Translations under genes and position numbers: made by a program | Source of the DNA: Haloarchaeobius salinus | Lineage (GTDB): Archaea > Halobacteriota > Halobacteria > Halobacteriales > Natrialbaceae | Assembly: GCF_024464185.1 (NCBI RefSeq) | Contig: NZ_JANHAU010000006.1 | Span: 62,001 to 126,000, forward strand | Direction: 5' to 3' | DNA: 64,000 bases | The notes under the pieces: model-generated | Told to the model about the DNA's origin: nothing | The model's input: the letters and a program-made list of their open reading frames with translations, nothing else | Databases searched by the model: none | In this document: one piece after another, positions 1 through 64,000 of the stretch | Position numbering within the stretch: the stretch's first letter is position 1 | Layout of the letters: every line of letters starts with the position of its first letter

Positions 1-708
1 GTCCTCGACGGTGGGCTCCACGACCGACACGTCGAGGTCGCTGCCGACGTCGACCTGTCGTATCTCGCAGCCCCGGCCGCCGGTGAGGAACGCGCCGACC
101 TCCTCGGGGTCGCCGACCGTCGCGGAGAGGCCGACGCGCTGGAACGGCCCTGCGAGCTCCCGCAGGCGCTCCAGCGCCACCGTCAACTGCGCGCCACGTT
201 TCGAGGCCGCCAGCTCGTGTACCTCGTCGACGACGACGTGCTGCAGCGACTCGAGGCCGGTCCGGAGCTTCGAGCCGGTCAGCATCGCCTGCACCGTCTC
301 CGGCGTCGTCACCAGCACGTCCGGCGGGTTGTTCGCCTGCTTCGAGCGCTGGTAGTCAGTCGTGTCCCCGTGGCGCACGTCCACGTCGAGCCCGAGCTGC
401 TCGCCCCACCAGTCCAGCCGTTCGCGCATGTCCCGGTTGAGCGCCCGCAGCGGCGTGATGTACAGCGCCCGGAAACCGTAGGTGCCGCGCTCCTCGTCCT
501 CGTGCTGGACGAGCGCGTCGAACACCGGGAGCATCGCCGTCTCGGTCTTGCCGGTGCCGGTCGGCGCGACGACCAGCGTGTGCTCGCCCGCCGCGATGGG
601 TGGCAGTGCGCGTCGCTGGGTGCGCGTCGGCGTCTGGAACCCCCTGTCGGACAGCGCCGACCGTACCTCGCTCCCGAGGACGGTGAACGCGGCCGCTCCC
701 TGCGTCAT
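1..708 (-). CDS. lhr: Lhr-like DEAD/DEAH superfamily 2 helicase, N-terminal part
   Basis: This is the first 236 residues of an ATP-dependent helicase; the frame is open to the window edge, so the C-terminal part lies outside. Superfamily 2 motifs are in order: Q-motif-like region near residue 28, Walker A APTGTGKT at 48-55, TPLRALN at 85-91, TTPE at 134-137, the DEVHE box at 161-165 and SAT at 195-197. The DEVHE box with TPLRALN spacing is typical of Lhr (large helicase-related) proteins, which unwind RNA/DNA hybrids and forks in repair. The ATG at 708 is the first in frame and has a TATA-like box 24-31 nt upstream. The rpa1-rpap1-rpe genes nearby fit a DNA-maintenance setting. A related superfamily 2 repair helicase is the alternative. 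Confidence 0.88.
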   Translation of the reverse strand, partial: MTQGAAAFTVLGSEVRSALSDRGFQTPTRTQRRALPPIAAGEHTLVVAPTGTGKTETAMLPVFDALVQHEDEERGTYGFRALYITPLRALNRDMRERLDWWGEQLGLDVDVRHGDTTDYQRSKQANNPPDVLVTTPETVQAMLTGSKLRTGLESLQHVVVDEVHELAASKRGAQLTVALERLRELAGPFQRVGLSATVGDPEEVGAFLTGGRGCEIRQVDVGSDLDVSVVEPTVED

Positions 709-731
709 CGCCCGTTCTAACGGCGCGAACG

Positions 732-739
732 GAATAAGT
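732..739 (-). promoter_or_regulatory. TATA-like box of the lhr gene
   Basis: The reverse strand reads ACTTATTC here, ending 24 nt before the lhr start codon. This is the expected place for a haloarchaeal TATA box of a leaderless or nearly leaderless transcript. Confidence 0.5.
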
Positions 740-820
740 CGCTCGACGGTTCGTTTCGAGCCACAAAATCAGGATTTTTGACAAAGCGACTATCTCCCTC
801 TACTCCGGTGATACATCCGG

Positions 821-2164
821 ATGCGTGTACCCAACAGGTGGTATGGGGGGTACACAGTCGACGTCGAGGCGGACGGCGTCGTCGTGAGGAAGGGCCTCGA
901 CCTGGAAACCCTCCCGTTACCGGCGGTGAAGTTCGCGTTCGAGTCTGCGCGGGACGCCCCGGTCGGGGTCCGTCTCACAGAGCGACTGCCAGAGCCCGTC
1001 CAGCGGGAGCACGTCGCGGTCCACGCCGACTACGGCGGCCAGGGCTGGACCGCCTTCGAGGACGGTCGGCTCGTCTACACCGGCTCGGTCCCGCCGGGTG
1101 ATACGGTCGTCACCCTGCTGATGGTCTGGCTCTCCGAACCCGACCACATCTACGGCTTCCTCGGGCAGCCACACCTGCGGGTCACGTCGAACCCGAACGC
1201 ACCGTCGCTCCGCCCGGTCGGCGTCGAGACCGACCTGCTCCGTGTGGACGGCCGGTTCGCCTCCGACGAGCCGTTCGAGCGGATCCGTGCGGCCGTCGAG
1301 CGCGCGCTCTCGACGCCCGGCGACGCCGACGGTCAGGAGGTCGGATCACAGCCCGTCGCGGCCCCGCCACCGGGCGGGACCTGGGACGACAGCGAGAGCG
1401 CGTCTTCCGGCGGCGGACCTGCACGGTGCACCTCGGTCACCGAACCGATACGCGAGGCACTCCCCGAACCGGACAACGACTGGCCGCACCCCGTCGTCCG
1501 TGGCGGCGCTGGCGAGCTCGACCCGCCGGACGAGGGGACCACCGACGCCCTGCTCGACCAGCCCGTCGCGCCGGGCAGTCACTTCGTCCGCGTCGAGACG
1601 CGCGACAGCTACCACGGCGGCGGCGCGGTCGTCGTCGCCCAGGAGCTCGCCAACGCCTTCGAGATCGACGGTCGACAGGTCTCCGGCGACGGCCGCCGGG
1701 ACATCGTCGACGTGGTGGTCGTCACCGACCAGTCCCCCGGTCGCATCGTCGAGGCGCTGGTCGACCGCCCGCAGGTCGTCGACGTGTTCGTCTCCCCGGT
1801 CACGGCGGCGGACGAAGCACCCGACCCCGTGATCGACGACGTCGTCGAGACGTTCGAGGAGCTCGCCGCCGAGTTCGACCCCGTCGATGCCGCCGAGCTG
1901 GAGGCCGAGCTCGACGAGACCGAGTTCCCCGGCCCCGACGGCGACGAGTTCACCATCGCCGACCTCGTCGAGGGCGAGATCGACGCCGCCGACGTGGCCG
2001 GTGACGCCGCCGACGACGAGCTGCACACGCTCCAGGAGGAGATCGGCCGGCTCGCCGACCGCGTCGCCGAGCTGGAGGAGGAACTCGACTCGCTCGACGG
2101 CGAGCCGGCGGACGTCCGCGACGACGACGGAGAGCCGACCGTCGAACCGGACGCCGACGACTAG
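821..2164 (+). CDS. haloarchaeal protein of unknown function with C-terminal coiled coil
   Basis: I do not recognise this 447-residue acidic protein. The first ~150 residues look beta-rich with hydrophobic strands and several Pro/Gly turns. A second globular block around residues 230-330 contains the motif RDSYHGGGAVVVAQELANAF followed by a hydrophobic VDVVVV strand. Residues ~395-430 form a clear heptad coiled coil (LQEEIGRLADRVAELEEEL), followed by a disordered acidic tail. There is no signal peptide or membrane segment, so it is probably cytoplasmic. It converges on rpe and the two genes overlap by 4 nt at their stops. It could be a scaffold or DNA-associated protein, but nothing in the sequence decides this. 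The start is the first ATG after a stop and leaves no better alternative. Confidence 0.75.
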   Translation: MRVPNRWYGGYTVDVEADGVVVRKGLDLETLPLPAVKFAFESARDAPVGVRLTERLPEPVQREHVAVHADYGGQGWTAFEDGRLVYTGSVPPGDTVVTLLMVWLSEPDHIYGFLGQPHLRVTSNPNAPSLRPVGVETDLLRVDGRFASDEPFERIRAAVERALSTPGDADGQEVGSQPVAAPPPGGTWDDSESASSGGGPARCTSVTEPIREALPEPDNDWPHPVVRGGAGELDPPDEGTTDALLDQPVAPGSHFVRVETRDSYHGGGAVVVAQELANAFEIDGRQVSGDGRRDIVDVVVVTDQSPGRIVEALVDRPQVVDVFVSPVTAADEAPDPVIDDVVETFEELAAEFDPVDAAELEAELDETEFPGPDGDEFTIADLVEGEIDAADVAGDAADDELHTLQEEIGRLADRVAELEEELDSLDGEPADVRDDDGEPTVEPDADD

Positions 2165-2898
2165 ACGCGACCGTACTCGCCGAGCCGGGTGCCGTCGAGC
2201 AGGTACGCCTGCGCGCTCGGCAGTCCATCGGGGAGGAACGGCGCGAGGAAGTCCTCGTTCACGTTCACCCACGTGCCACCGCAGAGGTCGTTGAACGCCG
2301 GGAACACCACGAGCTCGGCGTCGGTCCACGCGAGGTCCGGGTCGCGCTCGGCGAACGGCTCGCGTGCGAGCGGCCCCCGGAGCCAGACGCGTTCGATACG
2401 GCTCCCGCCGACCTCGTCGGTGAGCCGCACACAGGGGTGTTCGTGGCCGATACAGACGATGTCGGCGGCGAGCACCTCGACGTCGGGCCAGGTGTGGCCG
2501 TGTGCGAACCCCACGTCGCCGAGCCTGACGCCGGTGCCGTCGGTGACGGTCGCGTCGACCCACGACTCGATGTCGCCGTCGTGGTTGCCCTTGACGACCG
2601 TCGTCGGCACGTCGATGGACTCCAGCAGCACCTCTATCTCGCCGCGCTCCGCGCCGCCGGGGCCACCGATGGAGTGCATGAAGTCGCCGAGGACGACGAA
2701 CCGGTCGGGAGCGGCCGAATCGAGCATCGCGAGGACGCTCTCGCGCCGCGCTTCGCCCCGGCTTTCGACGTGGACGCCGCTCTCGACCCTGAGTCCGGCC
2801 TCGATGCCGGCGTGGAAGTCGGCGACGACGAGTACGCGCTCCTCGCCGGTGTCGACGACGGCAGCCGGCCGGTCCGGTACCGGCTCGACGCTCGCCAT
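2161..2898 (-). CDS. rpe: RPA-operon calcineurin-like metallophosphoesterase Rpe
   Basis: A 245-residue calcineurin-like phosphoesterase with all metal-binding blocks: DFHAG (D27, H29), GDFMH (D72), GNHDG (N105, H106), HGH (133-135) and GHEH (151-154). It belongs to the MJ0037-type archaeal phosphoesterases, whose substrate is not established. Its gene is third in an operon after rpa1 and rpap1, which matches the rpa1-rpap1-rpe operon of Haloferax volcanii, where the product is called Rpe. Only 3 nt separate it from the rpap1 stop, so translation is probably coupled. Function in RPA biology is inferred from operon conservation; the phosphoesterase fold is seen directly. Confidence 0.9.
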   Translation of the reverse strand: MASVEPVPDRPAAVVDTGEERVLVVADFHAGIEAGLRVESGVHVESRGEARRESVLAMLDSAAPDRFVVLGDFMHSIGGPGGAERGEIEVLLESIDVPTTVVKGNHDGDIESWVDATVTDGTGVRLGDVGFAHGHTWPDVEVLAADIVCIGHEHPCVRLTDEVGGSRIERVWLRGPLAREPFAERDPDLAWTDAELVVFPAFNDLCGGTWVNVNEDFLAPFLPDGLPSAQAYLLDGTRLGEYGRV

Positions 2899-2901
2899 CG
2901 C

Positions 2902-4500
2902 TCAGATCGCCTTCAGGCGGTCGTCGCCCGGCTCGTAGCACTGCCCGCCGATGAGCGCGTCCTGGATGGCGTCCTCGACTGCATCCTCGGACGCGCCGGT
3001 CTCGCCGGACACGCGGTCGACCAGTTCCGCGCGGTCCGCCCCGTCGCCGTCGTCGAGTTCGGCCATGACCTCGAGCAGGTGCGATTCGAGGTCGACGTCC
3101 TCGGCGGGCTCCTCCTCTCCGCCCTCGTCCGCCTCGGCGTCGGCTTCGTCCGCCTCGGCGTCGGCTTCGTCCGCCTCGGCGTCGGCCTCCGGTTCGTCGG
3201 CGTTCGGTTCCTCCGCGAGCTCGGCGTCGTCCTCGGGTTCGGGCGTCTCAATGCCGGCCTCGCCGGGGTCGGCCACGTCGTTCCCGCTTGCGAACTCGGT
3301 GCCGAACTCGTCCTCGATCTCCTCGCGCTCCGCCTCGCCCATCTCGTACATCCCGCCGTCGTCAGCTGCGGGTGACGCGTCGGCTTCGGTGGCGTCCTCC
3401 CCGTCGTCGCCGAGGTCGCCCGGCTCGAAGTCGCCGATGCCGGCGGCCTCGTCGTCCTTGGGTTCGCTCTCGGCGTCGCTCGTTCCGGCCCCTGCGTCGC
3501 CCGTCTCCGACCCGGCTGCGGGCTCGTCTGTCGTCTCGGACTCCCCGACGGACTCCGGTTCTGGCTCGCTCTCCGCCAGCTCGTTCCCGTCGGGTCCGGC
3601 GGAGGGCTCACTCTCCGCGGGTTCCGAGTCTGGCCCACTCGTCGCTTCGGCGTCGACATCGGTGGACTCCGCATCCTCGTCGGCCGCCCCGTCGTCGGCT
3701 GTCCCGCCGTCACCTTCGTCGTCGCCCCCGGGCGCGACCGGCTCTGCCTCACCGAGCGGCGAGCCGAACGCGGCGCGGTCCTCGTCGAGGAGGTCCGCCC
3801 AGGTCGCGGTGCCGTCGCCCTCGTTGCTCGGGTCGATGGTGACCGCGGTGGCCTCGTCGCGGTCGCCGGTGACCACGCGGACCCCGTCGAGAGCGGTCTC
3901 GCGGAGCCGGGAGAGGTAGGCCGCGGTCGTGCCGTAGTGGTCCATCGCCCGCGGGATGCCGTCGGCGAGTCCCGGCGGGACACCGCGGGACTGCAGGGCG
4001 GCACGGAGGGCGTCGCCGCGCTCCCCGAGGCCGGCCGCGGCAGCGTAGGTCGCGACGCGTTCGAGCGTCTGCTCGGCGGTGTCGACCACCCAACGGTCGC
4101 GGGTCGCAGCGTCGACCTGGGTGATGCTCTCCGGGCGGACCGACGTGTACACGCGGTCGGAGTCGTCCGGCGAGAAGGTGCGGGCCTTGCCGGTCACCGC
4201 GACGAACGCGGGCGTCTGGAGTCGTTCGAGCGCGGCCATCTCGTCGGGCTGGTACTGCCCGGCGTAGACGACGAACGCGCCGGTCGGGTCGACGATGCGC
4301 CCGCGGAGTACGTCCTCGTTGACCGATTCGACCTCGGTGAGGACGCCGACCGCGAAGAGCCGGTTGACGCGTGCGCCCGTCGGCGTGATGACGTAGTTCG
4401 GCGCGCGCTCCTCGTCGGCCTCCTGGTGCGAGAGCGTCGCGTCGTCGAACTCCGCAGCAAAGAGTCGGTAGGCGGTCTCGCGGCGCTGGATGTCGCTCAT
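2902..4500 (-). CDS. rpap1: RPA-associated protein RPAP1
   Basis: A 532-residue protein of the COG3390 family that accompanies haloarchaeal RPA and is known from H. volcanii to interact with its cognate RPA. The N-terminal ~150 residues contain an OB-fold-like domain (from about YVITPTGARVNRLFAVGVL onward). A long, very acidic linker of roughly 220 residues (about 250-475) follows, and a compact helical C-terminal domain (about 478-532, DVESHLLEVMAELDD-like start) ends in LKAI. The linker contains a tandem repeat of seven residues. The start overlaps the rpa1 stop by 4 nt. The linker is far longer than needed for folding and probably keeps the domains apart in high salt. Assignment as RPAP1 rather than RPAP3 rests on the rpe gene downstream. 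Confidence 0.92.
   Translation of the reverse strand: MSDIQRRETAYRLFAAEFDDATLSHQEADEERAPNYVITPTGARVNRLFAVGVLTEVESVNEDVLRGRIVDPTGAFVVYAGQYQPDEMAALERLQTPAFVAVTGKARTFSPDDSDRVYTSVRPESITQVDAATRDRWVVDTAEQTLERVATYAAAAGLGERGDALRAALQSRGVPPGLADGIPRAMDHYGTTAAYLSRLRETALDGVRVVTGDRDEATAVTIDPSNEGDGTATWADLLDEDRAAFGSPLGEAEPVAPGGDDEGDGGTADDGAADEDAESTDVDAEATSGPDSEPAESEPSAGPDGNELAESEPEPESVGESETTDEPAAGSETGDAGAGTSDAESEPKDDEAAGIGDFEPGDLGDDGEDATEADASPAADDGGMYEMGEAEREEIEDEFGTEFASGNDVADPGEAGIETPEPEDDAELAEEPNADEPEADAEADEADAEADEADAEADEGGEEEPAEDVDLESHLLEVMAELDDGDGADRAELVDRVSGETGASEDAVEDAIQDALIGGQCYEPGDDRLKAI
3125..3187. repeat. three tandem 21-bp units inside rpap1
   Basis: Three nearly identical 21-bp units lie head to tail and encode a seven-residue acidic repeat (ADEADAE-like) in the RPAP1 linker. 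The last unit differs by one base. The units are in frame, so copy-number changes would lengthen or shorten the linker without breaking the gene. Confidence 0.9.
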
Positions 4501-5774
4501 GCGTCCACCTCCTCGAGCAGCGCCCGCGCACGCTCGGCCGGGTCGTCGTCGGTCCGGTCGAAGCTCGTCGCGTCGCAGTTCGCACCGTAGTCGTCCACCG
4601 AGAAGTGCCCCCGCACCCGGTACTCGAAGCCCACGATGTTCTCGCGGATGTCCTCGGCGACGACCTCCTTGTCCATCGCGTCGCGTGCCTGCTCCTTCGC
4701 GTCGTCGAGGGTGCCGTCGTACACCTGCTCGGTCAGCTCGCGGTCGAGGACGACGGTGACGGTGGCGGTGCCGTCGTCGAGGATGGCCTTCACGCGCAGG
4801 TCGTCCTCGCCCTCGACGTCACCGTGACTGCGGCACTGGCCGTTCTGGACGATGCGGTTGCATTCCGGACAGCGCTCGATGAGCCCGGAGCCGTCACGCA
4901 CGGCGAGCACGTCGCCGACGAGCTCGACGTCGTACATCCCGCCGGTGGCGATGGCCTCCGCGACGGAGACCTGTGTGGCGTCCTCGCCGACCGTGATGTC
5001 GCGGTCGAGGGGCGTGACGGTCGAGTACTCGGAGACGTTCACCTCGGGGACCCCGCGGTACTCGCGGACGTAGGCGTTCTCGACGCGGACGGGCTCGCCG
5101 TTCTCGATGGCCTCGTGGACCTCCCACGCGGTAAAGGGCAGGCGGCCGGACTCGTCGCCGAGGACGCCGCTGAGGATGTCGGTCTCGCCCTCGCGGCCGT
5201 CGATGGTTCGTCGCTCGACCTCCTCGACGGCGACCTCGATGGTGACGCCGCGGTCGCCGGACTGGAGCTCGTGCAGGGTCGCCTCGCCGCCGACCTCGTA
5301 GGGCACGTCGAGCTCCTCGTCGAGGAACGAGAGCGAGGTGCTCTCGCCGAGGTTGAGTTCGGGTTCGCCGTCCCACTCGCGCACGCCGGCGTTGCCGGCC
5401 TGCACGGTGTCGCCCGCGCTCAGACCGAAGTCCGTCCACGCGGTGTAGGATATCTTCCCGGTCTCGTCGGCGAGTTCGCCCTCGAAGATGTCCTGCTGTT
5501 CGCCCTGCGTCTGGATGGAGCGCTTGCCGACGGTGAGCACGCGGGCGGTCAGGCTGACGCTGCTGTCGTCGGTCGTCACGTCGCCGATGTCCTTCTCCGA
5601 GGGGGTACCGCCACCACCGCCGCTGCTGCCGTCGCCGTACTTGCGGCGGAGGCTCTGGACGGCTTCGTCCATCGGGACGCTGTACGACACCAGGTTCTCG
5701 AGGTCCGATTTGACCTCCTCTTTGTCGACACCGAGGTCGGAGGCGAGTTCCTCGGCGCGGTCGTCGAGACTCAT
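4497..5774 (-). CDS. rpa1: replication protein A (single-stranded DNA-binding protein)
   Basis: A 425-residue haloarchaeal RPA that binds single-stranded DNA in replication, recombination and repair. A short helical N-terminus (1-55) is followed by a Gly/Ser linker and successive OB folds starting near residues 72, 175 and 285. A zinc-finger-like CPEC...CRSH motif sits near residues 300-317 in the last part. The length agrees with H. volcanii RPA1. It is first in the operon rpa1-rpap1-rpe; its stop overlaps the rpap1 start by 4 nt. A TATA-like box lies 23-31 nt before the ATG. It is divergent from pyrB with only 85 nt between start codons, so the two promoters share this space. Confidence 0.95.
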
Positions 5775-5796
5775 GCCCGCGGATTGGTCGCGTTCC

Positions 5797-5805
5797 CATA
5801 AAAGG
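5797..5805 (-). promoter_or_regulatory. TATA-like box of rpa1
   Basis: The reverse strand reads CCTTTTATG, 23-31 nt before the rpa1 ATG, which places the transcription start at or next to the start codon. Confidence 0.6.
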
Positions 5806-5859
5806 ATTCGTGGCGGAAGATGGTTGGATTCAAGTCCGCCGCCGGAGCCTGTTCACTCG

Positions 5860-6774
5860 ATGCGACACGACCACCTGCTGACGGCGAACCAGCTCACGCG
5901 GGGGGACATCGAACTCGTCCTCGACCGCGCGGCCGAGGTGGACGCGAACCCGGCGTCGTTCGGCAAGCGACACGCCGGCAAGCTCCTCGGGCTCTGCTTC
6001 TTCGAGCCGAGTACGCGCACGAAGATGAGCTTCGAGGCGGCGATGAAGCGTCTCGGCGGCGACGTGGTCGACATGGGTTCCGTCGACTCGTCGTCCGTGA
6101 AGAAGGGGGAGTCACTCGCGGACACCGTCCGGGTCGTCGAGGGCTACGCCGACGCGCTCGTCCTCCGTCACCCGCTGATGGGCGCGGCGAAGATGGCCAG
6201 CGAGTTCGTCGACGTGCCGCTCGTCAACGCCGGCGACGGCGCGGGCCACCACCCGACACAGACCCTGCTCGACCTGTACACCATCCGCGAGAACGCGGGG
6301 CTGGACGACCTCTCCATCGGTATCATGGGCGACCTGAAGTACGGCCGTACCGTGCACTCGCTGGCGACGGCGCTGACGAACTTCGACGCGAGCCAGCACT
6401 TCGTCTCGCCCGAGTCGCTCGAACTGCCCCGTTCGGTCCGCTACGACCTGCACGAGGCCGGTGCGACGGTACGCGAGCACACCGACCTGGAGACGGTGCT
6501 GCCCCAGCTCGACGTGCTCTACGTCACGCGCATCCAGCGCGAGCGGTTCCCCGACGAGAACGAGTACCACCGCATCGCCGGCGAGTACCAGATCGACGCG
6601 GAGACGCTCGAGGACGCGAAGGACGACCTCACCGTCATGCACCCGCTGCCGCGCGTCGACGAGATCGCGCCGGAGATAGACGACACCGACCACGCGCGGT
6701 ACTTCGAACAGGCACACAACGGCGTCCCGGTCAGGATGGCGCTGCTCGACCTGCTGCTGGAGGGAGACTCATGA
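5860..6774 (+). CDS. pyrB: aspartate carbamoyltransferase, catalytic subunit
   Basis: PyrB joins carbamoyl phosphate and aspartate to N-carbamoyl-aspartate, the committed step of pyrimidine synthesis. The 304-residue protein carries the carbamoyl-phosphate loop STRT (about 50-53) followed by [13 protein letters not shown], the HPTQ motif (about 132-135) and the [10 protein letters not shown] aspartate-loop region near residue 260, all diagnostic. The ATG at 5860 gives the normal N-terminus ([18 protein letters not shown]); longer upstream frames run into the rpa1 promoter and are not credible. The stop overlaps the pyrI start as ATGA, so the two subunits are translationally coupled. Confidence 0.97.
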
Positions 6775-7238
6775 GCGACACCGACAAGCAACTGCGCGTC
6801 TCGAAGATCGAGAACGGTACCGTCATCGACCACGTCCGCGGGGGCCAGGCGCTGAACGTGCTCGCCATCCTCGGCATCGACGGCAGCGGCGGCGAGCAGG
6901 TGGCCATCGGTATGAACGTCCCGTCGGGCACGCTCGCGACGAAGGACATCGTGAAGGTCGAGGGCCGCGAGTTGAGCCAGGACGAGGTGGACGTGCTCTC
7001 GCTCATCGCGCCCGACGCGACCATCAACATCGTCCGCGACTACGAGGTCGTCGAGAAGCACCGCGTCGACCGCCCCGAGAGCGTCACGGGCGTGCTCTCC
7101 TGTCCGAACCGTAACTGCATCACCAACGTCGACGAGCCCGTCGAGACGCGTTTCGCCGTCTTGCGGGACGGCGTGCGGTGTGAGTTCTGTGGCACCATCG
7201 TGCGCGAGGACATCGCGAGCCACATCGCCGACGACTAG
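6771..7238 (+). CDS. pyrI: aspartate carbamoyltransferase, regulatory subunit
   Basis: PyrI forms the regulatory dimers of the PyrB/PyrI holoenzyme and binds nucleotide effectors. The 155-residue protein has the N-terminal allosteric domain ([20 protein letters not shown]) and a C-terminal zinc domain with four cysteines in CPNRNC and CEFC, the usual spacing for holding the catalytic trimers. It overlaps pyrB by 4 nt (ATGA). Nothing unusual is visible; the pair looks fully functional. Confidence 0.97.
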
Positions 7239-7283
7239 CTAATTCAGTCCCTCGATGATCGGAAACGAAATCGGTTCGGAAAG

Positions 7284-7295
7284 GACTAAATAGTC
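7284..7295 (+). promoter_or_regulatory. promoter with a short palindrome before a small gene
   Basis: GACTAAATAGTC, a 4-bp inverted repeat around AAAT, is centred about 26 nt before the ATG at 7315. It overlaps the TATA position, so the palindrome may be a coincidence or an operator. Confidence 0.45.
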
Positions 7296-7314
7296 ACCGG
7301 ACGAACGTATTCCC

Positions 7315-7428
7315 ATGTCGAGGAAGGTCAAACTCCTGCTCGCCCTGTTAGTCGCAGTGCTCGTGTACAAGATGGTCGCCGGCGGCGGTTCCACGGTCGA
7401 AGTCGACTACGACCTCGACGAGGAATAG
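7315..7428 (+). CDS. 37-residue membrane-anchored small protein
   Basis: The frame encodes MSRKVKLLLALLVAVLVYKM followed by a Gly/Ser turn and an acidic tail ending in DLDEE. A positively charged start, one hydrophobic helix (about residues 6-20) and an acidic external or cytoplasmic tail describe a single-pass membrane peptide. A well-placed promoter box precedes the ATG with almost no leader. Codons use G or C at most third positions, as in neighbouring genes. I know no function; small membrane peptides of this layout are common in haloarchaea. It stands alone between pyrI and the next gene. Confidence 0.65.
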   Translation: MSRKVKLLLALLVAVLVYKMVAGGGSTVEVDYDLDEE

Positions 7429-7483
7429 CCCCTCGCGCCCTCTTTCGAACCACTTACCCCGCAAGCACCCCGTAGCGACGGGT

Positions 7484-8365
7484 ATGTACGGCGTCGTCAC
7501 GCGCAACGAGGAGGAGCTCGACTGGGCGGAGTTCGAGCTGGGGTTCTACGAGGTCAAGGACGTGACCGGCAGGGCCGTCGAGCCCGTCGCGTCGGCGGTG
7601 AACATGGTCTCCTGCTTCGGCGATACCGCGGCGGGCGAGGCGAAACCGGACCTCGTCCCCGTCAGCGACGAGGGCGAGCCGGCGACCCGTGAGCGGCCCT
7701 ACTTCGACTGGGGCTACATCTGCCCGACCCGTGAGCGGTACCGTGCGGGTCTGCTGGAGACCATCGAGGACTGCGCCGACGCCAACGAGGCGGTGCGGCT
7801 CGACGACGTGGGGTTCCCCCGCGAGGAGTACTGCTACTGCGAGCACTGCCGGGACTCGTACGCCGGCTGGCGCGCGGACCGCGACGGCGGCGAGCCCGCC
7901 GACTACGACCTGGACGAGGCCGACGACGCGGACCGGTTCGACTGGCGCGCCGACGTCATCACCGAGTTCGTGGAGGAGGCCGTGGACCGGATTCCGGGAA
8001 GGGCCTACTTCACGCTCTATCCGGACCCGTACCCGGGGCACCTCTACCGGCGGGCCGGGCTGGACCTCGACGCCATCGCCGAGCACGTCGACGAGTTCGT
8101 CGTCCCGCTGTACGACTTGGTGTACGAGACGACGTACTGGCTGGAGGTCATCGCGAGCGGGTTCGTCGACGCGCTCTCGAAGCCCTTCTCCATCGAGCTG
8201 TACGCCGTCGACGTCGACATCGACAACCTCGCGCACGCGACCGAGGTCGCCGACGAGTACGCCGAGGACGTCTACTTCGGCTACGACGCGAGCCAGGCCC
8301 GGGCGACCATCCGTCGGATGAAGGCGGATTCGCAGGACGGGCAGACGTTCGGCGACGTCGAGTAG
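7484..8365 (+). CDS. putative glycoside-hydrolase-like TIM-barrel protein
   Basis: A 293-residue soluble protein without signal peptide. The motif RLDDVGFP (105-112) followed by EEYCYCEHCRDSY (114-126) resembles the end of a barrel strand plus the C-x-C-x-x-C segment found in several hypothetical glycosyl-hydrolase families, where it follows the sentence 'Cys-x-Cys-x-x-Cys' at the sugar pocket. Later segments such as YFTLYPDPYPGHLYRRAGLDL and EHVDEFVVPLYD continue a strand-helix alternation typical of a TIM barrel. Substrate cannot be told. The family assignment is inferred from these motifs; it might have lost catalysis. Confidence 0.6.
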   Translation: MYGVVTRNEEELDWAEFELGFYEVKDVTGRAVEPVASAVNMVSCFGDTAAGEAKPDLVPVSDEGEPATRERPYFDWGYICPTRERYRAGLLETIEDCADANEAVRLDDVGFPREEYCYCEHCRDSYAGWRADRDGGEPADYDLDEADDADRFDWRADVITEFVEEAVDRIPGRAYFTLYPDPYPGHLYRRAGLDLDAIAEHVDEFVVPLYDLVYETTYWLEVIASGFVDALSKPFSIELYAVDVDIDNLAHATEVADEYAEDVYFGYDASQARATIRRMKADSQDGQTFGDVE

Positions 8366-8388
8366 GGCGACGGGCGTGGTGTGGGTGC

Positions 8389-8856
8389 TCAGATTCGCGT
8401 GCGCATCGAGCGGTACGCCTGCTCCATGCCGTACGCCTCGAAGAACTCGGTCGCGCGCTCGTTGTCGACGTGGACCGAGAGCGAGAAGAACCCACAGCCG
8501 CGCTCGCGCCCCCACCTGACGAGGCTGTCCAGCAACTCCGTCGCGACGCCCTCGCGTCGATACTCGGGTTTGACGTAGAGGCCGTCGCAGTAGACGGCCG
8601 GCGGGCGGTCGTAGATCGGCGGCGTCGGCGACACCGCGCCGGAGACGTCGCCGGCGAGCTCGCCGTCGTCGGTGACGGCGACGAGGATCGTTCTGTCGTC
8701 CTCGCCGAGCCAGCTGTCGAGGCTCGGCGTCGTACGGGCCTGCTCGGTCAGGTTGCAGTACTGGGGCTCGCGCTCCTCGGCTTCGAGGAAGCCGGGGCGG
8801 AGCAGTTCGGTGGCGATGCGGTCGTGTTCGTCGGGTCTGGGTTCGCGTATCTCCAT
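8389..8856 (-). CDS. GNAT family N-acetyltransferase
   Basis: A 155-residue single-domain GNAT protein that would move an acetyl group from acetyl-CoA to an amine. Motif A is clear: the strand VYCDGLYVKPEYR followed by the pyrophosphate loop RREGVA (about 99-104) and helix TELLDSLVRW. The C-terminal motif B (FFSLSVHVDNERATEFFEAYG) is also typical, with the alternative-substrate strand ending in YRSMRTRI. Substrate unknown. It stands between two forward genes and appears to be transcribed alone. Confidence 0.85.
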   Translation of the reverse strand: MEIREPRPDEHDRIATELLRPGFLEAEEREPQYCNLTEQARTTPSLDSWLGEDDRTILVAVTDDGELAGDVSGAVSPTPPIYDRPPAVYCDGLYVKPEYRREGVATELLDSLVRWGRERGCGFFSLSVHVDNERATEFFEAYGMEQAYRSMRTRI

Positions 8857-9001
8857 GGGTGACTGTCGGTGTCAGTCGCGCACGATACGGCGTCGTGAAC
8901 GGGCGCGCCGTGGTGCCGGGCCACCCGTCCGGGCTCAGTCGCGGGTCACGGCCACCACTGCAGCGGCCCGTCACTTCGTCCTTTCGCCGCCCTGCGAACG
9001 T

Positions 9002-9013
9002 GTCACGCGTGAC
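9002..9013. repeat. 12-bp perfect palindrome upstream of the DJ-1 gene
   Basis: GTCACGCGTGAC is perfectly self-complementary and sits 63-74 nt before the start codon of the downstream DJ-1/PfpI gene, in a 219-nt spacer without other features. It is a possible regulator site. Confidence 0.4.
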
Positions 9014-9075
9014 GGATACGGCAGTGCGAACCGCTTCCTCGGCCCTGAAAGGTCTCCGTGACCTAGCCGGAGCGC

Positions 9076-9768
9076 ATGAGTTCTGCACTGTTCGTCGTCA
9101 GCCAGGAGGGGTACTGGGCGGAGGAGTGCTTCGAGCCACTGACCACGCTGACCGCGGCCGAGGCCGACGTGACCGTGGCCACACCGGACGGCGACCCGCC
9201 GGTCGTCGACGAGCGCTCGCTCGACCCCGACGAGGTCGGGGAGCAGTACGCACAGGAGGCGCGGGAGATCCACGAGACCGACGAGCGTCTCGACGACCCG
9301 GAGCCGCTCGCGACCGTCGACGCCGCAGACTACGACGCGGTCGTGTTCCCCGGCGGCCACGGCACCGTCTGGGACGTCAACCAGGACCGCCACGCTCGCG
9401 GGCTCCTGCGCGACGCCGTCGCCGGCGACGAGGGGAAGGCGCTCGTCGTCTGCCACGCCGCCGGCATCCTCGCGTTCACCCGTGAGGCCGACGGCTCGTT
9501 CCTCGTCGACGGCCGCAGCGTCACCGGCTTCCCGAACGCCTGGGAGGCGGACATCGTCGACGAGCACGACATCATGCCCGACGGCCGCAAGCTCCCGTAC
9601 TGGGTCGAGGACGAGGTGGTCGCGGCCGGCGGTGACTGGGACGCCGAGCTCGAATCGGACACGTCGGTCACCGTCGACGGCGACCTCATCACGGCTCGCG
9701 GCCCGCCGTCGTCGTCCGCGGCCGCCGCGACGCTGCTGTCCGAACTCGGCATCGAGACGCCGATCTGA
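9076..9768 (+). CDS. DJ-1/PfpI family protein (class I glutamine-amidotransferase fold)
   Basis: The 230-residue protein has the DJ-1 core: an early acidic residue in EGYWAEECFEP (glutamate near 16-17), the FPGGHG oxyanion loop (91-96) and the nucleophile elbow VVCHAAG with Cys126-His127. This arrangement matches the Hsp31/GATase1-like subgroup, members of which act as glyoxalase III or protein/nucleotide deglycases. The exact activity is not decided here. An insert of about 30 residues (DERSLDPDEVGEQYAQEAREI) between strand 2 and the catalytic elbow is usual for the longer Hsp31-like members. It appears monocistronic. Confidence 0.85.
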   Translation: MSSALFVVSQEGYWAEECFEPLTTLTAAEADVTVATPDGDPPVVDERSLDPDEVGEQYAQEAREIHETDERLDDPEPLATVDAADYDAVVFPGGHGTVWDVNQDRHARGLLRDAVAGDEGKALVVCHAAGILAFTREADGSFLVDGRSVTGFPNAWEADIVDEHDIMPDGRKLPYWVEDEVVAAGGDWDAELESDTSVTVDGDLITARGPPSSSAAAATLLSELGIETPI

Positions 9769-9810
9769 GACGGCGCGGGACGTGTCGACGGCCAACCGCG
9801 AATCAGTCCC

Positions 9811-9818
9811 TTTTTATC
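9811..9818 (+). promoter_or_regulatory. TATA-like box
   Basis: TTTTTATC lies 23-30 nt before the ATG at 9841, fitting a leaderless transcript for the downstream small gene. Confidence 0.6.
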
Positions 9819-9840
9819 GCCGCCACGGATACTCCGGAGC

Positions 9841-10047
9841 ATGAGCTTCGAGGAAGACGACACCGTCGTCCTGCACGACAAGCACAGCGAGTTCGACGGC
9901 GAGACCGGCACCATCACGCAGGTCATGGACACGATGTTCGGCGACGCCACCTACACCGTCTCCTTCGAGGACGGCCAGGAGCAGGGCATCCCCGAGGACC
10001 AGCTCGAGGCCGCCGAGGCCGACGACGACGAAGACGACGAGGAGTAA
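9841..10047 (+). CDS. DUF1918-like small beta-barrel protein
   Basis: A 68-residue protein with an SH3-like barrel pattern: DTVVLHDKHSEFDGETGTI, ATYTVSFEDGQEQGIPEDQL, followed by a tail of Glu/Asp. This is the pattern of small DUF1918/KOW-like domains, with a conserved Gly-x-x-Gly-x-I turn. Role unknown. Only 25 nt separate it from the COG1325 gene downstream, so it may head that operon. Confidence 0.75.
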   Translation: MSFEEDDTVVLHDKHSEFDGETGTITQVMDTMFGDATYTVSFEDGQEQGIPEDQLEAAEADDDEDDEE

Positions 10048-10072
10048 TCCCGCGAAACGCGGTCCCAGTACA

Positions 10073-10516
10073 ATGGCTTCGGTCCCGTTCCACTACGTCG
10101 ACCTCCGTGCGTTCAGCTATGCGACGGAGGACGAGAAGCGCGTCGAGGACGCCCTCCGTCACTACCTCCCCGAGGAGTTCGAGCTGGAGCGGGCCGAGAG
10201 CAAGGGACACCACGGGGACCGCATCGTCGTCCTCTCCGCCCGCGTGGAGAACGCCGACGACGTGCGCCACGTCCTCGCGAGGCTGGCCGAGGCCCCCGAG
10301 GTCGACCGGCTGGTCGACGAACTCGACGACCGCGTCACCGAGAACTGCGAGTTCTTCGTCCACCTCGACAAGCAGGCCGCGTTCTCGGGCGAGACCGCGC
10401 TGGGTGACGGCATCACGTTCCGGGCGAAGGTCGAGGCGTACCCGGCGAATCGCGAGAAGGCCGTCGTCAACGCCGAGGAGACGCTGGAGCTGTTGGCCGA
10501 CGACGACGAGGAGTAG
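10073..10516 (+). CDS. COG1325 RNA-binding protein of the exosome/RNase P gene cluster
   Basis: A 147-residue protein of the archaeal COG1325 family ('predicted exosome subunit'), beginning with the characteristic VPFHYVDLRAFSYATEDEKRV. It has an alternating alpha/beta fold similar to ribosomal protein L5-like domains. In archaea the gene usually lies next to Rpp30 and Pop5, as here, which suggests a role in RNA processing, possibly with RNase P. Direct biochemical function is not established. The C-terminus is acidic (LLADDDEE). A 192-nt spacer with a palindrome separates it from rnp3. Confidence 0.88.
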   Translation: MASVPFHYVDLRAFSYATEDEKRVEDALRHYLPEEFELERAESKGHHGDRIVVLSARVENADDVRHVLARLAEAPEVDRLVDELDDRVTENCEFFVHLDKQAAFSGETALGDGITFRAKVEAYPANREKAVVNAEETLELLADDDEE

Positions 10517-10629
10517 CACTGGGGTCGCCGGCTCCGTTCGGTTGCGGTCGCGCCTGGTTCTGACCGCCCCAACTCGACCAGCCCCGTGCTCCTCGATTGG
10601 CCGGGGCGCGACGTGGCCACACGGGAGGA

Positions 10630-10648
10630 GTTTACGATGTTTGTAAAC
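10630..10648. promoter_or_regulatory. inverted repeat GTTTAC-N7-GTAAAC upstream of rnp3
   Basis: GTTTACGATGTTTGTAAAC has two perfect 6-bp arms around a 7-nt centre, 61-79 nt before the rnp3 ATG. It lies in an A/T-rich pocket of a G+C-rich spacer. Candidate operator or promoter element; the regulator is unknown. Confidence 0.5.
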
Positions 10649-10708
10649 CAACGGTGTCCCCGACAGGGAACCGGAACCCTAAGGGAAGCCGCCGAGAGAC
10701 GGCGAGCC

Positions 10709-11413
10709 ATGTACGAGGCCGTCCACGCTCACCCGGACGGCGACGCGACCGTCGCCCGCTACGCCCACACGGCCGCCAGCTACGGCTTCGACGGCGTCGT
10801 GGTGCGGAACCACGGCGACGCCCGCGCCGACTACGACGCCGAGCGAATCCGCGAGGAGACGGGCGTCGACGTGGTGCACGGCATGGAGATCCGCGCGGAC
10901 GACCCCTCGCAGGCGAGCGGCTACGTCGGCAACTACCGGGGCGACCACACCCTCCTGCTGGTCCACGGCGGGACGAACGCGATGAACCGGTTCGCGGTCG
11001 AACAGGACCGCGTGGACGTGCTCGCACACCCGATGCGTGGCGACGGCGACGTGAACCACGTGCTGGCGAAGGCCGCCGTCGAGCACGGCGTGCGGCTGGA
11101 GTTCGACCTGAGCCGGGTCTGTCGGCTCTCCGGCGGCGGTCGCGTGCAGGCGCTCCGGGGCCTGCGGAAGCTCGCCGAGCTGGTCGACTACTACGACGCG
11201 CCGTTCGTCGTCAGCGCCGACCCGACGAGCCACCTGCAGCTGCGTGCCCCGCGCGAGCTGGCCGCCGTCGGCGAGATAATCGGGCTCGGCGAGGAGCGCA
11301 TCAGGGAGGGCCTTGCCGAGTGGGGGCGGCTCGCGGAGCGCAACCGCGAGCGCCAGTCCGAGTCCTTCATAGAACCCGGCGTGCGTAGAGGCCGGTATGA
11401 AGAGGACGCTTGA
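10709..11413 (+). CDS. rnp3: ribonuclease P protein component 3 (Rpp30)
   Basis: Rpp30 is one of the archaeal RNase P proteins that support 5' maturation of tRNA by the RNA subunit. The protein adopts a PHP-like TIM barrel; visible marks are MYEAVHAHPDG, GFDGVVVRNHGD, the VVHGMEIRADDPSQASGYVG segment and VVSADPTSHLQLRAPRELAAVG. The ATG at 10709 gives 234 residues, close to family size; the frame upstream is open but carries no family sequence. The end overlaps the following methyltransferase by 17 nt, so the two are coupled. rnp2, the other RNase P subunit in the window, lies one gene downstream. Confidence 0.93.
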   Translation: MYEAVHAHPDGDATVARYAHTAASYGFDGVVVRNHGDARADYDAERIREETGVDVVHGMEIRADDPSQASGYVGNYRGDHTLLLVHGGTNAMNRFAVEQDRVDVLAHPMRGDGDVNHVLAKAAVEHGVRLEFDLSRVCRLSGGGRVQALRGLRKLAELVDYYDAPFVVSADPTSHLQLRAPRELAAVGEIIGLGEERIREGLAEWGRLAERNRERQSESFIEPGVRRGRYEEDA

Positions 11414-12011
11414 GGAACACGCCGCCCGCTTCGACGAGGTCGCCGGGGAGTACGACGACGAGCACAACCAGACCGACGAGTACCGCGCCTGCGTCTCGCT
11501 CGTGTTGGACCACGCCCGCGACGCCCTCTCGGGCACCGAAACGGTGCTCGACGTGGGCTGTGGAACCGGCGCAATCGGGCTCTCGCTCGCCGGGGACGCG
11601 GGAAAGGTGGTCTTCCGCGACATCAGCCAGGGGATGCTCGACGAGGCGCGCCGGAAGGCCGACGAGGCCGGACTCGAGAACGTCGAGTTCGGCGAGGGGA
11701 GCTTCCGCGAGCCGGACTACGGGGGGGACGTGGCGGTGGTCGTCTCGAACTTCGCGATGCACCACCTCTCCGACGAGGAGAAGCGCGAGGCCATCGACGT
11801 GCTCGCCGGGCTCGGGCCGGACCGCATCGTCCTCGGCGACGTGATGTTCTTCGGCGAACCCGACCCGGACGAGCCGTTCTACTCGCCCGAGGTCGACGAC
11901 CCCTCCACCGTCGGACACCTCGCGGACTGCTTCACCGACGCGGGCTACGCGCTCATCGCGGTCGAGCCGGTCCACGACCAGGTCGGCGTGCTCGTCGGCG
12001 AGCGCGTCTGA
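11397..12011 (+). CDS. class I SAM-dependent methyltransferase between rnp3 and rnp2
   Basis: A 204-residue Rossmann methyltransferase: motif I VLDVGCGTGAIGLSLAG (about 49-65), acidic loop VVFRDISQGMLDEA, motif with NVEFGEGSFREPDYGGDVAVVVSNFAMHHL (motif IV/post), and GPDRIVLGDVMFF near residue 145. The substrate is unknown. Its place between the two RNase P genes, with the start inside rnp3, is a conserved haloarchaeal arrangement as far as I recall and suggests an RNA or translation-related substrate, but this is inference. Confidence 0.85.
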   Translation: MKRTLEEHAARFDEVAGEYDDEHNQTDEYRACVSLVLDHARDALSGTETVLDVGCGTGAIGLSLAGDAGKVVFRDISQGMLDEARRKADEAGLENVEFGEGSFREPDYGGDVAVVVSNFAMHHLSDEEKREAIDVLAGLGPDRIVLGDVMFFGEPDPDEPFYSPEVDDPSTVGHLADCFTDAGYALIAVEPVHDQVGVLVGERV

Positions 12012-12064
12012 GCCGACCATCGACTTCGAGAGGTTGAAGCGGCCACCGCCCGAACACCCGGACA

Positions 12065-12544
12065 GTGAAGCACCTCCCGAAGCACCTCCGGCCGCGCTAC
12101 CGCTACCTCGCGGTCGAACTGGAGTCGACGCCGGACGCCTCGCTCTCGCGGCGGTCGTTCCAGCGCGAGCTCTGGTACGCGGCGGGGAACCTGCTCGGCG
12201 ACCCCGGCAGCGCCGATACCGACTGCACGGTCGTCCGCTTCTCGTTCTCCGAGGGGACCGGCGAGGCGGTCGTCCGCGCACGACACGGTCACGCCGACGC
12301 CGCACGGGCCGCACTGACCTGCGTGGCGAGCGTCGATGGACACGACCTCGGCGTCGTCGTGCGGGGGATTTCCGGGACGATACGGGCCTGTGAAGAAAAG
12401 TATTTAGGACGGCCGAGGCAAACCTCGGCCCAGAGAACCGTCGCGTTCGAGGACGACGAACGACCGGCAGTCGAGCGGGAGGGCGTTCTCGACGTGCGAG
12501 TCGACGACCGGTACGTCGGCGCGACGAACACGGATTTCGAGTGA
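12065..12544 (+). CDS. rnp2: ribonuclease P protein component 2 (Pop5)
   Basis: Pop5 pairs with Rpp30 on the archaeal RNase P RNA. The start is GTG, giving MKHLPKHLRPRYRYLAVELE, the standard Pop5 N-terminus. The ferredoxin-like fold continues with RSFQRELWYAAGNLLGD and ISGTIRACEEKYLGR. At 159 residues it is of normal haloarchaeal length; the tail after residue ~118 is variable. A perfect 8-bp-arm hairpin (12411-12430) lies inside the reading frame right after the conserved ACEEKYLG segment. psmA starts 6 nt after the stop. Confidence 0.92.
   Translation: MKHLPKHLRPRYRYLAVELESTPDASLSRRSFQRELWYAAGNLLGDPGSADTDCTVVRFSFSEGTGEAVVRARHGHADAARAALTCVASVDGHDLGVVVRGISGTIRACEEKYLGRPRQTSAQRTVAFEDDERPAVEREGVLDVRVDDRYVGATNTDFE
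12411..12430. repeat. perfect 8-bp-arm hairpin inside rnp2
   Basis: GGCCGAGGCAAACCTCGGCC forms a perfect stem with a 4-nt loop. It is within the rnp2 coding sequence, 121-140 nt before psmA, immediately after the A/T-rich stretch AAAAGTATTTAG. It could be an RNA processing or pausing site between rnp2 and psmA. Confidence 0.6.
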
Positions 12545-12550
12545 CACACA

Positions 12551-13339
12551 ATGCAGGGACAACAACAGCAGGCGTACGACCGGGGTATCACCATCTTCTC
12601 CCCGGACGGGCGTCTCTACCAGGTCGAGTACGCCCGCGAGGCGGTCAAACGCGGGACGGCGAGCATCGGCGTCCGAACAGCGGAGGGGGTCGTCCTCGCG
12701 GTCGACAAGCGCATCCGCTCCCCGCTGATGGAGCGCACGAGCGTCGAGAAGATCCACAAGGCCGACGACCACGTCGGCATCGCGAGCGCGGGCCACGTCG
12801 CCGACGCACGCAAGCTCATCGACTTCACGCGCCGCGACGCACAGGTCAACCAGCTCCGCTACGGCGAGCCGATCGGCATCGAGACGCTGACGAAGCACGT
12901 CACCGACCACATCCAGCAGTACACGCAGGTCGGCGGCGCGCGCCCGTTCGGCGTCGCGCTCATCGTCGGCGGCGTCGAGGACGGTGAACCGCGACTCTAC
13001 GAGACCGACCCGTCGGGCACCCCCTACGAGTGGAAGGCGCTCGCGGTCGGCGCGGACCGCGGCGAGATCCAGGAGTACCTCGAGACGAACTACGACGACG
13101 ACGCCGACCTCGAGGGCGGCATCGAGCTCGCGCTCTCGGCGCTCGCGACGGCCAACGAGGGAGAGCTGCGCCCCGAGGGTGTCGGGATAGCGACCGTCGA
13201 CGCCGAGTCCGAGCAGTTCGTCGAGCTGACCGACGACGAGACCGAGGAGTACCTAGCGGCCTACGACCTGCTCGCGGCCGAGGAGGACGACGACGCTGGC
13301 GACGCGGACGACGAGGCCGACGACGACTCCGAGGAGTGA
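12551..13339 (+). CDS. psmA: proteasome subunit alpha
   Basis: A 262-residue 20S proteasome alpha subunit, forming the outer rings that gate entry to the proteolytic chamber and bind PAN. The N-terminal gating segment and signature YDRGITIFSPDGRLYQVEYA with following REAVKRGTASIG are complete. It lacks the propeptide and catalytic threonine of beta subunits, as expected. The C-terminal ~25 residues are strongly acidic and likely disordered, common in haloarchaeal alpha1 subunits. A short 6-nt gap to rnp2 indicates co-transcription; SBDS follows behind its own TATA-like box. Confidence 0.96.
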   Translation: MQGQQQQAYDRGITIFSPDGRLYQVEYAREAVKRGTASIGVRTAEGVVLAVDKRIRSPLMERTSVEKIHKADDHVGIASAGHVADARKLIDFTRRDAQVNQLRYGEPIGIETLTKHVTDHIQQYTQVGGARPFGVALIVGGVEDGEPRLYETDPSGTPYEWKALAVGADRGEIQEYLETNYDDDADLEGGIELALSALATANEGELRPEGVGIATVDAESEQFVELTDDETEEYLAAYDLLAAEEDDDAGDADDEADDDSEE

Positions 13340-13360
13340 CCACCCGTCACGGGAAACACC

Positions 13361-13368
13361 TTTTTAAT
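13361..13368 (+). promoter_or_regulatory. TATA-like box before SBDS
   Basis: TTTTTAAT is 22-29 nt before the SBDS ATG, in the 50-nt spacer after psmA. It suggests the SBDS gene has its own leaderless transcript in addition to any read-through. Confidence 0.6.
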
Positions 13369-13389
13369 CACCCCGCGTAAGGTTCGGGT

Positions 13390-14115
13390 ATGATTTCGCT
13401 CGACGAAGCGGTGACCGCGCGACTGGAGAGCCACGGTGCGCGGTTCGAGGTTCTCGTCGACCCCGACGCCGCGCTGGCGATCAAACGAGACGAGTTCGAG
13501 GGCGACCTGGAGGACGTCATCGCGGCCGAGGACGTGTTCGAGGACGCCTCCCGCGGCGACCGCCCCGCCGAGAGTGACCTCGAGAAGGTGTTCGAGACAA
13601 CCGACCCGATGGAGATCATCCCCGAGGTCATCAAGCGCGGGGAGATCCAGATAACCGCGGACCAGCGCCGCGAGATGCAGGAACAGAAGCGGAAGCAGCT
13701 CGTGAACAAGATCGCCCGGAACGCGGTCAACCCGCAGATGGACGACGCGCCCCACCCACCGGAGCGCATCGAGTCCGCGCTGGAGCAGGCCGGCTTCAAG
13801 GTCGACCCGATGGAGCCCGTCGAGAGCCAGGTCGACGACGCGCTCGACGCGCTCCGACCGGTCATCCCCATCCGGTTCGACGAGGTCACGGTGGCGGTCC
13901 ACGTTCCGGCGGACTACGCGGGCAGCACGCAGGCCCAGGTCCGGAGCTACGGCGAGCTCGAACGCGAGGAGTGGCAGAACGACGGCTCGTGGATCGGCGT
14001 CGTCCGCTTCCCTGCGGGGATGCAGAACGACTTCTACGACATGGTCAACGACCGGACCAGCGGCACCGCCGAGACGCGCATCGTCAAGGACGAGGACGAG
14101 CTGAGCACGCGGTAG
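13390..14115 (+). CDS. sbds: ribosome maturation protein SBDS (Sdo1)
   Basis: A 241-residue archaeal SBDS protein, which in eukaryotes helps release eIF6/aIF6 from the large ribosomal subunit. Domain I (1-90) has the family start MISLDEAVTARLESHGARFEVLVDPDAAL; domain II contains ITADQRREMQEQKRKQLVNKIARNAVNPQ; domain III (about 165-235) is the ferredoxin-like repeat with RPVIPIRFDEVTVAVHVPA. All three are complete. It ends the RNase P/proteasome gene run and is followed directly by a strong hairpin. Confidence 0.95.
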   Translation: MISLDEAVTARLESHGARFEVLVDPDAALAIKRDEFEGDLEDVIAAEDVFEDASRGDRPAESDLEKVFETTDPMEIIPEVIKRGEIQITADQRREMQEQKRKQLVNKIARNAVNPQMDDAPHPPERIESALEQAGFKVDPMEPVESQVDDALDALRPVIPIRFDEVTVAVHVPADYAGSTQAQVRSYGELEREEWQNDGSWIGVVRFPAGMQNDFYDMVNDRTSGTAETRIVKDEDELSTR

Positions 14116-14145
14116 GGCCGTCGCGAGACTCGCCTCTCGACGGCC
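14116..14145 (+). terminator. hairpin directly after the SBDS stop codon
   Basis: GGCCGTCGCGAG and CTCTCGACGGCC are complementary over 12 positions with one mismatch, around a 6-nt loop. The stem starts on the base after the TAG. There is no T-run, so it may act as an RNA 3'-end stabiliser rather than as the terminator itself. Confidence 0.55.
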
Positions 14146-14251
14146 AGTGACGGTCCTACCGGCTGTCGGTCACGACGTACCGGTCGCTCACTCGTCGAGG
14201 TCCACGCCGCCGAAAATCGACCCGCGGGAGGCCGGAGAGCGCCGCCGTCGA

Positions 14252-14578
14252 TTATCCCTTCTTGAAGCCGACCATGAAGCCGCCGGTGAAGCCCGCGCCG
14301 ATGGACAGCGTGGAGAGGATCGGCTCGACCCAGCCGGTGTCGACCTCCTGTGCGCCCTCGGCAGCGCCGAGGATGCCGCCGCTGAGCTCGTCCCACTTCA
14401 CGCTGATGTAGCCCTTCGATTCGAGGAACTTGAACAGCGCCAGTTCGATGCCGACGAGGATGGCGATGATCTTCGCCACCTTCTTCGCCGCGAACCCGAT
14501 GAGGCCGCCGATGACCGCCCCCGTCCCGAACTCCAGCCCGAGTTGCTGGGGGTCGATGGCCAGCTGTAGGGATAGCAT
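14252..14578 (-). CDS. FUN14 family small membrane protein
   Basis: A 108-residue protein with the FUN14 pattern: QQLGLEFGTGAVIGGLIGFA, then a Lys-rich turn and a hydrophobic helix KVAKIIAILVGIELALFKFL, and a final glycine-rich helix SIGAGFTGGFMVGFKKG. Two to three membrane helices with GxxxG faces are typical of FUN14 proteins; the archaeal role is unknown. The ATG at 14578 is supported by a TATA-like box 23-30 nt upstream on the reverse strand; longer frames upstream overlap the hflX gene on the other strand and are not believable. Confidence 0.85.
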   Translation of the reverse strand: MLSLQLAIDPQQLGLEFGTGAVIGGLIGFAAKKVAKIIAILVGIELALFKFLESKGYISVKWDELSGGILGAAEGAQEVDTGWVEPILSTLSIGAGFTGGFMVGFKKG

Positions 14579-14600
14579 ATCCTGATACGGACGCGACTGC

Positions 14601-14608
14601 TGAATAAG
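14601..14608 (-). promoter_or_regulatory. TATA-like box of the FUN14 gene
   Basis: The reverse strand reads CTTATTCA 23-30 nt before the ATG. A second A/T-rich block (TTAAATA on the reverse strand) lies about 20 nt further upstream. Confidence 0.55.
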
Positions 14609-14887
14609 TCTTTTGGGACCTGTATTTAACAGAGTGCGGGAGGGCGGTACGATTCGGTGGTCGGGACTGACGACCGACACGAACCGCTGGGCGGGCGGGA
14701 GTACGGTCCCGTTACCGGGCTGTCGCAGGGAGAGATTCAAGAGGGGTGAGCGGCTACAGCCGGTATGCAACGTGTTCGCAGAATCGAGGTGGCGGACCGC
14801 CGAGCCTGAGGTTCGCCGCCCGGCGGGCAGCGCCCCGCTGGGAGCGTCGCAGTATCGACCGGCCGGCCGCCCGGCCGAGGTGACCCG
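14609..14887. other. gene-free spacer between divergent FUN14 and hflX
   Basis: The full spacer between the two start codons is 309 nt. Apart from the FUN14 promoter at its left end it is G+C-rich, with short self-complementary stretches such as GGCCGGCC and GCCCGGCGGGC in the last 80 nt. No convincing reading frame or RNA gene is visible, and no obvious TATA box directly precedes hflX, which may have a leader. Confidence 0.5.
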
Positions 14888-16180
14888 ATGAGAGCCATCG
14901 TCGCGAAGCGCGTCGACAGCGGCGTCGCCGACACCGAGGAGATACGCCAGCTCGCAGCGGCGGCGGGCTACGACGTGGTCGCGGAGCTGACGCAGTCCCG
15001 GACCGCCGACCCGGCGCTCCAGCTGGGCGAGGGGAAGGCCGACGAGCTGGCGGCGCTCGCCGCCCGGGAGGACGCGGACACGGTCATCTTCGACAACCGG
15101 CTCGGGCCGTACCAGATGTACAACCTGGGACAGAAGCTCCCGGACGACACGGAGCTGATGGACCGGTTCACGCTCATCCTGGAGATCTTCGGCCAGCGCG
15201 CCCAGACACGCAAGGCACAGCTCCAGGTCGAGCTGGCGGAGCTCCGGTACGAGCTCCCGCGCGCCGAGGCCAAGACCAGCCTCGCCAAGCGCGACGAGCA
15301 CCCCGGCTTCATGGGGCTGGGCGAGTACGACGAGAGCCGCGAGCAGGACATCAAGGACCAGATCTCCCGCATCCGGGACGAACTGGCCCGTATCGAGCAG
15401 ACCGAGCAGGACCGCCGCGAGCGCCGCCACGAGGCCGGCTTCGACCTCGTCGCGCTCGCCGGCTACACCAACGCGGGGAAGTCGACGCTCCTGCGCCGGC
15501 TGGCGACGGACCTCGACGTGGGCGAGAACGAGGACCTGCATCCCGACCTCGACGCGACCGCCGAGTCCGAGGACCGGTTGTTCACGACGCTGGGGACGAC
15601 GACCCGGCGGGCGGACATCGACGACCGCGACGTGCTGCTGACGGACACGGTCGGGTTCATCTCCGACCTGCCCCACTGGCTCGTCGAGTCGTTCAAGTCC
15701 ACGCTCGACTCGGTGTACCGGGCCGACCTCGTGCTGCTGGTCGTCGACGTGAGCGAGCCCGTCGAGGAGATCCGCGAGAAGCTCGTCACGTCCCACGACA
15801 CGCTGTACGAGCGCAACGAGGCCCCCATCGTCACCGTGCTGAACAAGATCGACAAGGTCGACGCCGAGGCGCTCGCCGAGAAGCGCGAGGCGCTCTCCGC
15901 GCTCGCGCCGAACCCCGTCGCGGTGTCGGGCATGGAGGGCCTGAACGTCGACGAGCTGCGCGAGCGCATCGTCCACGAACTGCCGGACTGGGAGCGCGAG
16001 CGGCTCGTCCTCCCGATGACGGACGACACGATGAGCCTCGTCTCGTGGATCCACGACAACGCGAACGTCGACGACGTCACCTACGGCGACGAGGACGTCG
16101 TGGTCGACTTCGAGGCGCGGCCGGCCGTGGTCGAGAAAGCACGGTCGCGGGCGGGCGACCTCTCGACGCCGGTGCAGTAA
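14888..16180 (+). CDS. hflX: GTPase HflX
   Basis: A 430-residue HflX GTPase, which binds the large ribosomal subunit and in bacteria splits stalled ribosomes. The N-terminal HflX domain (1-180) includes LGEGKADELAALAAREDADTV, FDNRLGPYQMYNLGQKL and the helical QTRKAQLQVELAELRYELPR. The G domain carries G1 GYTNAGKST (192-200), G3 DTVGF (253-257) and G4 NKID (319-322). Between G1 and the switch I segment (LFTTLGTT) sits an acidic insert of about 20 residues (211-230), which looks specific to haloarchaea. It is otherwise complete and appears monocistronic. Confidence 0.95.
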   Translation: MRAIVAKRVDSGVADTEEIRQLAAAAGYDVVAELTQSRTADPALQLGEGKADELAALAAREDADTVIFDNRLGPYQMYNLGQKLPDDTELMDRFTLILEIFGQRAQTRKAQLQVELAELRYELPRAEAKTSLAKRDEHPGFMGLGEYDESREQDIKDQISRIRDELARIEQTEQDRRERRHEAGFDLVALAGYTNAGKSTLLRRLATDLDVGENEDLHPDLDATAESEDRLFTTLGTTTRRADIDDRDVLLTDTVGFISDLPHWLVESFKSTLDSVYRADLVLLVVDVSEPVEEIREKLVTSHDTLYERNEAPIVTVLNKIDKVDAEALAEKREALSALAPNPVAVSGMEGLNVDELRERIVHELPDWERERLVLPMTDDTMSLVSWIHDNANVDDVTYGDEDVVVDFEARPAVVEKARSRAGDLSTPVQ

Positions 16181-16199
16181 GGCTGACCGGCCCCCGGCG

Positions 16200-16724
16200 T
16201 TACTCGACCCGTTCTTTCGTCTTCTCGACCACGCTGACGCCCTCGATTCGGGTCTCGGGGTACTCGCCGTCGTCGTCCTTCTCGGCCGCCTTCACCATGT
16301 CCCAGACGACGTTCAACCCCGTCGTCACGCCCTCCAGTGCCTCCATCTCGCAGCCGGTCTTCCCGGTCGTCTCGACGGCGACGGTCAGCCTGACGCGGTC
16401 GTCGGCGACCTCGAACGCGGTGTCGACGTTGGTGATGGGGATCTGGTGGCACATCGGGATGGTCTCCCAGGTGTGCTTGACCGCCTGGATGGCCCCGATT
16501 CGAGCCGTCGCGAGCACGTCGCCCTTCTCGACCTCGTTCGCACGGATGGCGTCGACAGTCGACTCGCGGAGGCGGATGGTCCCCTCCGCGACGGCCCGTC
16601 GCCGGGAGTCCGGCTTCGCGCCGACGTCAACCATCTGAGCGTCGCCGTCGTCGTCGACGTGGGTGAGGTCGCGGGCGTCGCCGGTCGGCTCGCTGTCCTC
16701 GCCTGCCGCCCCACCCTCAGACAT
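16200..16724 (-). CDS. moaC: cyclic pyranopterin monophosphate synthase MoaC
   Basis: MoaC completes cyclic pyranopterin monophosphate formation in molybdenum-cofactor synthesis. The 174-residue protein has the signature blocks AQMVDVGAKPDSRRRAVAEG, KGDVLATARIGAIQAVK, TWETIPMCHQIPITNVD and the catalytic-region GKTGCEMEALEGVTTGLNVVWDMVK. The ATG at 16724 lies 8 nt inside the end of nnr, so the genes are coupled. An acidic extension of about 15 residues precedes the conserved core. The other molybdopterin genes are not in the window. Confidence 0.95.
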   Translation of the reverse strand: MSEGGAAGEDSEPTGDARDLTHVDDDGDAQMVDVGAKPDSRRRAVAEGTIRLRESTVDAIRANEVEKGDVLATARIGAIQAVKHTWETIPMCHQIPITNVDTAFEVADDRVRLTVAVETTGKTGCEMEALEGVTTGLNVVWDMVKAAEKDDDGEYPETRIEGVSVVEKTKERVE

Positions 16725-18156
16725 CTCGACCACCCCACATCGCGTACGGAATCTCGTCGAGCAGGTCGCTGGCGAACAGGCCGTAGCCCTGCTCGGCGAC
16801 GACGGCGTCGCCGGCGAGCCCATTGACGTACGCCGCCACCGAGCCGGCGGTGACGGGGTCGTGCGTGCTCGCGAGCGCGGCGCAGATGCCCGCGAGCACG
16901 TCGCCGGTGCCGCCGACGGTCATCCCGGGGTTGCCGGTCCGGTTGACGCGGGTCGTCTCGCCGTCGGTCACCACGTCGTAGGCACCCTTGACGAGGAGCG
17001 TCTGTTCGAGGTCGGCGGCGAAGTCGGCGACGAGGTCGGCCCGTGTCTCCCAGTCGTCGTCGGTCTCACCGCCCATGGCGACGAGTTCGCCCTGGTGGGG
17101 CGTACAGAGCAGCTCGGCCTCTGTGTCGAGGTCGGGAACCGCCCGGAGCGCGTCGGCGTCGACGACCGCGCGCCCGTCGTACTCGGCGAGGAACTCGCGG
17201 ACGGCGGTGAGGGTCCCCTCGGCGCGGCCGAGCCCGGGGCCGACGAGCACGCAGTCGGCGTCGACGGCGGCGTCGAGCAGCTGGTCGACGTGAGTCGGGC
17301 GGAGCAGCTCGCCGGCGAACCCGCGGACGATGAGCCCCGCCTCGTAGCCCTGGACGGTGTCTGCGACGCTCGTCGGGCAGGCGACGCGCACGAGGTCCGC
17401 TCCGGCGCGCATCGCGGCCTGCGCGGAGAGAGCGGGTGCACCGGTGTAGGGGCCGCCACCGACGACCAGCACCTCGCCGAAGTCGCCCTTGTGGGCCATC
17501 GAGTCCCGGGAGAGCACGCGCAGGTCGCCAGGGCCGACGAACGTCTCGGCGGCGTCGGGGATGCCGATGTCGGCGACGGTGACCGTGGCGTCCACGTCGG
17601 CGAGCCCGGGCTTCGCGTCGTGGAACGTGACGACGTGGTCGGCCTCGACCGCGACGCCGGCCCCCTCGCCGGTGTCGGCGTCGACGCCGGAGGGGACGTC
17701 GACCGCGACGACCGTCGCGTCGGCCTCGTTGATGGCTCTCGCTGCTGTCGCCTCGGGCTCGCGGAGCGCGCCCGTCACGCCGGTGCCGAGCATCGCGTCG
17801 ACGACCACGTCGGCGTCGGGGAGCGAGACGGCGGTCGAGTCACGCACCTCGCGGGTGTCGTACTCGGCCTGCTGGAGTGCGTCCCAGTTCTCCCGGGCGA
17901 TATCGGTCGTGATAGTGTCTGCACGCCCGAGCAGCAGCGTCGTCACCTCGAACTCGTCGAGGAAGCGGACGGTGACGAACGCGTCCCCGCCGTTGTTCCC
18001 GCGGCCGGCGACGACGACGATCCGATCACCCGGCTCGGCAGCCTCGCGGACGGCACGTGCGACGGCGTGCCCGCTCGACTCCATCAACTGTTTGCGGGGG
18101 ACGCCGAGCCCCTCGGCGTTCTCGTCGACCTGGGCCATCCGGTCGCTCGAAATCAT
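16717..18156 (-). CDS. nnr: bifunctional NAD(P)H-hydrate repair enzyme (epimerase plus dehydratase)
   Basis: A 479-residue fusion of two repair activities that restore damaged NAD(P)HX. The N-terminal YjeF_N/NnrE epimerase domain (1-~215) has VVVAGRGNNGGDAFV and DAMLGTGVTG plus AVDVPSGVDADTG. The C-terminal ribokinase-like NnrD dehydratase domain (~216-479) has HKGDFGEVLVVGGG, GPGLGRAEGTLT, LLVKGAYDVV and the nucleotide motif GNPGMTVGGTGDVLAG. The fusion is common in archaea. It overlaps moaC by 8 nt and follows acyP by 85 nt on the same strand. Confidence 0.95.
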   Translation of the reverse strand: MISSDRMAQVDENAEGLGVPRKQLMESSGHAVARAVREAAEPGDRIVVVAGRGNNGGDAFVTVRFLDEFEVTTLLLGRADTITTDIARENWDALQQAEYDTREVRDSTAVSLPDADVVVDAMLGTGVTGALREPEATAARAINEADATVVAVDVPSGVDADTGEGAGVAVEADHVVTFHDAKPGLADVDATVTVADIGIPDAAETFVGPGDLRVLSRDSMAHKGDFGEVLVVGGGPYTGAPALSAQAAMRAGADLVRVACPTSVADTVQGYEAGLIVRGFAGELLRPTHVDQLLDAAVDADCVLVGPGLGRAEGTLTAVREFLAEYDGRAVVDADALRAVPDLDTEAELLCTPHQGELVAMGGETDDDWETRADLVADFAADLEQTLLVKGAYDVVTDGETTRVNRTGNPGMTVGGTGDVLAGICAALASTHDPVTAGSVAAYVNGLAGDAVVAEQGYGLFASDLLDEIPYAMWGGRDV

Positions 18157-18241
18157 GTCCGTGGGTTCGGACGGGGACGTGGTAAATCCGCCCCCTCGCG
18201 CGGTGCGGTCGACGCCAGCCCGCGGGCCGACGGTCCGGCTG

Positions 18242-18523
18242 TCAGCGCCGAATCCGGAAGCCCTCCTCGCCCTGTGGCTCCTCGTACTCGACCGCCACCG
18301 ACTCGACGTTCGCGGCCGGCGAGCCCTCGTGGCACCACTCCACCATCGCCTCGACGGCGTCCTCCGGCCCCTCGAACACGGCCTCGACGCGGCCGTCGTC
18401 GAGGTTGCGGACCCACCCGTCGACGCCGTGCTCGGTGGCGGCGTCGCGGGTGTTCGAGCGGTAGTAGACGCCCTGGACGCGACCGGAGACGAACACGTGT
18501 GCGCGGGTCCGTTCCTCGCTCAT
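18242..18523 (-). CDS. acyP: acylphosphatase
   Basis: A 93-residue acylphosphatase that hydrolyses carboxyl-phosphate bonds. The active-site loop VSGRVQGVYYRSNTRDAA contains the catalytic arginine (in the VQGVYYR segment) and GWVRNLDDGRVEAVFEGP holds the catalytic asparagine. The C-terminus ends in the usual FRIRR. The start at 18523 gives the standard size; a 20-residue longer frame exists but extends beyond the family N-terminus. It sits 56 nt after ogg and 85 nt before nnr in the same direction. Confidence 0.95.
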   Translation of the reverse strand: MSEERTRAHVFVSGRVQGVYYRSNTRDAATEHGVDGWVRNLDDGRVEAVFEGPEDAVEAMVEWCHEGSPAANVESVAVEYEEPQGEEGFRIRR

Positions 18524-18579
18524 GGGTGAGACGACGGCGACGTGGGAGAAAAACGTAGGTGTCGTGGCGTCGCTGTTCG

Positions 18580-19506
18580 TCACCCCCGCGTCCGCAGCAG
18601 GTGGAACACGTAGGTCTGCACGTACCCGGCGTAGCGGCCGCCGAAGCGGTCACGGAGCGCCCGCGACGTGTCGGCGTAGTTGCCGCGGTCGCAGTCCGGG
18701 TAGTAGTCGGAGACGACGGTGCGCATCCACGTGTCCAGCGGGATGGCCTCGTCGTAGCCCAGCGAGAACAGCAGGATGCAGTCGGCGACCTTCTCGCCCA
18801 CGCCGACGAACCGCGTGAGGGACTCGCGGGCGTCCTCGTACGCCAGCCCGGCGGCCTCGGCGGGGTGGGCTTCGCCCGTGGCGACCATCTCGGCGGTGCG
18901 CTGGACGTAGGGCGCACGGTAGCCGAGCCCGAGGTCGCGCAGTTCGGCCTCGGTCGTCGCCGCGAGCCGGTCGGGGGTCGGGAACGCGTGGTAGGTGCGG
19001 TCCCCGAGGTCGACCGCCTCGCCGTACTCGCGGGCGAGCGTCGACACCATCTCGTGGATGCGCTCGACTCGCATCTGGGCCGAGCAGATGAACGAGACGG
19101 TGCAGCCGAAGGGTGGGTCCTGCACCAGCCGGAGCCCGCGGTAGGCGTCGTAGGCCTCCCCTATCAGCGCCTCGTCGGGTGCATCCGCGACGATGGCGTC
19201 GAGGTCGTCGTCGAGTCGGAGGAGGTGGACGAGCGCGTCGTGGGCGTCGCAGGTCGCCTCCCACTCGAGCGCGTCGTCGGCGACGCGGAACCGGATGGCG
19301 TGTGGCCCGCGGTCGGGCAGGGGCACGGCAGCCCCGTCCTGCTCGTCGAGCGACAGTGCGGTGCAGTACCACGGCGACCCGTCGTCGTCGCCCTCGTACA
19401 TCCGTCCGTCCTCGCGTCGCCAGAGGTACGACTGGCCGCTCTCCAGCGTCGCGTGGGCGTCGAAGCCGCCGGGGAGCGACGACAGCGGGATAGACCCTGT
19501 CTCCAT
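18580..19506 (-). CDS. ogg: 8-oxoguanine DNA glycosylase (OGG1-type HhH-GPD)
   Basis: A 308-residue base-excision repair enzyme resembling eukaryal-type OGG1. The HhH-GPD block FVGVGEKVADCILLFSLGYDEAIPLDTW gives the catalytic lysine (K239 in GEKVADC) and aspartate (D258 in LDTW), matching the K/D pair of OGG1. The N-terminal half with GQSYLWRREDG and DPPFGCTVSFICSAQMRVERI agrees with the OGG N-domain ('F.....SFICSAN' type). It removes oxidised guanine and can nick by beta-elimination. It leads a same-strand group with acyP, nnr and moaC, probably an operon mixing damage-repair functions. Confidence 0.9.
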   Translation of the reverse strand: METGSIPLSSLPGGFDAHATLESGQSYLWRREDGRMYEGDDDGSPWYCTALSLDEQDGAAVPLPDRGPHAIRFRVADDALEWEATCDAHDALVHLLRLDDDLDAIVADAPDEALIGEAYDAYRGLRLVQDPPFGCTVSFICSAQMRVERIHEMVSTLAREYGEAVDLGDRTYHAFPTPDRLAATTEAELRDLGLGYRAPYVQRTAEMVATGEAHPAEAAGLAYEDARESLTRFVGVGEKVADCILLFSLGYDEAIPLDTWMRTVVSDYYPDCDRGNYADTSRALRDRFGGRYAGYVQTYVFHLLRTRG

Positions 19507-19641
19507 CGTCCGAGGGTCCGGGCCGCGCCCGTTTGGGGGTTACGAACCCGGTACGCCGTGCCCACCACCCCCGTCGTCGTCGGCCGACGGGGTGAACGAA
19601 CGCCAACCTTGATACTGTTCGGCAGAGTAACACAGAATAGC

Positions 19642-20106
19642 ATGAACTGCAGAGTTGTCGTCGAAGCTGCAGTGCCGGTATACGACGTAGCGACACCGGA
19701 CGAGGCCGTTCGTATCGCCATCTCGAAAACTGGTGAGATGCTGAATCCGGACCTGAACTACGTGGAGATCAACATGGGCAGCCGGACCTCGCCCTCGGGC
19801 GAGGAGCTCCCGCCGGCGTTCATCGCGGCCGACGAGGCGCTGGTCGCCCTCGAGCTCGAGATGACGGTGTTCAACGTCGAGCGCGAGGAGCACGCCTCCC
19901 GCATCGCCCGCAAGGAGATCGGGATGCGTCTGGAGAACATCCCGCTGGAGGTCCTCGAGGTCGAGGTCCTCGAGGAGGACGAGGAGACGGACGACGACGA
20001 ATCCACTGGCGACGAACTTGACGAGGAGGCGGGCGACGACACCGTGGCGGGCGAGGACGAGGGCGATGAGGAGGTCCTCCCCGAGTTCGAGGACCTCATC
20101 GAGTAG
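19642..20106 (+). CDS. DUF555 (UPF0212) protein
   Basis: A 154-residue conserved archaeal protein beginning MNCRVVVEAAVPVYDVATPDEAVRIAISKTG, a pattern specific to UPF0212/DUF555. The conserved domain covers about residues 1-110 (LNYVEINMG, PPAFIAADEALVALELEM, IARKEIGMRL); the remaining 45 residues are an acidic tail rich in Glu/Asp. Function unknown in all archaea. The ATG at 19642 fits the family; upstream frame is antisense to ogg. Divergent from ogg with 135 nt between starts. Confidence 0.9.
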   Translation: MNCRVVVEAAVPVYDVATPDEAVRIAISKTGEMLNPDLNYVEINMGSRTSPSGEELPPAFIAADEALVALELEMTVFNVEREEHASRIARKEIGMRLENIPLEVLEVEVLEEDEETDDDESTGDELDEEAGDDTVAGEDEGDEEVLPEFEDLIE

Positions 20107-20128
20107 TCGGGGCGGGAGAGCCGAGTTC

Positions 20129-20145
20129 GAGAGAGAGAGAGAGAG
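20129..20145. repeat. GA dinucleotide run
   Basis: Seventeen bases of alternating G and A follow the DUF555 stop. A simple-sequence tract of this length is unusual here and lies in noncoding DNA between convergent genes. Confidence 0.9.
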
Positions 20146-20190
20146 CCGCCGCTGGTCGGTGCTGGTTCGGTGTAGGACGAGAACTCCCGT

Positions 20191-20430
20191 TTAGTCTGCG
20201 GAGACGGCGACCGTCTCTTCGGACTCCTCGGAACTCATATCGGAGGTGATGCCGTTCGCGAGTGCAAAAACAGCCGCCTTGTGGTCGGTCTTCGATTTGT
20301 GGATGCTCGTTGGTCGAATACCAAGCGATTCGTACTCGTCTAGGTTGAGGTCGCCGTCGGCCGTTGTCTCGTAGTGTGTCGATACTTCTGCGAGCAGTCC
20401 GTGAAGGTGGATGAGCTCCTGCTTCTTCAT
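20191..20430 (-). CDS. UPF0058 family protein
   Basis: A 79-residue protein with the UPF0058 signature MKKQELIHLHGLLAEV and the following conserved ...LDEYESLGIRPTSIHKSKTDHKAAVFALA. The histidines of HLH and the later HKSKTDH suggest a metal- or nucleic-acid-binding site, but no function is known. The last ~15 residues are variable. A strong A/T-rich promoter block lies 27-38 nt before the start. It is convergent with DUF555. Confidence 0.9.
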   Translation of the reverse strand: MKKQELIHLHGLLAEVSTHYETTADGDLNLDEYESLGIRPTSIHKSKTDHKAAVFALANGITSDMSSEESEETVAVSAD

Positions 20431-20456
20431 AGCAAACCGTTCTACCGTCTGGAGGG

Positions 20457-20468
20457 TTATATTATTAT
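20457..20468 (-). promoter_or_regulatory. TATA-like box of the UPF0058 gene
   Basis: The reverse strand reads ATAATAATATAA, an unusually strong A/T block 27-38 nt before the ATG. Confidence 0.6.
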
Positions 20469-20604
20469 CCTGAGTCGCGTTAACACACGGTCTCTCCAGT
20501 CACCCCGCAGACAGCCGCTCACGGCCGCCTCCGGGTCGAAACGGGCCGTCGAAGCGAACTGGATTGTTGCTTGCGGTTTCCCGTGTGACGCACCCGGCGA
20601 GAAC

Positions 20605-20612
20605 GTTTAATG
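20605..20612 (+). promoter_or_regulatory. TATA-like box of the DICT-domain gene
   Basis: GTTTAATG lies 23-30 nt before the ATG at 20635, consistent with a leaderless transcript. Confidence 0.6.
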
Positions 20613-20634
20613 TCGTCCGGGAACTGTCACTCGT

Positions 20635-21414
20635 ATGGGTCTCAGACAGCTTATCGAGCGCGTCGAGGGGGAGTCACGGACCCTGACGGTCGTCGACAGG
20701 CAGAGCTCCGACATCGTCCAGGGGATGCTGGACGACCTGTTCGACGAGCAGCCCGTCGACGTCGTCGAGGACGGCGGCGAGGACTCCGTTCCGAACGACA
20801 CCGTCGTCGTCTCGCGGACGGACGGGTCGACGGTCCACTCCTCGCTGGAGTCGATCCAGAACACGATCCTGTTCGTCAACTCCGACACCTACATCTCCGG
20901 CTCCCGCGACCTGGACGAGGTCGACACCCCGGAGGCCATCCTCGGTCTTGCCGACACGGTGTTCACCGTCGAGGGCTACCCGGACACCCGCAAGCAGAAG
21001 TTCCTCCTCATCGAGCTCTCCCGCTACATCGAGGCACGGGCGTGGCGACACGGCGTCGGCGAGCTCCACTCGAGCTTCCAGTACCTCTCGCGGCTGCGGG
21101 ACGAGCGCGGCACCCACGAGGTGTACCGCGCCCTCGGTGCGACCGACCTCGACGTGAACATCTACGGGCTCGACGACGCCGCGGTCCCACCGGACATCGA
21201 CGCGAACGTCCACACGAACGCGGTCGACGAGGACCTCAGACGGGCGTGGTTCGTCGTCTACACCCACCCGTCCGACCCGAGCGAGTCGGCCGCACTCGTC
21301 TGCTACCGTCTGCCGGCCGAGGACGGTCGTATCGGACCGTGGAAGGGCTTCTGGACGTTCGACGCGGACCGCGTCGCGGGGGTCCGGTCGTACGTCACCG
21401 AGACCCTCCAGTGA
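20635..21414 (+). CDS. DICT sensory domain protein
   Basis: A 259-residue protein dominated by a DICT-like sensory domain, known from haloarchaeal signalling proteins. It begins LRQLIERVEGESRTLTVVDR, and the C-terminal half shows SSFQYLSRLRDERGTHEVYRAL, DVNIYGLDDAAVPP, RAWFVVYTHPSD and a final GFWTFDADRVAGVRSYV. No clear HTH or catalytic domain is present, so it probably works with a partner protein; DICT domains often accompany GAF/PAS regulators. A GTGA overlap couples it to the methyltransferase downstream, and a promoter box precedes it. Confidence 0.8.
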   Translation: MGLRQLIERVEGESRTLTVVDRQSSDIVQGMLDDLFDEQPVDVVEDGGEDSVPNDTVVVSRTDGSTVHSSLESIQNTILFVNSDTYISGSRDLDEVDTPEAILGLADTVFTVEGYPDTRKQKFLLIELSRYIEARAWRHGVGELHSSFQYLSRLRDERGTHEVYRALGATDLDVNIYGLDDAAVPPDIDANVHTNAVDEDLRRAWFVVYTHPSDPSESAALVCYRLPAEDGRIGPWKGFWTFDADRVAGVRSYVTETLQ

Positions 21415-22166
21415 CCGACGGACCGTCGACCGGGGGACACCGGCTCTTCGCTGCCGTCTACGACCCGGTGGTCGCGCCGTTCGAGCGGCGCATCGCGGTG
21501 CACCGGCGCTGGCTGGCGGCCGACCTCGAGGGGACGGTGCTGGACGTCGGCGTCGGCACCGGTGCGATGTTCCCCTTTCTCGCGGCGAGCGACGCCGGCG
21601 AGGTCGTCGGGGTGGAGCCCGACCCCCACATGCGAAAGCGCGCGGTCGAACGCGCCCGCGAGTGCGGGCTCTCGGTCACGATACACCCGACCGGGGCGGA
21701 GTCGCTCCCGCTCGCGGACGACAGCGTCGACGTCGTCGTCGCCGCGCTCGTGTTCTGTACCATCCCCGACTTCGACGCGGCGCTGGACGAGGTCGCCCGC
21801 GTGCTGAAGCCCGGTGGCGAGTTCCGGTTCCTCGAACACGTCCGGGCCGAGGGCTGGGCCGCGCGACTCCAGTCGACGGTCCAGCTGGTCTGGGGGCATC
21901 TCGCGGCGGGGTGTCAGCTCGACCGCGCGACGGACGAGCGGTTCCTCGCGGACGACCGCTTCGAGGCGGTCGCGTTCGAGCGGCTCGACGCCGGGATCCC
22001 GCCGGTCGACCCCATCGTCCGGGGGAAGCTTCGCCGCCGTGACGACCCAGCCAGTGGCGAGGTGGCCGACGGCGGACTCCGCGGACGGCTCCGTGGACTG
22101 CTCGGGCGTGGACCGGCACCGCCGCTGTCGGTCGTCGCCTCGAAAGAATGGATCGGGGTGCTGTGA
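21411..22166 (+). CDS. class I SAM-dependent methyltransferase coupled to the DICT protein
   Basis: A 251-residue UbiE/Coq5-like methyltransferase starting at a GTG that overlaps the DICT-gene stop (GTGA). Motif I VLDVGVGTGAMFPFL, the acidic EVVGVEPDPHMRKRAVERA, LPLADDSVDVVVAALVFCTIPD and the post-motif VARVLKPGGEFRFLEHVRA are in order, as in methyltransferases acting on small lipophilic or phenolic substrates. The C-terminal ~40 residues (VRGKLRRRDDPASGEVADGG...) are less conserved. Substrate unknown; the DICT partner suggests regulation. Confidence 0.85.
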   Translation: MTDGPSTGGHRLFAAVYDPVVAPFERRIAVHRRWLAADLEGTVLDVGVGTGAMFPFLAASDAGEVVGVEPDPHMRKRAVERARECGLSVTIHPTGAESLPLADDSVDVVVAALVFCTIPDFDAALDEVARVLKPGGEFRFLEHVRAEGWAARLQSTVQLVWGHLAAGCQLDRATDERFLADDRFEAVAFERLDAGIPPVDPIVRGKLRRRDDPASGEVADGGLRGRLRGLLGRGPAPPLSVVASKEWIGVL

Positions 22167-22223
22167 ATCCGTGGTCCCTGTTCCCTCGTGTGCTGCCCGT
22201 CGGTGGCGGGACCTGTCGGTCGG

Positions 22224-22523
22224 TTACGAAGACGCCTCTGCCGTCTCCATCCGGTCGACGTACTGCGCTTCCCACTCCTGTCTGGCGTCGATCTCGCGGC
22301 GACCGCGCCGGGTCAGTGTGTAGAAGTTCGTCCGCCGGTCGAGCTCGCCCTTCTCGACGAGGCCCTTGTCGACGAGCGTGTCGAGGTTCGGGTAGAGTCG
22401 ACCGTGGTGAATCTCGGATTCGTAGTAGTCTTCGAGCTCTTCCTTGATCGCCAGTCCGTGGGGGTCGTCGAGCCCCGCAATCACGTACAACAGGTCCCGC
22501 TGGAACCCTGTAAGGTCGTACAT
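22224..22523 (-). CDS. PadR family transcriptional regulator
   Basis: A 99-residue winged-helix regulator of the PadR family: LTGFQRDLLYVIAGLDDPHG, LAIKEELEDYYESEIHHGRLYPNLDTLVDKGLVEKGELDRRTNFYTLTRRG. The recognition helix (HHGRLYPNLDTLVDKGLV) and wing are complete; the C-terminal dimerisation helix is short, as in haloarchaeal PadR proteins. It faces the CNNM-type transporter gene and the 291-nt spacer between them carries two adjacent inverted repeats, so the pair may be co-regulated. Confidence 0.92.
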   Translation of the reverse strand: MYDLTGFQRDLLYVIAGLDDPHGLAIKEELEDYYESEIHHGRLYPNLDTLVDKGLVEKGELDRRTNFYTLTRRGRREIDARQEWEAQYVDRMETAEASS

Positions 22524-22589
22524 AGTAATACAGAAGTATCCCGAGAAAATGAGTGTTTTGTTTCCTGAATCGATGTGGCCGATTCGGTT

Positions 22590-22608
22590 TCGGTGTCTTC
22601 AACACCGA
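22590..22608. repeat. 7-bp-arm inverted repeat (first of a pair)
   Basis: TCGGTGT and ACACCGA surround a 5-nt loop. It lies 67-85 nt upstream of the PadR start and is only 2 nt from the next palindrome. Confidence 0.65.
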
Positions 22609-22610
22609 GA

Positions 22611-22626
22611 GGATTCGACCGAATCC
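22611..22626. repeat. 7-bp-arm inverted repeat (second of a pair)
   Basis: GGATTCG and CGAATCC surround a 2-nt centre, giving a near-perfect 16-bp palindrome. It is compact and suited to a dimeric repressor such as PadR, though it does not match the classic ATGT-N8-ACAT PadR site. Confidence 0.65.
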
Positions 22627-22814
22627 AGCGTATCGGCGGGCGGATATTTGGGGACACCGGTAAGGGAGATGGGAGAAGCTCGAGCACAGTCGCCAGCTCC
22701 GAGGCGCGGTGAGATGGCCCGAGGTATCTCCCCCAACATAAAGAGGACATCGGTTCGGAGCCACCACCCAGCGTCGACCCAAGGTGGTAACCCCGGCCAT
22801 TTTTGAGTCCCTGG

Positions 22815-23891
22815 ATGGAAGCCGGCCACGAGATGAACTCGCTCGAAATCGCCGCCCGGTTACTCGCGGGTCTCGGTCTCATCCTGGCGAACGGGTTCTT
22901 CGTCGCCATCGAATTCGCACTGACACGGGTCAGACAGTACTCCGAATCCGAGTTCGACACGCCGGCGCTCCGACGCGCCTGGGAGATGACCGACGACCTG
23001 GAGATCTACCTGACGAGCTGTCAGGTCGGCATCACGGCATCGAGCATCGCGGTCGGTATCGTCGCCGAACCCGCACTCGGGGCCATCTTCGAACCGTACT
23101 TCCACAACACGGCGCTGGCCTCGATCGGGGCGGGTGGGCTCCTCGCGTTCCTCATCATCAACCTCGTCCACCTCACCCACGGCGAGCAGACGCCGACCTA
23201 CCTCGGTGTCGAGCGCACGAAGTTCGTCTGCAAGTGGGGCGCGCGCCCGCTGTACTGGTTCGCGTGGCTCATCTCGCCCATCATCAGCGTCGGCGACACC
23301 GTGGCGAAGGCGACGCTGAAGCTCTTCGGCGTCGAGATGACCGGGGCCTGGCTCGAGGCCGAGGAGGACGTCATCGAGAGCCGCGCGCAGCTCCGCACCC
23401 GGCTGAACTCCCTGCTCGAACAGGGTGACCTCTCCAAGGAGCGCCACGAGGAGGTCATCAACGCGCTGACCGTCGACGAGATCATGGTCGACGACGTGAT
23501 GGTCGACATCGACGACGCGGTCGTCCTCTCGACCGAGGACCCCGTCGAGGAGAACCTCCAGAAGGTGTACGACTCGCCGCACACCCGCTACCCGCTCGTC
23601 GGCAGCGACCTCGACGACTACCGCGGCGTCGTCTACGTCCCGTCGCTGCTCGAGCACGTCGACGAGATTCGCACCGGGGAGTGGGACCTCGAGGACGTGG
23701 CCGCACCGCCGATGACCGTCGCCGCCGACACCAGCGTCAGCGACGTCATCGACCAGTTCCAGGCCGAGGGACAGGAGCTCGCGCTCGCCATGTCCGAGGG
23801 CGAGGTCGAGGGGCTCGTCACGGCGACCGACGCGCTGGAGACCGTCATGGGCGACATCGAGGACCCGCTCGACCGCGACGCGATGGAGTGA
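22815..23891 (+). CDS. CNNM/CorC-type transporter (DUF21 plus CBS pair)
   Basis: A 358-residue membrane protein with an N-terminal DUF21 transmembrane domain (helices around residues 17-40, 70-105 and 115-150) and a cytoplasmic CBS-pair domain (about 205-355). Family marks are LILANGFFVAIEFALTRVR, LTSCQVGITASSIAVGI, and the CBS turns VMVDIDDAVVLSTEDPVEE, TRYPLVGSDLDDYRG. CNNM/CorC proteins move Mg2+ or Na+ and are gated by nucleotides at the CBS pair. The ATG at 22815 is chosen; another ATG follows six codons later. A TATA-like block (ACATAAAG) lies about 75 nt upstream. It lacks the C-terminal CorC_HlyC domain. Confidence 0.88.
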   Translation: MEAGHEMNSLEIAARLLAGLGLILANGFFVAIEFALTRVRQYSESEFDTPALRRAWEMTDDLEIYLTSCQVGITASSIAVGIVAEPALGAIFEPYFHNTALASIGAGGLLAFLIINLVHLTHGEQTPTYLGVERTKFVCKWGARPLYWFAWLISPIISVGDTVAKATLKLFGVEMTGAWLEAEEDVIESRAQLRTRLNSLLEQGDLSKERHEEVINALTVDEIMVDDVMVDIDDAVVLSTEDPVEENLQKVYDSPHTRYPLVGSDLDDYRGVVYVPSLLEHVDEIRTGEWDLEDVAAPPMTVAADTSVSDVIDQFQAEGQELALAMSEGEVEGLVTATDALETVMGDIEDPLDRDAME

Positions 23892-23904
23892 GCCTTCCGA
23901 CGGG

Positions 23905-23911
23905 GTTTTTG
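23905..23911 (+). promoter_or_regulatory. TATA-like box of msrA
   Basis: GTTTTTG lies 24-30 nt before the msrA ATG, between the transporter stop and msrA. Confidence 0.45.
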
Positions 23912-23934
23912 CCGTGCCAGCCGTACGGTCGTTC

Positions 23935-24462
23935 ATGACGACAGCACGAGCGACGCTCGGCGGCGGCTGCTTCTGGTGCATCGAGGCGGCGTTCGAGGAG
24001 CTCGACGGCGTCGAGTCGGTCACATCGGGCTACGCCGGCGGGCACGTCGAGGACCCGACGTACGAACGGGTCTGCTCCGGCGAGACGGGGCACGCGGAGG
24101 TCGTCCAGGTCGAGTACGACACGGGCGTCCTCGGCTTCGAGGACGTGCTCAAGGTGTTCTTCACGGTCCACGACCCGACGCAGCTGAACCGGCAGGGACC
24201 GGACGTCGGCACCCAGTACCGCTCCATCATCCTCGCACACGACGAGGACCAGCGGGAGTTCGCCGCGGCGTTCGTCGACGAACTCGACAGCGAGTACGAC
24301 GACGACGTGGTGACGGAGGTCGTCGACCTGGAGACGTTCTACGAGGCCGAGGAGTCCCATCAGGACTACTACGACAAGAACCCGAACGACCGCTACTGCA
24401 CGTTCCACGCGGACCCGAAGATCGAGAAGGTCCGCGAGAAGTTCGCGACGAAGGCACAGTAG
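23935..24462 (+). CDS. msrA: peptide methionine sulfoxide reductase MsrA
   Basis: A 175-residue MsrA that reduces methionine-S-sulfoxide in proteins. The active site GGGCFWCIEAAFEELDGVESVTSGYAGG places the nucleophile at Cys12. The SAM- and substrate-contact segment SGETGHAEVVQVEYD, the DPTQLNRQGPDVGTQYRSIIL block and the C-terminal FYEAEESHQDYYDKNPNDRYC (a resolving cysteine candidate) are all present. The ATG at 23935 gives the family length; an upstream GTG in frame is possible. Monocistronic. Confidence 0.95.
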   Translation: MTTARATLGGGCFWCIEAAFEELDGVESVTSGYAGGHVEDPTYERVCSGETGHAEVVQVEYDTGVLGFEDVLKVFFTVHDPTQLNRQGPDVGTQYRSIILAHDEDQREFAAAFVDELDSEYDDDVVTEVVDLETFYEAEESHQDYYDKNPNDRYCTFHADPKIEKVREKFATKAQ

Positions 24463-24482
24463 CGGGCTCGTCGCCTCGACCG

Positions 24483-27400
24483 TCACTCCGCCCCCGGTGC
24501 GACCGGGAGCAATACGACGGCCCGGGAGCCATCCTCCGACCGTTCCAGCCTGAGTTCGCCGTCCGACTTCGAGACCAGCCAGCGGACGATCCACAGTCCG
24601 AGCCCGTCGGAGTGGTCCAGAGCGGTCTCCAGGCGGGATTCGCGGAGCTCGATCTCCGATTCGGGGATGCCCGGGCCATCGTCGCTGACGACGAGTCGGA
24701 CGGTGGTCTCGTCCCGGCGCGCCACCGACACCTCGACCGACGGGTCGTCCCCGTCGTGGTGGACGACCGCGTTCTCCAGCAGGTTGTCGAGGACGAGCCT
24801 GAAGTGCTCGTGTGCGAGCACCGGCGGCCCGCTCGCCTCGGTGAGCGTCACCGCCGCGTGGGGGTAGGTGTCGGCCGCGTCGGCGACGACGCGCTCGGCG
24901 AGCGAGCCGAGGTCGATGGACGTCCGCGTCTCAGACTCGAACGCGGCCTCGATGCGTCTGGCACGGTGGCTCAGCGTCTCCAGGTCGGCCAGCGACTGCC
25001 GGATCGCCTCGACCGTGGCCATGGGCACGTCCGCCTGCTCGGTGATGCGGTCGAGGAGCCCACCGACGACGGTCAGATGCGTCCGAAGGTCGTGCCGGAG
25101 GACGCGGTTCAGCACGCTCACCCGCTCCGCCTGGTTCTGGAACGCCTGCTCGTGTCGCTTCTGCTCGGTGATGTCCGAGAAGGAGACGATGACCTCGCCC
25201 TCCTCACCGCCGACGGGTGCGGCGTTGACGAGCAGCCAGAGCCGCTCGCCGTCGGCCCGGTCGACCACGTACACCTCGTTCCGTATCGCCGTCCCGGTCG
25301 CCGCGACCTCCCGGAACCAGCCGTTCTCGAGCTCCGGCCCGTCGTCCGTGGTGGGGGTCACACGCCAGGGCTCGCGGTCGTAGGCGGCCGCGAGCGTCTC
25401 CGTCTCGTCGACGCCGAAGATGTCGCGTGCCCGCTGGTTCTCCTGTTCGAGCTCGCCGTCGCTCCCGACGACGAGGATGCCGACCGGACTGGTCTCGAGG
25501 AGCCGCTGCTGGCGCTCCCGTTCGGCCGCCAGCTCGTCCTCGACGACCTTCCGCTGGAGGATGGCTCCGAGGTGCGCCGTGATGGTTTCGAGCAGCTCGA
25601 GGAACCGGTCGTCGCGACCCTGGCTCGTGTCTGTCAGGAACACGAGCACGGTCAGGACGCTTCCGTCGGTCCCGAGGACGGGCATCCCGACGGCGCTCTC
25701 CAGGCCGAAGTGGGCGCTCTCCTCGAGCCGTGGGAGCTGTGCGTCGGTCCCGCGCCCGAGGTCCAGCACCCACTCGTGGTTCCCCGACGCCCAGACACGG
25801 CCGGGGAGTCCCACCCCGGGGGCGAACCGGAACGTCTCGCTCTGTCGGCCGAACGGTTCGAGTTCGGGGTCCGCGGTCCACCAGGTGTTCTGCAGCCGTA
25901 GCTCCTCGCCATCCGGGAGCCAGGCCTCGCCGTAGACGACGTTCGTGCTGGTGACGACCGTCCGCAGCGTCTCGGTCAGCGCGGCCTCGAGGTCCGGTGA
26001 CCGGGCGGCCGACTGGATGGCGTCGAGGAGCAGTTCCCGCTCTCGGTTCGCCCGTACCTCCTCGCTGATATCGATACCCTCGACGACGATGGAGGCCACG
26101 GTGCCGTCGTCGCGAACGACCGGCCGGAGCGAGGTGTCGAGGTGGACGACCTCGCCGTCGTCACCGACGTTCGTCGTCTTGAACCGGACGAACTCGCCGT
26201 CGGCCGCGCGCTCGATGGCCGAGCTGATCCGGTCCTGTTCGGCGTCGGAGTGGTCCCACCACGGGAGCCGCCAGAACAGGTGCCCGGTCGCCTCGTCCGC
26301 GGTGACGCCGGCGAACTCGCAGGCCCGGTCGTTCACGTCCAGCAGCCGCCCGTCGGTGTCGAGGATGCCGAGGAACGACATCGGGTCGTCGAAGACTGCC
26401 TGAAAGCGACGCTCCGTGCGCCGGAGCTGCTCGGCGCGTGCTTCCCGCTCCGTCACGTCGCGCCCGATGCCACAGATGCCGGCGACCTCGCCATCGACCA
26501 CGAACGGACTCGTCTTGAACTCGTACGGCCGCAACTCGCCACGGCCCGTGCGGACGTCGAGCTGGATGGTCCGCGTCTCGCCCGCGGTGACCGCTGCGAG
26601 GTGCTCGTCGAGCCTGGACCGGTCGGCGTCGGCGAACACCGAGTGCAGGTCGAGTCCGTCCAGCTCGCTCGCCGTCCTGTCGAGCACCGTCTCGACGGTG
26701 GAGTTCCAGCGCTGCAGGTGCCCGTCCCGGTCGAGGACGAAGTACGCGTCCTCGATGGATTCGAGCACGTTCTCGGTCGTCTCGCGTTCGCGCCGGAGAC
26801 GCGACTCACGTTCGACGCGCTCGGTCACGTCGCGCGTGGAGACGACGTAGCCGTCGACCGGCGCGGTGAGGTCCTCGCTCTGACTGACGGATTCGAGCCA
26901 GCGCCAGGAGCCGTCGGCGTGCCGTGCGCGGTAGACGCTCGTGCTGACCAGCGCCTCCGACTCCTCGAGAACGGCCTCCGTCTCCGCGGCCACCTCGCGC
27001 CTGTCGTCGGGGTGGACGTAGTCGAAGACGGGGGACCCGACGAACTCGTCGCGGTCGTAGCCCAGGATGTCCTCGACAGCGGGGTTCGCGTACCGGATAC
27101 GGCCGTCGGGGTCGACGACCGTGATGAGGTCCTGTGCGTGCTCGACCAGTGGTTCGAAGTCCGAGACGGTCGGATGCGTGCTGCCGGACCACGAGTCGAC
27201 CGTCTGGCGGACACGCAGCGCGAACCGTCCCCGATCCGTCACCGCATCCTGCCAGATGATCTCGTCGACGGGCCCCGAAGCGGCAGCCTCGGCCAGGCCC
27301 GCATCGTCGACGACGAGCAGCGCGGGCGGTCGGTGGGGGAGCACGTCGGCACACCGTCTGAACCAGGCGAGGCCGGGGAGGCCGACGGCGACGACGCACG

Positions 27401-27551
27401 TCTCGGATGGGTCGTCGAGTGCGGCGACGCGGTCGGTCGCCTCGGCGGGCGGGAGGACGTCGTCGACACCGTCGACGGGGGGCTGCTCGAGTGCTCGAGG
27501 CCCATCCTCGACGGTGACCCAGACGATGCTGACCGGGGAGTCTACAGACAT
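24483..27551 (-). CDS. multi-PAS/GAF sensor histidine kinase
   Basis: A 1022-residue cytoplasmic sensor without transmembrane segments. The N-terminal ~115 residues resemble a degenerate receiver-like domain. Three PAS domains follow (about 130-250, 258-375 and 383-500), then a GAF domain (about 510-670) and a fourth PAS (about 680-800). The kinase core has the H-box VLRHDLRTHLTVVGG near residue 815, an N-box ending in LLENAVVHHDGD near 926 and the DGPGIPE and GLGLWIV ATP-binding boxes. The last residues form a normal HATPase end. Several PAS domains suggest sensing of redox, light or small molecules. No response regulator lies nearby, so the partner is elsewhere. It converges with msrA. Confidence 0.93.
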   Translation of the reverse strand: MSVDSPVSIVWVTVEDGPRALEQPPVDGVDDVLPPAEATDRVAALDDPSETCVVAVGLPGLAWFRRCADVLPHRPPALLVVDDAGLAEAAASGPVDEIIWQDAVTDRGRFALRVRQTVDSWSGSTHPTVSDFEPLVEHAQDLITVVDPDGRIRYANPAVEDILGYDRDEFVGSPVFDYVHPDDRREVAAETEAVLEESEALVSTSVYRARHADGSWRWLESVSQSEDLTAPVDGYVVSTRDVTERVERESRLRRERETTENVLESIEDAYFVLDRDGHLQRWNSTVETVLDRTASELDGLDLHSVFADADRSRLDEHLAAVTAGETRTIQLDVRTGRGELRPYEFKTSPFVVDGEVAGICGIGRDVTEREARAEQLRRTERRFQAVFDDPMSFLGILDTDGRLLDVNDRACEFAGVTADEATGHLFWRLPWWDHSDAEQDRISSAIERAADGEFVRFKTTNVGDDGEVVHLDTSLRPVVRDDGTVASIVVEGIDISEEVRANRERELLLDAIQSAARSPDLEAALTETLRTVVTSTNVVYGEAWLPDGEELRLQNTWWTADPELEPFGRQSETFRFAPGVGLPGRVWASGNHEWVLDLGRGTDAQLPRLEESAHFGLESAVGMPVLGTDGSVLTVLVFLTDTSQGRDDRFLELLETITAHLGAILQRKVVEDELAAERERQQRLLETSPVGILVVGSDGELEQENQRARDIFGVDETETLAAAYDREPWRVTPTTDDGPELENGWFREVAATGTAIRNEVYVVDRADGERLWLLVNAAPVGGEEGEVIVSFSDITEQKRHEQAFQNQAERVSVLNRVLRHDLRTHLTVVGGLLDRITEQADVPMATVEAIRQSLADLETLSHRARRIEAAFESETRTSIDLGSLAERVVADAADTYPHAAVTLTEASGPPVLAHEHFRLVLDNLLENAVVHHDGDDPSVEVSVARRDETTVRLVVSDDGPGIPESEIELRESRLETALDHSDGLGLWIVRWLVSKSDGELRLERSEDGSRAVVLLPVAPGAE

Positions 27552-27646
27552 CGGCGGTTACTACAGGTACCGAACAGGAACCGAGGTAAAGTCTTGGCGG
27601 CTCTCCCCGACACAGCCATCTCGCCGCCGAGCAGGACCGACGACCG

Positions 27647-28636
27647 TCAGAGGTCGCCGAGCGGCTGCCCCTTCGCGTCGGCGAGCCGTTCGAACTGCTC
27701 CTGGCTCAGGTCGACCGCGGCCGCGCCGAGGTTCTCCTCGAGCTGTTCGACGGTGCGCGCACCGAGCAGCGGGACGCTGACGCGGTCGTGGTGCTGGAGC
27801 CACGCGATGGCGGTCTGGGCGGGCGATGCGCCCACCTCGTCGGCGACGGCGTGGAGCTCGTCGAGCAGGTCGAAGTTCTCGTCGGTGAGGTAGTTCTCGC
27901 GGAAGCGGTCCTCGGCGGCGACCTTCGAGTCCTCGGGGGTCTGGTCCTCACGCGTGTACTTCCCGGTGAGGAAGCCCTGGGCGAGCGGGCTCCACGGGCA
28001 GAGCCCGAGGTCGTAGTCGGCGCACATGTCGAGGTAGTTCGCCTCGACCTCGCGGTCGGCGAGGTTGTACCGGGGCTGCGTGACGGTGAAGGGCTCGTAG
28101 CCCTTGCGCTCGGCGAGCTCGTTCGCCTTCGCGACCTTCCAGGCGTTCGGGTACAGCGTCGACGCGCCGAGGTAGTTCACCTTGCCGTCCTCGACGAACC
28201 GGTTCAGCGTGCGCATGAACTCCTCGGCGGGCGTGTCGTCGTCCCAGCGGTGGATGTACAGCAGGTCGACGTAGTCGGTGCCGAGACGGTCGAGCATGCG
28301 GTCGATCTGCCGACGGAGATGCTTCCGGGAGAGCCCGCGGCCGTTCGGGTCGTCCTCGCGTGTCGGCCAGTAGATCTTGGATGCGATGACGTAGTCCTCG
28401 CGGTCGCGGTCCGCCAGCCAGTTGCCGATCCACGTCTCGCTGTCGCCGCCCCCGTAGACGTCCGCCGTGTCGATGAACCGTCCACCGTGGGACTCGTAGG
28501 CGTCGAGCAGTTCGTAGGCACGGCTCTCGCCGATCTCGACGCCCGCCTCGGTCTCGCGGCCGAAGCGCCAGGTGCCGAAGGCGAGTTCGCTGACCATCGT
28601 GCCCGTCCGTCCGAGCGGAACGTAGTCCAGTTCCAT
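27647..28636 (-). CDS. aldo/keto reductase
   Basis: A 329-residue NADPH-dependent aldo/keto reductase of the YajO/Kv-beta-like type. Conserved blocks: GRTGTMVSELAFGTWRFG, RFIDTADVYGGGDSETWIG (catalytic Asp and Tyr), IASKIYWP with the catalytic lysine, LGTDYVDLLYIHRWD with the catalytic histidine, and the cofactor-binding end IAWLQHHDRVSVPLLGARTVEQLEENL. The start at 28636 is supported by a TATAAATT box 25-32 nt upstream on the reverse strand. Physiological substrate unknown. Confidence 0.92.
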   Translation of the reverse strand: MELDYVPLGRTGTMVSELAFGTWRFGRETEAGVEIGESRAYELLDAYESHGGRFIDTADVYGGGDSETWIGNWLADRDREDYVIASKIYWPTREDDPNGRGLSRKHLRRQIDRMLDRLGTDYVDLLYIHRWDDDTPAEEFMRTLNRFVEDGKVNYLGASTLYPNAWKVAKANELAERKGYEPFTVTQPRYNLADREVEANYLDMCADYDLGLCPWSPLAQGFLTGKYTREDQTPEDSKVAAEDRFRENYLTDENFDLLDELHAVADEVGASPAQTAIAWLQHHDRVSVPLLGARTVEQLEENLGAAAVDLSQEQFERLADAKGQPLGDL

Positions 28637-28660
28637 AGGCTCGGGTTGCGCGCCCGGACG

Positions 28661-28668
28661 TATAAATT
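28661..28668 (-). promoter_or_regulatory. TATA box of the aldo/keto reductase
   Basis: The reverse strand reads AATTTATA at 25-32 nt before the start, a clear TATA element. Confidence 0.65.
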
Positions 28669-28963
28669 CGGAACCCCCGGTAAACCGCTCGTGGTGCGCG
28701 CGACTGTTTATCGCCGGCCGAACGGCCCGTTCGAGAGCGTCAGGCAACGCCTGATACCGCTCTCCCAGATCGGACGTGGCCGTGTGCAGAGAACCCTCTT
28801 GGGGTCGCACAGGTGCTTGTAAAACTTCTAAACGCCGCTCGAAAGGTCTCGAAGAACGACGAAACGACATGGAGGCTGGTAAAACACACCGAAATTAACC
28901 GAACGCTCGGCCCGTTATATGGGGCTGTCCGACCAAGGTGTTGGTGCCGACGAGGTGCCCCCG
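28669..28963. other. gene-free, unusually A/T-rich spacer
   Basis: About 300 nt between the divergent aldo/keto reductase and the next gene. The part from about 28813 to 28920 has far more A than surrounding DNA and contains GTAAAAC twice. It can be read as a short peptide frame, but that frame does not use G/C at third positions, so I treat it as noncoding. GTTATAT at 28914-28920 may be a promoter box. Confidence 0.5.
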
Positions 28964-29206
28964 ATGTCCACCGCGCTTCCCGACACCCACGACGCACGCA
29001 TCGACGTCAGATCACTGCTCGCTCCCGTTCGAAAGGGCAGCTTCTGGCTCGCAGTCGTCCTCCCGTTCGTCCACCTGCCGCTGCTCGCGTCGGGCCTCGG
29101 GAGCGCGGACGGCGCAGGGGCGTTCCTCGTACTGCTGGCCCTGAACGCGCTCGCGCTCGTCGTCGGCCACGGTCACGGGCCCGACGACGACGCCGCAGGC
29201 GCGTGA
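28964..29206 (+). CDS. 80-residue small membrane protein
   Basis: The sequence has two hydrophobic helices (FWLAVVLPFVHLPLLASGLG and GAFLVLLALNALALVVGHG) joined by a short acidic loop, with an acidic C-terminus (DDDAAGA). This fits a two-helix integral membrane protein. A longer frame starts 15 codons earlier but overlaps a GTTATAT promoter-like box, so the ATG at 28964 is preferred. G/C third positions support coding. Function unknown. Confidence 0.65.
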   Translation: MSTALPDTHDARIDVRSLLAPVRKGSFWLAVVLPFVHLPLLASGLGSADGAGAFLVLLALNALALVVGHGHGPDDDAAGA

Positions 29207-29332
29207 GGTCCACGGCACCCCACCCCTCCACCACCACGACCCGATTTCCACACCTCGTCCCCGGCGGGGGTATCCAGTACACGACCACCGACACCTCCGC
29301 CTTTTTTCGCGTCCGGCCCCAACCCCGACCCG

Positions 29333-30046
29333 ATGGACAAGGAGACGATCCGCCGGGCGGTCTGGGACGACCTCGAGGAGAGCGGGACGGCGCGGTTCCC
29401 GTACCCGCCGCACGACCGTATCCCGAACTTCGCGGGGGCGGACGCGGCGGCCGACCGACTGGCCGAGACCGACGAGTGGCGGGCCGCGGACACCGTGAAG
29501 GCGAACCCCGACGCCCCACAGCTCCCGGTCCGGCGGGCCGCGCTCCGGGCCGGCAAGACCCTCTACGTCGCGGTGCCACGGCTGCGCGACGAGCGGTGCT
29601 TCGTCGAGCTTGACCCCGATGCGGTCGTGGACGTCGACGCCGCGACGACCGTGGGTGGGCTGGCCGACGCCGGTGTCGCCGTCGGCCCCGAGGACGTGCC
29701 ACACGTGGACCTCGTCGTCAGCGGGAGCGTCGCCGTCTCGGAGGACGGCGCGCGGATCGGAAAGGGCGAGGGCTACAGCGACCTCGAGTTCGCGGTCCTG
29801 CGCGAGTTCGACCGCGTCACCGACGAGACGACCGTCGCGACGACGGTCCACGAACGACAGGTCCGGTCGGAGCCGCTCCCGCACGACGCCCACGACGTAC
29901 CGATGGACCTCGTCGTGACGCCGGAGCGGACGTTCCGTCCGGGCCGGGACGGCCGACGACCGACCGGGCTCGACTGGACGGCGCTCTCCGGGGAGCGAAT
30001 CGGTGAGATACCGGTCCTGCAGCGACTCCACGACGAGAACCGTTGA
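29333..30046 (+). CDS. 5-formyltetrahydrofolate cyclo-ligase family protein
   Basis: A 237-residue MTHFS-like protein. The ATP-binding signature GKGEGYSDLEFAVLREF (about 144-160) is complete, and the N-terminal basic segment with KANPDAPQLPVRRAAL and GKTLYVAVPRLRDERCFVELD matches the family. Members convert 5-formyltetrahydrofolate to methenyltetrahydrofolate, but many archaeal homologues act elsewhere (for example in molybdopterin or coenzyme metabolism), so the substrate is uncertain. The usual N-terminal Lys-Arg motif is weak. Starts at the first ATG after a Pro/Asp-rich leader. Confidence 0.8.
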   Translation: MDKETIRRAVWDDLEESGTARFPYPPHDRIPNFAGADAAADRLAETDEWRAADTVKANPDAPQLPVRRAALRAGKTLYVAVPRLRDERCFVELDPDAVVDVDAATTVGGLADAGVAVGPEDVPHVDLVVSGSVAVSEDGARIGKGEGYSDLEFAVLREFDRVTDETTVATTVHERQVRSEPLPHDAHDVPMDLVVTPERTFRPGRDGRRPTGLDWTALSGERIGEIPVLQRLHDENR

Positions 30047-30075
30047 AGACGGTCGGGGGCCGGGAGACCGCGGGC

Positions 30076-30432
30076 TCAGAACTGCAGCGGGTAGTCCGAC
30101 GGCTCGCGCGCCACGTCCACGAGGAGCTCGCGCGCGGCGTCGACGACCGCGTCGGACTCGCCCGTCGCATCCTCGGCGGCCGATTCGACGCGCATCCGCG
30201 TGACCGTCGGGGTACAGAAGTCGAGCGTCGTCGGCTCCAGCCCGAGGACGGTCGTCGCGGCGTCGAACCGACGCTCGAACGGGGCGCTGTGGTCCAGTAC
30301 CGGGTTGACGTCGGTCCCGCCATCGCGTCCGGACGCCGGCCGGGGTCGCGTGGCGTCCGGGTCGGACGGGAAGACGCTGTCGCGCCGGACCGGGTCGACG
30401 GGCTCGGTCGTGAAGATCGACTCCTGACACAT
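30076..30432 (-). CDS. protein of unknown function, 118 residues
   Basis: The frame has the codon bias of real genes (G or C in nearly all third positions). The N-terminal half is polar (FTTEPVDPVRRDSVFPSDPD), followed by a helix-like DAATTVLGLEPTTLDF and a C-terminal VDAARELLVDVAREPSDYPLQF. No recognised domain. It could be a small regulator or an enzyme subunit; I cannot assign it. It is downstream of, and on the same strand as, the TrmB gene, with 234 nt between them. Confidence 0.6.
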   Translation of the reverse strand: MCQESIFTTEPVDPVRRDSVFPSDPDATRPRPASGRDGGTDVNPVLDHSAPFERRFDAATTVLGLEPTTLDFCTPTVTRMRVESAAEDATGESDAVVDAARELLVDVAREPSDYPLQF

Positions 30433-30458
30433 CCCGTGTACAGCGTTCCGGACGGACC

Positions 30459-30643
30459 ATGAATCGTACGGCCGCGGTTCGAGCGGGGACTGAGCGGCTC
30501 CAGGGAGTGGCTGTGTCGGAGGGGACGCCGACGACACGCTCGCCGCCGACTTCCACTGCGAGCGGGCCGGCCAGCTGCTCGATGTGCTGGTCGAACAGCG
30601 GCCGGACCTCGTGAGAAACCTCCGCACCGTCGCCGCACAGTGA
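30459..30643 (+). pseudogene. possible frameshifted small gene
   Basis: A start ATG at 30459 opens MNRTAAVRAGTERLQGVAVS; after a GGGG run near 30522 the coding signal moves to another frame that reads LAADFHCERAGQLLDVLVEQ and continues to a TGA at 30641-30643. Adding one base in the G run gives one continuous 61-residue frame. The second half has the third-position bias of real genes. The reverse strand offers a competing protein-like reading over the same bases, without a start codon. A sequencing error is also possible. Confidence 0.3.
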
Positions 30644-30666
30644 CCGAGTCGTCGCACGTCGCCCGT

Positions 30667-31494
30667 CTACAGCGTCGCCGTACCCTCTACCTCGCCGCGG
30701 ATCGCGTTCGCGAGCAGCGGCCGCATCATCCCGACGAGCGGTGCCTCCCCGCTGTCGGTCCAGACGGCCCGGTGCGTGCGGACGCTCGGAAGCTCGGCCG
30801 GGGCGTCCGCGCTGACGAGCAGCGCCTCGCCGTCGGTCATCAGGACGCTCGACACCGCACCGTCCCGGATGGGGACCGTCTCCCACCAGGTCCACGTCTC
30901 GACGACGGTCGCGCCCGCGACGTGGTCGGCGACGCGCTGCCGGATGGACTCGTCGGGCGAGCCGACTGTCACGTCGACGCCGGCCTCGGCCGCCAGGACG
31001 AGCGCGTCGAGCAGGTCGTCGGTCAGGAGGTCGGGCGCGGCGACGGCGAACATCACCTCGTCGGCGGCGGCCTCGACGAGCGTGGCCATCCGCTCGGCGA
31101 CCTCGTCGCTCCCGTCGGTGACCCATATCTCGCCGCCCTCGTCGCCGCGCTCGTCCTCGCGGAGCCGGGGGAGCAACTCGGCGAGGCGCTCCAGCTTGCG
31201 GTCGACACGCCGCTCGATGGTGTCGAGGGCGTCGTCGGAGTCGCTCCCGCGGTACTGGCGCGGCTTGGACTGCTGGACGTCGACGAGCCCACGGTCTTGC
31301 AACGTCTCCATGCAGTCGTACACACGTGCCTGCGGGACGTCCGCGACCTCGCTGGCCTCCTTCGCGGTTCCCTGTCCGATGCGGGCGAGTGCGACGAAGC
31401 ACTTCGCCTCGTACTCGGTCAGCTCGAACGATTTGAGGAGTTCGACCGTCTCCGCGACGATGTCGTCGGTCGACCCCGCGTCGGTGTCTGTCAT
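30667..31494 (-). CDS. TrmB family transcriptional regulator
   Basis: A 275-residue TrmB-like protein. Residues ~15-90 form a winged helix (VELLKSFELTEYEAKCFVALARIGQGTAKEASEVADVPQARVYDCMETLQDRGLVDVQ). A helical linker (KLERLAELLPRLRED) leads to a C-terminal effector domain (about 130-275) with the phospholipase-D-like strand pattern of TrmB (EVMFAVAAPDLLTDDLLDAL, GVDVTVGSPD). TrmB proteins sense sugars and control sugar uptake or central metabolism in archaea. The neighbouring TFB and a sugar dehydrogenase further downstream fit that role, but the ligand is unknown. Confidence 0.9.
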   Translation of the reverse strand: MTDTDAGSTDDIVAETVELLKSFELTEYEAKCFVALARIGQGTAKEASEVADVPQARVYDCMETLQDRGLVDVQQSKPRQYRGSDSDDALDTIERRVDRKLERLAELLPRLREDERGDEGGEIWVTDGSDEVAERMATLVEAAADEVMFAVAAPDLLTDDLLDALVLAAEAGVDVTVGSPDESIRQRVADHVAGATVVETWTWWETVPIRDGAVSSVLMTDGEALLVSADAPAELPSVRTHRAVWTDSGEAPLVGMMRPLLANAIRGEVEGTATL

Positions 31495-31527
31495 GCTCGG
31501 TCAGGTCGTTGGCTCTGGTTTGGCCGG

Positions 31528-31543
31528 TAGTCGTTTAGTCGTT
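31528..31543. promoter_or_regulatory. tandem 8-bp repeat in the TrmB promoter
   Basis: The reverse strand reads AACGACTAAACGACTA, two exact copies of AACGACTA, 34-49 nt before the TrmB ATG. The spacing suggests binding of a protein on one face of the helix, possibly autoregulation. Confidence 0.5.
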
Positions 31544-31600
31544 CGCACTGGCTCCGGTGGCTGACCAGCACCCCGGAGCGCACGGGCCCGAACGAGGTCA

Positions 31601-32629
31601 TCAGGCCGTCGCCTGGGGCGTCTGCTGGAACTCCTCGTCGGCCTGGAGCAGCTCCTTGTAGCGGTTCCGGATGGTCACCTCGCTCACGTCGGCGGCCTCG
31701 CCGATCTCGCGCTGGGTGAGCTTCTCGTCGGTCAGCAGCGAGGCGGCGTAGATGGCCGCCGCGGCGAGCCCGACGGGCGACTTGCCGCTGTGGACGCTCT
31801 GGCGCTTGCCGGCCTCCAGCAGCTCCTCGGCGCGGTGTTTGAGCTCGTTGGGGACCGCGAGCTCGGAGCAGAACCGCGGGAGGTAGTCCAGCGGGTCGGC
31901 GGGCTCGAGCGCGAGGTCGAGCTCCTTGACGATGTAGCGGTACGCGCGGGCGAACTCCCGGCGGCCGACGCGGCTGACCGGCGCGAACTCGTCGAGGCTC
32001 CGCGGGACGTTCGCCTGCCGCGCGGCGGCGTACAGCGACGCCGTCGCCATCGCCTCGATGGACCGTCCCGGCAGGAGGTCGTCCTCCAGCGCGCGGCGGT
32101 AGATGACCGACGCGGTCTCCTGGACGTTGTCCGGGAGGTCGAGCGCGCTGGCCATCCGCGTGATCTCGCCGAGGGCCTGCTTGAGGTTGCGGTCGCGGGC
32201 GCTCTGTGCACGGAAGCGCTCGTCCCAGGTGCGCAGGCGCTGCATCTTCTGGCGCTTGCGCGAGGAGAGGGCGGAGCCGTAGGCGTCCTTGTTCTGCCAG
32301 TCGATGACCGACGAGAGCCCCTTGTCGTGGAGCATCTGCGTCGTCGGTGCGCCGACGCGGGACTTCTCGTTCTTCTCCCGGCTGTCGAACGCGCGCCACT
32401 CGGGGCCGTGGTCGACGAGGTCCTCCTCGAGGACCATGCCACAGCCGGCACAGACCGTCTCACCGTGTTCGTCGTCGGTGATGGCGTCGGCACCGCACTC
32501 GGGACAGACCTCGAGCTCCTCCCGGGTGTCCTCGGCGGCCTCGCGCTGCTCGTCCGCTCTGGTACGCCGTCTTCCGCGCGACGGCGCTCGACTCTCGGTC
32601 GTCTTCAGCGTCTGTTTCGGTCCGGTCAT
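31601..32629 (-). CDS. tfb: transcription initiation factor TFB
   Basis: A 342-residue general transcription factor TFB that recruits RNA polymerase to TATA-bound TBP. The N-terminal zinc ribbon has cysteines at 42, 45, 60 and 63 (CPEC...CAGC). The B-finger/reader region (RVGAPTTQMLHDKGLSSVIDW) and two cyclin-fold repeats (about 140-225 and 240-325) are complete; the second repeat ends with the DNA-binding HTH EIGEAADVSEVTIRNRYKEL. Haloarchaea carry several TFBs and this could be any of them. A basic 25-residue N-terminal extension precedes the zinc ribbon. The ATG at 32629 is preferred over an upstream frame with no TFB sequence. Confidence 0.96.
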   Translation of the reverse strand: MTGPKQTLKTTESRAPSRGRRRTRADEQREAAEDTREELEVCPECGADAITDDEHGETVCAGCGMVLEEDLVDHGPEWRAFDSREKNEKSRVGAPTTQMLHDKGLSSVIDWQNKDAYGSALSSRKRQKMQRLRTWDERFRAQSARDRNLKQALGEITRMASALDLPDNVQETASVIYRRALEDDLLPGRSIEAMATASLYAAARQANVPRSLDEFAPVSRVGRREFARAYRYIVKELDLALEPADPLDYLPRFCSELAVPNELKHRAEELLEAGKRQSVHSGKSPVGLAAAAIYAASLLTDEKLTQREIGEAADVSEVTIRNRYKELLQADEEFQQTPQATA

Positions 32630-32685
32630 GGGTGAACCATCGAGCGGCTCGGGTGCTCGTGTACGTCCACCTATGGTGCATACTA

Positions 32686-32694
32686 CCTTAATAG
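32686..32694 (-). promoter_or_regulatory. TATA-like box of the TFB gene
   Basis: The reverse strand reads CTATTAAGG 57-65 nt before the ATG, so the mRNA should have a leader of about 30 nt, unlike most genes here. Confidence 0.55.
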
Positions 32695-32706
32695 TTTCTG
32701 CTAGAG

Positions 32707-32719
32707 TACTACGATAGTA
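32707..32719. promoter_or_regulatory. palindrome TACTA-CGA-TAGTA upstream of TFB
   Basis: A perfect 5-bp inverted repeat with a 3-nt centre lies 12 nt beyond the TATA-like box. TACT/AGTA half-sites recall the known TrmB target pattern, and a TrmB gene is the next gene downstream; a link is inference. Confidence 0.5.
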
Positions 32720-32942
32720 GAAAACAGACTGTTGGTCGCTACCCGGGCGCAGTATCGCGGTTTCGGGGACACACGTGGACGGACCGATGTGGCGCACCTA
32801 CCGAGGGAGTACCCGACGGCGGCCGACGGTGAACCCGCACCGGGGACGTGACTCGGGGCACGGATGTACGGTACCACCGCTCCCCACTTCGTCGTACACC
32901 GCTACACGTTAGGTACGGTGCTCCTCGAGAGCGGGACGCGTC
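32720..32942. other. spacer between TFB and the Gfo6-type dehydrogenase, no gene seen
   Basis: Together with the promoter elements this is a 313-nt gap between the TFB start and the dehydrogenase stop. It is G+C-rich except near the TFB promoter. I see no reading frame with coding bias and no RNA gene. Confidence 0.5.
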
Positions 32943-34019
32943 TCAGAGCTGGTGGCGTGTCCCGTCGTCGGCCGCCGCGTAGACCGCCTCGACCGTCCGC
33001 ATGTCGACGAGACCGTGCTCGCCGTCGGCCGGGATCTCCTTCCCGCCGAGGACACGGTCCGCGAAGAAGCAGAATATCTCGCGCATCTGGTCGGCCGGCT
33101 CGTACGTCACCCTGGTCTCGCCCGTCGCCGTCGAGACGAGTAGCTCGTTCTCCCGGTCACCGAAGAAGCCAGGTCGCAGCCGGAGCTCACCCGCCGTCCC
33201 CACGATTCGGAACTCGGCGGTCTTGTACGCGTTCTGCGAGACGGAACAGAGCGCGGTGACGCCGTCGGGGAACGCGAGCTGGAAGCTCGCGCGCTCGTCG
33301 GGCACGCGGTCGAACCACTCGCTCCCGCCGGACCAGGTCGATGCACTCACCGCCACCGGGTCCGCATCGAGCACGAACCGTGTGGTGTTGATGGGGTAGA
33401 CGCCGAGGTCGGTGACCGACGCGCCGGGGCCCGCGAGCTCCGGGTCCAGCCGCCAGTGCGACGGGTCGTCGAACATCTCCGCGATGGGCTGGGACATGTG
33501 GCCGTGGACCGTCACGGGGTCGCCGACGACCCCCTCGCGCACGAGTCGCCGGACTGCACGGCAGGCCCGGTCGGTCTGCATCCGGTAGCCGACCATCAGC
33601 GGCACGCCGGCGTCCGCACAGGCCGCGACGAGGCGCTCCGCACGCTCGACGGACCCTTCCATCGGTTTCTCGCAGAGCACCGCCTTCCCGAACTCGGCGG
33701 CGGTCTCGACGTGTGGCAGGTGGAGCGCGTTCGGCGTGCAGACGTACACCGCGTCGTAGGCGTCGACGGCCTCGCCCGCGGCGAACTCGTCGTAGGAGAT
33801 GCCGTGTTCGACCGACGCCCAGTCGGTGACGACGTGCTCGCGCTTCGCCGCGGAGCTGCTGACGCCGACCGTGGCGCGGCAGTGCTCCAGGTCGGCGAGC
33901 GCGGGCAGGACACGCTCGCGTGACCACCAGCCCAGGCCGACGATGGCGACCCGGAGCGTGCCGTCGGCCGTGTGTTCCCAGTCGCGCCCGTCCGTCCCGA
34001 GATGTACGTCGAGGTCCAT
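32943..34019 (-). CDS. gfo6: Gfo6-type D-xylose 1-dehydrogenase (Gfo/Idh/MocA family)
   Basis: A 358-residue oxidoreductase with the Rossmann start LRVAIVGLGWWSRERVLPALADL and the CEKPMEGSVERAERLV motif that defines Gfo/Idh/MocA enzymes. The sequence follows the D-xylose dehydrogenase of H. volcanii closely by memory: GWW after the Gly motif, DAYDAVYVCTPNALHLPHVETAAE, GYRMQTDRA and the C-terminal DGEHGLVDMRTVEAVYAA. That enzyme starts oxidative pentose degradation. Other sugars such as glucose remain possible. The ATG at 34019 matches the family N-terminus (DVHLGTDGRDWEH). Confidence 0.82.
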   Translation of the reverse strand: MDLDVHLGTDGRDWEHTADGTLRVAIVGLGWWSRERVLPALADLEHCRATVGVSSSAAKREHVVTDWASVEHGISYDEFAAGEAVDAYDAVYVCTPNALHLPHVETAAEFGKAVLCEKPMEGSVERAERLVAACADAGVPLMVGYRMQTDRACRAVRRLVREGVVGDPVTVHGHMSQPIAEMFDDPSHWRLDPELAGPGASVTDLGVYPINTTRFVLDADPVAVSASTWSGGSEWFDRVPDERASFQLAFPDGVTALCSVSQNAYKTAEFRIVGTAGELRLRPGFFGDRENELLVSTATGETRVTYEPADQMREIFCFFADRVLGGKEIPADGEHGLVDMRTVEAVYAAADDGTRHQL

Positions 34020-34136
34020 GGTCGACCGTCCACGGCGACGACCGTAACTCCCCGGACTACGGCGAGACTGGCGGGGGCGGCGCGTCGGCGAGGGCAACCG
34101 TTTTCGCCCGCCGGCCCCACTGCCAGAGCGAGAAGC

Positions 34137-34652
34137 GTGTCCCACGTCGCCGCCGGAACCAACCTCGTCGTGACTGCCCTCCTCGCACCCGGCATCGTCG
34201 CCCACGAGTTCGCACACGAGCTCGCATGCCGGCTGCTCGGGGTGCCAGTCCACGGGAGTGCGTACCTCAACCCGCTGGCGAGCGACGCGTACGTCGACCA
34301 CGAACCCATCGAGTCGTTCCCCGCCGACGCCGCCGTCGCGCTCGCCCCACTGGTCGTCAACACGGGGCTCGCGCTCGCCGCGTTCGGCGGCGCGGTCGTG
34401 CTGGCCGGGACGCCGCTGTGGCCCCTGCTCGTCTGGGTCGGTGGCACCCTCGCACTCACCGCGTTCCCCAGCCACACCGACACCGAGTCGCTGGTCGAGA
34501 CGGCGCGGAGCCTCCCCGCGCTCGCCCAGCCAGTCGGTCTGCTCGTCGCGGTCCCGGTCCGGCTCGCGACCGCGGTCCCGGGTGTCTCCGGCTTCTACGG
34601 CTTCTTCTACGCGCTCTGGCTGTACGCCGCCGTGGCCGGCCCCGCGGGGTGA
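34137..34652 (+). CDS. membrane zinc-metalloprotease-like protein with HEFAHE motif
   Basis: A 171-residue integral membrane protein starting at a GTG. The HEFAHELACRLLG segment has the HExxH zinc-binding pattern, inside a hydrophobic stretch, followed by membrane helices (PLVVNTGLALAAFGGAVVLA, PLLVWVGGTLALTA). This resembles compact M50-like or DUF3267-type membrane peptidases. The third zinc ligand is not obvious; a candidate aspartate is in FPSHTDTESL. Substrate unknown. It lies downstream of, and divergent from, the Gfo6 gene. Confidence 0.65.
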   Translation: MSHVAAGTNLVVTALLAPGIVAHEFAHELACRLLGVPVHGSAYLNPLASDAYVDHEPIESFPADAAVALAPLVVNTGLALAAFGGAVVLAGTPLWPLLVWVGGTLALTAFPSHTDTESLVETARSLPALAQPVGLLVAVPVRLATAVPGVSGFYGFFYALWLYAAVAGPAG

Positions 34653-34697
34653 AGAGGGACACCCTAATGTACCACCGACCCCACGGTTCGGGGTACC

Positions 34698-35399
34698 ATG
34701 GACTACAGTGCGGTCTTCTTCGACCTCGACAACACGCTGTACCCGTACCAGCCCTGCAACGCGGCCGGTAAGCGGGCGGCCTGGCATCGTGCGACCGAGC
34801 TCGGCTACGACCTCGACCGGGAGGCGTTCGAGGCCCGCTACCAGGAGGCCCGGAGCGAGGTGAAACGCGAGCTCGCCGGCACCGCGTCGGCCCACGAGCG
34901 GTTCCTCTACTTCAAGCGGCTCATCGAGATCCACACGGGCACGCACAAGTCCCGTCACGCGCTGGAGCTCGGCGAGGCGTACTGGGAGGCGTACATCGAC
35001 GAGATGGCGCTGTTCGACGGCGTCGTCGAGACGTTCGACGCCATCGCCGCGGCGGGGCTGGACATCGCCATCGTGAGCAACCTCACGACCCGTATCCAGC
35101 TGAAGAAGATCGAGCACCTCGGCATCGAGGGGAGCATCGACCTCGTCGTCACCAGCGAGGAGGCCGGCTCGGAGAAGCCGGCCTCGATCATGTTCACGCT
35201 GCCGCTCTCGCAGCTCGACCTGCGGCCGAGCGAGGTCGTGATGGTCGGCGACTCCGTGACGGCTGACATCGAGGGCGGGAACGCTGTCGGGCTGACGACG
35301 GTGCTGTTCAACTCCGAGGAGACGGAACTGGAGAGCCGGCGACGGCCCGACCACCACGTCGACGAGTTCGCCGATGTCGCTGAGGTGGTCGCCGCATGA
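34698..35399 (+). CDS. HAD superfamily hydrolase coupled to a class II aldolase
   Basis: A 233-residue HAD phosphatase with all four motifs: [11 protein letters not shown] (nucleophile Asp9, Asp11), [10 protein letters not shown], the GSEKPA lysine segment and [15 protein letters not shown]. The helical cap between motifs I and II ([16 protein letters not shown]... to about residue 95) makes it a C1-cap member acting on small phosphorylated compounds. The next gene overlaps by 4 nt (ATGA). A phosphatase and an aldolase together suggest use or disposal of a phosphorylated sugar or 5-deoxysugar; this is inference. Confidence 0.9.
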
Positions 35400-36025
35400 G
35401 CTACGAACGGCAGCGCCAGGCGGTCGTCGACTGGGCACCCGAACTCGCGGACCTCACGCCGGGCCGGACCGGCAACCTGAGCGTGCGCGAGGGCGACGCC
35501 TTCGCCGTGACGCCGACCGGTGTGCCCTACGACGGCTTCGACGCCGAGGACGTACCCGTCGTCGACCTCGCGGGCGAACAGCTCGCGGGCGAGATGAAGC
35601 CCTCCAGCGAGGTCCCGATGCACCGGCACCTCTACCGGTTCCTCGACACCGGCGCTGTCGTGCACACGCACTCGACGTGGTCGACGACGATGTCGGTGCT
35701 CCACGAGCCGCTGCCCCCGGTGCACTACATGATCGTCGCGGTCGGCCGCGAGGTGCCGGTCGCGGAGTACGCGCCGTACGGCACCGAGGAACTGGCCCGG
35801 AACATCGTCGACGCGATGGACGAGGCGGACTCGCGGGCCTGCTTCGTCGAGAACCACGGGCTCGTCGTCACCGGCGAGGACCTCCCGGAGGCCGTCGAGA
35901 ACACCGGTCACGTCGAGAACCTCTCGCAGGTGTACCTGCAGGCGAAGGAGAACGGCGAGCCACGGGCGCTCTCCGACGAGCAGCTCGCGGTCGTCGAGGA
36001 GAAGTTCGAGTCCTACGGGCAGTAG
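35396..36025 (+). CDS. class II aldolase/adducin family protein
   Basis: A 209-residue aldolase of the fuculose-1-phosphate aldolase type. The zinc-binding residues are in place: E72 (SSEVPMH), H90 and H92 (VVHTHSTW) and a later His in FVENHGLVV, matching E73/H92/H94/H155 of E. coli FucA. It would cleave a ketose-1-phosphate into dihydroxyacetone phosphate and an aldehyde. It overlaps the HAD gene by 4 nt. In archaea such aldolases also act on 5-deoxyribulose phosphate, a by-product of radical SAM enzymes; a phosphatase partner fits, but the substrate here is unproven. Confidence 0.9.
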
Positions 36026-36142
36026 TACAGGTCGTCGCGTTCACGGCCTGCGAGTCCCCTGACTGGACGGACCGAATCGTCGCGGGGACGGAAGGTTCGG
36101 TGGACGGGCGGTGGTGGGCACGATCCCCGCCCGTCGTCGCTG

Positions 36143-36175
36143 CCACCGGCGGCCTGGGCAAGGGGCCGGTGGCGT
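36143..36175. repeat. imperfect direct repeat, copy 1
   Basis: This 33-bp segment, starting CCACCGGCGGCCTGGGCA, matches the copy at 36232 at 27 of 33 positions. The start-to-start distance is 89 bp. Confidence 0.6.
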
Positions 36176-36231
36176 CCGAAACCGCACGGCCGACGGGTGT
36201 GGGCAGGCACGAACCCGCGCCGTCGGCCATA

Positions 36232-36264
36232 CCACCGGGGACCTGGGCAGGGACCCGATGGCGT
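36232..36264. repeat. imperfect direct repeat, copy 2
   Basis: Second copy, starting CCACCGGGGACCTGGGCA. Both copies end in TGGCGT. Confidence 0.6.
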
Positions 36265-36446
36265 GACAGGACCAGCGGCGCAGCCACGTCGGCGTCCCCC
36301 CGGGCACCGACGTGGTTCGGGCCGAACGTCTCGACCCTCCGTATCCCCCATCACGTCGACGTGGCCGAAGGGCCCACTGATCCCACTCGTGGCAACGGAT
36401 GCATCCATCCTCAACTCACCGACCGACACAGTGTCTCAGGACGTGA

Positions 36447-36456
36447 GTTTTAATAA
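36447..36456 (+). promoter_or_regulatory. TATA-like box before the NTPase/TPR gene
   Basis: GTTTTAATAA lies 30-39 nt before the ATG at 36486, the clearest A/T block in the spacer. Confidence 0.55.
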
Positions 36457-36485
36457 TGACCCTGACAAATCACTGCTGACGATAC

Positions 36486-39400
36486 ATGAGTCCCGACGAC
36501 GTCGCGTCCGCGGTCGAACTCCTCGACCGGCGGCGGCAGGTACTGGGCCACCTCGGTGGAGACGGACAGCACGTCAGGGACCTCTGCGACGAGCTGGACG
36601 TGTCACGCTCGACGGTCAACCGGGCCCTCCGCGAGCTCGAGGACGCGGGGTGGGTCGAGCGCGCGGACGACGGCTACGTCCGGACGACGACGGGCTCGCT
36701 GGCCCTCCAGAAGTACCGCGACCAGGTCACGGCCCTCGACGCCGTCCAGACACACGCCGATGCGCTGTCCCCACTGCCGGGCGACACGCTCCTCGACCCG
36801 GCGGTGCTGGCCGACGCGACCGTCGAGACGGTTGCCGACGCCGACCCGTTCGAGCTCGTGGGGCGGCTCCGCTCGGCGTTCGAGGACGCCAACGCCGTTC
36901 GCGGGGCCTGGCCCGCCGTCACCGACGACCGGACCGTCAGCGCACTCGCGACGCTCGCGGACGACCGTGGAGCCGTCGCACTCGGCGTCGACGAGACGGT
37001 GCACGCGACGATGCGGTCGGTCGCGCCGACGGTCTTCGGACAGACCGGCACCGAACACTGTCGGGTCGAGACCAGCGACGACGTGCCCGCGCGTCTCGGG
37101 GTCTTCCTCGTCGACGGCCCCGACGACCGACGCGTACTCGTGACGATCTACGACGGGGCCGGCACCATCCACGCAGTCGCCGACGTACCGGCGAACGACG
37201 CGGTGAGCAGCTGGGCCACGTCCGTGTTCGACACCACCGGGGTCCCGTCGTTCGACCGGACGGCGGTCGTCAGCCCCATCGTGACCGCCGGGTCGGAAGC
37301 CCCGGCGTGGCACGACGAGACCCAGGACGTGCTCCGTAGCCAGGGGTTCGTCCCCGTGGACGCGAGCACGCTCGCCCACGACGGCGAGTGGTCGCCCGGG
37401 GCCATGCTCCGGACGACGCCGACGCTCGCGGCCGTCGCGGCCGGGCAGACACTCGACCGCGAGCACGTCGTCGATGGGCAGCGACGGGAGGTCTCGGTCG
37501 ACCTCGTCGACGCGCTCGCGGCGGGCGGGAACCTGGCGCTCGTCGGCCCGCCGGGGTCGGGCAAGAGCACGGTCTGCAAGGCCGTCGCGTGTCGCTGGCG
37601 GGACCGCGGCATCGGCCCGGTCTGCTACAGGGAGAGCGACAGCGCCGCGGTGCTCGACGATCCCTTGACGCTCGCCTCGTCGCTCGAGACGGCGTCCGGA
37701 ACCCCGCTCGTCGTCGTCGAGGACGCCGTCCGACCGACGGCCAACGCCATCTTCGAGACCGTCGAGCAGCTCACCGACGAGGTCGCCTTCCTGTTCGACT
37801 CCCGGCGGTCCGAGTGGGCATCGCCGCCGGAGCCGCTCGACCCCCGCCGCGAGTCCCTCCGGCGCGACGGCGTCGAGTTCGTTCCCGTCCCCGGCCTGGA
37901 CGACGAGGAGCGCGAGCGACTCCACCACCACGTCGAGGCCATCGTCGACGGCCCGATCCCCCCGTTCGACGAGTTCGTCGCCGACGAGGACAGCGCCGAC
38001 GACTCCCTGGGGACGCCCCGAGCCGCGGGGAGCAAGGGTGCCGGGGAACTGCTGACGCTGGCTCACCGCTACGGCCACGCGGCGGACATCTCCCTCGAAC
38101 GGGACCGACGGGCCGCGAGCCCGCTGTCGCGCAACGTCCGTGACGTCTACGACGCCGTCGCCGACGACCGGGACGTGCTCGTCGTCGCGACGCTCGTGAA
38201 CGTGCTCAACGCCGCGGGACTCCCGGTGGACCGTGACCTCCTCGACGCGCTCGCCCTCGTGGACGACGGCCCCGACGGCCACGCCGTCGAGACCGCGGTG
38301 GACGTGCTCGAGGGTCGGATGCTGTTCCCCGACGAGAACGGGATGGAGGTGGTCCACGACGAGTGGTCGCACCGGTTCCTCACGCACCTGGTCGAGGAGC
38401 GCGAGGACGCCAGCGCACATCGCGTCTTCGCCGCGTCCGTCAACCCGCTGTTCCGACTCGTGACCGAGCCCGACCTGCGCGAGGAACTCGTCCGCTACCG
38501 ACAGGGCGACGCCCCGACCGTCGCCGCGTTCGACGACAGCCCGGACCACTGGCGGGACGTGGTCGTCGACCGCGTCTACGACCTCGGCCGGGACTCCCCC
38601 AGCCTCGCCTCGCTGTACGGGCACCCGAAGTACACCGAGCTGACGCTGCCCGACTCCTGCTCCACGCTGTGTCGGCGCAGAGCCCTCGTTGGGCGCGCAC
38701 AGATGCACGTCAACGCCGGCGAGTTCGAGGCGGGCCGCCAGGAGTGCGAACGCATCGTCGAGATCGCGGCGGCGCTCGAACCGGAGCGGAAGGGCACGCT
38801 GCTGCGTGCACGGAGCCTGGAGTTGCGGAGCATCATCGCCGAGCACAAGGGGGAGTTCGACCGCTCCCGCGAGCTGGCCGAACAGTCGCTGGCGCTGGTC
38901 CGGGAGGTCGACGACCGGAAGGGAGAGGCGTCCGTACTGAACGGCCTCGGCCTGGTCGCGTGGTACCAGGGCGACATCGACGAGGCCGAGCGGCGACTCC
39001 GGGACGCGCTCGCGATCTACGACGAGGTGCAGGTGAAGGAGACGGAGTCGTCGGTCCTGAGCCATCTGGGGATCATCCAGTGGGAGCGCGGGAACCTCGA
39101 GAAGGCCGTCGAGTTCTTCGAGGCGAGCCACCACATCCGACACGAGATCGGTGCCCGTCGGAAGGCCATCAGCACCAGCATCAACCTCGGCGTCGCGGCC
39201 AGGGATCGCGGCGACCTCGACGAGGCCGTCGGCCGGCTCCGTGGTGCCGTCGAGGAGGCGCGACTCCTCGGCGTCGCGAAGCAGGAATCGAACGCGAACA
39301 GGGCACTCGGGAACGCGCTCCGCTGGCGTGGCGAGTTCGACGGGTCCGCGGAGCACCTAGAGCGTGCGCTCGAGATCGCCCGCGACGAGGAGCTCCGGTA

Positions 39401-39872
39401 CCACGAGTGCCGCGCGCTGCGTGGGCTGGCGGCGACCCGGCGGGAACGCGGCGAGCTCGGCGAGTCGGAGCGGTTGCTCGACGCCTGCGACGAACTCGCG
39501 ACCGATGTCGGTGACGGGCGGGATACTGCACTCGCACGGGCACACCGTGGCCTGCTCGTACTCGCCCATGGAGCCCCCGACGAGGCCAGCACGGTGCTCG
39601 GCGAGGCCGTCGAGACCCTGGAGTCGCTCGACCGGTCGCCTGGGCTGGCACGGGCCAGACGCTGGCACGCACGGGCGCTCGATGCCGCCGGCGAGCACGA
39701 GCGGGCTCGCGACGCCTACGAGGCGGCCGTCGACCAGTACGAACGTATCGGTGCGACCCCCTACCTGCGGGAGACGCTCGACGAGCTCAGCGAGGTCTGT
39801 GAGCGCACCGGCGCGGACGAGACGGCGGCGACGTACCGGGACCGACTGGACGCCCTCGAGGCTAACAACTGA
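36486..39872 (+). CDS. fusion protein: winged helix, FilR1-like sensor, P-loop NTPase and TPR repeats
   Basis: A 1128-residue cytoplasmic protein combining modules that are usually separate. Residues 1-70 are a MarR-like winged helix (VRDLCDELDVSRSTVNRALRELEDAGWVER). Residues ~75-260 resemble the FilR1-type sensor of archaeal regulators (LDPAVLADATVETVADADPF, VHATMRSVAPTVFG, RLGVFLVDGPDDRRVLVTIYDG). A P-loop NTPase follows, with Walker A GPPGSGKST at 354-362 and Walker B LVVVEDAV near 408-415, then a helical region. From about residue 735 to the end at least eight TPR-like repeats (NAGEFEAGRQECERIVEI, GDIDEAERRLRDALAIYDEV, GNLEKAVEFFEASHHIRHEI). This is STAND/MalT-like: ligand binding could drive ATP-dependent oligomerisation. 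Target and ligand unknown; a defence role is possible. Confidence 0.88.
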   Translation: MSPDDVASAVELLDRRRQVLGHLGGDGQHVRDLCDELDVSRSTVNRALRELEDAGWVERADDGYVRTTTGSLALQKYRDQVTALDAVQTHADALSPLPGDTLLDPAVLADATVETVADADPFELVGRLRSAFEDANAVRGAWPAVTDDRTVSALATLADDRGAVALGVDETVHATMRSVAPTVFGQTGTEHCRVETSDDVPARLGVFLVDGPDDRRVLVTIYDGAGTIHAVADVPANDAVSSWATSVFDTTGVPSFDRTAVVSPIVTAGSEAPAWHDETQDVLRSQGFVPVDASTLAHDGEWSPGAMLRTTPTLAAVAAGQTLDREHVVDGQRREVSVDLVDALAAGGNLALVGPPGSGKSTVCKAVACRWRDRGIGPVCYRESDSAAVLDDPLTLASSLETASGTPLVVVEDAVRPTANAIFETVEQLTDEVAFLFDSRRSEWASPPEPLDPRRESLRRDGVEFVPVPGLDDEERERLHHHVEAIVDGPIPPFDEFVADEDSADDSLGTPRAAGSKGAGELLTLAHRYGHAADISLERDRRAASPLSRNVRDVYDAVADDRDVLVVATLVNVLNAAGLPVDRDLLDALALVDDGPDGHAVETAVDVLEGRMLFPDENGMEVVHDEWSHRFLTHLVEEREDASAHRVFAASVNPLFRLVTEPDLREELVRYRQGDAPTVAAFDDSPDHWRDVVVDRVYDLGRDSPSLASLYGHPKYTELTLPDSCSTLCRRRALVGRAQMHVNAGEFEAGRQECERIVEIAAALEPERKGTLLRARSLELRSIIAEHKGEFDRSRELAEQSLALVREVDDRKGEASVLNGLGLVAWYQGDIDEAERRLRDALAIYDEVQVKETESSVLSHLGIIQWERGNLEKAVEFFEASHHIRHEIGARRKAISTSINLGVAARDRGDLDEAVGRLRGAVEEARLLGVAKQESNANRALGNALRWRGEFDGSAEHLERALEIARDEELRYHECRALRGLAATRRERGELGESERLLDACDELATDVGDGRDTALARAHRGLLVLAHGAPDEASTVLGEAVETLESLDRSPGLARARRWHARALDAAGEHERARDAYEAAVDQYERIGATPYLRETLDELSEVCERTGADETAATYRDRLDALEANN

Positions 39873-39900
39873 CGTCGCCTCAGCCAGTAGCGATACGAAC

Positions 39901-39912
39901 TTCTTAATATAT
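39901..39912 (+). promoter_or_regulatory. TATA-like box of nikR
   Basis: TTCTTAATATAT lies 21-32 nt before the nikR ATG, a strong A/T block in the expected place. Confidence 0.6.
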
Positions 39913-39922
39913 CTGGGCGGTT

Positions 39923-39932
39923 GTGTTAATAC
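39923..39932 (+). promoter_or_regulatory. near-palindrome GTGTTAATAC abutting the nikR start
   Basis: This 10-bp near-palindrome (8 of 10 positions symmetric) ends on the base before the ATG. Its first half, GTGTTA, is close to the half-site GTGTTAC known for archaeal NikR operators. A second half-site at the usual spacing is not visible, so autoregulation is only suggested. Confidence 0.35.
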
Positions 39933-40352
39933 ATGACCGTCGTCAGCGTCTCCATGCCGGAGGAGTTGCTCGAACGCATCGACCAGTTCGCGGACGAACA
40001 CGGCTACACGGGCCGGAGCGAGGTCGTCCGCGAGGCCTCGCGGAACCTGCTCGGCGAGTTCGAGGACAAGAAACTGGAGGACAGGGAGCTCATCGGGGTC
40101 GTCACCGTGCTGTTCGACTACGAGTCCTCGAAGGTCGAACACCGGATGATGAACCTCCGGCACGAGTACGAGGACCTCGTCGCCTCGAACGTCCACAACC
40201 ACGTCGGCGACCACTACTGCATGGAGCTGTTCATCCTCGAGGGGAGCCTCACCGACATCTCGACGTTCGTCGGCAAGATCCGGGCCACGAAGGACATCCT
40301 CTCGGTCGACTACTCGGTGATGCCCATCGACGACGTGGGGACGATCGCGTGA
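39933..40352 (+). CDS. nikR: nickel-responsive regulator NikR
   Basis: A 139-residue nickel-dependent repressor. The ribbon-helix-helix domain (1-50) begins [33 protein letters not shown]. The ACT-like domain carries all four high-affinity Ni ligands: H77, H88, H90 and C96, matching E. coli NikR H76/H87/H89/C95 with an offset of one. Its normal role is shutting off nickel uptake when Ni is plentiful. No nickel transporter or hydrogenase gene is in the window, so its target is elsewhere or its own operon. The next gene starts in a GTGA overlap with its stop. Confidence 0.96.
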
Positions 40353-41008
40353 GCCCGTCCGGCACCACCGTCCTCGTCGTCCGGAACGAGGTCGACCCCG
40401 ACGCCGAGTACCACGAGGAGGCGCTGCTCGCCCAGTTCGACGAGCCGGTCGTCGTCCGGTACCCCGACGGCGACAGCCCGTCGCTCGACGGCGTCGACGC
40501 GGTCGTCCTCACGGGGAGCACAGCCGGCGTGTACGAGGCCGACGACCACCCCTGGATGGACGACGAGATGGCGCTCGTCGACGAGCTCGTCGACCGCGAG
40601 ATACCGACGCTGGCGGTCTGCTTCGGCCACCAGCTCGTCAACGCCGCCCTCGGCGGCACGGTCGAACACGTCGGGACGACGGCGACACTGGTCGCCGTCG
40701 AGTTCGCCGACGACCCGCTGTTCGACGGCGTCGACCCGGTCGTCCCCGCCGTCCACGGCGACGCCGTGACCGAGGCGGGCGACGGGCTCGACGTTGCCGT
40801 CTCCGCCGAGCACTGCGAGGTGTTCGGCACGAGGCACCGCGACGCGCCGCTGTGGACGGTACAGTTCCACCCCGAGTTCACCGCCGCGCACCGCGACCGC
40901 CTCGTGGCCGACTTCGACTGGGACGACGGCGACCACCAGTTCGGGAACGTCGACGCGACGTGTGTGTACGAAAACTTCCTCACGCTGGCGGCCGAGCGGT
41001 CGGACTGA
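40349..41008 (+). CDS. class I glutamine-amidotransferase-like protein coupled to nikR
   Basis: A 219-residue single-domain GATase1 protein starting at a GTG overlapping the nikR stop. The catalytic triad is visible: Cys91 in [16 protein letters not shown], and the His-Glu pair in [11 protein letters not shown] near residue 173. The oxyanion strand ([25 protein letters not shown]) is normal. No synthase domain is fused, so the acceptor substrate is unknown; free-standing members include gamma-glutamyl hydrolase-like enzymes and GMP-synthase-like subunits. Translational coupling to NikR makes a nickel-linked function worth testing. Confidence 0.88.
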
Positions 41009-41024
41009 CCCCGCCGATCGGTGC

Positions 41025-42731
41025 CTACGACGACTCCTCGCGGCCCGTCAGTGACGCGACGGCCTCGCGTTCACGGGCCGTGGCGACGACCGACCGGATC
41101 GAGGACTCGTCGAGCCGGTACTCCCCGGTCGACTTCTCGCGGGCGACGACGCCCTCGCGCCGTAGCTCGGTGAGCGCGCTCTGGATGCGGTCGCTGCCGG
41201 TGTCGACGAACGTCGCGAGGTCGCTCACCGTCAGCGGAGCCTTCTCGCCGAGCACCGTGACGACCTCCCAGGTGTAGCGCTCGTTGCAGTCCGCCTCCCG
41301 GATGGCCCGCTCGACACGCTCGACGACGGGCTCGGTCTCGACGAGCTCGGTCACGTCGGCGGTCGCGTCGAGCTGTGCCTCGGCCGTCGCCTCGTCGCTC
41401 CGACCGGACCGCCGACGCTGGAGCTGTTCGACGGCCGTCTCGAGGAACGCGATGCGGTCGCGCTGGTCCCGGACGATGTCGGCGTCCACGTCGCCCCCGC
41501 GCAGCGACTCCGCCTCCTCGCGCAGGCTCTCGTTGCGTTTCTCCAGGCGCTCGACCTCGCCCTCCAGCTCGCGCACCCGTCGGCGGAGCTCGTTGCGCTC
41601 GGCCTCGATCTCGGCGTTGGTCTGGTCCTCGTCGTCCGCCTCGGACACGTCGTCGGTCGCCGCATCGCCGGTCGGGAGCGTCGACTGCTCGCCGGGCGTC
41701 TCGATGCCGGTGTTGCCCGCCATCGCGTCGGCCATCTGCTTGGCGGCGTTCGAGATGTCCTTCGCGCGTTCGAGCTCCTCCTCCAGCGTCTCGATGCGCT
41801 GTTCCTTCTTCTCGACCTCGGCCTCCAGCTCGAGGATGCGGCTCTCGCGCCGGGACTTCTCCTCGCTGATCTCCTCCAGGTCGTCGACCAGGGAGTCGCT
41901 GACCGACTTCAGCTCGGGCCGCTCGAAGTCGTCGAGTCCCGGCGTCGCGCCGGCGTCGAACGTGCGCTTGCGCCGGAACTGCACCGTCTCGACCTCCTGT
42001 TCGGCCCAGTCGGACATCATGAACGCCTGTCCCGCGTCGAGGTCGGTGACGCGCGCCTCGTACTCGCTGCCCAGGATGCGTCCGACAACGTTCGTGTCGT
42101 TCTCCCAGGTGAGCCGGTGCCAGACCAGCCAGTTCGCCTGCGTGATGAAGTCCTTCTTCACGTCGGCCGGGCGCTGGCTGATGCCGACGATGCCCAGCCC
42201 GTGCTTGCGCCCGCGCTTGCCGATCTTGATGAGCATCTTCCCCGTCTCGTCCATCCCACCGCCCTCGGGGATGTACTCGTGGACCTCCTCGACGACGAGC
42301 AGGAACGGCTTCTTCAGCTTCTTCTCCTTGGCGAACAGGTGCTTCGCGGTCTCGAGGATGAGCTCGTTCGCCTGCCCCTCGTCGAGATAGCCCGACACGT
42401 CGAGGATGATGGGGACGTTCTCCTCCAGTGCGAGGTTCGCCATCCGCTCGGCGTGCTCGGGCGCGATCTGGATGTCGCACTCCTCGTCCGCACCCGCGTG
42501 CAGCAGCTCGTACTCCTCCTTCAGCCCGTAGTACTCGCCGTCCGTGTCGACGATGAGCAGCGGGAAGCCCGCCTCGAGCAGCTCCTCGGCGATGACGCTC
42601 GCCGAGTTCGACTTCCCCGACCCGGACTTGCCCGTCACGAAGCCACGGCCGGTCAGCAGTTCCACGACGGGTACCTCCACGGCCGTCCCGTCAACCGTCT
42701 CTCCCAGTACGATCTCTTTCGTCTCGCTCAT
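41025..42731 (-). CDS. HerA-like ATPase with coiled coil and C-terminal winged helix
   Basis: A 568-residue ATPase. The RecA-like core (about 1-290) has Walker A FVTGKSGSGKSNSA (34-42 region), Walker B FLLVVEEVHEYIPE and the sensor-like IVGISQRPADV, as in HerA/DUF87 proteins that pump DNA. A long coiled coil (about 280-460; RRESRILELEAEVEKKEQRI, RRRVRELEGEVERLEKRNES) follows, and the last ~90 residues form a winged helix (VVTVLGEKAPLTVSDLATFVDTGSDRIQSALTELRREGVV). Canonical HerA pairs with NurA and Mre11-Rad50; neither gene is nearby. The extra coiled coil and wHTH suggest a DNA-associated motor with its own targeting. The lipoprotein gene upstream, on the same strand, has 57 nt spacing. Confidence 0.88.
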   Translation of the reverse strand: MSETKEIVLGETVDGTAVEVPVVELLTGRGFVTGKSGSGKSNSASVIAEELLEAGFPLLIVDTDGEYYGLKEEYELLHAGADEECDIQIAPEHAERMANLALEENVPIILDVSGYLDEGQANELILETAKHLFAKEKKLKKPFLLVVEEVHEYIPEGGGMDETGKMLIKIGKRGRKHGLGIVGISQRPADVKKDFITQANWLVWHRLTWENDTNVVGRILGSEYEARVTDLDAGQAFMMSDWAEQEVETVQFRRKRTFDAGATPGLDDFERPELKSVSDSLVDDLEEISEEKSRRESRILELEAEVEKKEQRIETLEEELERAKDISNAAKQMADAMAGNTGIETPGEQSTLPTGDAATDDVSEADDEDQTNAEIEAERNELRRRVRELEGEVERLEKRNESLREEAESLRGGDVDADIVRDQRDRIAFLETAVEQLQRRRSGRSDEATAEAQLDATADVTELVETEPVVERVERAIREADCNERYTWEVVTVLGEKAPLTVSDLATFVDTGSDRIQSALTELRREGVVAREKSTGEYRLDESSIRSVVATAREREAVASLTGREESS

Positions 42732-42788
42732 ACCCGTCCTGCGCGGATACTTTCACCCGGGCTACCTGTATCTTTCCGTGGGGGTCGG

Positions 42789-44069
42789 CTACACCTGGTG
42801 GATCTCGGCGCGCTCGCCCTGGTACGCCTCGGGGATGTCGCCGATGCTCCAGCCGGGGTTCGTCGTCTCGATGTAGGCGTAGGTCCGCCCCTCGTGGTGG
42901 TACCTGAACCCCTCGATGTCGGGCCCCCAGATGCCGACACCCATGTGCCCGGGCGGCTGGATGAGCACGGCGTCCTTGTTGAACGCCGGTGCCTCGAGCA
43001 CGGCCGCGAGCAGGATCGCGGTGTCCTCGCAGTCGTTCTGGCCGTCCACCAGGCTCTCCAGCATGAACTTCGTGTAGTCGTCGAAGCCGGCGGTCACGCT
43101 GTCCAGCGCGTACGGGAGCGACTGGACGAAGTCCACCGCGAACTCCACCTTCGCGTGCTCGGTCGTCGCGCCGTTGGACTCGGCCTCCTCGATCAGGAGC
43201 TTCGCGAGTTCGTTCGCCGTCCCGTTGACGAGTTCGACCGTGACGTACTCCGCCCTGGCGCGGCCACGCGACCGACGCCACGCCTGCTCGTGCGCCGACT
43301 TGAACACGAGCATGCTCACCTGCCAGTCACGGCCCGCCGTCCGACCGTCGAGTGTCAGCAGGTACGCCCCCTCGATGGGCGTCCGGCCGTAGCGACTGCC
43401 GTTCGACTCCTCCGGTTCCTCCTGGCTCGGTGCCCGTCGGATCCGCTCCTCGCCGGAGTAGACGACGAACGGGTCCGTCTCCATCACGAACTCCGTCCTG
43501 TCGGGCCCGACCTCGTCGATGTCCGCGTCGCCCGGCAGCAGGAAGACGACGTACTGCAGCCGCTCGTTCCGCGGCGCGGTCGACAGGTCGAAGTCGACCG
43601 TGATGGACTGTCGTCGCTGCGAGCGCTGGAAACGCTCGCTGGTCGCCTCGGCGATGACCTGCTGGCGCGGGTACTCCATCAGCGCGACGTACAGCTTCCC
43701 GACGTCGGAGTTGCCGACGGGCTGGTCGGGGTACACCTCGACCGTCAGCCCGTCGATGCTGTAGGACTTCACGTGGGTCCGGTTCCGCCAGTACTCGTCC
43801 GTCACGGTGAGCTCGCCGCCGTTCGACGGTGACTCCGCCGGGGGAAGCTCCCCCTCGGTCGGTACCGGGGCGCGTTTCAGTGAGACCAGCGGCAGGTCCT
43901 CCACGCGCCGGAGGGAGCTGTCCTGCGGTCGAACGAGGTCACCACGGTTGACCGGGTCGCCCTGCCGCCTGCCCGGGTCGCCGTCAGTCGGCACCTGAAC
44001 CCTGCTGACACACCCTCCGAGAAGGGACGTCGCGCCAGCGCAGGCTCCCAGCAGGTGCCGTCGCTTCAT
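42789..44069 (-). CDS. lipoprotein with transglutaminase-like fold
   Basis: A 426-residue exported protein. The signal MKRRHLLGACAGATSLLGGC combines an RR twin-arginine-type start with a lipobox (LGGC, Cys20), typical of haloarchaeal Tat lipoproteins. A long beta-rich region follows. The C-terminal third resembles a transglutaminase-like cysteine protease core: DGQNDCEDTAILLAAVL gives a Cys near 347 in the right helix context and GHMGVGIWG gives a histidine near 378. The Asp of a Cys-His-Asp triad may be in YAYIETTNPGWS. Such domains in exported lipoproteins are often peptide-modifying or structural. It precedes the HerA-like gene on the same strand and has a promoter box at 44096-44103. Confidence 0.8.
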   Translation of the reverse strand: MKRRHLLGACAGATSLLGGCVSRVQVPTDGDPGRRQGDPVNRGDLVRPQDSSLRRVEDLPLVSLKRAPVPTEGELPPAESPSNGGELTVTDEYWRNRTHVKSYSIDGLTVEVYPDQPVGNSDVGKLYVALMEYPRQQVIAEATSERFQRSQRRQSITVDFDLSTAPRNERLQYVVFLLPGDADIDEVGPDRTEFVMETDPFVVYSGEERIRRAPSQEEPEESNGSRYGRTPIEGAYLLTLDGRTAGRDWQVSMLVFKSAHEQAWRRSRGRARAEYVTVELVNGTANELAKLLIEEAESNGATTEHAKVEFAVDFVQSLPYALDSVTAGFDDYTKFMLESLVDGQNDCEDTAILLAAVLEAPAFNKDAVLIQPPGHMGVGIWGPDIEGFRYHHEGRTYAYIETTNPGWSIGDIPEAYQGERAEIHQV

Positions 44070-44095
44070 GTTGTCCTGTCGTAACGACCCAGGGG

Positions 44096-44103
44096 TTATA
44101 AAG
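44096..44103 (-). promoter_or_regulatory. TATA box of the lipoprotein/HerA gene pair
   Basis: The reverse strand reads CTTTATAA 27-34 nt before the lipoprotein ATG. GGGGTTA (44092-44098) and TAACCCC (44128-44134) flank the region as an inverted repeat. Confidence 0.6.
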
Positions 44104-44316
44104 CATACTGTTATCTATTCACATAGGTAACCCCGTTATAGCGACGCTACCGACACGAACCGGCCGTTATCTGCCGCATCGGTCAGACAGCCCGACCTGT
44201 CACACTGCCGGCCATCGAACGAGCCGCGGCGTGCTGTCGACGGGCGACGCGTCGAACGACGTGTGTCGGGCGAGCAGACGGTGGAACAGACCGAGGTGAA
44301 TCGCGGTAGACGGGAC

Positions 44317-44557
44317 CTAGCGCTCCGGGGCGGCACCGCCGAACTCGAACGCGGACTCCGACGCCGGGGCCCGTTCGTCGGCGCGCTCGGCCAGTCTCTC
44401 GCCGAGCTCCTCGGCCTCGCGCTCGACCGCGGACGTACCAGCACCGGGGAGCTCCGTGCGGTCGGAGCTTCGAGGGCATCTTCCGAGTCGCGCCCTCATC
44501 CTCAAGCTCCTCGTGGGTGTCCGCGCGGACGGTCACGTACACCCCTTGCTCGAACAC
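44317..44557 (-). pseudogene. short frameshifted gene fragment
   Basis: The reverse strand opens with MFEQGVYVTVRADTHEELED and reads in one frame for about 35 residues. The coding signal then continues in another frame as GAGTSAVEREAEELGERLAE and ends at a TAG at 44317-44319. Both parts have the third-position bias of real haloarchaeal genes, and a one-base shift near 44455 would join them. The first part resembles a stretch I associate with conjugation-type (VirB4/TraC-like) ATPases, but that is only a recollection. It is probably a decayed remnant; a small intact protein from the first frame alone is less likely. Confidence 0.5.
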
Positions 44558-44655
44558 CTTCTACTACAAACACATATATAATTGTATGTTATAGGATATT
44601 TTTAACCAAGGCCAAATATTCACCAAATCCCAGTTCTCTGAAATACAAATCGAGG
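44558..44655. other. A/T-rich patch of about 100 bp
   Basis: The stretch contains long A/T runs such as CACATATATAATTGTATGTT, in sharp contrast to the G+C-rich surroundings. It lies between the gene remnant and a membrane-protein gene. It could be a strong promoter region or the edge of a foreign insertion. Confidence 0.7.
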
Positions 44656-45273
44656 ATGGCTGAAACGTCTTTCTCCGGCAGAAATCTTGATACCGGGTGC
44701 GGCCCAGTTACGGACGAGTTCCACGTGGGCGAACTGATACCACTCGTCGTCGCCGAGAACCTCCCCTGGTGGCTCGGTGCCCCCCTCGCACAGCTCCTGT
44801 TGCTGCTAGGGGGCATCGCCATCGAGAAGACCTACGTCAACCGTGTGACGCCGTTCACCGGTTCGATGGCGGTGTTCGTCCACGTGCTCGTCTCCGGGGA
44901 GTCCTCCATCTGGACCGGGCTCTATCTGGATCTGGGGCTGCTCCTCGGCCTGTTCGGTGTCTGGGCCTACGCGGAGAACATCGTCGTCAACAGACCGGAG
45001 TTCAAACTCCTGGCGTACTTCGCCTACGCCCCGCTGACGGTGATACTCGTCGTGCTCTTGCCGAGCTGGCTGCTGTTCCCCGCGATCATCGTCGGGGCGG
45101 TGGTGAACTTCAAGCTCGTCGAGGAGCTAGCGCCCGCGAAGCCGTACTACTTCGGCCATCCTGACGAGGAGCGCGACGAGGGTGGAGCCGACGTGGGCGA
45201 CATCATCACCGCCGTCAAGGAGCGCGTACACGACCTCCAGGAGACCGTCGAGGCCCAGCGCGAGGCGAGCTAG
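44656..45273 (+). CDS. multi-helix membrane protein of unknown function
   Basis: A 205-residue integral membrane protein starting at an ATG preceded by GAGG. Four hydrophobic segments are evident (PWWLGAPLAQLLLLLGGIAI, TGSMAVFVHVLVSGE, WTGLYLDLGLLLGLFGVWAY, LLAYFAYAPLTVILVVLLPS with FPAIIVGAVVNFKLV). The last ~60 residues are soluble and end with a helix (IITAVKERVHDLQETVEAQR). I do not recognise the family. The upstream A/T-rich patch and gene fragment suggest it belongs to an accessory region. Convergent with the BtrH-like gene, only 4 nt apart or overlapping. Confidence 0.7.
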   Translation: MAETSFSGRNLDTGCGPVTDEFHVGELIPLVVAENLPWWLGAPLAQLLLLLGGIAIEKTYVNRVTPFTGSMAVFVHVLVSGESSIWTGLYLDLGLLLGLFGVWAYAENIVVNRPEFKLLAYFAYAPLTVILVVLLPSWLLFPAIIVGAVVNFKLVEELAPAKPYYFGHPDEERDEGGADVGDIITAVKERVHDLQETVEAQREAS

Positions 45274-46268
45274 AGCCTGTCCAGCAGGCGTTCGTACAGT
45301 GCTTCCTCGCGGTCCGTGACCGCGAGCACCGCCTCGCTCGCGTCGTCGTATGCCTGCTGGCTCTCCGCGGGGTCGTCCGCGAGGCCGGCCTGCTTCAGGT
45401 GCCCGGCGACGGTTCCCCAGTCGTCGTCGATACCGTGGACCTCGGCGACGACCTCGTCGTCCACCGCGTCGAGTTCGGGCTGGATCTCGTCGATGAAGGG
45501 CGCGAAGAGACCGCGGAACGCGCTCCCGCCGGTCCCGCGCTTCTCGACGTTCTGGTACGCGAAACGGGTGCACCACTCCGCGTCCGGCAGGTCGGGCCAG
45601 TCGGGGAGCGAGCGGCCGAACACACGCATCCCCTCGAGCCCGTTCGTCGCGTCGCCCTTCCAGGTCATCGAACCGGGGTCCAGCATCGCCCGTGCTGTCG
45701 TCCGGAGACCGTCCCGGGCCGCGTCCGCGACCGACCGCGAGGGGTCGTCCATCGCGACCAGCCAGTCGTTCGTCAGCTCGCCGAAGAAGCCGTGTTCGGA
45801 GCCCATCGCAGCACGCAGGTTCTCGAGCGAGAGCCGCTTGAGGTCGTCGTGCTCGCTGTCGGCGAGCGTCACCGACGCCTCGTCGTAGTCGACGGCGACG
45901 ACGACGTGCGGACTGAAGTGGACGTCGGAGTCGTAGTAGGGGAGGTAGAAGATGTCGACGAACAGCAGGACCGGCCGGCCGGCGTCGAGGTGTGCGGTCA
46001 CGTCGTCCCACGCCGCTTCGAAGGACTGGTCCGACTCCCGTTCGACGGTGACGTCCAGGTGCTCGAAGAACGTCGTCTCCAGCCACGGCGTGCGCCCGAC
46101 GAACTGCTTCGACGGTCCCTCCTCGGACTCGATGAAGCTGAAGCCGAGTCCCGCGCCGATACCGAAGCACATCGGCTCGGTGAGCCCCCACCGCCGGTAC
46201 GTCGCCACGTCCGTCAGCGACGTGGAGCCGCAGTGTGCCCCCGCCGCGTGGTCGAATCCGTCCAACAT
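45270..46268 (-). CDS. BtrH-like protein (BtrH N-terminal plus DUF4872 domain)
   Basis: A 332-residue protein. Residues 1-~130 match the BtrH N-terminal domain: GFDHAAGAHCGSTSLTDVATY with the presumed nucleophile Cys13, then GIGAGLGFSFIESEEG. The rest matches DUF4872 (HLDAGRPVLLFVDIFYLPYY, SPHVVVAVDYDEASVTLADS, LSLENLRAAMGSEHG). BtrH of butirosin synthesis transfers an acyl chain from an acyl-carrier protein to an amine; C39-peptidase-like chemistry with Cys and His in the ...SPHVVVAVDYD segment is expected. No polyketide or NRPS genes are nearby, so the acyl donor is unclear. It is divergent from a lactonase-like gene. Confidence 0.82.
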   Translation of the reverse strand: MLDGFDHAAGAHCGSTSLTDVATYRRWGLTEPMCFGIGAGLGFSFIESEEGPSKQFVGRTPWLETTFFEHLDVTVERESDQSFEAAWDDVTAHLDAGRPVLLFVDIFYLPYYDSDVHFSPHVVVAVDYDEASVTLADSEHDDLKRLSLENLRAAMGSEHGFFGELTNDWLVAMDDPSRSVADAARDGLRTTARAMLDPGSMTWKGDATNGLEGMRVFGRSLPDWPDLPDAEWCTRFAYQNVEKRGTGGSAFRGLFAPFIDEIQPELDAVDDEVVAEVHGIDDDWGTVAGHLKQAGLADDPAESQQAYDDASEAVLAVTDREEALYERLLDRL

Positions 46269-46290
46269 GTCTCGACCGAGGATGCGGGGG

Positions 46291-46298
46291 TAAAAATC
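46291..46298 (-). promoter_or_regulatory. TATA-like box of the BtrH-like gene
   Basis: The reverse strand reads GATTTTTA 23-30 nt before the ATG, in the spacer shared with the divergent MBL gene. Confidence 0.6.
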
Positions 46299-46389
46299 GG
46301 TGCCGGAACGACACGACGCCGGCCGGGGACAGTCGCGGGCGACGCCCGTCGTCCCGAGCTTTGAGGACACTGGCACACCGAGTGAGGCT

Positions 46390-47178
46390 ATGGCCGACAT
46401 CTCGCTCACCCCGGTCCGGCGGGGCCGGCTCGTCGTCGACGAGGGCTACCTGTTCGAGGACGTTGGACTCGGGACGGCGTCGACGCCGGACCCGACCCAC
46501 GAGCGCGTCGCGTGTCCCGTCTACAACGTCGTCGTCGAGCACCCGGACGCGACCGTCCTCTGGGACACGGGCTCGCACCCCGACGCCGCCGACGGTCACT
46601 GGCCGGCAGCGATGTACGACGCGTTCACCCACGAGGGCTGCCGGCCGCTCGACGAGGACCTCGACGCGGCGGGCTACGACCTCGTCGACGTCGACGCCGT
46701 CGTCCAGAGCCACCTCCACCTCGACCACGCCGGCGGCCTGGGAGCGTTCGCGGGCACCGACGTTCCGGTCTACGTCCACCGCGAGGAGTTCGAGTTCGCG
46801 TGCGTCAGCGCGAGGACCGATGCGGGCGACGCCGCGTATCTCGCCGGCGACCTCGACCACGACCTGAACTGGCGGCTCGTCACCGGCGAGCGCTCCGCGC
46901 CCTTCCGCGACGTCGAACTCGTCCACCTGCCGGGGCACTCCCCCGGACTCGTCGGGACGGTGCTCTACCGCGAGTCGGACACCGTGATCCTGGCGGGAGA
47001 CGTGGGGTTCGTGGACGGGAACGTCGACGACCGACGCCCGATGGACGGCTCGCTGCTGTGGAGCAAGCGGGACTGGTTCGACAGCCTGGACCGGCTCGCC
47101 GACCTGCGCCGCCGGCACGACGCGACAGTGGTGACCGGCCACGACCCCGACGCACCCGCCCTGCTCGAATCACTCTGA
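46390..47178 (+). CDS. metallo-beta-lactamase fold hydrolase resembling N-acyl homoserine lactonases
   Basis: A 262-residue dinuclear-zinc hydrolase. The HxHxDH motif is SHLHLDHAGG (H108, H110, D112, H113), with later ligands in LPGHSPGLVG (His near 183), ILAGDVGFVD and VVTGHDP. The order, the 'CPVYNVVVEHP' start and the DTG turn (LWDTGSHPD) are like AiiA-type quorum-quenching lactonases; generic MBL enzymes also share them. It is divergent from the BtrH-like gene, which handles acyl chains, so an acyl-amide or lactone substrate is plausible but unproven. The ATG at 46390 fits the spacer. Confidence 0.85.
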   Translation: MADISLTPVRRGRLVVDEGYLFEDVGLGTASTPDPTHERVACPVYNVVVEHPDATVLWDTGSHPDAADGHWPAAMYDAFTHEGCRPLDEDLDAAGYDLVDVDAVVQSHLHLDHAGGLGAFAGTDVPVYVHREEFEFACVSARTDAGDAAYLAGDLDHDLNWRLVTGERSAPFRDVELVHLPGHSPGLVGTVLYRESDTVILAGDVGFVDGNVDDRRPMDGSLLWSKRDWFDSLDRLADLRRRHDATVVTGHDPDAPALLESL

Positions 47179-47238
47179 GCCCACCGTCCAGACCACCGGC
47201 TCCCAATCGCTTTTCCCGACGCCCGCAAATCCCGTGGT

Positions 47239-48399
47239 ATGGCAGGCCCAACCGAGCGCGTGCAGGCGGTCGAGCGGTCGAGCATCAGGGTGATGTTCGA
47301 CCTCGCAGAGCGACACGACGGCGACCTCGTCAGGCTGGAGGTCGGTGAACCAGACTTCGACACGCCGGCGCACGTCATCGACGCGGCCGCCGAGGCCGCA
47401 CGCGCCGGGCAGTCCCACTACACCGCCAACGCCGGCCTCCCCGAGTGCCGGCGCGCTATCGCCGATACGATGCGCGAGCGCTACGACGTCGACCACGACC
47501 CCGGGGAGGTCTGTGTCACCGTCGGCGGCATGGAGGCGCTCCTCCTCGCCGTCCTCGCCACCGTCGGCCCGGGCGAGGAGCTCGTCGTCCCGGGCCCCAC
47601 CTGGCCGAACTACGAGACACAGGCCACCCTCGCCGACGGCGAGTTCGTGGAGGTGCCGATGGCCGCAGAGGATGGCTACGCGCTCGACGCCGACCGGGTC
47701 ATCGACGCGATGACCGAGGAGACCGCCGCGGTCGTCCTGACCACGCCGTCGAACCCGACCGGGCGCGTGTTCGATCCCGCCGAGTGCCGCGCCGTCGTCG
47801 AGGCCGCCGCCGAACACGACGCCTACGTCGTCGCCGACGAGGTGTACCTCGGGCTGACCTACGACGGCGACCCGACGGGCATCGCGGCCCACACCGGCCA
47901 CCCGGACCACGTCCTCACCGTCGGCTCCTGCTCGAAGACCTACGCGATGACGGGCTGGCGGCTCGGCTGGCTCGCCGGCGATTCGCACATCATCGACGAG
48001 ATAGTGAAGGTCCACGAGTCCACGACGGCCTGCGCCTCGACCATCGCCCAGCACGCCGCCATCGCCGCCCTCACCGGTCCGCAGGACCCCGTCGAGGAGA
48101 TGTACGACGCGTTCGAGTCGCGTCGCGACCTCGTCGTCGACCGCATCGACGCCATCGACGGGCTCACCGCCCCCCGGCCCGAGGGCGCGTTCTACGCCTT
48201 CCTCGACCCCGGCGTCGAGGACGACCTCGACCTGGCGAAGTTCCTCCTGCGCGAGCACGGCGTCGTCCTCGCGCCCGGCAGCGGCTTCGGCGACACCGGC
48301 GAGGGACACCTGCGGCTCTCCTTCGCCAACTCCGAGGAACGCCTCCACGAGGGCTTCGACCGGCTGGAGGCCGGGCTGCGCGCGTACCGGAACCGGTAG
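47239..48399 (+). CDS. PLP-dependent class I/II aminotransferase
   Basis: A 386-residue aminotransferase of the aspartate-aminotransferase superfamily. The pyridoxal-phosphate lysine is K233 in GSCSKTYAMTGWRLGW; other anchors are GGMEALLLAVLA, PTWPNYE, PSNPTGRVF and DEVYLGLTYDG, and the substrate-carboxyl Arg near the end in HLRLSFA. It is complete and of family length. Substrate not decided; members next to no biosynthetic partner often act on aspartate, alanine or aromatic amino acids. The downstream 263-nt stretch contains three hairpins. Confidence 0.93.
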   Translation: MAGPTERVQAVERSSIRVMFDLAERHDGDLVRLEVGEPDFDTPAHVIDAAAEAARAGQSHYTANAGLPECRRAIADTMRERYDVDHDPGEVCVTVGGMEALLLAVLATVGPGEELVVPGPTWPNYETQATLADGEFVEVPMAAEDGYALDADRVIDAMTEETAAVVLTTPSNPTGRVFDPAECRAVVEAAAEHDAYVVADEVYLGLTYDGDPTGIAAHTGHPDHVLTVGSCSKTYAMTGWRLGWLAGDSHIIDEIVKVHESTTACASTIAQHAAIAALTGPQDPVEEMYDAFESRRDLVVDRIDAIDGLTAPRPEGAFYAFLDPGVEDDLDLAKFLLREHGVVLAPGSGFGDTGEGHLRLSFANSEERLHEGFDRLEAGLRAYRNR

Positions 48400-48662
48400 A
48401 CGGACTGGATTTTCACAGCCGGTTGCTGTGGCGCGCGGGGTCCCCGTGAGCGAGCCTGCGAGCGAACGGGGGCTCGTCGGACCGCAGGTCCGATGGTGGG
48501 ACTGAAAGGGGCGAGGCGGTCGGCGAACCCTGGCGACGTGAACACCGCAGGCACGAGGAGCACAACGAGCCACGGGAGCCGAGCGCCTCGGGGCTTTCGG
48601 GCCGATGCTGTCCCCAGCAATTCCCACGACCCGACACCCAGACCTCCGCACTCCACGAAACT
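48400..48662. ncRNA. structured gene-free stretch with three consecutive hairpins
   Basis: Between the aminotransferase and a convergent SDR gene lie 263 nt with no credible protein frame. Three stems follow each other: CACAGC/GCTGTG (48414-48430), CCCCGT/ACGGGG around about 18 nt (starting near 48442), and TCGGACC/GGTCCGA with a 3-nt loop (48477-48493). Then comes GATGGTGGGACTGAAAGGGG, a sequence I recall seeing repeatedly between genes in other haloarchaeal genomes. It may be a dispersed repeat, an mRNA 3' end or a small RNA. No Shine-Dalgarno or start is associated with it. Confidence 0.45.
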
Positions 48663-49391
48663 TCAGCCCATCCGTTCGCCACCGTTCACGTTCAGCGTCT
48701 CCCCGGTCACGAACGTCGCATCACGAAGGTACGCCGCCGCCTCCGCGATGTCCTCGGGCTGCCCGAAGTGGCCGACGGGAATCCCGGCCATCTCCTCGGC
48801 CTTCTCCTCCGGGGAGCGGTCGGCGGTCATGTCCGTCTCGATGTGGCCGGGCGCGATGGCGTTGACCCGGATGTCGGGCGCGAAGTCGCCGGCGTGACTC
48901 CGCGTCAACGAGATGAGCGCACCCTTCGACGCTGCGTAGTGGCACTCGATGGGCGCGCCGGTGTGGGCGAGGATGGAGGAGACGTTCGTCACGGAGGGGT
49001 CGTCGTCGGACGTCTCCAGAGACGACAGGGCGGCCTTCGTGACGTTGAACGCGGAGTTGACGTTCACGTCCATGATGCGGTCGAAGTCGGCGGGCGAGAG
49101 CGATTCGGTGTAGACGTGCTGGTCGATGCCGGCGTTGTTGACGACGTGGTCGACGCCGCCGAACGCGTCGGCCGCGGTCTCGACGAGCCGTTCGGCCGCA
49201 TCTGGCTCCGAGACGTCCGCGCCGACGACGACGGCGTCCTGCCCGTGTTCCCGGACGCGGTCAGCCACCTCGTTGGCGGCGTCCTCGCTGGAGTGGTAGT
49301 TCACCGCGACGTCGTAGCCGTCGCTGGCGAAGCGGAGCGCGATTGCACGGCCGAGGCCACGGGACGAACCGGTGACGACTGCTGCTGGCAT
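48663..49391 (-). CDS. short-chain dehydrogenase/reductase (FabG-like)
   Basis: A 242-residue SDR. The NAD(P) motif TGSSRGLGRAIALRFASDG starts at residue 7, NNAG is in VDHVVNNAGID, the catalytic Ser is in VTNVSSILAHT and the Tyr-Lys pair in CHYAASKGALISL. C-terminal PGHIETDMTADRSPEEKAEEM and ETLNVNGGERMG are typical of 3-ketoacyl-ACP reductase-like enzymes. Its real substrate may be a 3-oxoacyl-CoA (PHA synthesis) or a sugar/steroid. The gene is convergent with the aminotransferase across the structured spacer. Confidence 0.93.
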   Translation of the reverse strand: MPAAVVTGSSRGLGRAIALRFASDGYDVAVNYHSSEDAANEVADRVREHGQDAVVVGADVSEPDAAERLVETAADAFGGVDHVVNNAGIDQHVYTESLSPADFDRIMDVNVNSAFNVTKAALSSLETSDDDPSVTNVSSILAHTGAPIECHYAASKGALISLTRSHAGDFAPDIRVNAIAPGHIETDMTADRSPEEKAEEMAGIPVGHFGQPEDIAEAAAYLRDATFVTGETLNVNGGERMG

Positions 49392-49466
49392 ACCGGTTCC
49401 ACGCTGGCCGGTCCCTTCGTGGTTCGGGTCGCGGAAGCCGACGTGTCGACGTCCGGGTCGTCGCGG

Positions 49467-50102
49467 TCAGCACGCGCCGCCGCCACCGCCGGCCGCGCCC
49501 GCGCCGGCACAGGAAGCCGCGCTGGCGCTGGCACCGGCCGCCGCGGCCGCGCCCGCGGTGACGATGGCAGCGTCGGCGGTGTGGCTGTAGTCCTTGCACT
49601 CGCCCCAGGCGACGGGCGCGATGTCGTCGTCGATGTCGTCCATGGCCTCGACGCTGTCTCGGAGGTCGGCGAGCCCGAAGCCGGGGTCCGTCGCGAACCG
49701 GTCGACGAGCTCGTCGGTGAGCGCGACGCGGCGGCACTCCTCGGCCTCGAACAGTTCGTCCCCATCGAAGGTGAACTGGACGTCGTAGTGGCGGACGAAG
49801 ACGCCGTCGAAGGGGGTATGGAGCGCCTCGGCAGCCTCGCCGACGAGGTCCCAGACGCGGTCCATATCCGGGTCCTCGACGTGCTCGCCGAGGGAGAAGC
49901 GGGCGATGGGAACGACGACGGGCTCGCCGTCGGGGCCCTCGTTCACGACCGCGACGCCGGTGACGCCGCAGTCTTCCACGTCGTAGCCGCCGGCGTCGAC
50001 GGCCTCGCGGAGGGCTTCGTCGGCGTCGCTCTGGCGTGATTCGAGGTCGACCTGTTCGTCGGGCGTGTCGTCTCCGAGGAGGCGTTCGAGCAGGGCGGGC
50101 AT
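49467..50102 (-). CDS. unknown protein with Cys/Gly/Ala-rich C-terminus
   Basis: A 211-residue acidic protein whose first ~165 residues look like a soluble alpha/beta domain (YDVEDCGVTGVAVVNEGPDG, FSLGEHVEDPDMDRVW, DGVFVRHYDVQFTFDGDELF, FATDPGFGLADLRDSV). The last ~30 residues are low-complexity Ala/Gly with cysteines (ASAASCAGAGAAGGGGGAC). Such Cys-containing Gly tails in prokaryotic proteins often mark attachment or processing, but I know of no function. Starting at the second of two overlapping candidate codons (ATG at 50102). It is next to an MBL-fold gene on the same strand. Confidence 0.65.
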   Translation of the reverse strand: MPALLERLLGDDTPDEQVDLESRQSDADEALREAVDAGGYDVEDCGVTGVAVVNEGPDGEPVVVPIARFSLGEHVEDPDMDRVWDLVGEAAEALHTPFDGVFVRHYDVQFTFDGDELFEAEECRRVALTDELVDRFATDPGFGLADLRDSVEAMDDIDDDIAPVAWGECKDYSHTADAAIVTAGAAAAAGASASAASCAGAGAAGGGGGAC

Positions 50103-50124
50103 CACCAGACGTTTCGACGAGCCG

Positions 50125-51114
50125 TCACTTCTGCGTTTCGGAATCCCAGGCCGCCGTACCCCTCTCGTGTGCGGTCGCCTCGGTCACGTGCGCGGCGGTC
50201 TCGTACACCAACGGGTCGTCGTCGACCCGGGTTACCAGCCCGGCGCTTTGGAGGTGTTCGAGGTGGGCGAACGCCTCGCCGGCTCCGAACTTCACGTGGT
50301 AGCCGTCCATCTCGCCGAACAGCTCCTCGGCGAGCGCCCACGGCGTGGCCGGCTCGACGGTCCCGAGCGCGGCCAGCGCGCGACCCGACCGCTCGCGGTG
50401 GTGTGCGCGCAGTTCCGCGACGCGTGGCGCGAGCGGGAACGACTCGCCGTGGCCCGGCCGCGCTTCGTCGACACGGTCGTCGAGTCGCGAGAGGGTCCGC
50501 CGGTAGGCCGTCAGCGGGTCGTCCTGTCGGGTGTCGCCGCCGCCGACGTTCGGGGTGCAGGTCCGCAGGACGGCGTCACCGACGAAGCCCACGGCGTCGA
50601 CGAGGAAGGCGGCGTGGCCGGCGGTGTGTCCCGGGGTGTGGCGCACCTCCACGCCCGCGACCGTCTCGCCATCGGCGAGTTCGCGCACCGGAACCGTGTC
50701 GGGCACCGGCGACGGGCTGTCGAACTCGACCAGCGTCGCGACCCGTTCCGGGGGAACCCCCCAGCGGTCGAGCTTCGCCGCATCGCGCTCCAGTCGACGC
50801 TCGCGCTCGGCGGCGTAGTCTCCGACGAGCGGCGCGTCGCGCTCGTGCATCGCGAGGGTCGCGTCGGCGACCTCGCGGAGCCTCGCCGCGTTTCCGGTGT
50901 GGTCGGCGTGCCAGTGGGTGACCAGGACGTGTTCGATGTCGTCGAGCGCGACCCCGGCCGCCGCGATGCCGTCGGTGAGTCGGTCCCACGCCGACTCGCT
51001 CGGTGGCCCTGGATCGATCAGGACGCCCCTATCCGGGAGCAGGTACGCGCTGTTGCCGCCCTCTGCGCTGCCGTCCGATCCACCGGACACCGGTATCCGT
51101 CGTACGTCTGCCAT
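50125..51114 (-). CDS. metallo-beta-lactamase fold hydrolase (LACTB2-like)
   Basis: A 329-residue MBL enzyme with THWHADHTGN (67-74), HTPGHTAGHAAFLVD, FVGDAVL and ARPGHGE. After the MBL domain (to about 225) a C-terminal helical region (HHRERSGRALAALGTVEPATP, AFAHLEHLQSAGLVTRVDD) resembles the winged-helix-like extension of LACTB2/glyoxalase II-type proteins, which may bind nucleic acid. Substrate not decided. The ATG at 51114 leads directly into a typical MBL N-terminal strand. It faces the membrane-protein gene. Confidence 0.85.
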   Translation of the reverse strand: MADVRRIPVSGGSDGSAEGGNSAYLLPDRGVLIDPGPPSESAWDRLTDGIAAAGVALDDIEHVLVTHWHADHTGNAARLREVADATLAMHERDAPLVGDYAAERERRLERDAAKLDRWGVPPERVATLVEFDSPSPVPDTVPVRELADGETVAGVEVRHTPGHTAGHAAFLVDAVGFVGDAVLRTCTPNVGGGDTRQDDPLTAYRRTLSRLDDRVDEARPGHGESFPLAPRVAELRAHHRERSGRALAALGTVEPATPWALAEELFGEMDGYHVKFGAGEAFAHLEHLQSAGLVTRVDDDPLVYETAAHVTEATAHERGTAAWDSETQK

Positions 51115-51222
51115 CGAGTGGTCGTGACCACGGTCGGTCGGCGGAAACGTGTTCCGGGTCGACACGCGGAATCCTGTCGGTTCTCCGGTACATCTATGGT
51201 GGTGCCGGCGAATCGATGGAGC

Positions 51223-52344
51223 ATGTCCCTCCACGCAGTAGACGAACTCGACGACGCGATCGACGTGACGAGGGGGTTGCTGTTCCCCTTCGACCTGTGG
51301 CTCTGGCTCAAGCTCGCGCTCCTCACGCTGTTCATCGGCGGCGGCGCGGGCTTCCCGTCCTATGCGTTCAACTTCGCCCAGCCGTCCGGCACCGTCGACG
51401 CCGGCGGCATCGTGGACGACGGCCAGCTGCTGCTCGTCGTCGGCGTGCTCGTCGCACTCGCCGTCGGGTTCTTCATCGTGCTCGGCATCGTCGGCGCGGT
51501 CATGGAGTTCGTCTTCGTCGAGGCGCTCGTCTCCGGCGAGGTACGGATCAGACGCCACTTCGGCGAGTACTGGCGGCGCGGGCTCCGCCTGTTCGGTTTC
51601 CGCCTCGCGATGACGCTGCCGATGCTGCTGGTCGTCCTCGGCGTGATCGTCGCGTTCCTCTTCCCCGTCCTGCTCGGCGGCGGGTTCGAGCTCGGCCTCA
51701 TCCTGCTGCTGGCCGCCATCCCGCTCGTCCTCGTCCTCGCGTTCGTCGTCGGCATCATCAACGGGTTCACGAGCGTCTTCGTCGTGCCGGTGATGCTCGC
51801 GGACGACTGCGGCGTCCTCGACGGCTGGCGGACCCTCTGGCCCTCCATCACCGAGGAGACCGCCGAGTACATCGGCTTCGCCGTCATCAACTACGTCATC
51901 CGGCTCGTGACCGGGACCGCCGCCACGGTGGTGCTCGGCGTGACTGCGCTCGTCCTGCTCGTGCCGGCCGGACTGGTCGTGTTCGGTGTGCTGGCCGCAC
52001 TCCCGGCTGCACCGGGCCTGCTCGGGGTCGCCGCGTTCGTCGTGGTCGGTGCCGTCTACCTCGCCGTGCTGTTCGCGGTCTGGGCGGTCGTCCTCGTGCC
52101 GGTCGAGTCCTACCACCGGTACCACGCGCTGCTCGTCCTCGGCGACCTCCTGCCGAACTACGACCTCGTCGCGGACCGGCGGCCGGACGACGAAGGCGGC
52201 TCCGGCGGCGCGAGTCCCGAGGACGAATCCGGCGGCCTCGACGACGACGCCGGGGATGGGTTCGACGACGATGATGACTTCGGCGACGCCGAGGATGGAT
52301 TCGACGACGACGGCTTCGGCGACGGCTCGCCGGGGCCGGCGTAG
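51223..52344 (+). CDS. DUF7544-like multi-helix membrane protein
   Basis: A 373-residue membrane protein with about seven hydrophobic helices (WLWLKLALLTLFIGGGAGFP, LLVVGVLVALAVGFFIVLGI, FGFRLAMTLPMLLVVLGVIV, LILLLAAIPLVLVLAFVVGI, AATVVLGVTALVLLVPAGLV, GVAAFVVVGAVYLAVLFAVW) and a long acidic, Asp/Gly-rich C-terminal tail of about 60 residues. The tail (DDDAGDGFDDDDDFGD) is typical of haloarchaeal membrane proteins but here it repeats DDG/FDDD patterns. Family is a conserved haloarchaeal one; role unknown. It faces the MBL gene. Confidence 0.75.
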   Translation: MSLHAVDELDDAIDVTRGLLFPFDLWLWLKLALLTLFIGGGAGFPSYAFNFAQPSGTVDAGGIVDDGQLLLVVGVLVALAVGFFIVLGIVGAVMEFVFVEALVSGEVRIRRHFGEYWRRGLRLFGFRLAMTLPMLLVVLGVIVAFLFPVLLGGGFELGLILLLAAIPLVLVLAFVVGIINGFTSVFVVPVMLADDCGVLDGWRTLWPSITEETAEYIGFAVINYVIRLVTGTAATVVLGVTALVLLVPAGLVVFGVLAALPAAPGLLGVAAFVVVGAVYLAVLFAVWAVVLVPVESYHRYHALLVLGDLLPNYDLVADRRPDDEGGSGGASPEDESGGLDDDAGDGFDDDDDFGDAEDGFDDDGFGDGSPGPA

Positions 52345-52387
52345 GCCCGCCCCTAGACTGAAGCGACGACCCGTCGATGCTGGCCGT

Positions 52388-53590
52388 ATGACCGACGACG
52401 AGGACGCCTCGACACCGTACGGACGGCACCGGCAGACGACCGTCTACACGACCGGGATGCTCACCGGGAACGTCCCCGACATCCCCGTCGACCCGGACCG
52501 ACTCGCCGAGCGCGCCCGCGAGGAGCTCGACGGCCGAGCCTACGACTACGTCGCCGGCGGGGCCGGCGGCGAGTCCACGATGCGGGCGAACCGCCGGGCG
52601 TTCGAGGACTACCGGATCGTCCCCAGAGTGATGCGCGACACGGGCACCCGCGACCTCTCGACGACGGTGCTCGGACAGGAGCTCGCGGTGCCCGTCCTCC
52701 TCGCTCCCATCGGTGCACAGGGTATTGTCCACGAGGACGGCGACCTCGCGAGCGCCCGCGCGGCGGCGCAGTGGGATATCCCGTACGTCTGCTCGACGCA
52801 GGCGTCTGAGCCGCTGGAGGACGTCGCCGAGGCCCTGGGAGACACCCCGAAGTGGTTCCAGCTCTACGCCAGCGAGGACCGCGACCTCACCCGGAGCCTC
52901 GTCGAGCGTGCAGAGGACGCGGGCTACGACGCCATCGTCGTCACGCTCGATACGCCCCACCTCGGCTGGCGCGAGCGCGACCTCGACCGCGGGTTCCTCC
53001 CGTTCCTCGACGGCGACGGCATCGCGAACTACGTCTCCGACCCGGTGTTCCGGGACCGGCTCGACCAGCCACCGGAGGAGAACCCCCGCGCCGCAGCTCA
53101 GGAGTTCGTGCAGGTGTTCTCCGACGCGACGCTCACCTGGGGCGACCTCGCGTGGATCGCGGAGCTGACCGACCTCCCGGTCGTCGCGAAGGGCGTCCTC
53201 CACCCCGACGACGCACGGGAGGCCGTGGCCCACGGCGCAGCGGGCGTCGTCGTCTCGAACCACGGCGGTCGCCAGGTCGACAACGCCGTCGCCGCGCTCG
53301 ACCAGCTCCCCCGCATCGTCGACGCCGTCGGTGACGACGCCGCGGTCGTCTTCGACTCGGGCATCCGCCGGGGAGCGGACGCCGTGGTCGCGCTCGCGCT
53401 CGGTGCCGACGCGGTCTCGCTCGGGCGGCCCTGGGTGTACGGCCTCGGCCTCGCGGGCGAGGAGGGCGTCGCCAGCGTCTGCGAGAACTTCCTCGCGGAC
53501 CTCGACCTGACGGTCGCACTCGCGGGGTACGACGACGTGGACGCGTTCGACGAGTCGGCGCTCCAGCGCGGCCGCGGGGACGGCAGCTAA
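52388..53590 (+). CDS. FMN-dependent alpha-hydroxyacid oxidase (lactate 2-monooxygenase-like)
   Basis: A 400-residue FMN enzyme of the alpha-hydroxyacid dehydrogenase family. Active-site marks: catalytic His292 in SNHGGRQVDNA with Arg295, a flavin-contact Lys268 in VVAKGVLHPD, and RRGADAVVALALGADAVSLGRPW at the phosphate end. Members include lactate 2-monooxygenase and L-lactate or glycolate oxidase; the exact substrate is unclear. The N-terminal region includes the dual GG loop YDYVAGGAGGESTM. Monocistronic, directly before a TATA-like box for the next gene. Confidence 0.9.
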   Translation: MTDDEDASTPYGRHRQTTVYTTGMLTGNVPDIPVDPDRLAERAREELDGRAYDYVAGGAGGESTMRANRRAFEDYRIVPRVMRDTGTRDLSTTVLGQELAVPVLLAPIGAQGIVHEDGDLASARAAAQWDIPYVCSTQASEPLEDVAEALGDTPKWFQLYASEDRDLTRSLVERAEDAGYDAIVVTLDTPHLGWRERDLDRGFLPFLDGDGIANYVSDPVFRDRLDQPPEENPRAAAQEFVQVFSDATLTWGDLAWIAELTDLPVVAKGVLHPDDAREAVAHGAAGVVVSNHGGRQVDNAVAALDQLPRIVDAVGDDAAVVFDSGIRRGADAVVALALGADAVSLGRPWVYGLGLAGEEGVASVCENFLADLDLTVALAGYDDVDAFDESALQRGRGDGS

Positions 53591-53600
53591 CCGGAACGCA

Positions 53601-53610
53601 TTTTTTATTC
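53601..53610 (+). promoter_or_regulatory. TATA-like box of the rhodanese lipoprotein gene
   Basis: TTTTTTATTC lies 19-28 nt before the ATG at 53629, a strong A/T block directly after the oxidase gene. Confidence 0.55.
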
Positions 53611-53628
53611 CGGGCAGATAGGCACGAT

Positions 53629-54540
53629 ATGAAACGACGTGCACTGCTCACGTCCGGCACCCTCGCGCTCGGGACCCTCGCGGGCTGTCTCGGCCGCGGC
53701 GACGGCGAGACCGACCCCGCGACAGCGACGGACGCTCCGACGGAGACGGCCGGTCGGACGACCGACGCGAACACGCCACAGGAGATCGGCGCGGAGGAGA
53801 CGGAGTCCGGCGGTTCGTCGGGCTCGCCACGCGAGGTGACCGCGAACCCCGGCGACCCGAACCCGACGGACGGTCTCCCGCCCGAACCCGACGACGTGCC
53901 GGCCGAGCGCGAGGTCGACACGTCGAGCTACGGGACGTCCACCGTCGAGGGCGAGCAGATCGAGCTCGCACCCATCGCGGACGTCCACTACTGGTGGGCC
54001 CGGCAGGAGGCCCGCATCGCCGACGCCCGCGGCCTGAGCCAGTACCGCGAGTCGCACATCCTGGGGGCCGTCGCGAGCCCGGTCGGGACCGCCATCGACG
54101 ACACCCACGTCGGCGACTGGGCGACCGACGAGCGCATCGTCTGCTACTGTGGCTGTCCACACCACCTCTCCTCGCTCCGTGCGGCCGAGTTGCAGTCTGC
54201 CGGGTACGAGAACGTCTACGTCATCGACGAGGGCTTCTTCGAGTGGGTCGACCAGTCCTACCCAGTCGTCGGCTCCGACGCGTCGGACCGGACGCTCTAC
54301 CGCATCCGGGGTCGGACGCGACCGCGGTACGCCGGCGAGATGGTGCTGGCACGCCACGTCGGCAGCGACCGGGTCGAGGCAGCACCGGTCCAGCGCGACG
54401 GCAGCTACGAGATCCACGTCCGGTTCGCGAACGTGACACCCGGCTCTCGGCTCCGGATCGAGACACCGGAGTACACCGTGACCGCCACGCTCGACGAACT
54501 GACGAGCGACGTCGTCACGCCGCGGCTGGGCGACGACTGA
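53629..54540 (+). CDS. rhodanese-domain lipoprotein
   Basis: A 303-residue exported protein. The start MKRRALLTSGTLALGTLAGC has a twin-arginine start and lipobox LAGC (Cys20), so it should be membrane-anchored by lipid after Tat export. A low-complexity, acidic, Thr/Asp-rich linker (about 25-100) follows, common in haloarchaeal cell-surface proteins. The rhodanese domain (about 105-230) has the active-site loop IVCYCGCPHHLSSL, where the first Cys is the candidate persulfide carrier and the loop has the redox-like CYCGC pattern. The C-terminal ~70 residues form a beta domain. Sulfur transfer or redox at the cell surface is the likely role. Confidence 0.87.
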   Translation: MKRRALLTSGTLALGTLAGCLGRGDGETDPATATDAPTETAGRTTDANTPQEIGAEETESGGSSGSPREVTANPGDPNPTDGLPPEPDDVPAEREVDTSSYGTSTVEGEQIELAPIADVHYWWARQEARIADARGLSQYRESHILGAVASPVGTAIDDTHVGDWATDERIVCYCGCPHHLSSLRAAELQSAGYENVYVIDEGFFEWVDQSYPVVGSDASDRTLYRIRGRTRPRYAGEMVLARHVGSDRVEAAPVQRDGSYEIHVRFANVTPGSRLRIETPEYTVTATLDELTSDVVTPRLGDD

Positions 54541-54543
54541 GCC

Positions 54544-55302
54544 TCAGCCGTCGGCCAGCTCCACCACGCGCGCTGCGACCGCCGGGAGGAACTCCTCGAC
54601 GGGCTCGCGGGCCACGTGGTCCGCCCGGCCCGCGTACTTCGTCCGGTCGAGGTTGACGACGACGAGCGTCGCACCGTTCCGGAGCGCGGTGTCGGGCAGC
54701 AACCCCGCAGGGTCGACGGTCAGCGACGAGCCGGCGGCGAGGAACACGTCCGCCGTCTCAGCCCGCCGTCGCGCCTCCTGCATGGCCGCCGGGGGCAGCT
54801 GTTCGCCGAACAGCACCGTATCCGGCTTGTAGACGCCGCCGCAGTCACAGGTCGGTGCTCCCTCCCCGGATTCGACCCGCTCGCGAGCCGCCTCGACGGG
54901 CATGGACGCGCCACAGTCCGGGCAGGTGGCCCGCGTGCCGGTGCCGTGGAGGTGGACGATGGACTCGGAACCGGCCGCGGGATGCAGCCCGTCGACGTTC
55001 TGCGTGAGGAGTGCGTCGAGGTGTCCCGCCTGCTCTAGCTGTGCCAGCGCGTCGTGAGCCGGGTTGGGTGCGACCCCGCTGTCGAAGAAGTGCTCGTGCA
55101 GGGAGAGCCAGTCGGACCAGAACCGCTCCGGCTGTGCTCGGTAGCGCCGGAGGGTGAACGCCTCCTCGTCGAACACGTCCCAGAGGCCGCCCTCGCTCCG
55201 GAAGTCGGGGATGCCGGAGGCCGTCGAGAGGCCCGCGCCGGTCAGTACGACCACCTCGTCGGCGTCGGCGATGGCCGCGGCGACGGTGTCCGGGTCGGTC
55301 AT
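54544..55302 (-). CDS. NAD-dependent protein deacetylase (Sir2 family)
   Basis: A 252-residue sirtuin. Sir2 motifs are complete: GAGLSTASGIPDFRS (22-36), TQNVDGLH (100-107), catalytic His119 in IVHLHGTG and four zinc cysteines (C127, C130, C152, C154). It would remove acyl groups from lysines using NAD. It has the class III-type loop pattern (YRAQPERFW), so deacylase activity on longer groups is possible. It converges with the rhodanese gene. Confidence 0.95.
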   Translation of the reverse strand: MTDPDTVAAAIADADEVVVLTGAGLSTASGIPDFRSEGGLWDVFDEEAFTLRRYRAQPERFWSDWLSLHEHFFDSGVAPNPAHDALAQLEQAGHLDALLTQNVDGLHPAAGSESIVHLHGTGTRATCPDCGASMPVEAARERVESGEGAPTCDCGGVYKPDTVLFGEQLPPAAMQEARRRAETADVFLAAGSSLTVDPAGLLPDTALRNGATLVVVNLDRTKYAGRADHVAREPVEEFLPAVAARVVELADG

Positions 55303-55427
55303 GCGCGACGGTTCGACCGGCAGCGGGAAAGCCCCTTTCGTCCGTGGTCGTGCCGCCGCGACGCACCGCCAGGTCGTGGTGTGGAGTGAGTAGACAGATT
55401 GATGACCGTATCGTCACGAACTCGAGT

Positions 55428-55889
55428 ATGGAGCGGCGTCAGGTACTGTCCGCGCTCTGTGGTGTGCTCCCGCTCGCGGGCTGTCTCGACCGGGACGGCT
55501 TCGGCATCGAAGACGCGGACACCACGGTCACCGACCGCCGGTGCGCCGCCGACCCGACGAGCGAGGGGTCGGTGCGGTTCGACGGTCCAGCCGTCGTGGT
55601 CGTCTCCGGCGAACTCCTCTCGCACAGCCGCTGCGACGACGTGAACGTGAGCGTGTTCACGTCCAACGACGAGCGCGAGGTCGGGATGGCCATCGTCGAG
55701 GTCACACCGGTCCCGCCGTCCGGGACCGACACCGACTGCGAGGAGTGCGAGGAGCCGGCGGTATGTACGTACCAGTCCAGACTCAGCTTCTCCGAGCGCA
55801 TCGTCGGCGTCGACCTGGTCCACAACCTCCCCGGCGGGGGTGCGACCGACGTCGCCGTCGAACGGCGGCCCCGACGGACCGACGGGTGA
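55428..55889 (+). CDS. 153-residue lipoprotein of unknown function
   Basis: The start MERRQVLSALCGVLPLAGCL carries an RR and lipobox LAGC (Cys19), a typical Tat lipoprotein signal. The mature part has several cysteines (RRCAADPTS, SHSRCDDVNVSV, TDCEECEEPAVC) in a beta-sandwich-like pattern with VRFDGPAVVVVSGELL. The disulfide-rich middle suggests an extracellular, metal-rich or redox environment. No family recognised; haloarchaeal lipoproteins of this size are common. Convergent overlap is absent; 82 nt lie before the aIF2-beta gene. Confidence 0.7.
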   Translation: MERRQVLSALCGVLPLAGCLDRDGFGIEDADTTVTDRRCAADPTSEGSVRFDGPAVVVVSGELLSHSRCDDVNVSVFTSNDEREVGMAIVEVTPVPPSGTDTDCEECEEPAVCTYQSRLSFSERIVGVDLVHNLPGGGATDVAVERRPRRTDG

Positions 55890-55989
55890 CGGAAGTGCCG
55901 TTCGTCGGTGCCCGGCAGCGAGGGACGACCGGAATCGCCACCGATATCAGTATCCGAAGGTTGAAACGCGCCCATCACCTCCAGCGTGT

Positions 55990-56604
55990 ATGGAATACGA
56001 GACACTTCTCGAGCGAGCCCACGACGATCTCCCCGACAGACCACAGGACGCGGGCAGCCGCCTCACCGTTCCCGACCCCGCGGGCGAGACCGACGGCGCG
56101 TTCACCCGCCTCACCAACCTCCAGGCCATCGCCGACGCACTCTCGCGGGACTCGAAGCACCTCCACCGGACGATCCAGCGCGAGCTCGGTACCAACGGCC
56201 AGTTCGACGGCGACCGCGCCCGCTACAACGGCTCGTTCTCCGTCTCCGATTTCGACGAGGCCATCCAGCAGTACATCGACGAGTACGTCACCTGCGGCGA
56301 GTGCGGCCTGCCCGACACCCGCCTCGTGACCGAGGACGGCGTCGACATGCTGCGCTGTGAGGCCTGCGGTGCCTTCCAGCCCGTCTCGAAGAGCAAGTCC
56401 CCGAGCAGCGCCAACGTCAACCCCGACGAGGTCGAGGAGGGGCGCACCTACGAGGTCAAGATCACCGGGACCGGCCGCAAGGGCGACGGCGTCGCCGAGA
56501 AGGGCAAGTACACCATCTTCGTCCCCGGCGCACAGGAGGGCGACGTGGTCCAGATCTACATCAAGAACATCTCCGGCACGCTCGCGTTCGCGCGGCTCGC
56601 CTGA
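55990..56604 (+). CDS. aIF2-beta-like translation factor fused to a TRAM domain
   Basis: A 204-residue protein with two parts. Residues 1-~132 are translation initiation factor 2 beta: helical start (YETLLERAHDDLPDRPQDAG), a central alpha/beta domain (NLQAIADALSRDSKHLHRTIQRELGTNG, SFSVSDFDEAIQQYIDEYV) and a zinc ribbon with cysteines at 102, 105, 123 and 126. Residues ~145-204 are a TRAM beta-barrel (EVKITGTGRKGDGVAEKGKYTIFVPG, GDVVQIYIKNISGTLAFARL), an RNA-binding fold usually found in RNA-modifying enzymes. The fusion is known in haloarchaea. It starts at an ATG that gives the family N-terminus. Confidence 0.9.
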   Translation: MEYETLLERAHDDLPDRPQDAGSRLTVPDPAGETDGAFTRLTNLQAIADALSRDSKHLHRTIQRELGTNGQFDGDRARYNGSFSVSDFDEAIQQYIDEYVTCGECGLPDTRLVTEDGVDMLRCEACGAFQPVSKSKSPSSANVNPDEVEEGRTYEVKITGTGRKGDGVAEKGKYTIFVPGAQEGDVVQIYIKNISGTLAFARLA

Positions 56605-56663
56605 CTCTGCGGTTCTACGCTTTCGAGCAGTTCAGCAGGTAGCGACCGCCACCTCCGGCGGGA

Positions 56664-56672
56664 GCGTTTAGC
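56664..56672 (+). promoter_or_regulatory. TATA-like box of the SDR gene
   Basis: GCGTTTAGC lies 23-31 nt before the ATG at 56695. Only the central TTTA matches a haloarchaeal box. Confidence 0.4.
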
Positions 56673-56694
56673 TGGTCCCGCGCCTCCATCGGGT

Positions 56695-57393
56695 ATGGAC
56701 ATCGACCGCTACGACTCACTCGACGGGCAGGTCGCGCTCGTCACGGGCGCGAATCGGGGGCTCGGTGCCGAAATCGCGGCCGAGCTGGCCGAACTCGGCG
56801 CGACCGTCTACGCCGGCGCGAGACGGACGGACGACGTGACGGCGGACGACCTGCGACCGGTCGAGCTCGACGTGACGAACGACGGGTCGATGCGGACGGC
56901 GGTCGAGCGCATCGACGAGGAGGCCGGGCGGCTCGACGTGCTCGTGAACAACGCCGGCATCGGTGGCCCCTCCGCCGCGCTGCACCGGCTCGAACCGCGC
57001 GACATCGACGCGGTGTTCGACGTGAACCTGCGCGGGCCGACCATCCTCACCAGATTCGCCCTCCCGCTGTTGCTCGACCGACCGGGCGGGCGCGTCGTCG
57101 ACGTCTCCTCGGGGATGGGCGCGCTCGACGAGGGGATGGCCGGCGGGAGCGCCCCGTACAGAATCTCGAAGACCGGACTCAACGGGCTGACGGCGTACCT
57201 CCACGGCGAGTATGTGAGCGATGGATTGCTCGCCAACTCGGTCTGTCCCGGCTGGGTACGGACCGACATGGGTGGCCCCGGGGCGACCCGGAGCACCGAG
57301 GAGGGCGCGGACACGCCGGTCTGGCTGGCGACGTTCCGGCCCGGCAGTCCGGGCGGGCGGTTCTGGCGGGACCGGTCGGTCATCGACTGGTGA
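56695..57393 (+). CDS. short-chain dehydrogenase/reductase
   Basis: A 232-residue SDR with TGANRGLGAEIAAELAELGATVYAGARR (motif I plus the R that selects NADP), NNAGIGG, VVDVSSGMG for the catalytic Ser and PYRISKTGLNGL with the Tyr-Lys pair. The C-terminal SVCPGWVRTDMGGPGATRSTEEGADTPVWLA resembles carbonyl-reductase-like SDRs. Substrate unknown. Stands 14 nt before the stop of the convergent thiolase gene. Confidence 0.93.
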   Translation: MDIDRYDSLDGQVALVTGANRGLGAEIAAELAELGATVYAGARRTDDVTADDLRPVELDVTNDGSMRTAVERIDEEAGRLDVLVNNAGIGGPSAALHRLEPRDIDAVFDVNLRGPTILTRFALPLLLDRPGGRVVDVSSGMGALDEGMAGGSAPYRISKTGLNGLTAYLHGEYVSDGLLANSVCPGWVRTDMGGPGATRSTEEGADTPVWLATFRPGSPGGRFWRDRSVIDW

Positions 57394-57406
57394 GAAGGGG
57401 AGGGCC

Positions 57407-58603
57407 CTACTCGCGCTCGATGAGCGTCGCGATGCCCTGCCCGAAGCCGATGCACATCGTGGAGAGCGCCGTCTCCGCGCCGGTGCGTTCGAGCTCGTGG
57501 ACGAGCTTCGTGACGAGCGCCGCGCCGGTCGCGCCGAGCGGGTGGCCGTGGGCGATTGCGCCGCCGTTGACGTTCGTGCGCTCCCACGGCGCGCCCGTCT
57601 CCTCGAGCCACGCGGCGACGACGCTCGCGAACGCCTCGTTCACCTCGAAGATGTCCACGTCGTCGACGGTCAGGTCCTCGGACTCGAGGAGCTGCTTGGT
57701 GGCCGGGATCGGCCCGGTGAGCATCATCACGGGGTCGACGCCGACGACCTCCTGGGCGACGATGCGGGCCATCGGCTCCCAGCCGTTCGCCTCGGCAACC
57801 TCGCGCGAGCAGACCAGCGTCGCGGCCGCGCCGTCGACGATTCCCGAGCTGTTGCCGGCGTGGACGACGCCCTCGCCCTCCTCGCGGAACGCGAGTGGGA
57901 GCCCGCCGAGGGTCTCCATGTCGGTGCCGGGCCGGGCGTGACCGTCACGTTCGACCGTGATCGGCTCGCCGTCGAGCGTCGTCTCGACCGGGACGACCTG
58001 CGAGTCGTAGCGGCCGGCCTCCCACGCCTCGCCCCAGCGACGCTGGGAGTCGACGGCGAGTTCGTCGAGGTGCTCGCGGTCGAAACCCCACGTCTCGGCG
58101 ATCCGCTCGGCCGACTCACCCTGCGGGACGAGTTCCTCGTAGTGCTCGCCGTAGGTCTCGGCCATCGAGCCACCGTCGGAGCCCATCGGCTCGCGGGTCA
58201 TGTGCTCGACGCCGCCGGCGACGACGACGTCCTGGAAGCCGGCGGCGACCTGCCCGGCGGCGAAGTTGATTGCCTGCTGTCCGGAGCCGCACATCCGGTT
58301 GAGCTGGACCCCCGGCGGGCCGTGGCGTCCCTCGTAGGACGCCCCCGGACCGGCGTCGGCGGGTATCTCCTCGCCCCAGCCCGCGACGAGCGGGGCGATG
58401 CGGCCGATGTTCGACCCCTGGTCCCCCTTCGGCGTGACACAGCCGTACACCACGTCGTCGACGATGGCGGGGTCGAACCCGTTGCGTTCCTCCAGTGCCC
58501 GGAGCGGGACCGCCGCGAGGTCCTGCGGGTGGGTGTCCCGGAAGGCCCCGTCGCGCTTCCCGAACGGCGTCCGCACGGCGTCCACGATGACTGGCTCGTT
58601 CAT
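57407..58603 (-). CDS. acetyl-CoA C-acetyltransferase (thiolase)
   Basis: A 398-residue thiolase. Three catalytic blocks are present: Cys105 in LNRMCGSGQQAINFA, the GHPLGATGAAL block with His, and the C-terminal STMCIGFGQGIATLIE with the second Cys. It is either degradative (beta-oxidation) or biosynthetic (acetoacetyl-CoA for PHA or mevalonate synthesis); genes nearby do not decide. A start box AAGTAAATC lies 19-27 nt before the ATG. Divergent from the region that follows. Confidence 0.95.
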   Translation of the reverse strand: MNEPVIVDAVRTPFGKRDGAFRDTHPQDLAAVPLRALEERNGFDPAIVDDVVYGCVTPKGDQGSNIGRIAPLVAGWGEEIPADAGPGASYEGRHGPPGVQLNRMCGSGQQAINFAAGQVAAGFQDVVVAGGVEHMTREPMGSDGGSMAETYGEHYEELVPQGESAERIAETWGFDREHLDELAVDSQRRWGEAWEAGRYDSQVVPVETTLDGEPITVERDGHARPGTDMETLGGLPLAFREEGEGVVHAGNSSGIVDGAAATLVCSREVAEANGWEPMARIVAQEVVGVDPVMMLTGPIPATKQLLESEDLTVDDVDIFEVNEAFASVVAAWLEETGAPWERTNVNGGAIAHGHPLGATGAALVTKLVHELERTGAETALSTMCIGFGQGIATLIERE

Positions 58604-58621
58604 CGGTGGAAACTATACCAC

Positions 58622-58630
58622 GATTTACTT
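58622..58630 (-). promoter_or_regulatory. TATA-like box of the thiolase gene
   Basis: The reverse strand reads AAGTAAATC, 19-27 nt before the ATG. Confidence 0.5.
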
Positions 58631-58719
58631 GTTTCTTTCGCCAGGGCGGACGTCAGCTGACAGAGAGCGAACGAACTGTGTGTACATCCAGAAATCCGGG
58701 GAACTACTGGAACACAACC

Positions 58720-58729
58720 ACTTATAAGT
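58720..58729. repeat. 10-bp perfect palindrome ACTTATAAGT
   Basis: A perfect A/T-rich palindrome, followed after one base by ATATAAGT. It could be a dimer-binding site 55-65 nt upstream of the small reading frame at 58785. Confidence 0.55.
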
Positions 58730-58750
58730 AATATAAGTACACGATAGGAA

Positions 58751-58758
58751 ATTTTAAT
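58751..58758 (+). promoter_or_regulatory. TATA-like box of a leaderless small frame
   Basis: ATTTTAAT lies 27-34 nt before the ATG at 58785, an exact promoter-to-start spacing for a leaderless transcript. Confidence 0.55.
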
Positions 58759-58784
58759 ACCCCGTACTGTGAACGTCGATACAC

Positions 58785-58898
58785 ATGACGCGTACCCACG
58801 TCGTGCGGAACGAGGCTCGCACTGGTGGCGACCACCGGTACGCCGCACACGGCGACAGGCCGTCCACCACCGTGACGGGTACGCCGCTTTCTCGCTGA
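58785..58898 (+). CDS. candidate 37-residue basic small protein
   Basis: A short frame begins MTRTHVVRNEARTGGDHRYA and ends with ...TGTPLSR. Its only support is the strong, well-placed promoter and the lack of another gene for that promoter within 200 nt; the next start codon is at 59030. Basic Arg/His-rich sequence is unusual in this acidic proteome. It could equally be the 5' part of a leader for the gene downstream. Confidence 0.3.
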   Translation: MTRTHVVRNEARTGGDHRYAAHGDRPSTTVTGTPLSR

Positions 58899-59029
58899 GC
58901 GTCCGCCCCGTGCCGGCTCCGGCAGCCGGCGTCGCGTGACACCGTCCACCAGCCCGCGGCCGCGTCGGCTGGCACGGGTCGCGCGTGGAGGTACCGCAGT
59001 TCGACCGCCAGCCCCGACTCCACGAACCC

Positions 59030-59809
59030 ATGACCGAGTTCACCTTCGAGACGGACGCCCAGCACGCACCCTACAACCTCGCCTACCTCGTCGACGACCG
59101 CAGCTACTGCTACCACCGGTTCGACGTCGACCCGGCGTACGACGACGGCGTCGTCGACCCCGACACCGGTCGCCGCGACGCCCCGCCGGACTTCGGGGCC
59201 CGCCGCCGGGCGGTCGTCGAGTTCTACGGTCGCCGGTGCGGTCGATGTGCCGCACGAGTCGACACCGGAAGCGCCGACGACGGCGAGGTCGCGTACCTGT
59301 TCAGCGTCGCAGACGACGCCGAGGACAGCTGGGCGCTGTGGCACCTCGTCGCCGTCTGCGAGCCGTGCTACGACCTGCTCAGCACGGACTGTACGGACCG
59401 GATCGGCGGCTTCGGCGACGCCTACCGGCGCGCGCCACAGTTCCCCGCGTGGACCGGCGACCCGCGCGTGGCGGTCGAGCGGCTCCCGCTCTCCGGGCGT
59501 GAGGTGTGGTTCCGCGACCGACTGAGCGAGCGGATCGACGTCGACGGGTCGCCCGGCGAGAGCGTCAACGCGGACGCTGCCCGCGAGGCCTGCCTCGCAC
59601 GGACCACACCCGCCGCGGTCGCGGTCGCGCTCAACGAAGCGCTCGTCGCCGACGAACGTGGCCCCCTCTCGACGGCGAACCGCCGGCTCTCGGACCGATG
59701 GGTCGCACTCTCCGAGCGGGAACGGGCCGAGTACGAACGGCGAGCGGTCGACGCCGAGACGGTCGTCGGTGGTGGGTTCGAGCCCTGCATCGACCTCCAG
59801 CGCGCCTGA
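59030..59809 (+). CDS. protein with CxxC pairs resembling an HNH-type zinc/nuclease domain
   Basis: A 259-residue soluble protein. CGRCAARVD and HLVAVCEPCYD (near residues 80 and 122) form two C-x-x-C knuckles around a helix-strand section, with a histidine between them, the layout of HNH/RNaseH-like zinc folds. The start region MTEFTFETDAQHAPYNLAYLVDDRSYCYHRFDVD and the helical C-terminal half (ARTTPAAVAVALNEALVADE, LSTANRRLSDRWVALSERER) are not recognised. A nuclease function is inferred from the knuckles only. A GTG 45 nt upstream in frame gives an alternative start. Convergent with the universal stress protein gene. Confidence 0.6.
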   Translation: MTEFTFETDAQHAPYNLAYLVDDRSYCYHRFDVDPAYDDGVVDPDTGRRDAPPDFGARRRAVVEFYGRRCGRCAARVDTGSADDGEVAYLFSVADDAEDSWALWHLVAVCEPCYDLLSTDCTDRIGGFGDAYRRAPQFPAWTGDPRVAVERLPLSGREVWFRDRLSERIDVDGSPGESVNADAAREACLARTTPAAVAVALNEALVADERGPLSTANRRLSDRWVALSERERAEYERRAVDAETVVGGGFEPCIDLQRA

Positions 59810-60033
59810 GCGTGCACCGGCTTCCGGGGCTCGCGCATCCGTCGAGCCGTGTTCGTCACCCCCCGCTGACGCCCATCACTCCTCCCGCTGGCTCCCACCC
59901 CCTCTCCCCGACGACGCGACCGCCCTAACTGTCCGTCGCTGACGCTCTCGGACCACGACGGTCTCGGGATAGTCTACCGGACCGAGATGTCGCTGGTCGC
60001 GGGGAGCCGTCGAGAAGCTGAGTCGGGGCGGCG

Positions 60034-60432
60034 TTACTCGCTCTGCGGCGGCGCGACGAGGACCGGGCGGTCCGCGTCGAGGATGACACCCTGGGTCGTC
60101 GAACCGAACAGCGCCTTCCCGGCTGGCGACCGTCGGCGGCCGCTCACGCAGATGCAGTCGACGTCCTTGCCGCTCGCCTCGTCGAGTATCTCGGTGGCGG
60201 GGTCGCCACTGGATTCGGAGAGCGAGTAGTCGATACCGGCCTCGTCGAGCACGTCACGCACCGCGTGGACCGTCGCGAGCTGGGTCACGGACGCCCCTTC
60301 GGGGTTGTCCCGGAAGACGTGGAAGATGGTGACGTGGATGGAATCGGGGGCGTCGGGTAGGTCGACGACTGCCTCAGCCTGGGATCGTGCGCGCTCTTCG
60401 GCCGTATCGAGTGCCAGCAGTACCTCGTACAT
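60034..60432 (-). CDS. universal stress protein (UspA family)
   Basis: A 132-residue UspA protein. The first strand VLLALDTAEE and C-terminal nucleotide motif VSGRRRSPAGKALFGSTTQGVILDADRPVLVAPPQ show the ATP-binding G-x2-G-x9-G(S/T) pattern. A short helix region between (RARSQAEAVVDLP) is normal. USPs respond to stress, growth arrest or osmotic change; role here unspecified. An AAAGATAA-type box lies 26-33 nt before the ATG. Complete and single-domain. Confidence 0.93.
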   Translation of the reverse strand: MYEVLLALDTAEERARSQAEAVVDLPDAPDSIHVTIFHVFRDNPEGASVTQLATVHAVRDVLDEAGIDYSLSESSGDPATEILDEASGKDVDCICVSGRRRSPAGKALFGSTTQGVILDADRPVLVAPPQSE

Positions 60433-60488
60433 ACCACCCGCTACTCCCGTGGGTGGCTTATCTTTGGGGGGTTATTTGCACGGGCTGG

Positions 60489-61109
60489 TCACGAGACACC
60501 GCCGACGCCGCTGTCCGCGTCCGGCAGGTCGTGCTTTTCGACCTCGATGCCGAGCTCCTCCAGTGCGGCCGCCATGTGCTCGTCCTTGGCGTAGTCCGCA
60601 CCGTCCGCCTCGCGGATGCGCTGGGTGGTCGCGAGCACCTCGCCGCGCCGGTCGTCCGGGATCTCGTACTTGTCCGCCGCGAGCTCGATGACGAGCCCGT
60701 TGTTGTCGGTGGTGTAGAGCGAGTGGAAGATGCCCCGGTCGAAGATGTTGTAGCCACGGCCGTCGGCCTCGATGGCGTCCACCATCTCCTGGAACCGGTC
60801 CGGGGCGACGCTGAACGCGAGGTGGTGGACGCCGCCGACGCCGGTGCGCTGTGGCCCGGCGTTCGACGGGCGGTCGTCGCTCACGAAGAACGTGAGGATG
60901 CGGCCGTCCCCCGTGTCGAAGAACAGGTGCGTCTGCGAGGGGTCGTCGAGGTTCGGCTGTCGGAGCACGAGCGGCATCCCGAGCAGGTCGCGGTAGAACG
61001 CGACGGTGTCCGCCTCGTTGCTCCCGATGATGGTCATGTGGTCGGTGCCGGTGGTGCGGAACGGGCTGTCCGGTGCCTCGGCGGTGACCGGAATCTGGTC
61101 GTCTCCCAT
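60489..61109 (-). CDS. VOC superfamily protein (glyoxalase/ring-cleavage dioxygenase-like)
   Basis: A 206-residue protein with two beta-alpha-beta-beta-beta modules of the vicinal oxygen chelate fold. Candidate metal ligands are the His of TTGTDHMTIIGSNEADTVAFYRD, another His in GGVHHLAFSV and the Glu of NNGLVIELAADKYE, which is the order of Fe- or Mn-dependent VOC enzymes. Substrate can be a ring diol or lactoylglutathione-like; the sequence does not decide. The C-terminal acidic tail of about 20 residues is extra. TATA-like box GGTATATTC lies 25-33 nt before the start. Confidence 0.85.
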   Translation of the reverse strand: MGDDQIPVTAEAPDSPFRTTGTDHMTIIGSNEADTVAFYRDLLGMPLVLRQPNLDDPSQTHLFFDTGDGRILTFFVSDDRPSNAGPQRTGVGGVHHLAFSVAPDRFQEMVDAIEADGRGYNIFDRGIFHSLYTTDNNGLVIELAADKYEIPDDRRGEVLATTQRIREADGADYAKDEHMAAALEELGIEVEKHDLPDADSGVGGVS

Positions 61110-61203
61110 GGCAGTCGAGTAGGCCACGAAGACGAATATACCTGCCTCCAAACAGCGCAGGTGACGCCGACGTCACCGGAGTACGGTCCCGTCTCGTCGG
61201 CCG

Positions 61204-62631
61204 TCAGCGCCGGTAGTGTCGCTCCCACTTCGGCACCGACCGTCTGTAGAGCCCGATGCCGACGCCCCCGACCACGACGCCGCCGACGCCGAGTGCGACC
61301 AGCAGCTCGGTCGAGACGGGCGCGAGCACGAGGCCGACGACGAGGATGGGGACGAGCACGACCGCCAGCGCGAGCCCGAAGCCGGCGAACAGCACCGTAT
61401 CGAACAGGAACTCGTTGGGGTCGAAGCCAGCCAGGGCGACGGTCACGCCGAACAGGTAGAGCGCGACCCCCACGAGCAGCACCAGCCCGACGACGGCCTC
61501 CGGGAGCCGTGCGCCCTGCCAGCCGACCGCGAGCAGGAAGTACCCGACGCAGGTCGGGATACCGAGCACGAGGAACGCCCGGAACTTCGCCCGGACCACG
61601 TCGGCGACGGAGACGGGGTAGATCTGGTAGCTCGACACGTCGTCGTACATCGTGATCCAGTTGTAGGTGGTGAAGGCCGAGAGCGCGAGGATGGCCCCGA
61701 ACGAGATGCCGGTCGAGGGTTCGAGTCCGGTGATGGTCTCGGCGAGGTCGATGAGCAGCCAGCTGACCGCGAAGAGGATGCCGCCGGAGAACAGCACCTT
61801 GCCGAGGCCGCCGCTGGAGCGCTGGACGTCGAGCAGCGTCTTCACGGTCAGGCCGTCGGCGTCGAACGGGAGTCGGGCCTGCCAGCGCGGGAACGTCCGC
61901 CCGGCGGTCCGGGCCGCCTTCTCGTAGCTGGTGTCGTAGACGGCGATGCCGACGGCCGCGAGCAGCGGGATCGGCGCGAGTGCGACGAGGACCTCGAGGG
62001 CGGTCCCCCCGTCGAACAGCCCGTACGGCGTGAACCGGACGAAGTCGACGCCGGAGACGTAGGCGAGCCCCGCCCCGGCGGCGAGCACGAGCAGGAGCAG
62101 GCGGCCCGACGACCCGCGCGTCGACAGTCCGATGGCCGCGAAGGTGATGGTGACGCCGAGCAGGAACATCGCGGTCGTGGTCGCCCACGCCGTCGGGATC
62201 GCGAGCAGCGCGAGGTCGCCGGACGCGACGGCCGGCGTGAAGCCGACGGCGATGGGTAGCAGGAAGAGGACGGCGTAGTACACCGCGTCCTTCAGCAGGA
62301 AGACGCCGAGCAATCGGCGCTGGGACACCGGCAGGGTACGCGCGCTGAACACCAGCATCGTCACGTCGCCGAGCACGTCCCGCATGGCGTCCTGCCCGAC
62401 GAAGCCGGTCGAGCCGGTCCGCAGGCCGAAGAAGAGCGCGAGCCCGTGGACACCCGCGACGACGGCGGCGATGTCGGTGCCGGTCGTCGTCAGCAGGTAC
62501 ACCGCCCCCGAGGTCAGCAGCGCGACGAGGACGGGGAACGCGCCGAACCGGCTCCCGCCGAACAGCTCGCTGTGGAGTCGCCACTCCTCCCGGAGCATCT
62601 CGACGAACAGCCGGCGGTTCAGGCTAGTCAT
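61204..62631 (-). CDS. ABC-2-type transporter permease
   Basis: A 475-residue permease with at least ten hydrophobic segments (GAFPVLVALLTSGAVYLLTT, LFFGLRTGSTGF, AVYYAVLFLLPIAVGF, ATTTAMFLLGVTITFAAIGL, LLLLVLAAGAGLAY, LLAAVGIAVYD, VLFSGGILFAVSWLLIDLAE, AVVGLVLLVGVALYLFGVTV, LFAGFGLALAVVLVPILVVG, LLVALGVGGVVVGGVGIGLY). A cytoplasmic loop lies in the middle (DADGLTVKTLLDVQRSSGGL). It overlaps the end of the ATPase gene by 8 nt, so the two form one exporter. Substrate unknown. Confidence 0.9.
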   Translation of the reverse strand: MTSLNRRLFVEMLREEWRLHSELFGGSRFGAFPVLVALLTSGAVYLLTTTGTDIAAVVAGVHGLALFFGLRTGSTGFVGQDAMRDVLGDVTMLVFSARTLPVSQRRLLGVFLLKDAVYYAVLFLLPIAVGFTPAVASGDLALLAIPTAWATTTAMFLLGVTITFAAIGLSTRGSSGRLLLLVLAAGAGLAYVSGVDFVRFTPYGLFDGGTALEVLVALAPIPLLAAVGIAVYDTSYEKAARTAGRTFPRWQARLPFDADGLTVKTLLDVQRSSGGLGKVLFSGGILFAVSWLLIDLAETITGLEPSTGISFGAILALSAFTTYNWITMYDDVSSYQIYPVSVADVVRAKFRAFLVLGIPTCVGYFLLAVGWQGARLPEAVVGLVLLVGVALYLFGVTVALAGFDPNEFLFDTVLFAGFGLALAVVLVPILVVGLVLAPVSTELLVALGVGGVVVGGVGIGLYRRSVPKWERHYRR

Positions 62632-63379
62632 CGCCCGGGGACGCCATCGGTTCGGTCCACTCCTCGTCGCTCCCGACGTTGGCGACGAACGTGTCGAGCA
62701 GCGACTCGTCGCCGTCCATCTCGCCCGGTCGCCGGTCGGCGATGAGCCGGCCCTCGTAGACGATGCCGACGCGGGTGCAGATCTCCTCGGCGACCTCGAT
62801 GTGGTGCGTCGAGATGAACAGCGTGTTCCCCCGCTCGCGGTAGTCCTGGAGGAACCGCTTCACGCGCTCCTGGACGATGGGGTCGAGGTTGGCCAGCGGC
62901 TCGTCGATGAACACGACCTGGGGCTCGTGGAGGAACGCCTGCGTTATCATCACCTTCTGCTGTTGCCCGCGCGAGAGGTCGGTGCTGAGGGTGTCGAGCT
63001 TCTCCGCGAAGGAGAGCCGCTGTGCCCACTGCTCGACGCGCTCGTCGACCACGTCGGGCGGGACGTCCCGCACCGTCGCGACGAAGTCGAAGTACTCCCG
63101 CGGCGTCATGAAGCTCGGCGGCGACTCCTGCTCGGGGAGGATGCCGACGTGCCGGCGGACCTCGACCGGGTCCGCGACCGGGTCGTGGCCGAGCACCGAC
63201 GCGGTCCCCGAGTCGGGCTGGAGCTGCCCGGTCAGGATGCCGATGGTCGTGGTCTTGCCCGCGCCGTTCGGTCCGAGCGCCCCGAACAGCTCGCCGGCCT
63301 CGATGTCGAGCGAGAGGTCCGCGAGCGCGGTGACGTCGCCGTAGGTCTTCCGGAGGTTCTCGGTTCGGATCGCACTCAT
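62624..63379 (-). CDS. ABC transporter ATP-binding protein
   Basis: A 251-residue ABC ATPase paired with the permease. Walker A GPNGAGKTTTIGIL, Q-loop near VGILPEQESPPSF, signature LSRGQQQKVMITQAFLHEP, Walker B VVFIDEPLANLDP and H-loop FISTHHIEVAE are all present. The signature begins LSRGQ rather than LSGGQ, within known variation. A CATAAAGA-type box (reverse strand TCTTTATG) precedes the ATG by 26-33 nt. Drives the ABC-2 exporter downstream. Confidence 0.95.
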   Translation of the reverse strand: MSAIRTENLRKTYGDVTALADLSLDIEAGELFGALGPNGAGKTTTIGILTGQLQPDSGTASVLGHDPVADPVEVRRHVGILPEQESPPSFMTPREYFDFVATVRDVPPDVVDERVEQWAQRLSFAEKLDTLSTDLSRGQQQKVMITQAFLHEPQVVFIDEPLANLDPIVQERVKRFLQDYRERGNTLFISTHHIEVAEEICTRVGIVYEGRLIADRRPGEMDGDESLLDTFVANVGSDEEWTEPMASPGDD

Positions 63380-63496
63380 CAGTCGTCCGATGTAACGTAT
63401 CGAAACATAAAGACGGTTCTGCCCGACGAGGTAATCACTCCTTATCCGGCTCTCACGCCGGTAGAACGGCCGAGGGGTCCTCCCGGACCCGCTCGC

Positions 63497-64000
63497 TCAG
63501 TCCGGCCGGCCGCTCCGGAGCCGCCGTCCGAGCCGCTGGAGCGGTCTCGTCCCGGTGTACAGCTGGACCAGGAGCGAGCCGATCATCGCGACCGAGAACA
63601 CGACGGCGACCCCGACCGCGCCCACGTCCGCCAGCAGCGGGACGCCGAGGTCCGCGGCGATGACGGTCGCCATCGCCGCGAGCCCGAGCAGCAGGTAGTG
63701 CTGGTACCACGGGAGTCCCGTGTTGCTCATGACGGTCGTGTACGGCACGAGCTCGTCGGCGAGGTCGGTGAGCGACACCGACTTCGTGTTCGAGTCGTAC
63801 TCCACGATCTCCAGGCCGTCGAGCTTCGGCAGATGGGTCTGGTGCAGGGACGCGTAGACGCTGTCGCGGATGTTCCGCGGTGGCGGTGACTCGCCCGTCT
63901 CCTCCGCCGCGATTGACTCGGAGAGCTCGCGGAGCGTCGAGTCCCCCCCGGTTCGACGGAGCTCCTTGAGCACGAGCCGGCGGCGCTGGTTGCTCAGTAC
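63497..64000 (-). CDS. DUF7344-like winged helix plus two membrane helices, truncated at the window end
   Basis: The reverse frame enters from beyond the window, reading VLSNQRRRLVLKELRRTGGD. This is the DUF7344 domain pattern (LSN-RRR...VL), a winged-helix-like domain of about 80 residues ending YASLHQTHLPKLDGLEIVEY. After a short linker the protein has two hydrophobic helices (LPWYQHYLLLGLAAMATVIA, DVGAVGVAVVFSVAMIGSLL) and a basic Arg-rich end. A membrane-bound regulator is the best description. The start codon is outside the window or is the GTG at 63973; the upstream residues make the former likelier. Confidence 0.8.
   Translation of the reverse strand, partial: VLSNQRRRLVLKELRRTGGDSTLRELSESIAAEETGESPPPRNIRDSVYASLHQTHLPKLDGLEIVEYDSNTKSVSLTDLADELVPYTTVMSNTGLPWYQHYLLLGLAAMATVIAADLGVPLLADVGAVGVAVVFSVAMIGSLLVQLYTGTRPLQRLGRRLRSGRPD

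Follow-up and report, generated by a model that had tools for sequence, protein, structure and literature searches.

The stretch of DNA analyzed here (the window) covers 64,000 nucleotides of the Haloarchaeobius salinus genome. At positions 36486 to 39872 of the plus strand lies an intact open reading frame that starts with ATG and encodes 1128 amino acids. A Pfam search placed four modules in this single polypeptide: a winged helix, a FilR1_middle domain, a P-loop STAND core, and TPRs (Table 1). The original prediction had joined a FilR1-type regulator, a STAND-like NTPase, and TPRs in one chain, and the profile searches found each of them. The upstream genes code for a TrmB-type regulator, TFB, a GFO/IDH/MocA oxidoreductase, a HAD hydrolase, and a class II aldolase; the downstream genes code for NikR, a class I glutamine amidotransferase, and a HerA-like ATPase. 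Gene neighborhoods are kept within a genus, and other genera have different, internally syntenic housekeeping neighbors. The HerA/DUF87-type ATPase (41028-42731, minus strand), the third gene downstream, has a long coiled-coil-like C-terminal half and lies near the STAND gene in all Haloarchaeobius loci examined. The window also encodes a BtrH_N/DUF4872 protein (butirosin BtrH-like; 45273-46268, minus strand), perhaps unexpected in a haloarchaeon.

Table 1. Features of the STAND gene and its promoter region (positions in the window)
Feature	Residues	Position	Strand	Basis or remark
Imperfect dyad AACTCAC...GTGAGTT, possible operator		36413..36449	.	Abuts the TATA-like box
TATA-like box TTTTAATAAT		36448..36457	+	About 30 nt before the ATG
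Winged-helix DNA-binding domain	13-86	36522..36743	+	Pfam HVO_A0261_N, E 2.6e-18
Recognition helix of the winged helix, SRSTVNRALREL
FilR1_middle, candidate second sensor	121-250	36846..37235	+	Pfam PF08350, E 2.6e-7
Pre-NOD linker	266-345	37281..37520	+	Common to every version of the chassis
STAND nucleotide-binding domain	346-450	37521..37835	+	Pfam nSTAND_NTPase5 and motifs
NOD helical domain and winged-helix domain (WHD)	451-640	37836..38405	+	Assigned by motif position
Putative arm domain	641-735	38406..38690	+	Inferred from its place between WHD and TPR, compare PH0952 and AfsR
Nine TPRs, C-terminal sensor	734-1128	38685..39869	+	TPR_12, 1e-34; TPR_MalT, 6.2e-16

Both N-terminal domains scored above their cut-offs, FilR1_middle with 31.2 bits against a cut-off of 27 (PF08350). 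Judged by these profile matches, the combination of HVO_A0261_N and FilR1_middle puts the protein among the FilR1-domain regulators. Four winged-helix residues (R41, T43, R46, and L51) are near-invariant (36 to 39 relatives). An AF2 model of residues 1 to 280, built from a three-sequence alignment, had a mean pLDDT of 45, and the winged helix alone was usable (about 70 to 87 over residues 11 to 70). Pfam detected no C-terminal HTH in the 1128-amino-acid protein; the DNA-binding domain is N-terminal. The literature searched yielded no ligand for FilR1_middle. Orthologues of nearly equal length are found in genome G326 (89% identity), Haloarchaeobius sp. FL176 (78%), and H. iranensis (78%). Among the domains compared between close orthologues, the winged helix is conserved best (94 to 97% identical), and FilR1_middle is the most divergent one in FL176 and H. 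iranensis (69 to 71%). Retention of the former with drift of the latter fits target DNA that stays constant and an input that changes faster.

The predicted positions of the NTPase motifs were exact, with GPPGSGKST at residues 354 to 362 and LVVVEDAV at 408 to 415. In the family alignment, G354, G357, G359, K360, and T362 of Walker A are invariant, and E412 and D413 of the Walker B motif LVVVED are conserved in 97% and 95% of members. R440, a sensor-1-like arginine after strand 4 that was assigned by position, is 95% conserved. The predicted WHD contains an MHD-like VHDEW (family form VH[DE]xW; H624 97%, W627 99%), which would occupy the MHD position; this assignment goes by motif position, as the AF2 model that covers the region has a mean pLDDT of 43. 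The STAND GxP motif was not found, and its nearest equivalent is GELLxL, in which G520 is 79% conserved and the P position is occupied by L or a similar residue. GxP is degenerate in part of the STAND superfamily. The nSTAND_NTPase5 profile covers residues 333 to 446 (E 1.7e-8), a borderline match for this protein (34.9 versus 34 bits), and it was detected at an E value of 0.01 or better in 39/39 aligned members. The multidomain build with superstructure-forming sensor repeats, as in STAND NTPases, is present, the repeats being the TPRs. These recur with a period of 40 residues, at which self-identity reaches 22%; at every other period between 30 and 45 it is 12% or less. Their Pfam matches span residues about 735 to 1111, with the start near residue 735 as predicted, and there are nine of them, where about eight had been predicted. 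Ahead of the core, residues G287, R309, G320, and R325 of the pre-NOD linker are kept in 91 to 97% of members, including members that have no winged helix.

Structural comparisons were less informative. The AF2 model of residues 264 to 758 (three-sequence alignment) had a mean pLDDT of 43. When profiles of the NOD, the WHD-arm region, and the N terminus were searched against the PDB, they hit P-loop proteins (ABC transporter), TPR proteins, and winged helices of a generic kind and nothing specific, and no solved STAND core was among the matches listed (the best 60 for the NOD). In an hhalign comparison with E. coli MalT, the TPR region matched with a probability of 60% and the NOD with 8%. From the motif anatomy (Walker A, the E-D pair, R440, and the WHD histidine), we take the core to be a divergent STAND lineage; the borderline Pfam match agrees with this.

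The family was surveyed in 391 Halobacteria genomes, with matches counted at an E value of 1e-20 or better. Matches were obtained in 99 of the 391; among the matches listed, roughly 80 had the STAND part, and the remaining ones of the 99 owed their match only to a stand-alone regulator or to the TPRs. An N-terminal winged helix was present in about 65 family ORFs (at least 60 loci) from 80 loci. All four modules were detected in 39/39 aligned relatives, each at an E value of 0.01 or better; homologues are fused and not split into two genes. The H. salinus genome itself has a second full-length gene of this type (C1:737907-741401, equivalent to L040:7378-10941; 1188 amino acids, about 30% identity) and 10 stand-alone WH-FilR1 proteins whose size is usual for regulators. 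In a quick-search tree of the N-terminal half, one branch (SH-aLRT 89) separates 32 fused proteins from 20 WH-FilR1 regulators of the stand-alone kind. In the STAND-core tree, members grouped by N-terminal type, and the WH-FilR1 class formed one group that also contained a single row with a kinase. A single fusion followed by joint inheritance is the simplest reading of both trees, with moderate support.

A STAND-core profile searched against 393 genomes of the phylum matched Halobacteria only, save for one weak match (G627, 9e-14), and the matches of the full-length profile outside Halobacteria were almost all TPR-only. About one in five of the haloarchaeal genomes sampled has a family member. 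Some copies are carried by large plasmids of Natronosalvus and Halocatena, and the annotation in the plasmid records examined reads "tetratricopeptide repeat protein" only. Viral contigs yielded one short P-loop match and nothing more. At least 11 members share the linker-NOD-TPR part and have no winged helix. Their N termini are helical and Gly-rich (L059, L076, L087, L088, L099, L101, L104, and L119) or contain long hydrophobic Gly/Ala stretches (L105 and L110/L117); neither kind had a convincing Pfam family match, and both are possible effector domains. Another of these members, L062:7127-11005, nested in the winged-helix clade, has a Ser/Thr protein kinase on the STAND-TPR chassis, as read from its partly masked sequence. 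We raise tentatively, with the odds against it, the idea that the haloarchaeal STAND lineage is an exchangeable chassis, in which a constant linker-NOD-TPR unit carries either a two-input regulator or effector-like helical or kinase domains, so that a single lineage would serve gene regulation and perhaps also immune or death signaling. In the two-input version, the FilR1_middle and TPR inputs would form an AND-type gate.

The region upstream of the gene was expected to contain a TATA box, and the TATA-like TTTTAATAAT was found there. This box is conserved in four Haloarchaeobius genomes, and many relatives have a comparable one at the same place. Given its distance from the ATG, the promoter is probably leaderless, and leaderless promoters are ordinary in haloarchaea. 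The outer arms of the adjoining dyad are kept in the four Haloarchaeobius genomes, with one mismatch in G326, and 2 to 10 of 50 shuffles matched them in length; we regard this dyad as a weak candidate operator. An operator dyad common to the family was looked for and not found. The gene had also been described as isolated and, from its upstream region, tightly regulated. A gap of 463 nt with repeats does lie upstream, but the isolation is only partial, since on the downstream side nikR begins after 60 nt in the same orientation. Moreover, the long gap is not a family trait (60 to 200 nt in many relatives), and tight regulation was not supported.

Positions 36070 to 36470 are 85 to 87% identical in three relatives, which is about the level of coding sequence. 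A conserved noncoding element (36080-36322), present in 4 of 6 Haloarchaeobius genomes and single-copy in this one, contains two imperfect direct repeats of 78 nt that could form hairpins (36098-36175 and 36187-36264) and a strong 14-bp dyad (36284-36315; z -4.2 as RNA), and GGGCA recurs in or near its predicted loops. The element had no Rfam match at an E value of 1 or better, and covariation among the four genomes was mostly uninformative, with broken pairs. Indels in the upstream alignment are not multiples of three, so the element probably does not encode protein. The search did not find it in the two Haloarchaeobius genomes that are more distant, so it does not belong to the STAND system in general.

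Together, these results lead us to propose, with a probability of roughly three in four, that the protein is an ATP-switched, autoinhibited STAND-type transcription regulator. By analogy with AfsR, MalT, and PH0952, from which we infer the nucleotide switch, the autoinhibition, and the oligomerization, the resting state would be an ADP-bound monomer whose core is kept closed by the arm and the TPR sensor. A ligand or protein would bind the TPR solenoid as the signal, a FilR1_middle ligand being a possible second input. ATP would then replace ADP, and the core would open and oligomerize, which would gather several winged helices on target promoters. This proposal is supported by the four modules in all 39 relatives and the near-invariant Walker A, E-D pair, R440, and WHD histidine; by the separation of the fused N termini from stand-alone regulators and the sorting of the STAND tree by N-terminal type; by the DNA-binding domain being the most conserved one in close orthologues; and by the regulator size of the 10 stand-alone WH-FilR1 proteins. 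The metabolic or regulatory neighbors also favor it, as do the precedents of AfsR (PMC10936776) and PH0952 (PMC6468293). It is weakened by the narrow margin of the STAND match, the low pLDDT, the nonconserved GxP, the hardly visible NOD match to MalT, and the lack of a solved STAND core among the matches listed.

We also considered an arrangement in which sensing falls chiefly to FilR1_middle, and the STAND-TPR part serves only to hold partner proteins and switches nucleotides little. TPRs commonly bind proteins, and in 10 proteins of the genome FilR1_middle and this kind of winged helix work on their own. However, the Walker A, Walker B, R440, and WHD histidine residues are among the most conserved of the family, FilR1_middle is its least conserved domain, and N-terminal types that have no FilR1_middle retain the same core, which makes this arrangement unlikely. 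As for an origin by chance fusion or by an assembly or annotation artifact, length alone invites the suspicion, as long spurious ORFs arise in GC-rich genomes. We give it practically no credence, because the four modules recur in all 39 relatives and the trees fit one fusion; the gene is also fused in at least 60 loci and has orthologues of nearly equal length in three further genomes.

The protein might instead be a STAND sensor of immunity (anti-phage or cell death), in which the N-terminal domain would be an effector or alarm and not an ordinary promoter regulator. In relatives, this STAND-TPR chassis carries other N termini, among them helical Gly-rich domains and a Ser/Thr kinase, much as immune STANDs swap effectors (PMC8195603), and some copies are on large plasmids. 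Nevertheless, the gene and its relatives lie among genus-specific housekeeping genes, and PADLOC detected no defense protein among the neighbors except generic matches of the HerA-like ATPase; the suggested linkage to defense islands thus found no support in the neighbors scanned. By Avs-like criteria, neither an N-terminal nuclease or toxic effector nor a defense-island context was found for the protein. Nuclease, NADase, and protease domains are absent from it and from the families that recur most often in its class, and its winged helix is strongly kept among orthologues. We consider an immune role quite improbable and retain the transcription regulator as the preferred reading. Few archaeal STAND regulators have been studied, and haloarchaeal genetics would open the nucleotide switch, the targets, and the possible two-sensor logic to testing. 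The chassis shared with other N termini is a case of STAND cores moving between transcription control and other outputs.

Among known systems, AfsR of Streptomyces coelicolor has almost the same layout and sizes (SARP-NOD-arm-TPR; DNA-binding module 1-270, NOD 271-618, arm, and TPR 778-993), and ATP binding relieves the inhibition that its NOD and TPR exert on the DNA-binding module (PMC10936776). It differs in having a bacterial OmpR-type/BTA activator domain that works via sigma and RNAP (PMC10936776) in place of HVO_A0261_N and FilR1_middle. AfsR has no FilR1 module, and we claim no homology for the N-terminal half; the NCBIfam AfsR match to our protein lies within the TPRs, far below the cut-off. 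PH0952 of Pyrococcus horikoshii is archaeal and a predicted transcription regulator of the same order (ArsR-like DBD-NOD-arm-TPR, its NOD being of the APAF1/MalT clade), crystallized without the DBD in an ADP-bound, doubly autoinhibited form in which a WHD histidine contacts the nucleotide (PMC6468293, PDB 6MFV). Going by that description, it has no FilR1_middle; 6MFV was not retrieved by the WHD-arm profile search of the PDB. MalT of E. coli is likewise a transcription regulator with STAND and TPR sensor parts, but its DNA-binding domain, a LuxR-type HTH, is C-terminal, it has no FilR1, and the NOD profile comparison was weak. Stand-alone haloarchaeal HVO_A0261_N-FilR1_middle regulators have the same two N-terminal domains in about 250 to 290 amino acids and no STAND-TPR part. 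FilR1 of Methanosaeta shares the FilR1_middle domain and carries a REC domain (PMC3991700). The order DBD-STAND-TPR, which the original prediction had presented as MalT turned around, is therefore already known in bacteria (AfsR; PMC10936776) and in archaea (PH0952; PMC6468293, PDB 6MFV). No FilR1-STAND fusion was described in the literature searched, in which subscription journals were thinly covered. What is new is FilR1_middle between the DNA-binding domain and the STAND core, a divergent STAND lineage found almost only in Halobacteria in this sample, and relatives whose STAND-TPR chassis bears another N terminus (helical domains and, in one case, a Ser/Thr kinase).

Follow-up and report, generated by a model that had tools for sequence, protein, structure and literature searches.

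A decayed gene and an A/T-rich patch in Haloarchaeobius salinus as the probable ends of a lost VirB4-type operon

By following up a first-pass annotation of a 64-kb stretch of Haloarchaeobius salinus DNA (the window), we confirmed that the decayed gene, A/T-rich patch, membrane protein and BtrH-like enzyme it had noted are all present. Table 1 lists these features and their borders. The membrane-protein and BtrH-like genes are convergent, with overlapping stop codons (CTAG at 45270-45273). For the lipoprotein at the left border a Pfam search gave no family and NCBIfam a weak CystProtLapG match (E 0.02). Searches of the 64-kb window found no Rfam family and no tRNA gene. The passages on haloarchaeal VirB4/T4SS, BtrH/CtaG and Haloarchaeobius that openly licensed papers supplied (PMC9259645, PMC10818511, PMC4158269, PMC9905601, PMC3158045, PMC12857230 and PMC10318531) do not mention the locus. 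We refer to the window genome as G000, to the other Haloarchaeobius genomes as G001-G005 (G005 being H. iranensis) and to the two Halorubellus genomes as G011 and G047.

Table 1. Features of the locus (window coordinates; opF is the VirB4-type ATPase gene)
Feature	Position	Strand	Remarks
Lipoprotein-type gene, 426 aa	42789..44069	-	Lipobox read from sequence; conserved left border of the locus
Stretch between lipoprotein gene and relic	44070..44316		blastn-alignable to H. iranensis and G002, partly to G004
opF 3' end relic, codons 745-792 and stop	44317..44462	-	tblastn, blastn
opF relic, codons 262-295	44456..44563	-	tblastn, blastn; joined to the 3' piece via an internal deletion
A/T-rich patch	44558..44660		33% G+C; between the putatively lost operon and the membrane-protein gene
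Membrane protein	44725..45273	+	182 aa from GTG 44725; 205 aa if from ATG 44656
BtrH_N + DUF4872 enzyme, 332 aa	45270..46268	-	Predicted cysteine amidotransferase/acyltransferase

The decayed gene (44317-44563, minus strand) consists of two fused pieces of a VirB4-type ATPase gene. That it is a frameshifted fragment is borne out by two minus-strand matches to one VirB4-type protein in different frames, in the correct order and orientation and with the correct flank alongside. By tblastn against the intact protein, window positions 44323-44475 (G000:C6:106323-106475) correspond to codons 745-792 (69% identity, E 1.7e-9) and positions 44456-44563 (G000:C6:106456-106563) to codons 262-295 (62%, E 1.8e-4, one internal stop). 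At the nucleotide level the 3' piece with its flank aligns to H. iranensis with a blastn E of 4e-54, the alignment stopping at 44451, and the other piece with an E of 2e-13, which places the joint between about 44451 and 44463.

H. iranensis carries an intact operon of six open reading frames at exactly this site: a regulator-like gene (opA), a small membrane protein (opB), a secreted or anchored-type protein (opC), a VirB6 homologue (opD), a VirB3/VirB4-N-like protein (opE) and the VirB4 ATPase (opF). The VirB6/TrbL channel assignment of opD is supported by Pfam (PF19590 TrbL_3, E 3.2e-56). For VirB4, the operon matches Pfam CagE_TrbE_VirB (E 1.1e-4), an NCBIfam VirB4-like family (E 9e-37, under the family cut-off) and the solved VirB4-like protein 4ag5 (E 1.2e-7), and the ATPase has the Walker A motif GDVGSGKS. 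Neither opB nor opC has a significant family in Pfam, NCBIfam or PHROGs; an opB homologue at another locus (L155) matches TrbC/VirB2 below the cut-off (E 0.0093), and that opB is the pilin is a guess. A PHROGs search with opA-opF and the membrane protein gave two weak matches, including one between opF and a terminase family (E 9e-5). The six genes are the only ones recognised between the border genes, with no relaxase or integrase Pfam match among them; a passage in PMC3158045 describes archaeal relaxases as poorly known. Within the 16 kb surrounding the H. iranensis copy, which comes from a draft genome of about 70 contigs, no coupling ATPase (VirD4/T4CP-like) was matched. Judging by the VirB4 and VirB6 homology, the operon probably has a transport function, in which the ATPase would drive a membrane channel moving DNA or protein across the envelope.

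The A/T-rich patch had been noted as a composition change within a cluster typical of past horizontal transfer or an insertion scar. At 31% G+C, positions 44551-44650 are indeed the lowest of all 100-base windows (step 10 bases) against 69.3% for the whole window. The patch, however, aligns with the DNA upstream of opA in H. iranensis and in G002 (the Halorubellus alignment is poorer), which marks it as the lost operon's own surviving upstream (promoter/operator) region. Being alignable in this way, it was rejected as inserted filler.

Comparison across genomes indicates how the operon may have been lost. It is intact in one of the eight genomes overall. G002 holds a second relic, opF codons 640-792 at 83% identity, with a breakpoint different from that in the window, and the deletion in G004 extends into the membrane-protein gene. 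No operon trace is found at the locus in G001 and G003, from which we infer total loss there. The deletions of G000 and G002 may share a first step. Between these two genomes the relics differ at 3/12/9 sites at codon positions 1/2/3 (50-51 sites each), as against 8/4/22 of 182 for the membrane-protein gene and 13/11/52 of 333 for the BtrH gene, a pattern in which the relic in the window is decaying neutrally. This drift lacking a third-position excess also argues against a sequencing or assembly artefact hiding an intact opF in the window organism. The window genome is in 17 contigs, but about 7 kb would have to be hidden within a contig, and that genome has no opA or opD match and elsewhere only distant copies of opF (36-39%) and opE (24-29%); we give an artefact practically no credence.

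In both Halorubellus genomes examined a solitary opA lies in the same place and orientation. It forms a clade with H. iranensis opA (support 1.0, tree of 13 sequences); opA matches occur in 90 of the 392 genomes of the order, and the three from this locus resemble the query at 78-100%, with the next best at 56-57%. The two Halorubellus copies differ from each other at 5/2/19 sites at codon positions 1/2/3 over 78 codons, as expected of a gene that is apparently under selection. Since a selected opA stands at the same spot in Halorubellus, the operon was probably there before the two genera split and was lost repeatedly, and the shared site together with the opA clade suggests its vertical descent. 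H. iranensis opA is 76-78% identical to that of Halorubellus, whereas the neighbours in the window are 52-56% (membrane protein), 55-57% (BtrH) and 39-40% (lipoprotein) identical to theirs. The greater likeness of opA could point to a more recent transfer into this site; constraint on a short protein would give the same picture. The placement of H. iranensis opE+opF in the tree has a support of 0.165.

Alternatively, related plasmid operons could have inserted independently here in H. iranensis, the window lineage and Halorubellus and then decayed. Haloarchaeal plasmids often carry this family (of its 479 matching PLSDB records, many are bacterial), two operon-family copies lie elsewhere in G003, and the locus is possibly on a secondary replicon in some genomes. 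Yet all 479 plasmid matches stay at or below 80% identity, the best among those listed being 73.6%, and three lineages would have to share site, orientation and sub-lineage. No integrase was recognised in the open reading frames between the H. iranensis border genes, no direct repeat joins both flanks among 20 of 28 repeat families listed, and none lies inside L047:5200-5600 or 12900-13250. Independent insertion is therefore unlikely. We consider it highly probable that one operon, resident before the genera separated and lost repeatedly, has left its two ends as the decayed fragment and the A/T-rich patch, beside an older membrane-protein and BtrH gene pair; repeated, partly independent deletions would have left the window genome with the upstream region and scraps of opF.

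The replicon bearing the locus differs in how well it can be assigned. The locus contigs of G000, G002, G004 and G005 bear tRNAs, that of the H. iranensis operon being 254 kb long with a tRNA and neighbours common to the window. The fully tiled 675-kb contig of G001 (G001:C2) has one cluster of five tRNAs, the G047 contig (G047:C4) has no tRNA in 340 of 341 kb (tiled search), and the G003 and G011 locus contigs have none among the tRNAs listed. A secondary replicon may carry the locus in these latter four genomes, and the term chromosomal is secure for the H. iranensis group only. Of the 54 window open reading frames, 20 match G001:C2 and 13 match G047:C4 (at least 50% identity over 60% of the length), so the region as a whole is common to them, with the replicon still uncertain there.

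The first-pass annotation had grouped all four elements as a mark of past horizontal transfer or an insertion scar. This holds for the fragment, a remnant of a plasmid-associated T4SS-like operon family, and fails for the membrane-protein and BtrH-like genes, which appear to be older neighbours, separately maintained and outside the scar. The order lipoprotein-membrane protein-BtrH is common to all six Haloarchaeobius and both Halorubellus genomes, with or without the operon, and the lipoprotein gene adjoins the locus in G001-G005, G011 and G047. An arrangement kept across the genus with intact genes, which had been proposed as the observation that would count against a scar, is seen for the BtrH-like gene and in part for the membrane-protein gene, which is broken in two genomes (G004 and G005); the decayed gene does not show it, being intact in one of the six Haloarchaeobius genomes.

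The membrane protein itself, called unrecognised before, indeed has no significant Pfam or NCBIfam family, and its AF2 model is poor (pLDDT 65.5). Similarity to most homologues begins near the GTG, which is thus perhaps the true start rather than the ATG. Matches occur in 15 of 41 genomes searched, its own included, and three loci of distant homologues (L056-L058, about 14 kb each) hold neither BtrH nor operon genes. These loci, like the conserved gene order, argue against one foreign island that brought in the relic and the A/T-rich DNA along with the membrane-protein and BtrH-like genes. The codon score and G+C of the membrane protein below those of its neighbours would fit such an island, as would the patchiness of BtrH-like genes, found in 24 of the family's 125 genomes and 11 of its 29 genera, from which the gene is possibly an old import. 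In the window, however, the BtrH-like gene has native G+C, GC3 and codon usage, and its tree agrees with vertical descent in the eight genomes, all of which carry it (6/6 Haloarchaeobius and 2/2 Halorubellus). Overall the shared arrival is very improbable, and a single transferred island was rejected since the Halorubellus outgroups keep the membrane protein and BtrH without the full operon.

The DUF4872/BtrH-like identity of the enzyme is upheld by Pfam (BtrH_N, E 5.9e-34; DUF4872, E 1.2e-24). Residues C13, H121 and D137 are invariant in 17 aligned sequences, giving a Cys-His-Asp triad, and the AF2 model (pLDDT 92.6) has a papain-like and a C-terminal helical domain. A PDB sequence search gave no match. 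Foldseek of the model found AziU3 (E 6.7e-12), and full-length likeness of the predicted fold extends to CtaG (VIA Z 24.0, 292 residues, rmsd 3.7), CcbD (Z 23.1) and AziU3 (Z 21-22), although the protein is only 14-18% identical to this set; the other comparisons looked at covered the papain-like or the helical half only, except one at rmsd 12. The CtaG variants C11/H128/D144 (PDB titles) give the same H-to-D spacing of 16; fold and triad spacing are predicted to match those of the amidotransferases CtaG and CcbD. The protein falls short of the DarH equivalog cut-off (NCBIfam NF053550, 98.4 bits against 300). Most likely the triad would transfer an acyl or aminoacyl group to an amine, the donor being a thioester on a carrier protein or a comparable molecule. 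Among the neighbours, Pfam recognised no gene for a carrier protein or peptide synthetase. When 18 BtrH neighbourhoods were clustered (BtrH was called as an ORF in 16, being missed in L054 and L183), a related AMP-binding-type protein lay near BtrH only in four loci of one genus (cluster 8: L053, L180, L181 and L186; domain checked in L053 alone), a hint of acyl activation.

The operon resembles several known systems. Haloarchaeal plasmid VirB4/TrbL operons, such as those of Halorubrum hochsteinianum plasmid unnamed1 and Haloferax lucentense pSVX82-3 and, partially, Halobacterium pNRC200 (RefSeq 'VirB4 family type IV secretion system protein'), keep the order opA-opB-opC-opD-opE-opF, with opF 68-74% identical. 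They differ in having a lipoprotein gene between opC and opD and a coupling-type ATPase and primase after opF, which H. iranensis lacks, and the H. iranensis copy forms a separate branch. By its published description, the chromosomal Ced/Ted locus of Thermoproteota (Beltran et al. 2023, PMC9905601) shares with the operon a small membrane protein along with homologues of VirB4 and VirB6; Ced/Ted are DNA exchange systems, and the host of the H. iranensis operon is haloarchaeal. No mention of CedB together with Halobacteria was found in the openly licensed literature. The pR1SE-type plasmid-vesicle plasmids, as described in part of PMC10818511, are haloarchaeal elements that also have a VirB4-like ATPase, but that account reports neither a VirB6 cluster nor any similarity between conjugation proteins and those of the vesicles.

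By analogy, the H. iranensis copy without coupling ATPase and primase recalls the domesticated Ced/Ted systems. A common ancestor of both genera might thus have captured a plasmid-type T4SS, without these two genes, for cellular DNA exchange or secretion, a haloarchaeal Ced/Ted counterpart later repeatedly lost, with opA re-used in Halorubellus; we offer this as a speculative reading with a rather low chance of being right, lowered slightly by the replicon doubt in four genomes. In this reading the operon was long under purifying selection, as H. iranensis opF and the G002 relic differ at codon positions 1/2/3 by 12/13/36 of 148. The coupling ATPase is present in 16 of the 17 close operons (L089-L105). 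Among 20 further family loci surveyed for it (G012 and G010 overlap earlier loci), it follows opF in six (L154, L166, L169, L171-L173) and does not in 13 (L155-L164, L167, L168, L170), L165 being a contig end; in L167 and L168 a distant match (29-32%) occurs at another place in the stretch. In 11 of these 13, opF is followed by a related protein of about 390 aa, the one examined (L170) having an NrS-1 polymerase HBD domain. These loci look like integrated elements, which weakens the claim that absence of the coupling ATPase means domestication.

Taken alone, the window shows an ordinary pseudogene scar. Together with its relatives, the locus would set a minimum age for a T4SS-like operon at one haloarchaeal site, with its erosion visible in several lineages. 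It also provides a named species in which the copy is intact and has no coupling protein alongside, H. iranensis, and a genus, Halorubellus, with a lone opA that appears to be under selection.

Between the lipoprotein and membrane-protein genes (table below) lies a decayed fragment in which two frame-shifted pieces match codons 745–792 and 262–295 of a VirB4-type ATPase, beside an A/T-rich patch containing the lowest 100 bases of the window (31% G+C against 69.3% overall, in 100-base windows). The first-pass annotation had grouped the fragment, patch, membrane protein and BtrH-like enzyme into one cluster, regarded as typical of past horizontal transfer or an insertion scar. The scar is real and mobile-type DNA was rightly suspected, but the scar is limited to fragment and patch; the rest of the claimed cluster lies outside it. 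The only further window sites with 100-base G+C ≤45% are 22501–22620 and 58651–58810. At 45270–45273 a palindromic CTAG, read from the sequence, overlaps the stop codons of the convergent membrane-protein and BtrH-like genes. A HerA-type ATPase with a long coiled coil (41025–42731) adjoins the lipoprotein gene; its homologue (75%) in Haloarchaeobius genome G001 is on the same contig, ~90 kb off.

Features of the locus in contig C6 of the 3.85-Mb haloarchaeal genome
Feature	Position	Strand	Remark
Lipoprotein gene	42789–44069	minus	first in interval order
Decayed fragment	between lipoprotein gene and A/T-rich patch		two opF-type pieces
A/T-rich patch	between decayed fragment and membrane-protein gene		G+C minimum of window
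Membrane-protein gene	to 45273	plus	
BtrH-like enzyme gene	45270–46268	minus	

In H. iranensis the same two border genes are separated by ~7.9 kb holding six co-directional ORFs, opA (85 aa), opB (145), opC (664), opD (395), opE (372) and opF (792); a stop lies near the start of its membrane-protein gene. OpD contains a VirB6/TrbL_3 domain (E 3.2e-56). In opF a CagE_TrbE_VirB match narrowly passes the curated cut-off; the protein also has a Walker A motif and a solved VirB4-like relative (4ag5). Since opE-like and opF-like regions share a single reading frame of ~1,150–1,220 residues in some haloarchaea (genome G015 and contig C7 of the window genome), opE is probably the VirB3/VirB4-N part. 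A ribbon-helix-helix look for opA and a pilin role for opB are sequence-based guesses, their sole support being a single opB homologue that matches TrbC weakly (E 0.0093). The window organism also has two distant VirB4 copies (36–39%) on other contigs, L107 (C9, 29749–31581) and L108 (C7, 29539–31464).

Of the six Haloarchaeobius genomes examined, one retains an intact operon at this site, and three have lost it with differing breakpoints: the window genome, G002 and G004 (strain FL176). The window retains opF codons 262–295 and 745–792. G002 retains codons 640–792, now fused to a position slightly upstream of where opA begins, and at this joint the two alignments share about ten bases. G004 has lost the entire operon plus the front of the membrane-protein gene. 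As the window and G002 each lack parts of opF kept by the other, the two deletions are at least partly independent. We found no operon trace at this site in G001 or G003; G003 carries two members of the operon family elsewhere.

Codon-position comparisons (differences at positions 1/2/3; raw counts, small numbers) bear on decay and constraint. Between window and G002 the relics differ by 3/12/9 at 50–51 sites per position, without the third-position excess of the BtrH-like gene (13/11/52 of 333) and the membrane-protein gene (8/4/22 of 182). Comparing the opF of H. iranensis with the G002 relic gives 12/13/36 of 148, which suggests that opF was long under selection before its loss.

Both Halorubellus genomes examined, G011 and G047, carry a lone opA in the same orientation between the membrane-protein and lipoprotein genes. 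These solitary copies (L052:7851–8084 and L119:8835–9068), which lack the operon, differ by 5/2/19 over 78 codons, apparently under purifying selection. They group with H. iranensis opA at support 1.0 in a tree of 13 sequences. An opA match occurs in 90 of 392 genomes of the order; those at this locus (three genomes) match the G047 query at 78–100%, ahead of the next best at 56–57%. The BtrH-like protein tree (22 sequences) pairs the window with G002 and G004 with H. iranensis, joins these pairs, then adds G001 with G003 (88/90), then Halorubellus. The simplest history is a single arrival before Haloarchaeobius and Halorubellus split, with later losses. The locus contigs of the window genome, G002, G004 and H. 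iranensis carry tRNAs. That of G047 (C4) has none in the 340 kb scanned, none of the tRNAs listed falls on those of G003 and G011, and a five-tRNA cluster (L239:16859–18674) holds the only tRNAs of the 675-kb contig C2 of G001. These counts weigh against a purely chromosomal history, and in these four genomes the locus may reside on a secondary replicon.

The operon family is widespread: opF has matches in 479 PLSDB records, many bacterial, none above 80% identity, and the 50 matches listed are haloarchaeal at 70–74%. VirB4 homologues were reported in 2011 on archaeal plasmids and chromosomes, where a coupling protein frequently accompanies them and few relaxases are known (PMC3158045). Among 17 close operons (L089–L105), 16 have a coupling-type ATPase after opF and 15 contain the lipoprotein gene pDC. 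The H. iranensis copy has neither, nor a primase. Absence of the coupling-type ATPase alone is no proof of domestication, because it is also missing after opF at 13 of 20 loci in a wider set; a different primase-like gene takes that place in 11 of the 13. At these 11 loci (L155, L157–L162, L164, L167, L168 and L170), likely integrated elements, that gene encodes a conserved ~390 aa protein; the single representative tested contains an NrS-1 polymerase HBD domain.

Within the family, 24 of 125 genomes carry the BtrH-like gene, including all six Haloarchaeobius and both Halorubellus; in these eight, the membrane-protein and lipoprotein genes accompany it, the former broken in G004 and H. iranensis. 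Its predicted structure (pLDDT 92.6) matches CtaG, CcbD and AziU3 over nearly its full length at 14–18% identity, and C13, H121 and D137 are invariant among 17 sequences. Carrier-bound intermediates are the substrates of CtaG and CcbD, and titles of CcbD structure entries name a PCP complex. An AMP-binding-type protein, possibly an acyl-activating partner, lies near the BtrH-like gene at four loci of another genus (e.g. L053:6919–8199). BtrH_N is described as papain-related (PMC10318531). At the locus we found nothing in support of an aminoglycoside link.

The window copy of the operon is dead, yet it points to an old T4SS-like locus that survives intact in a named species, H. iranensis.
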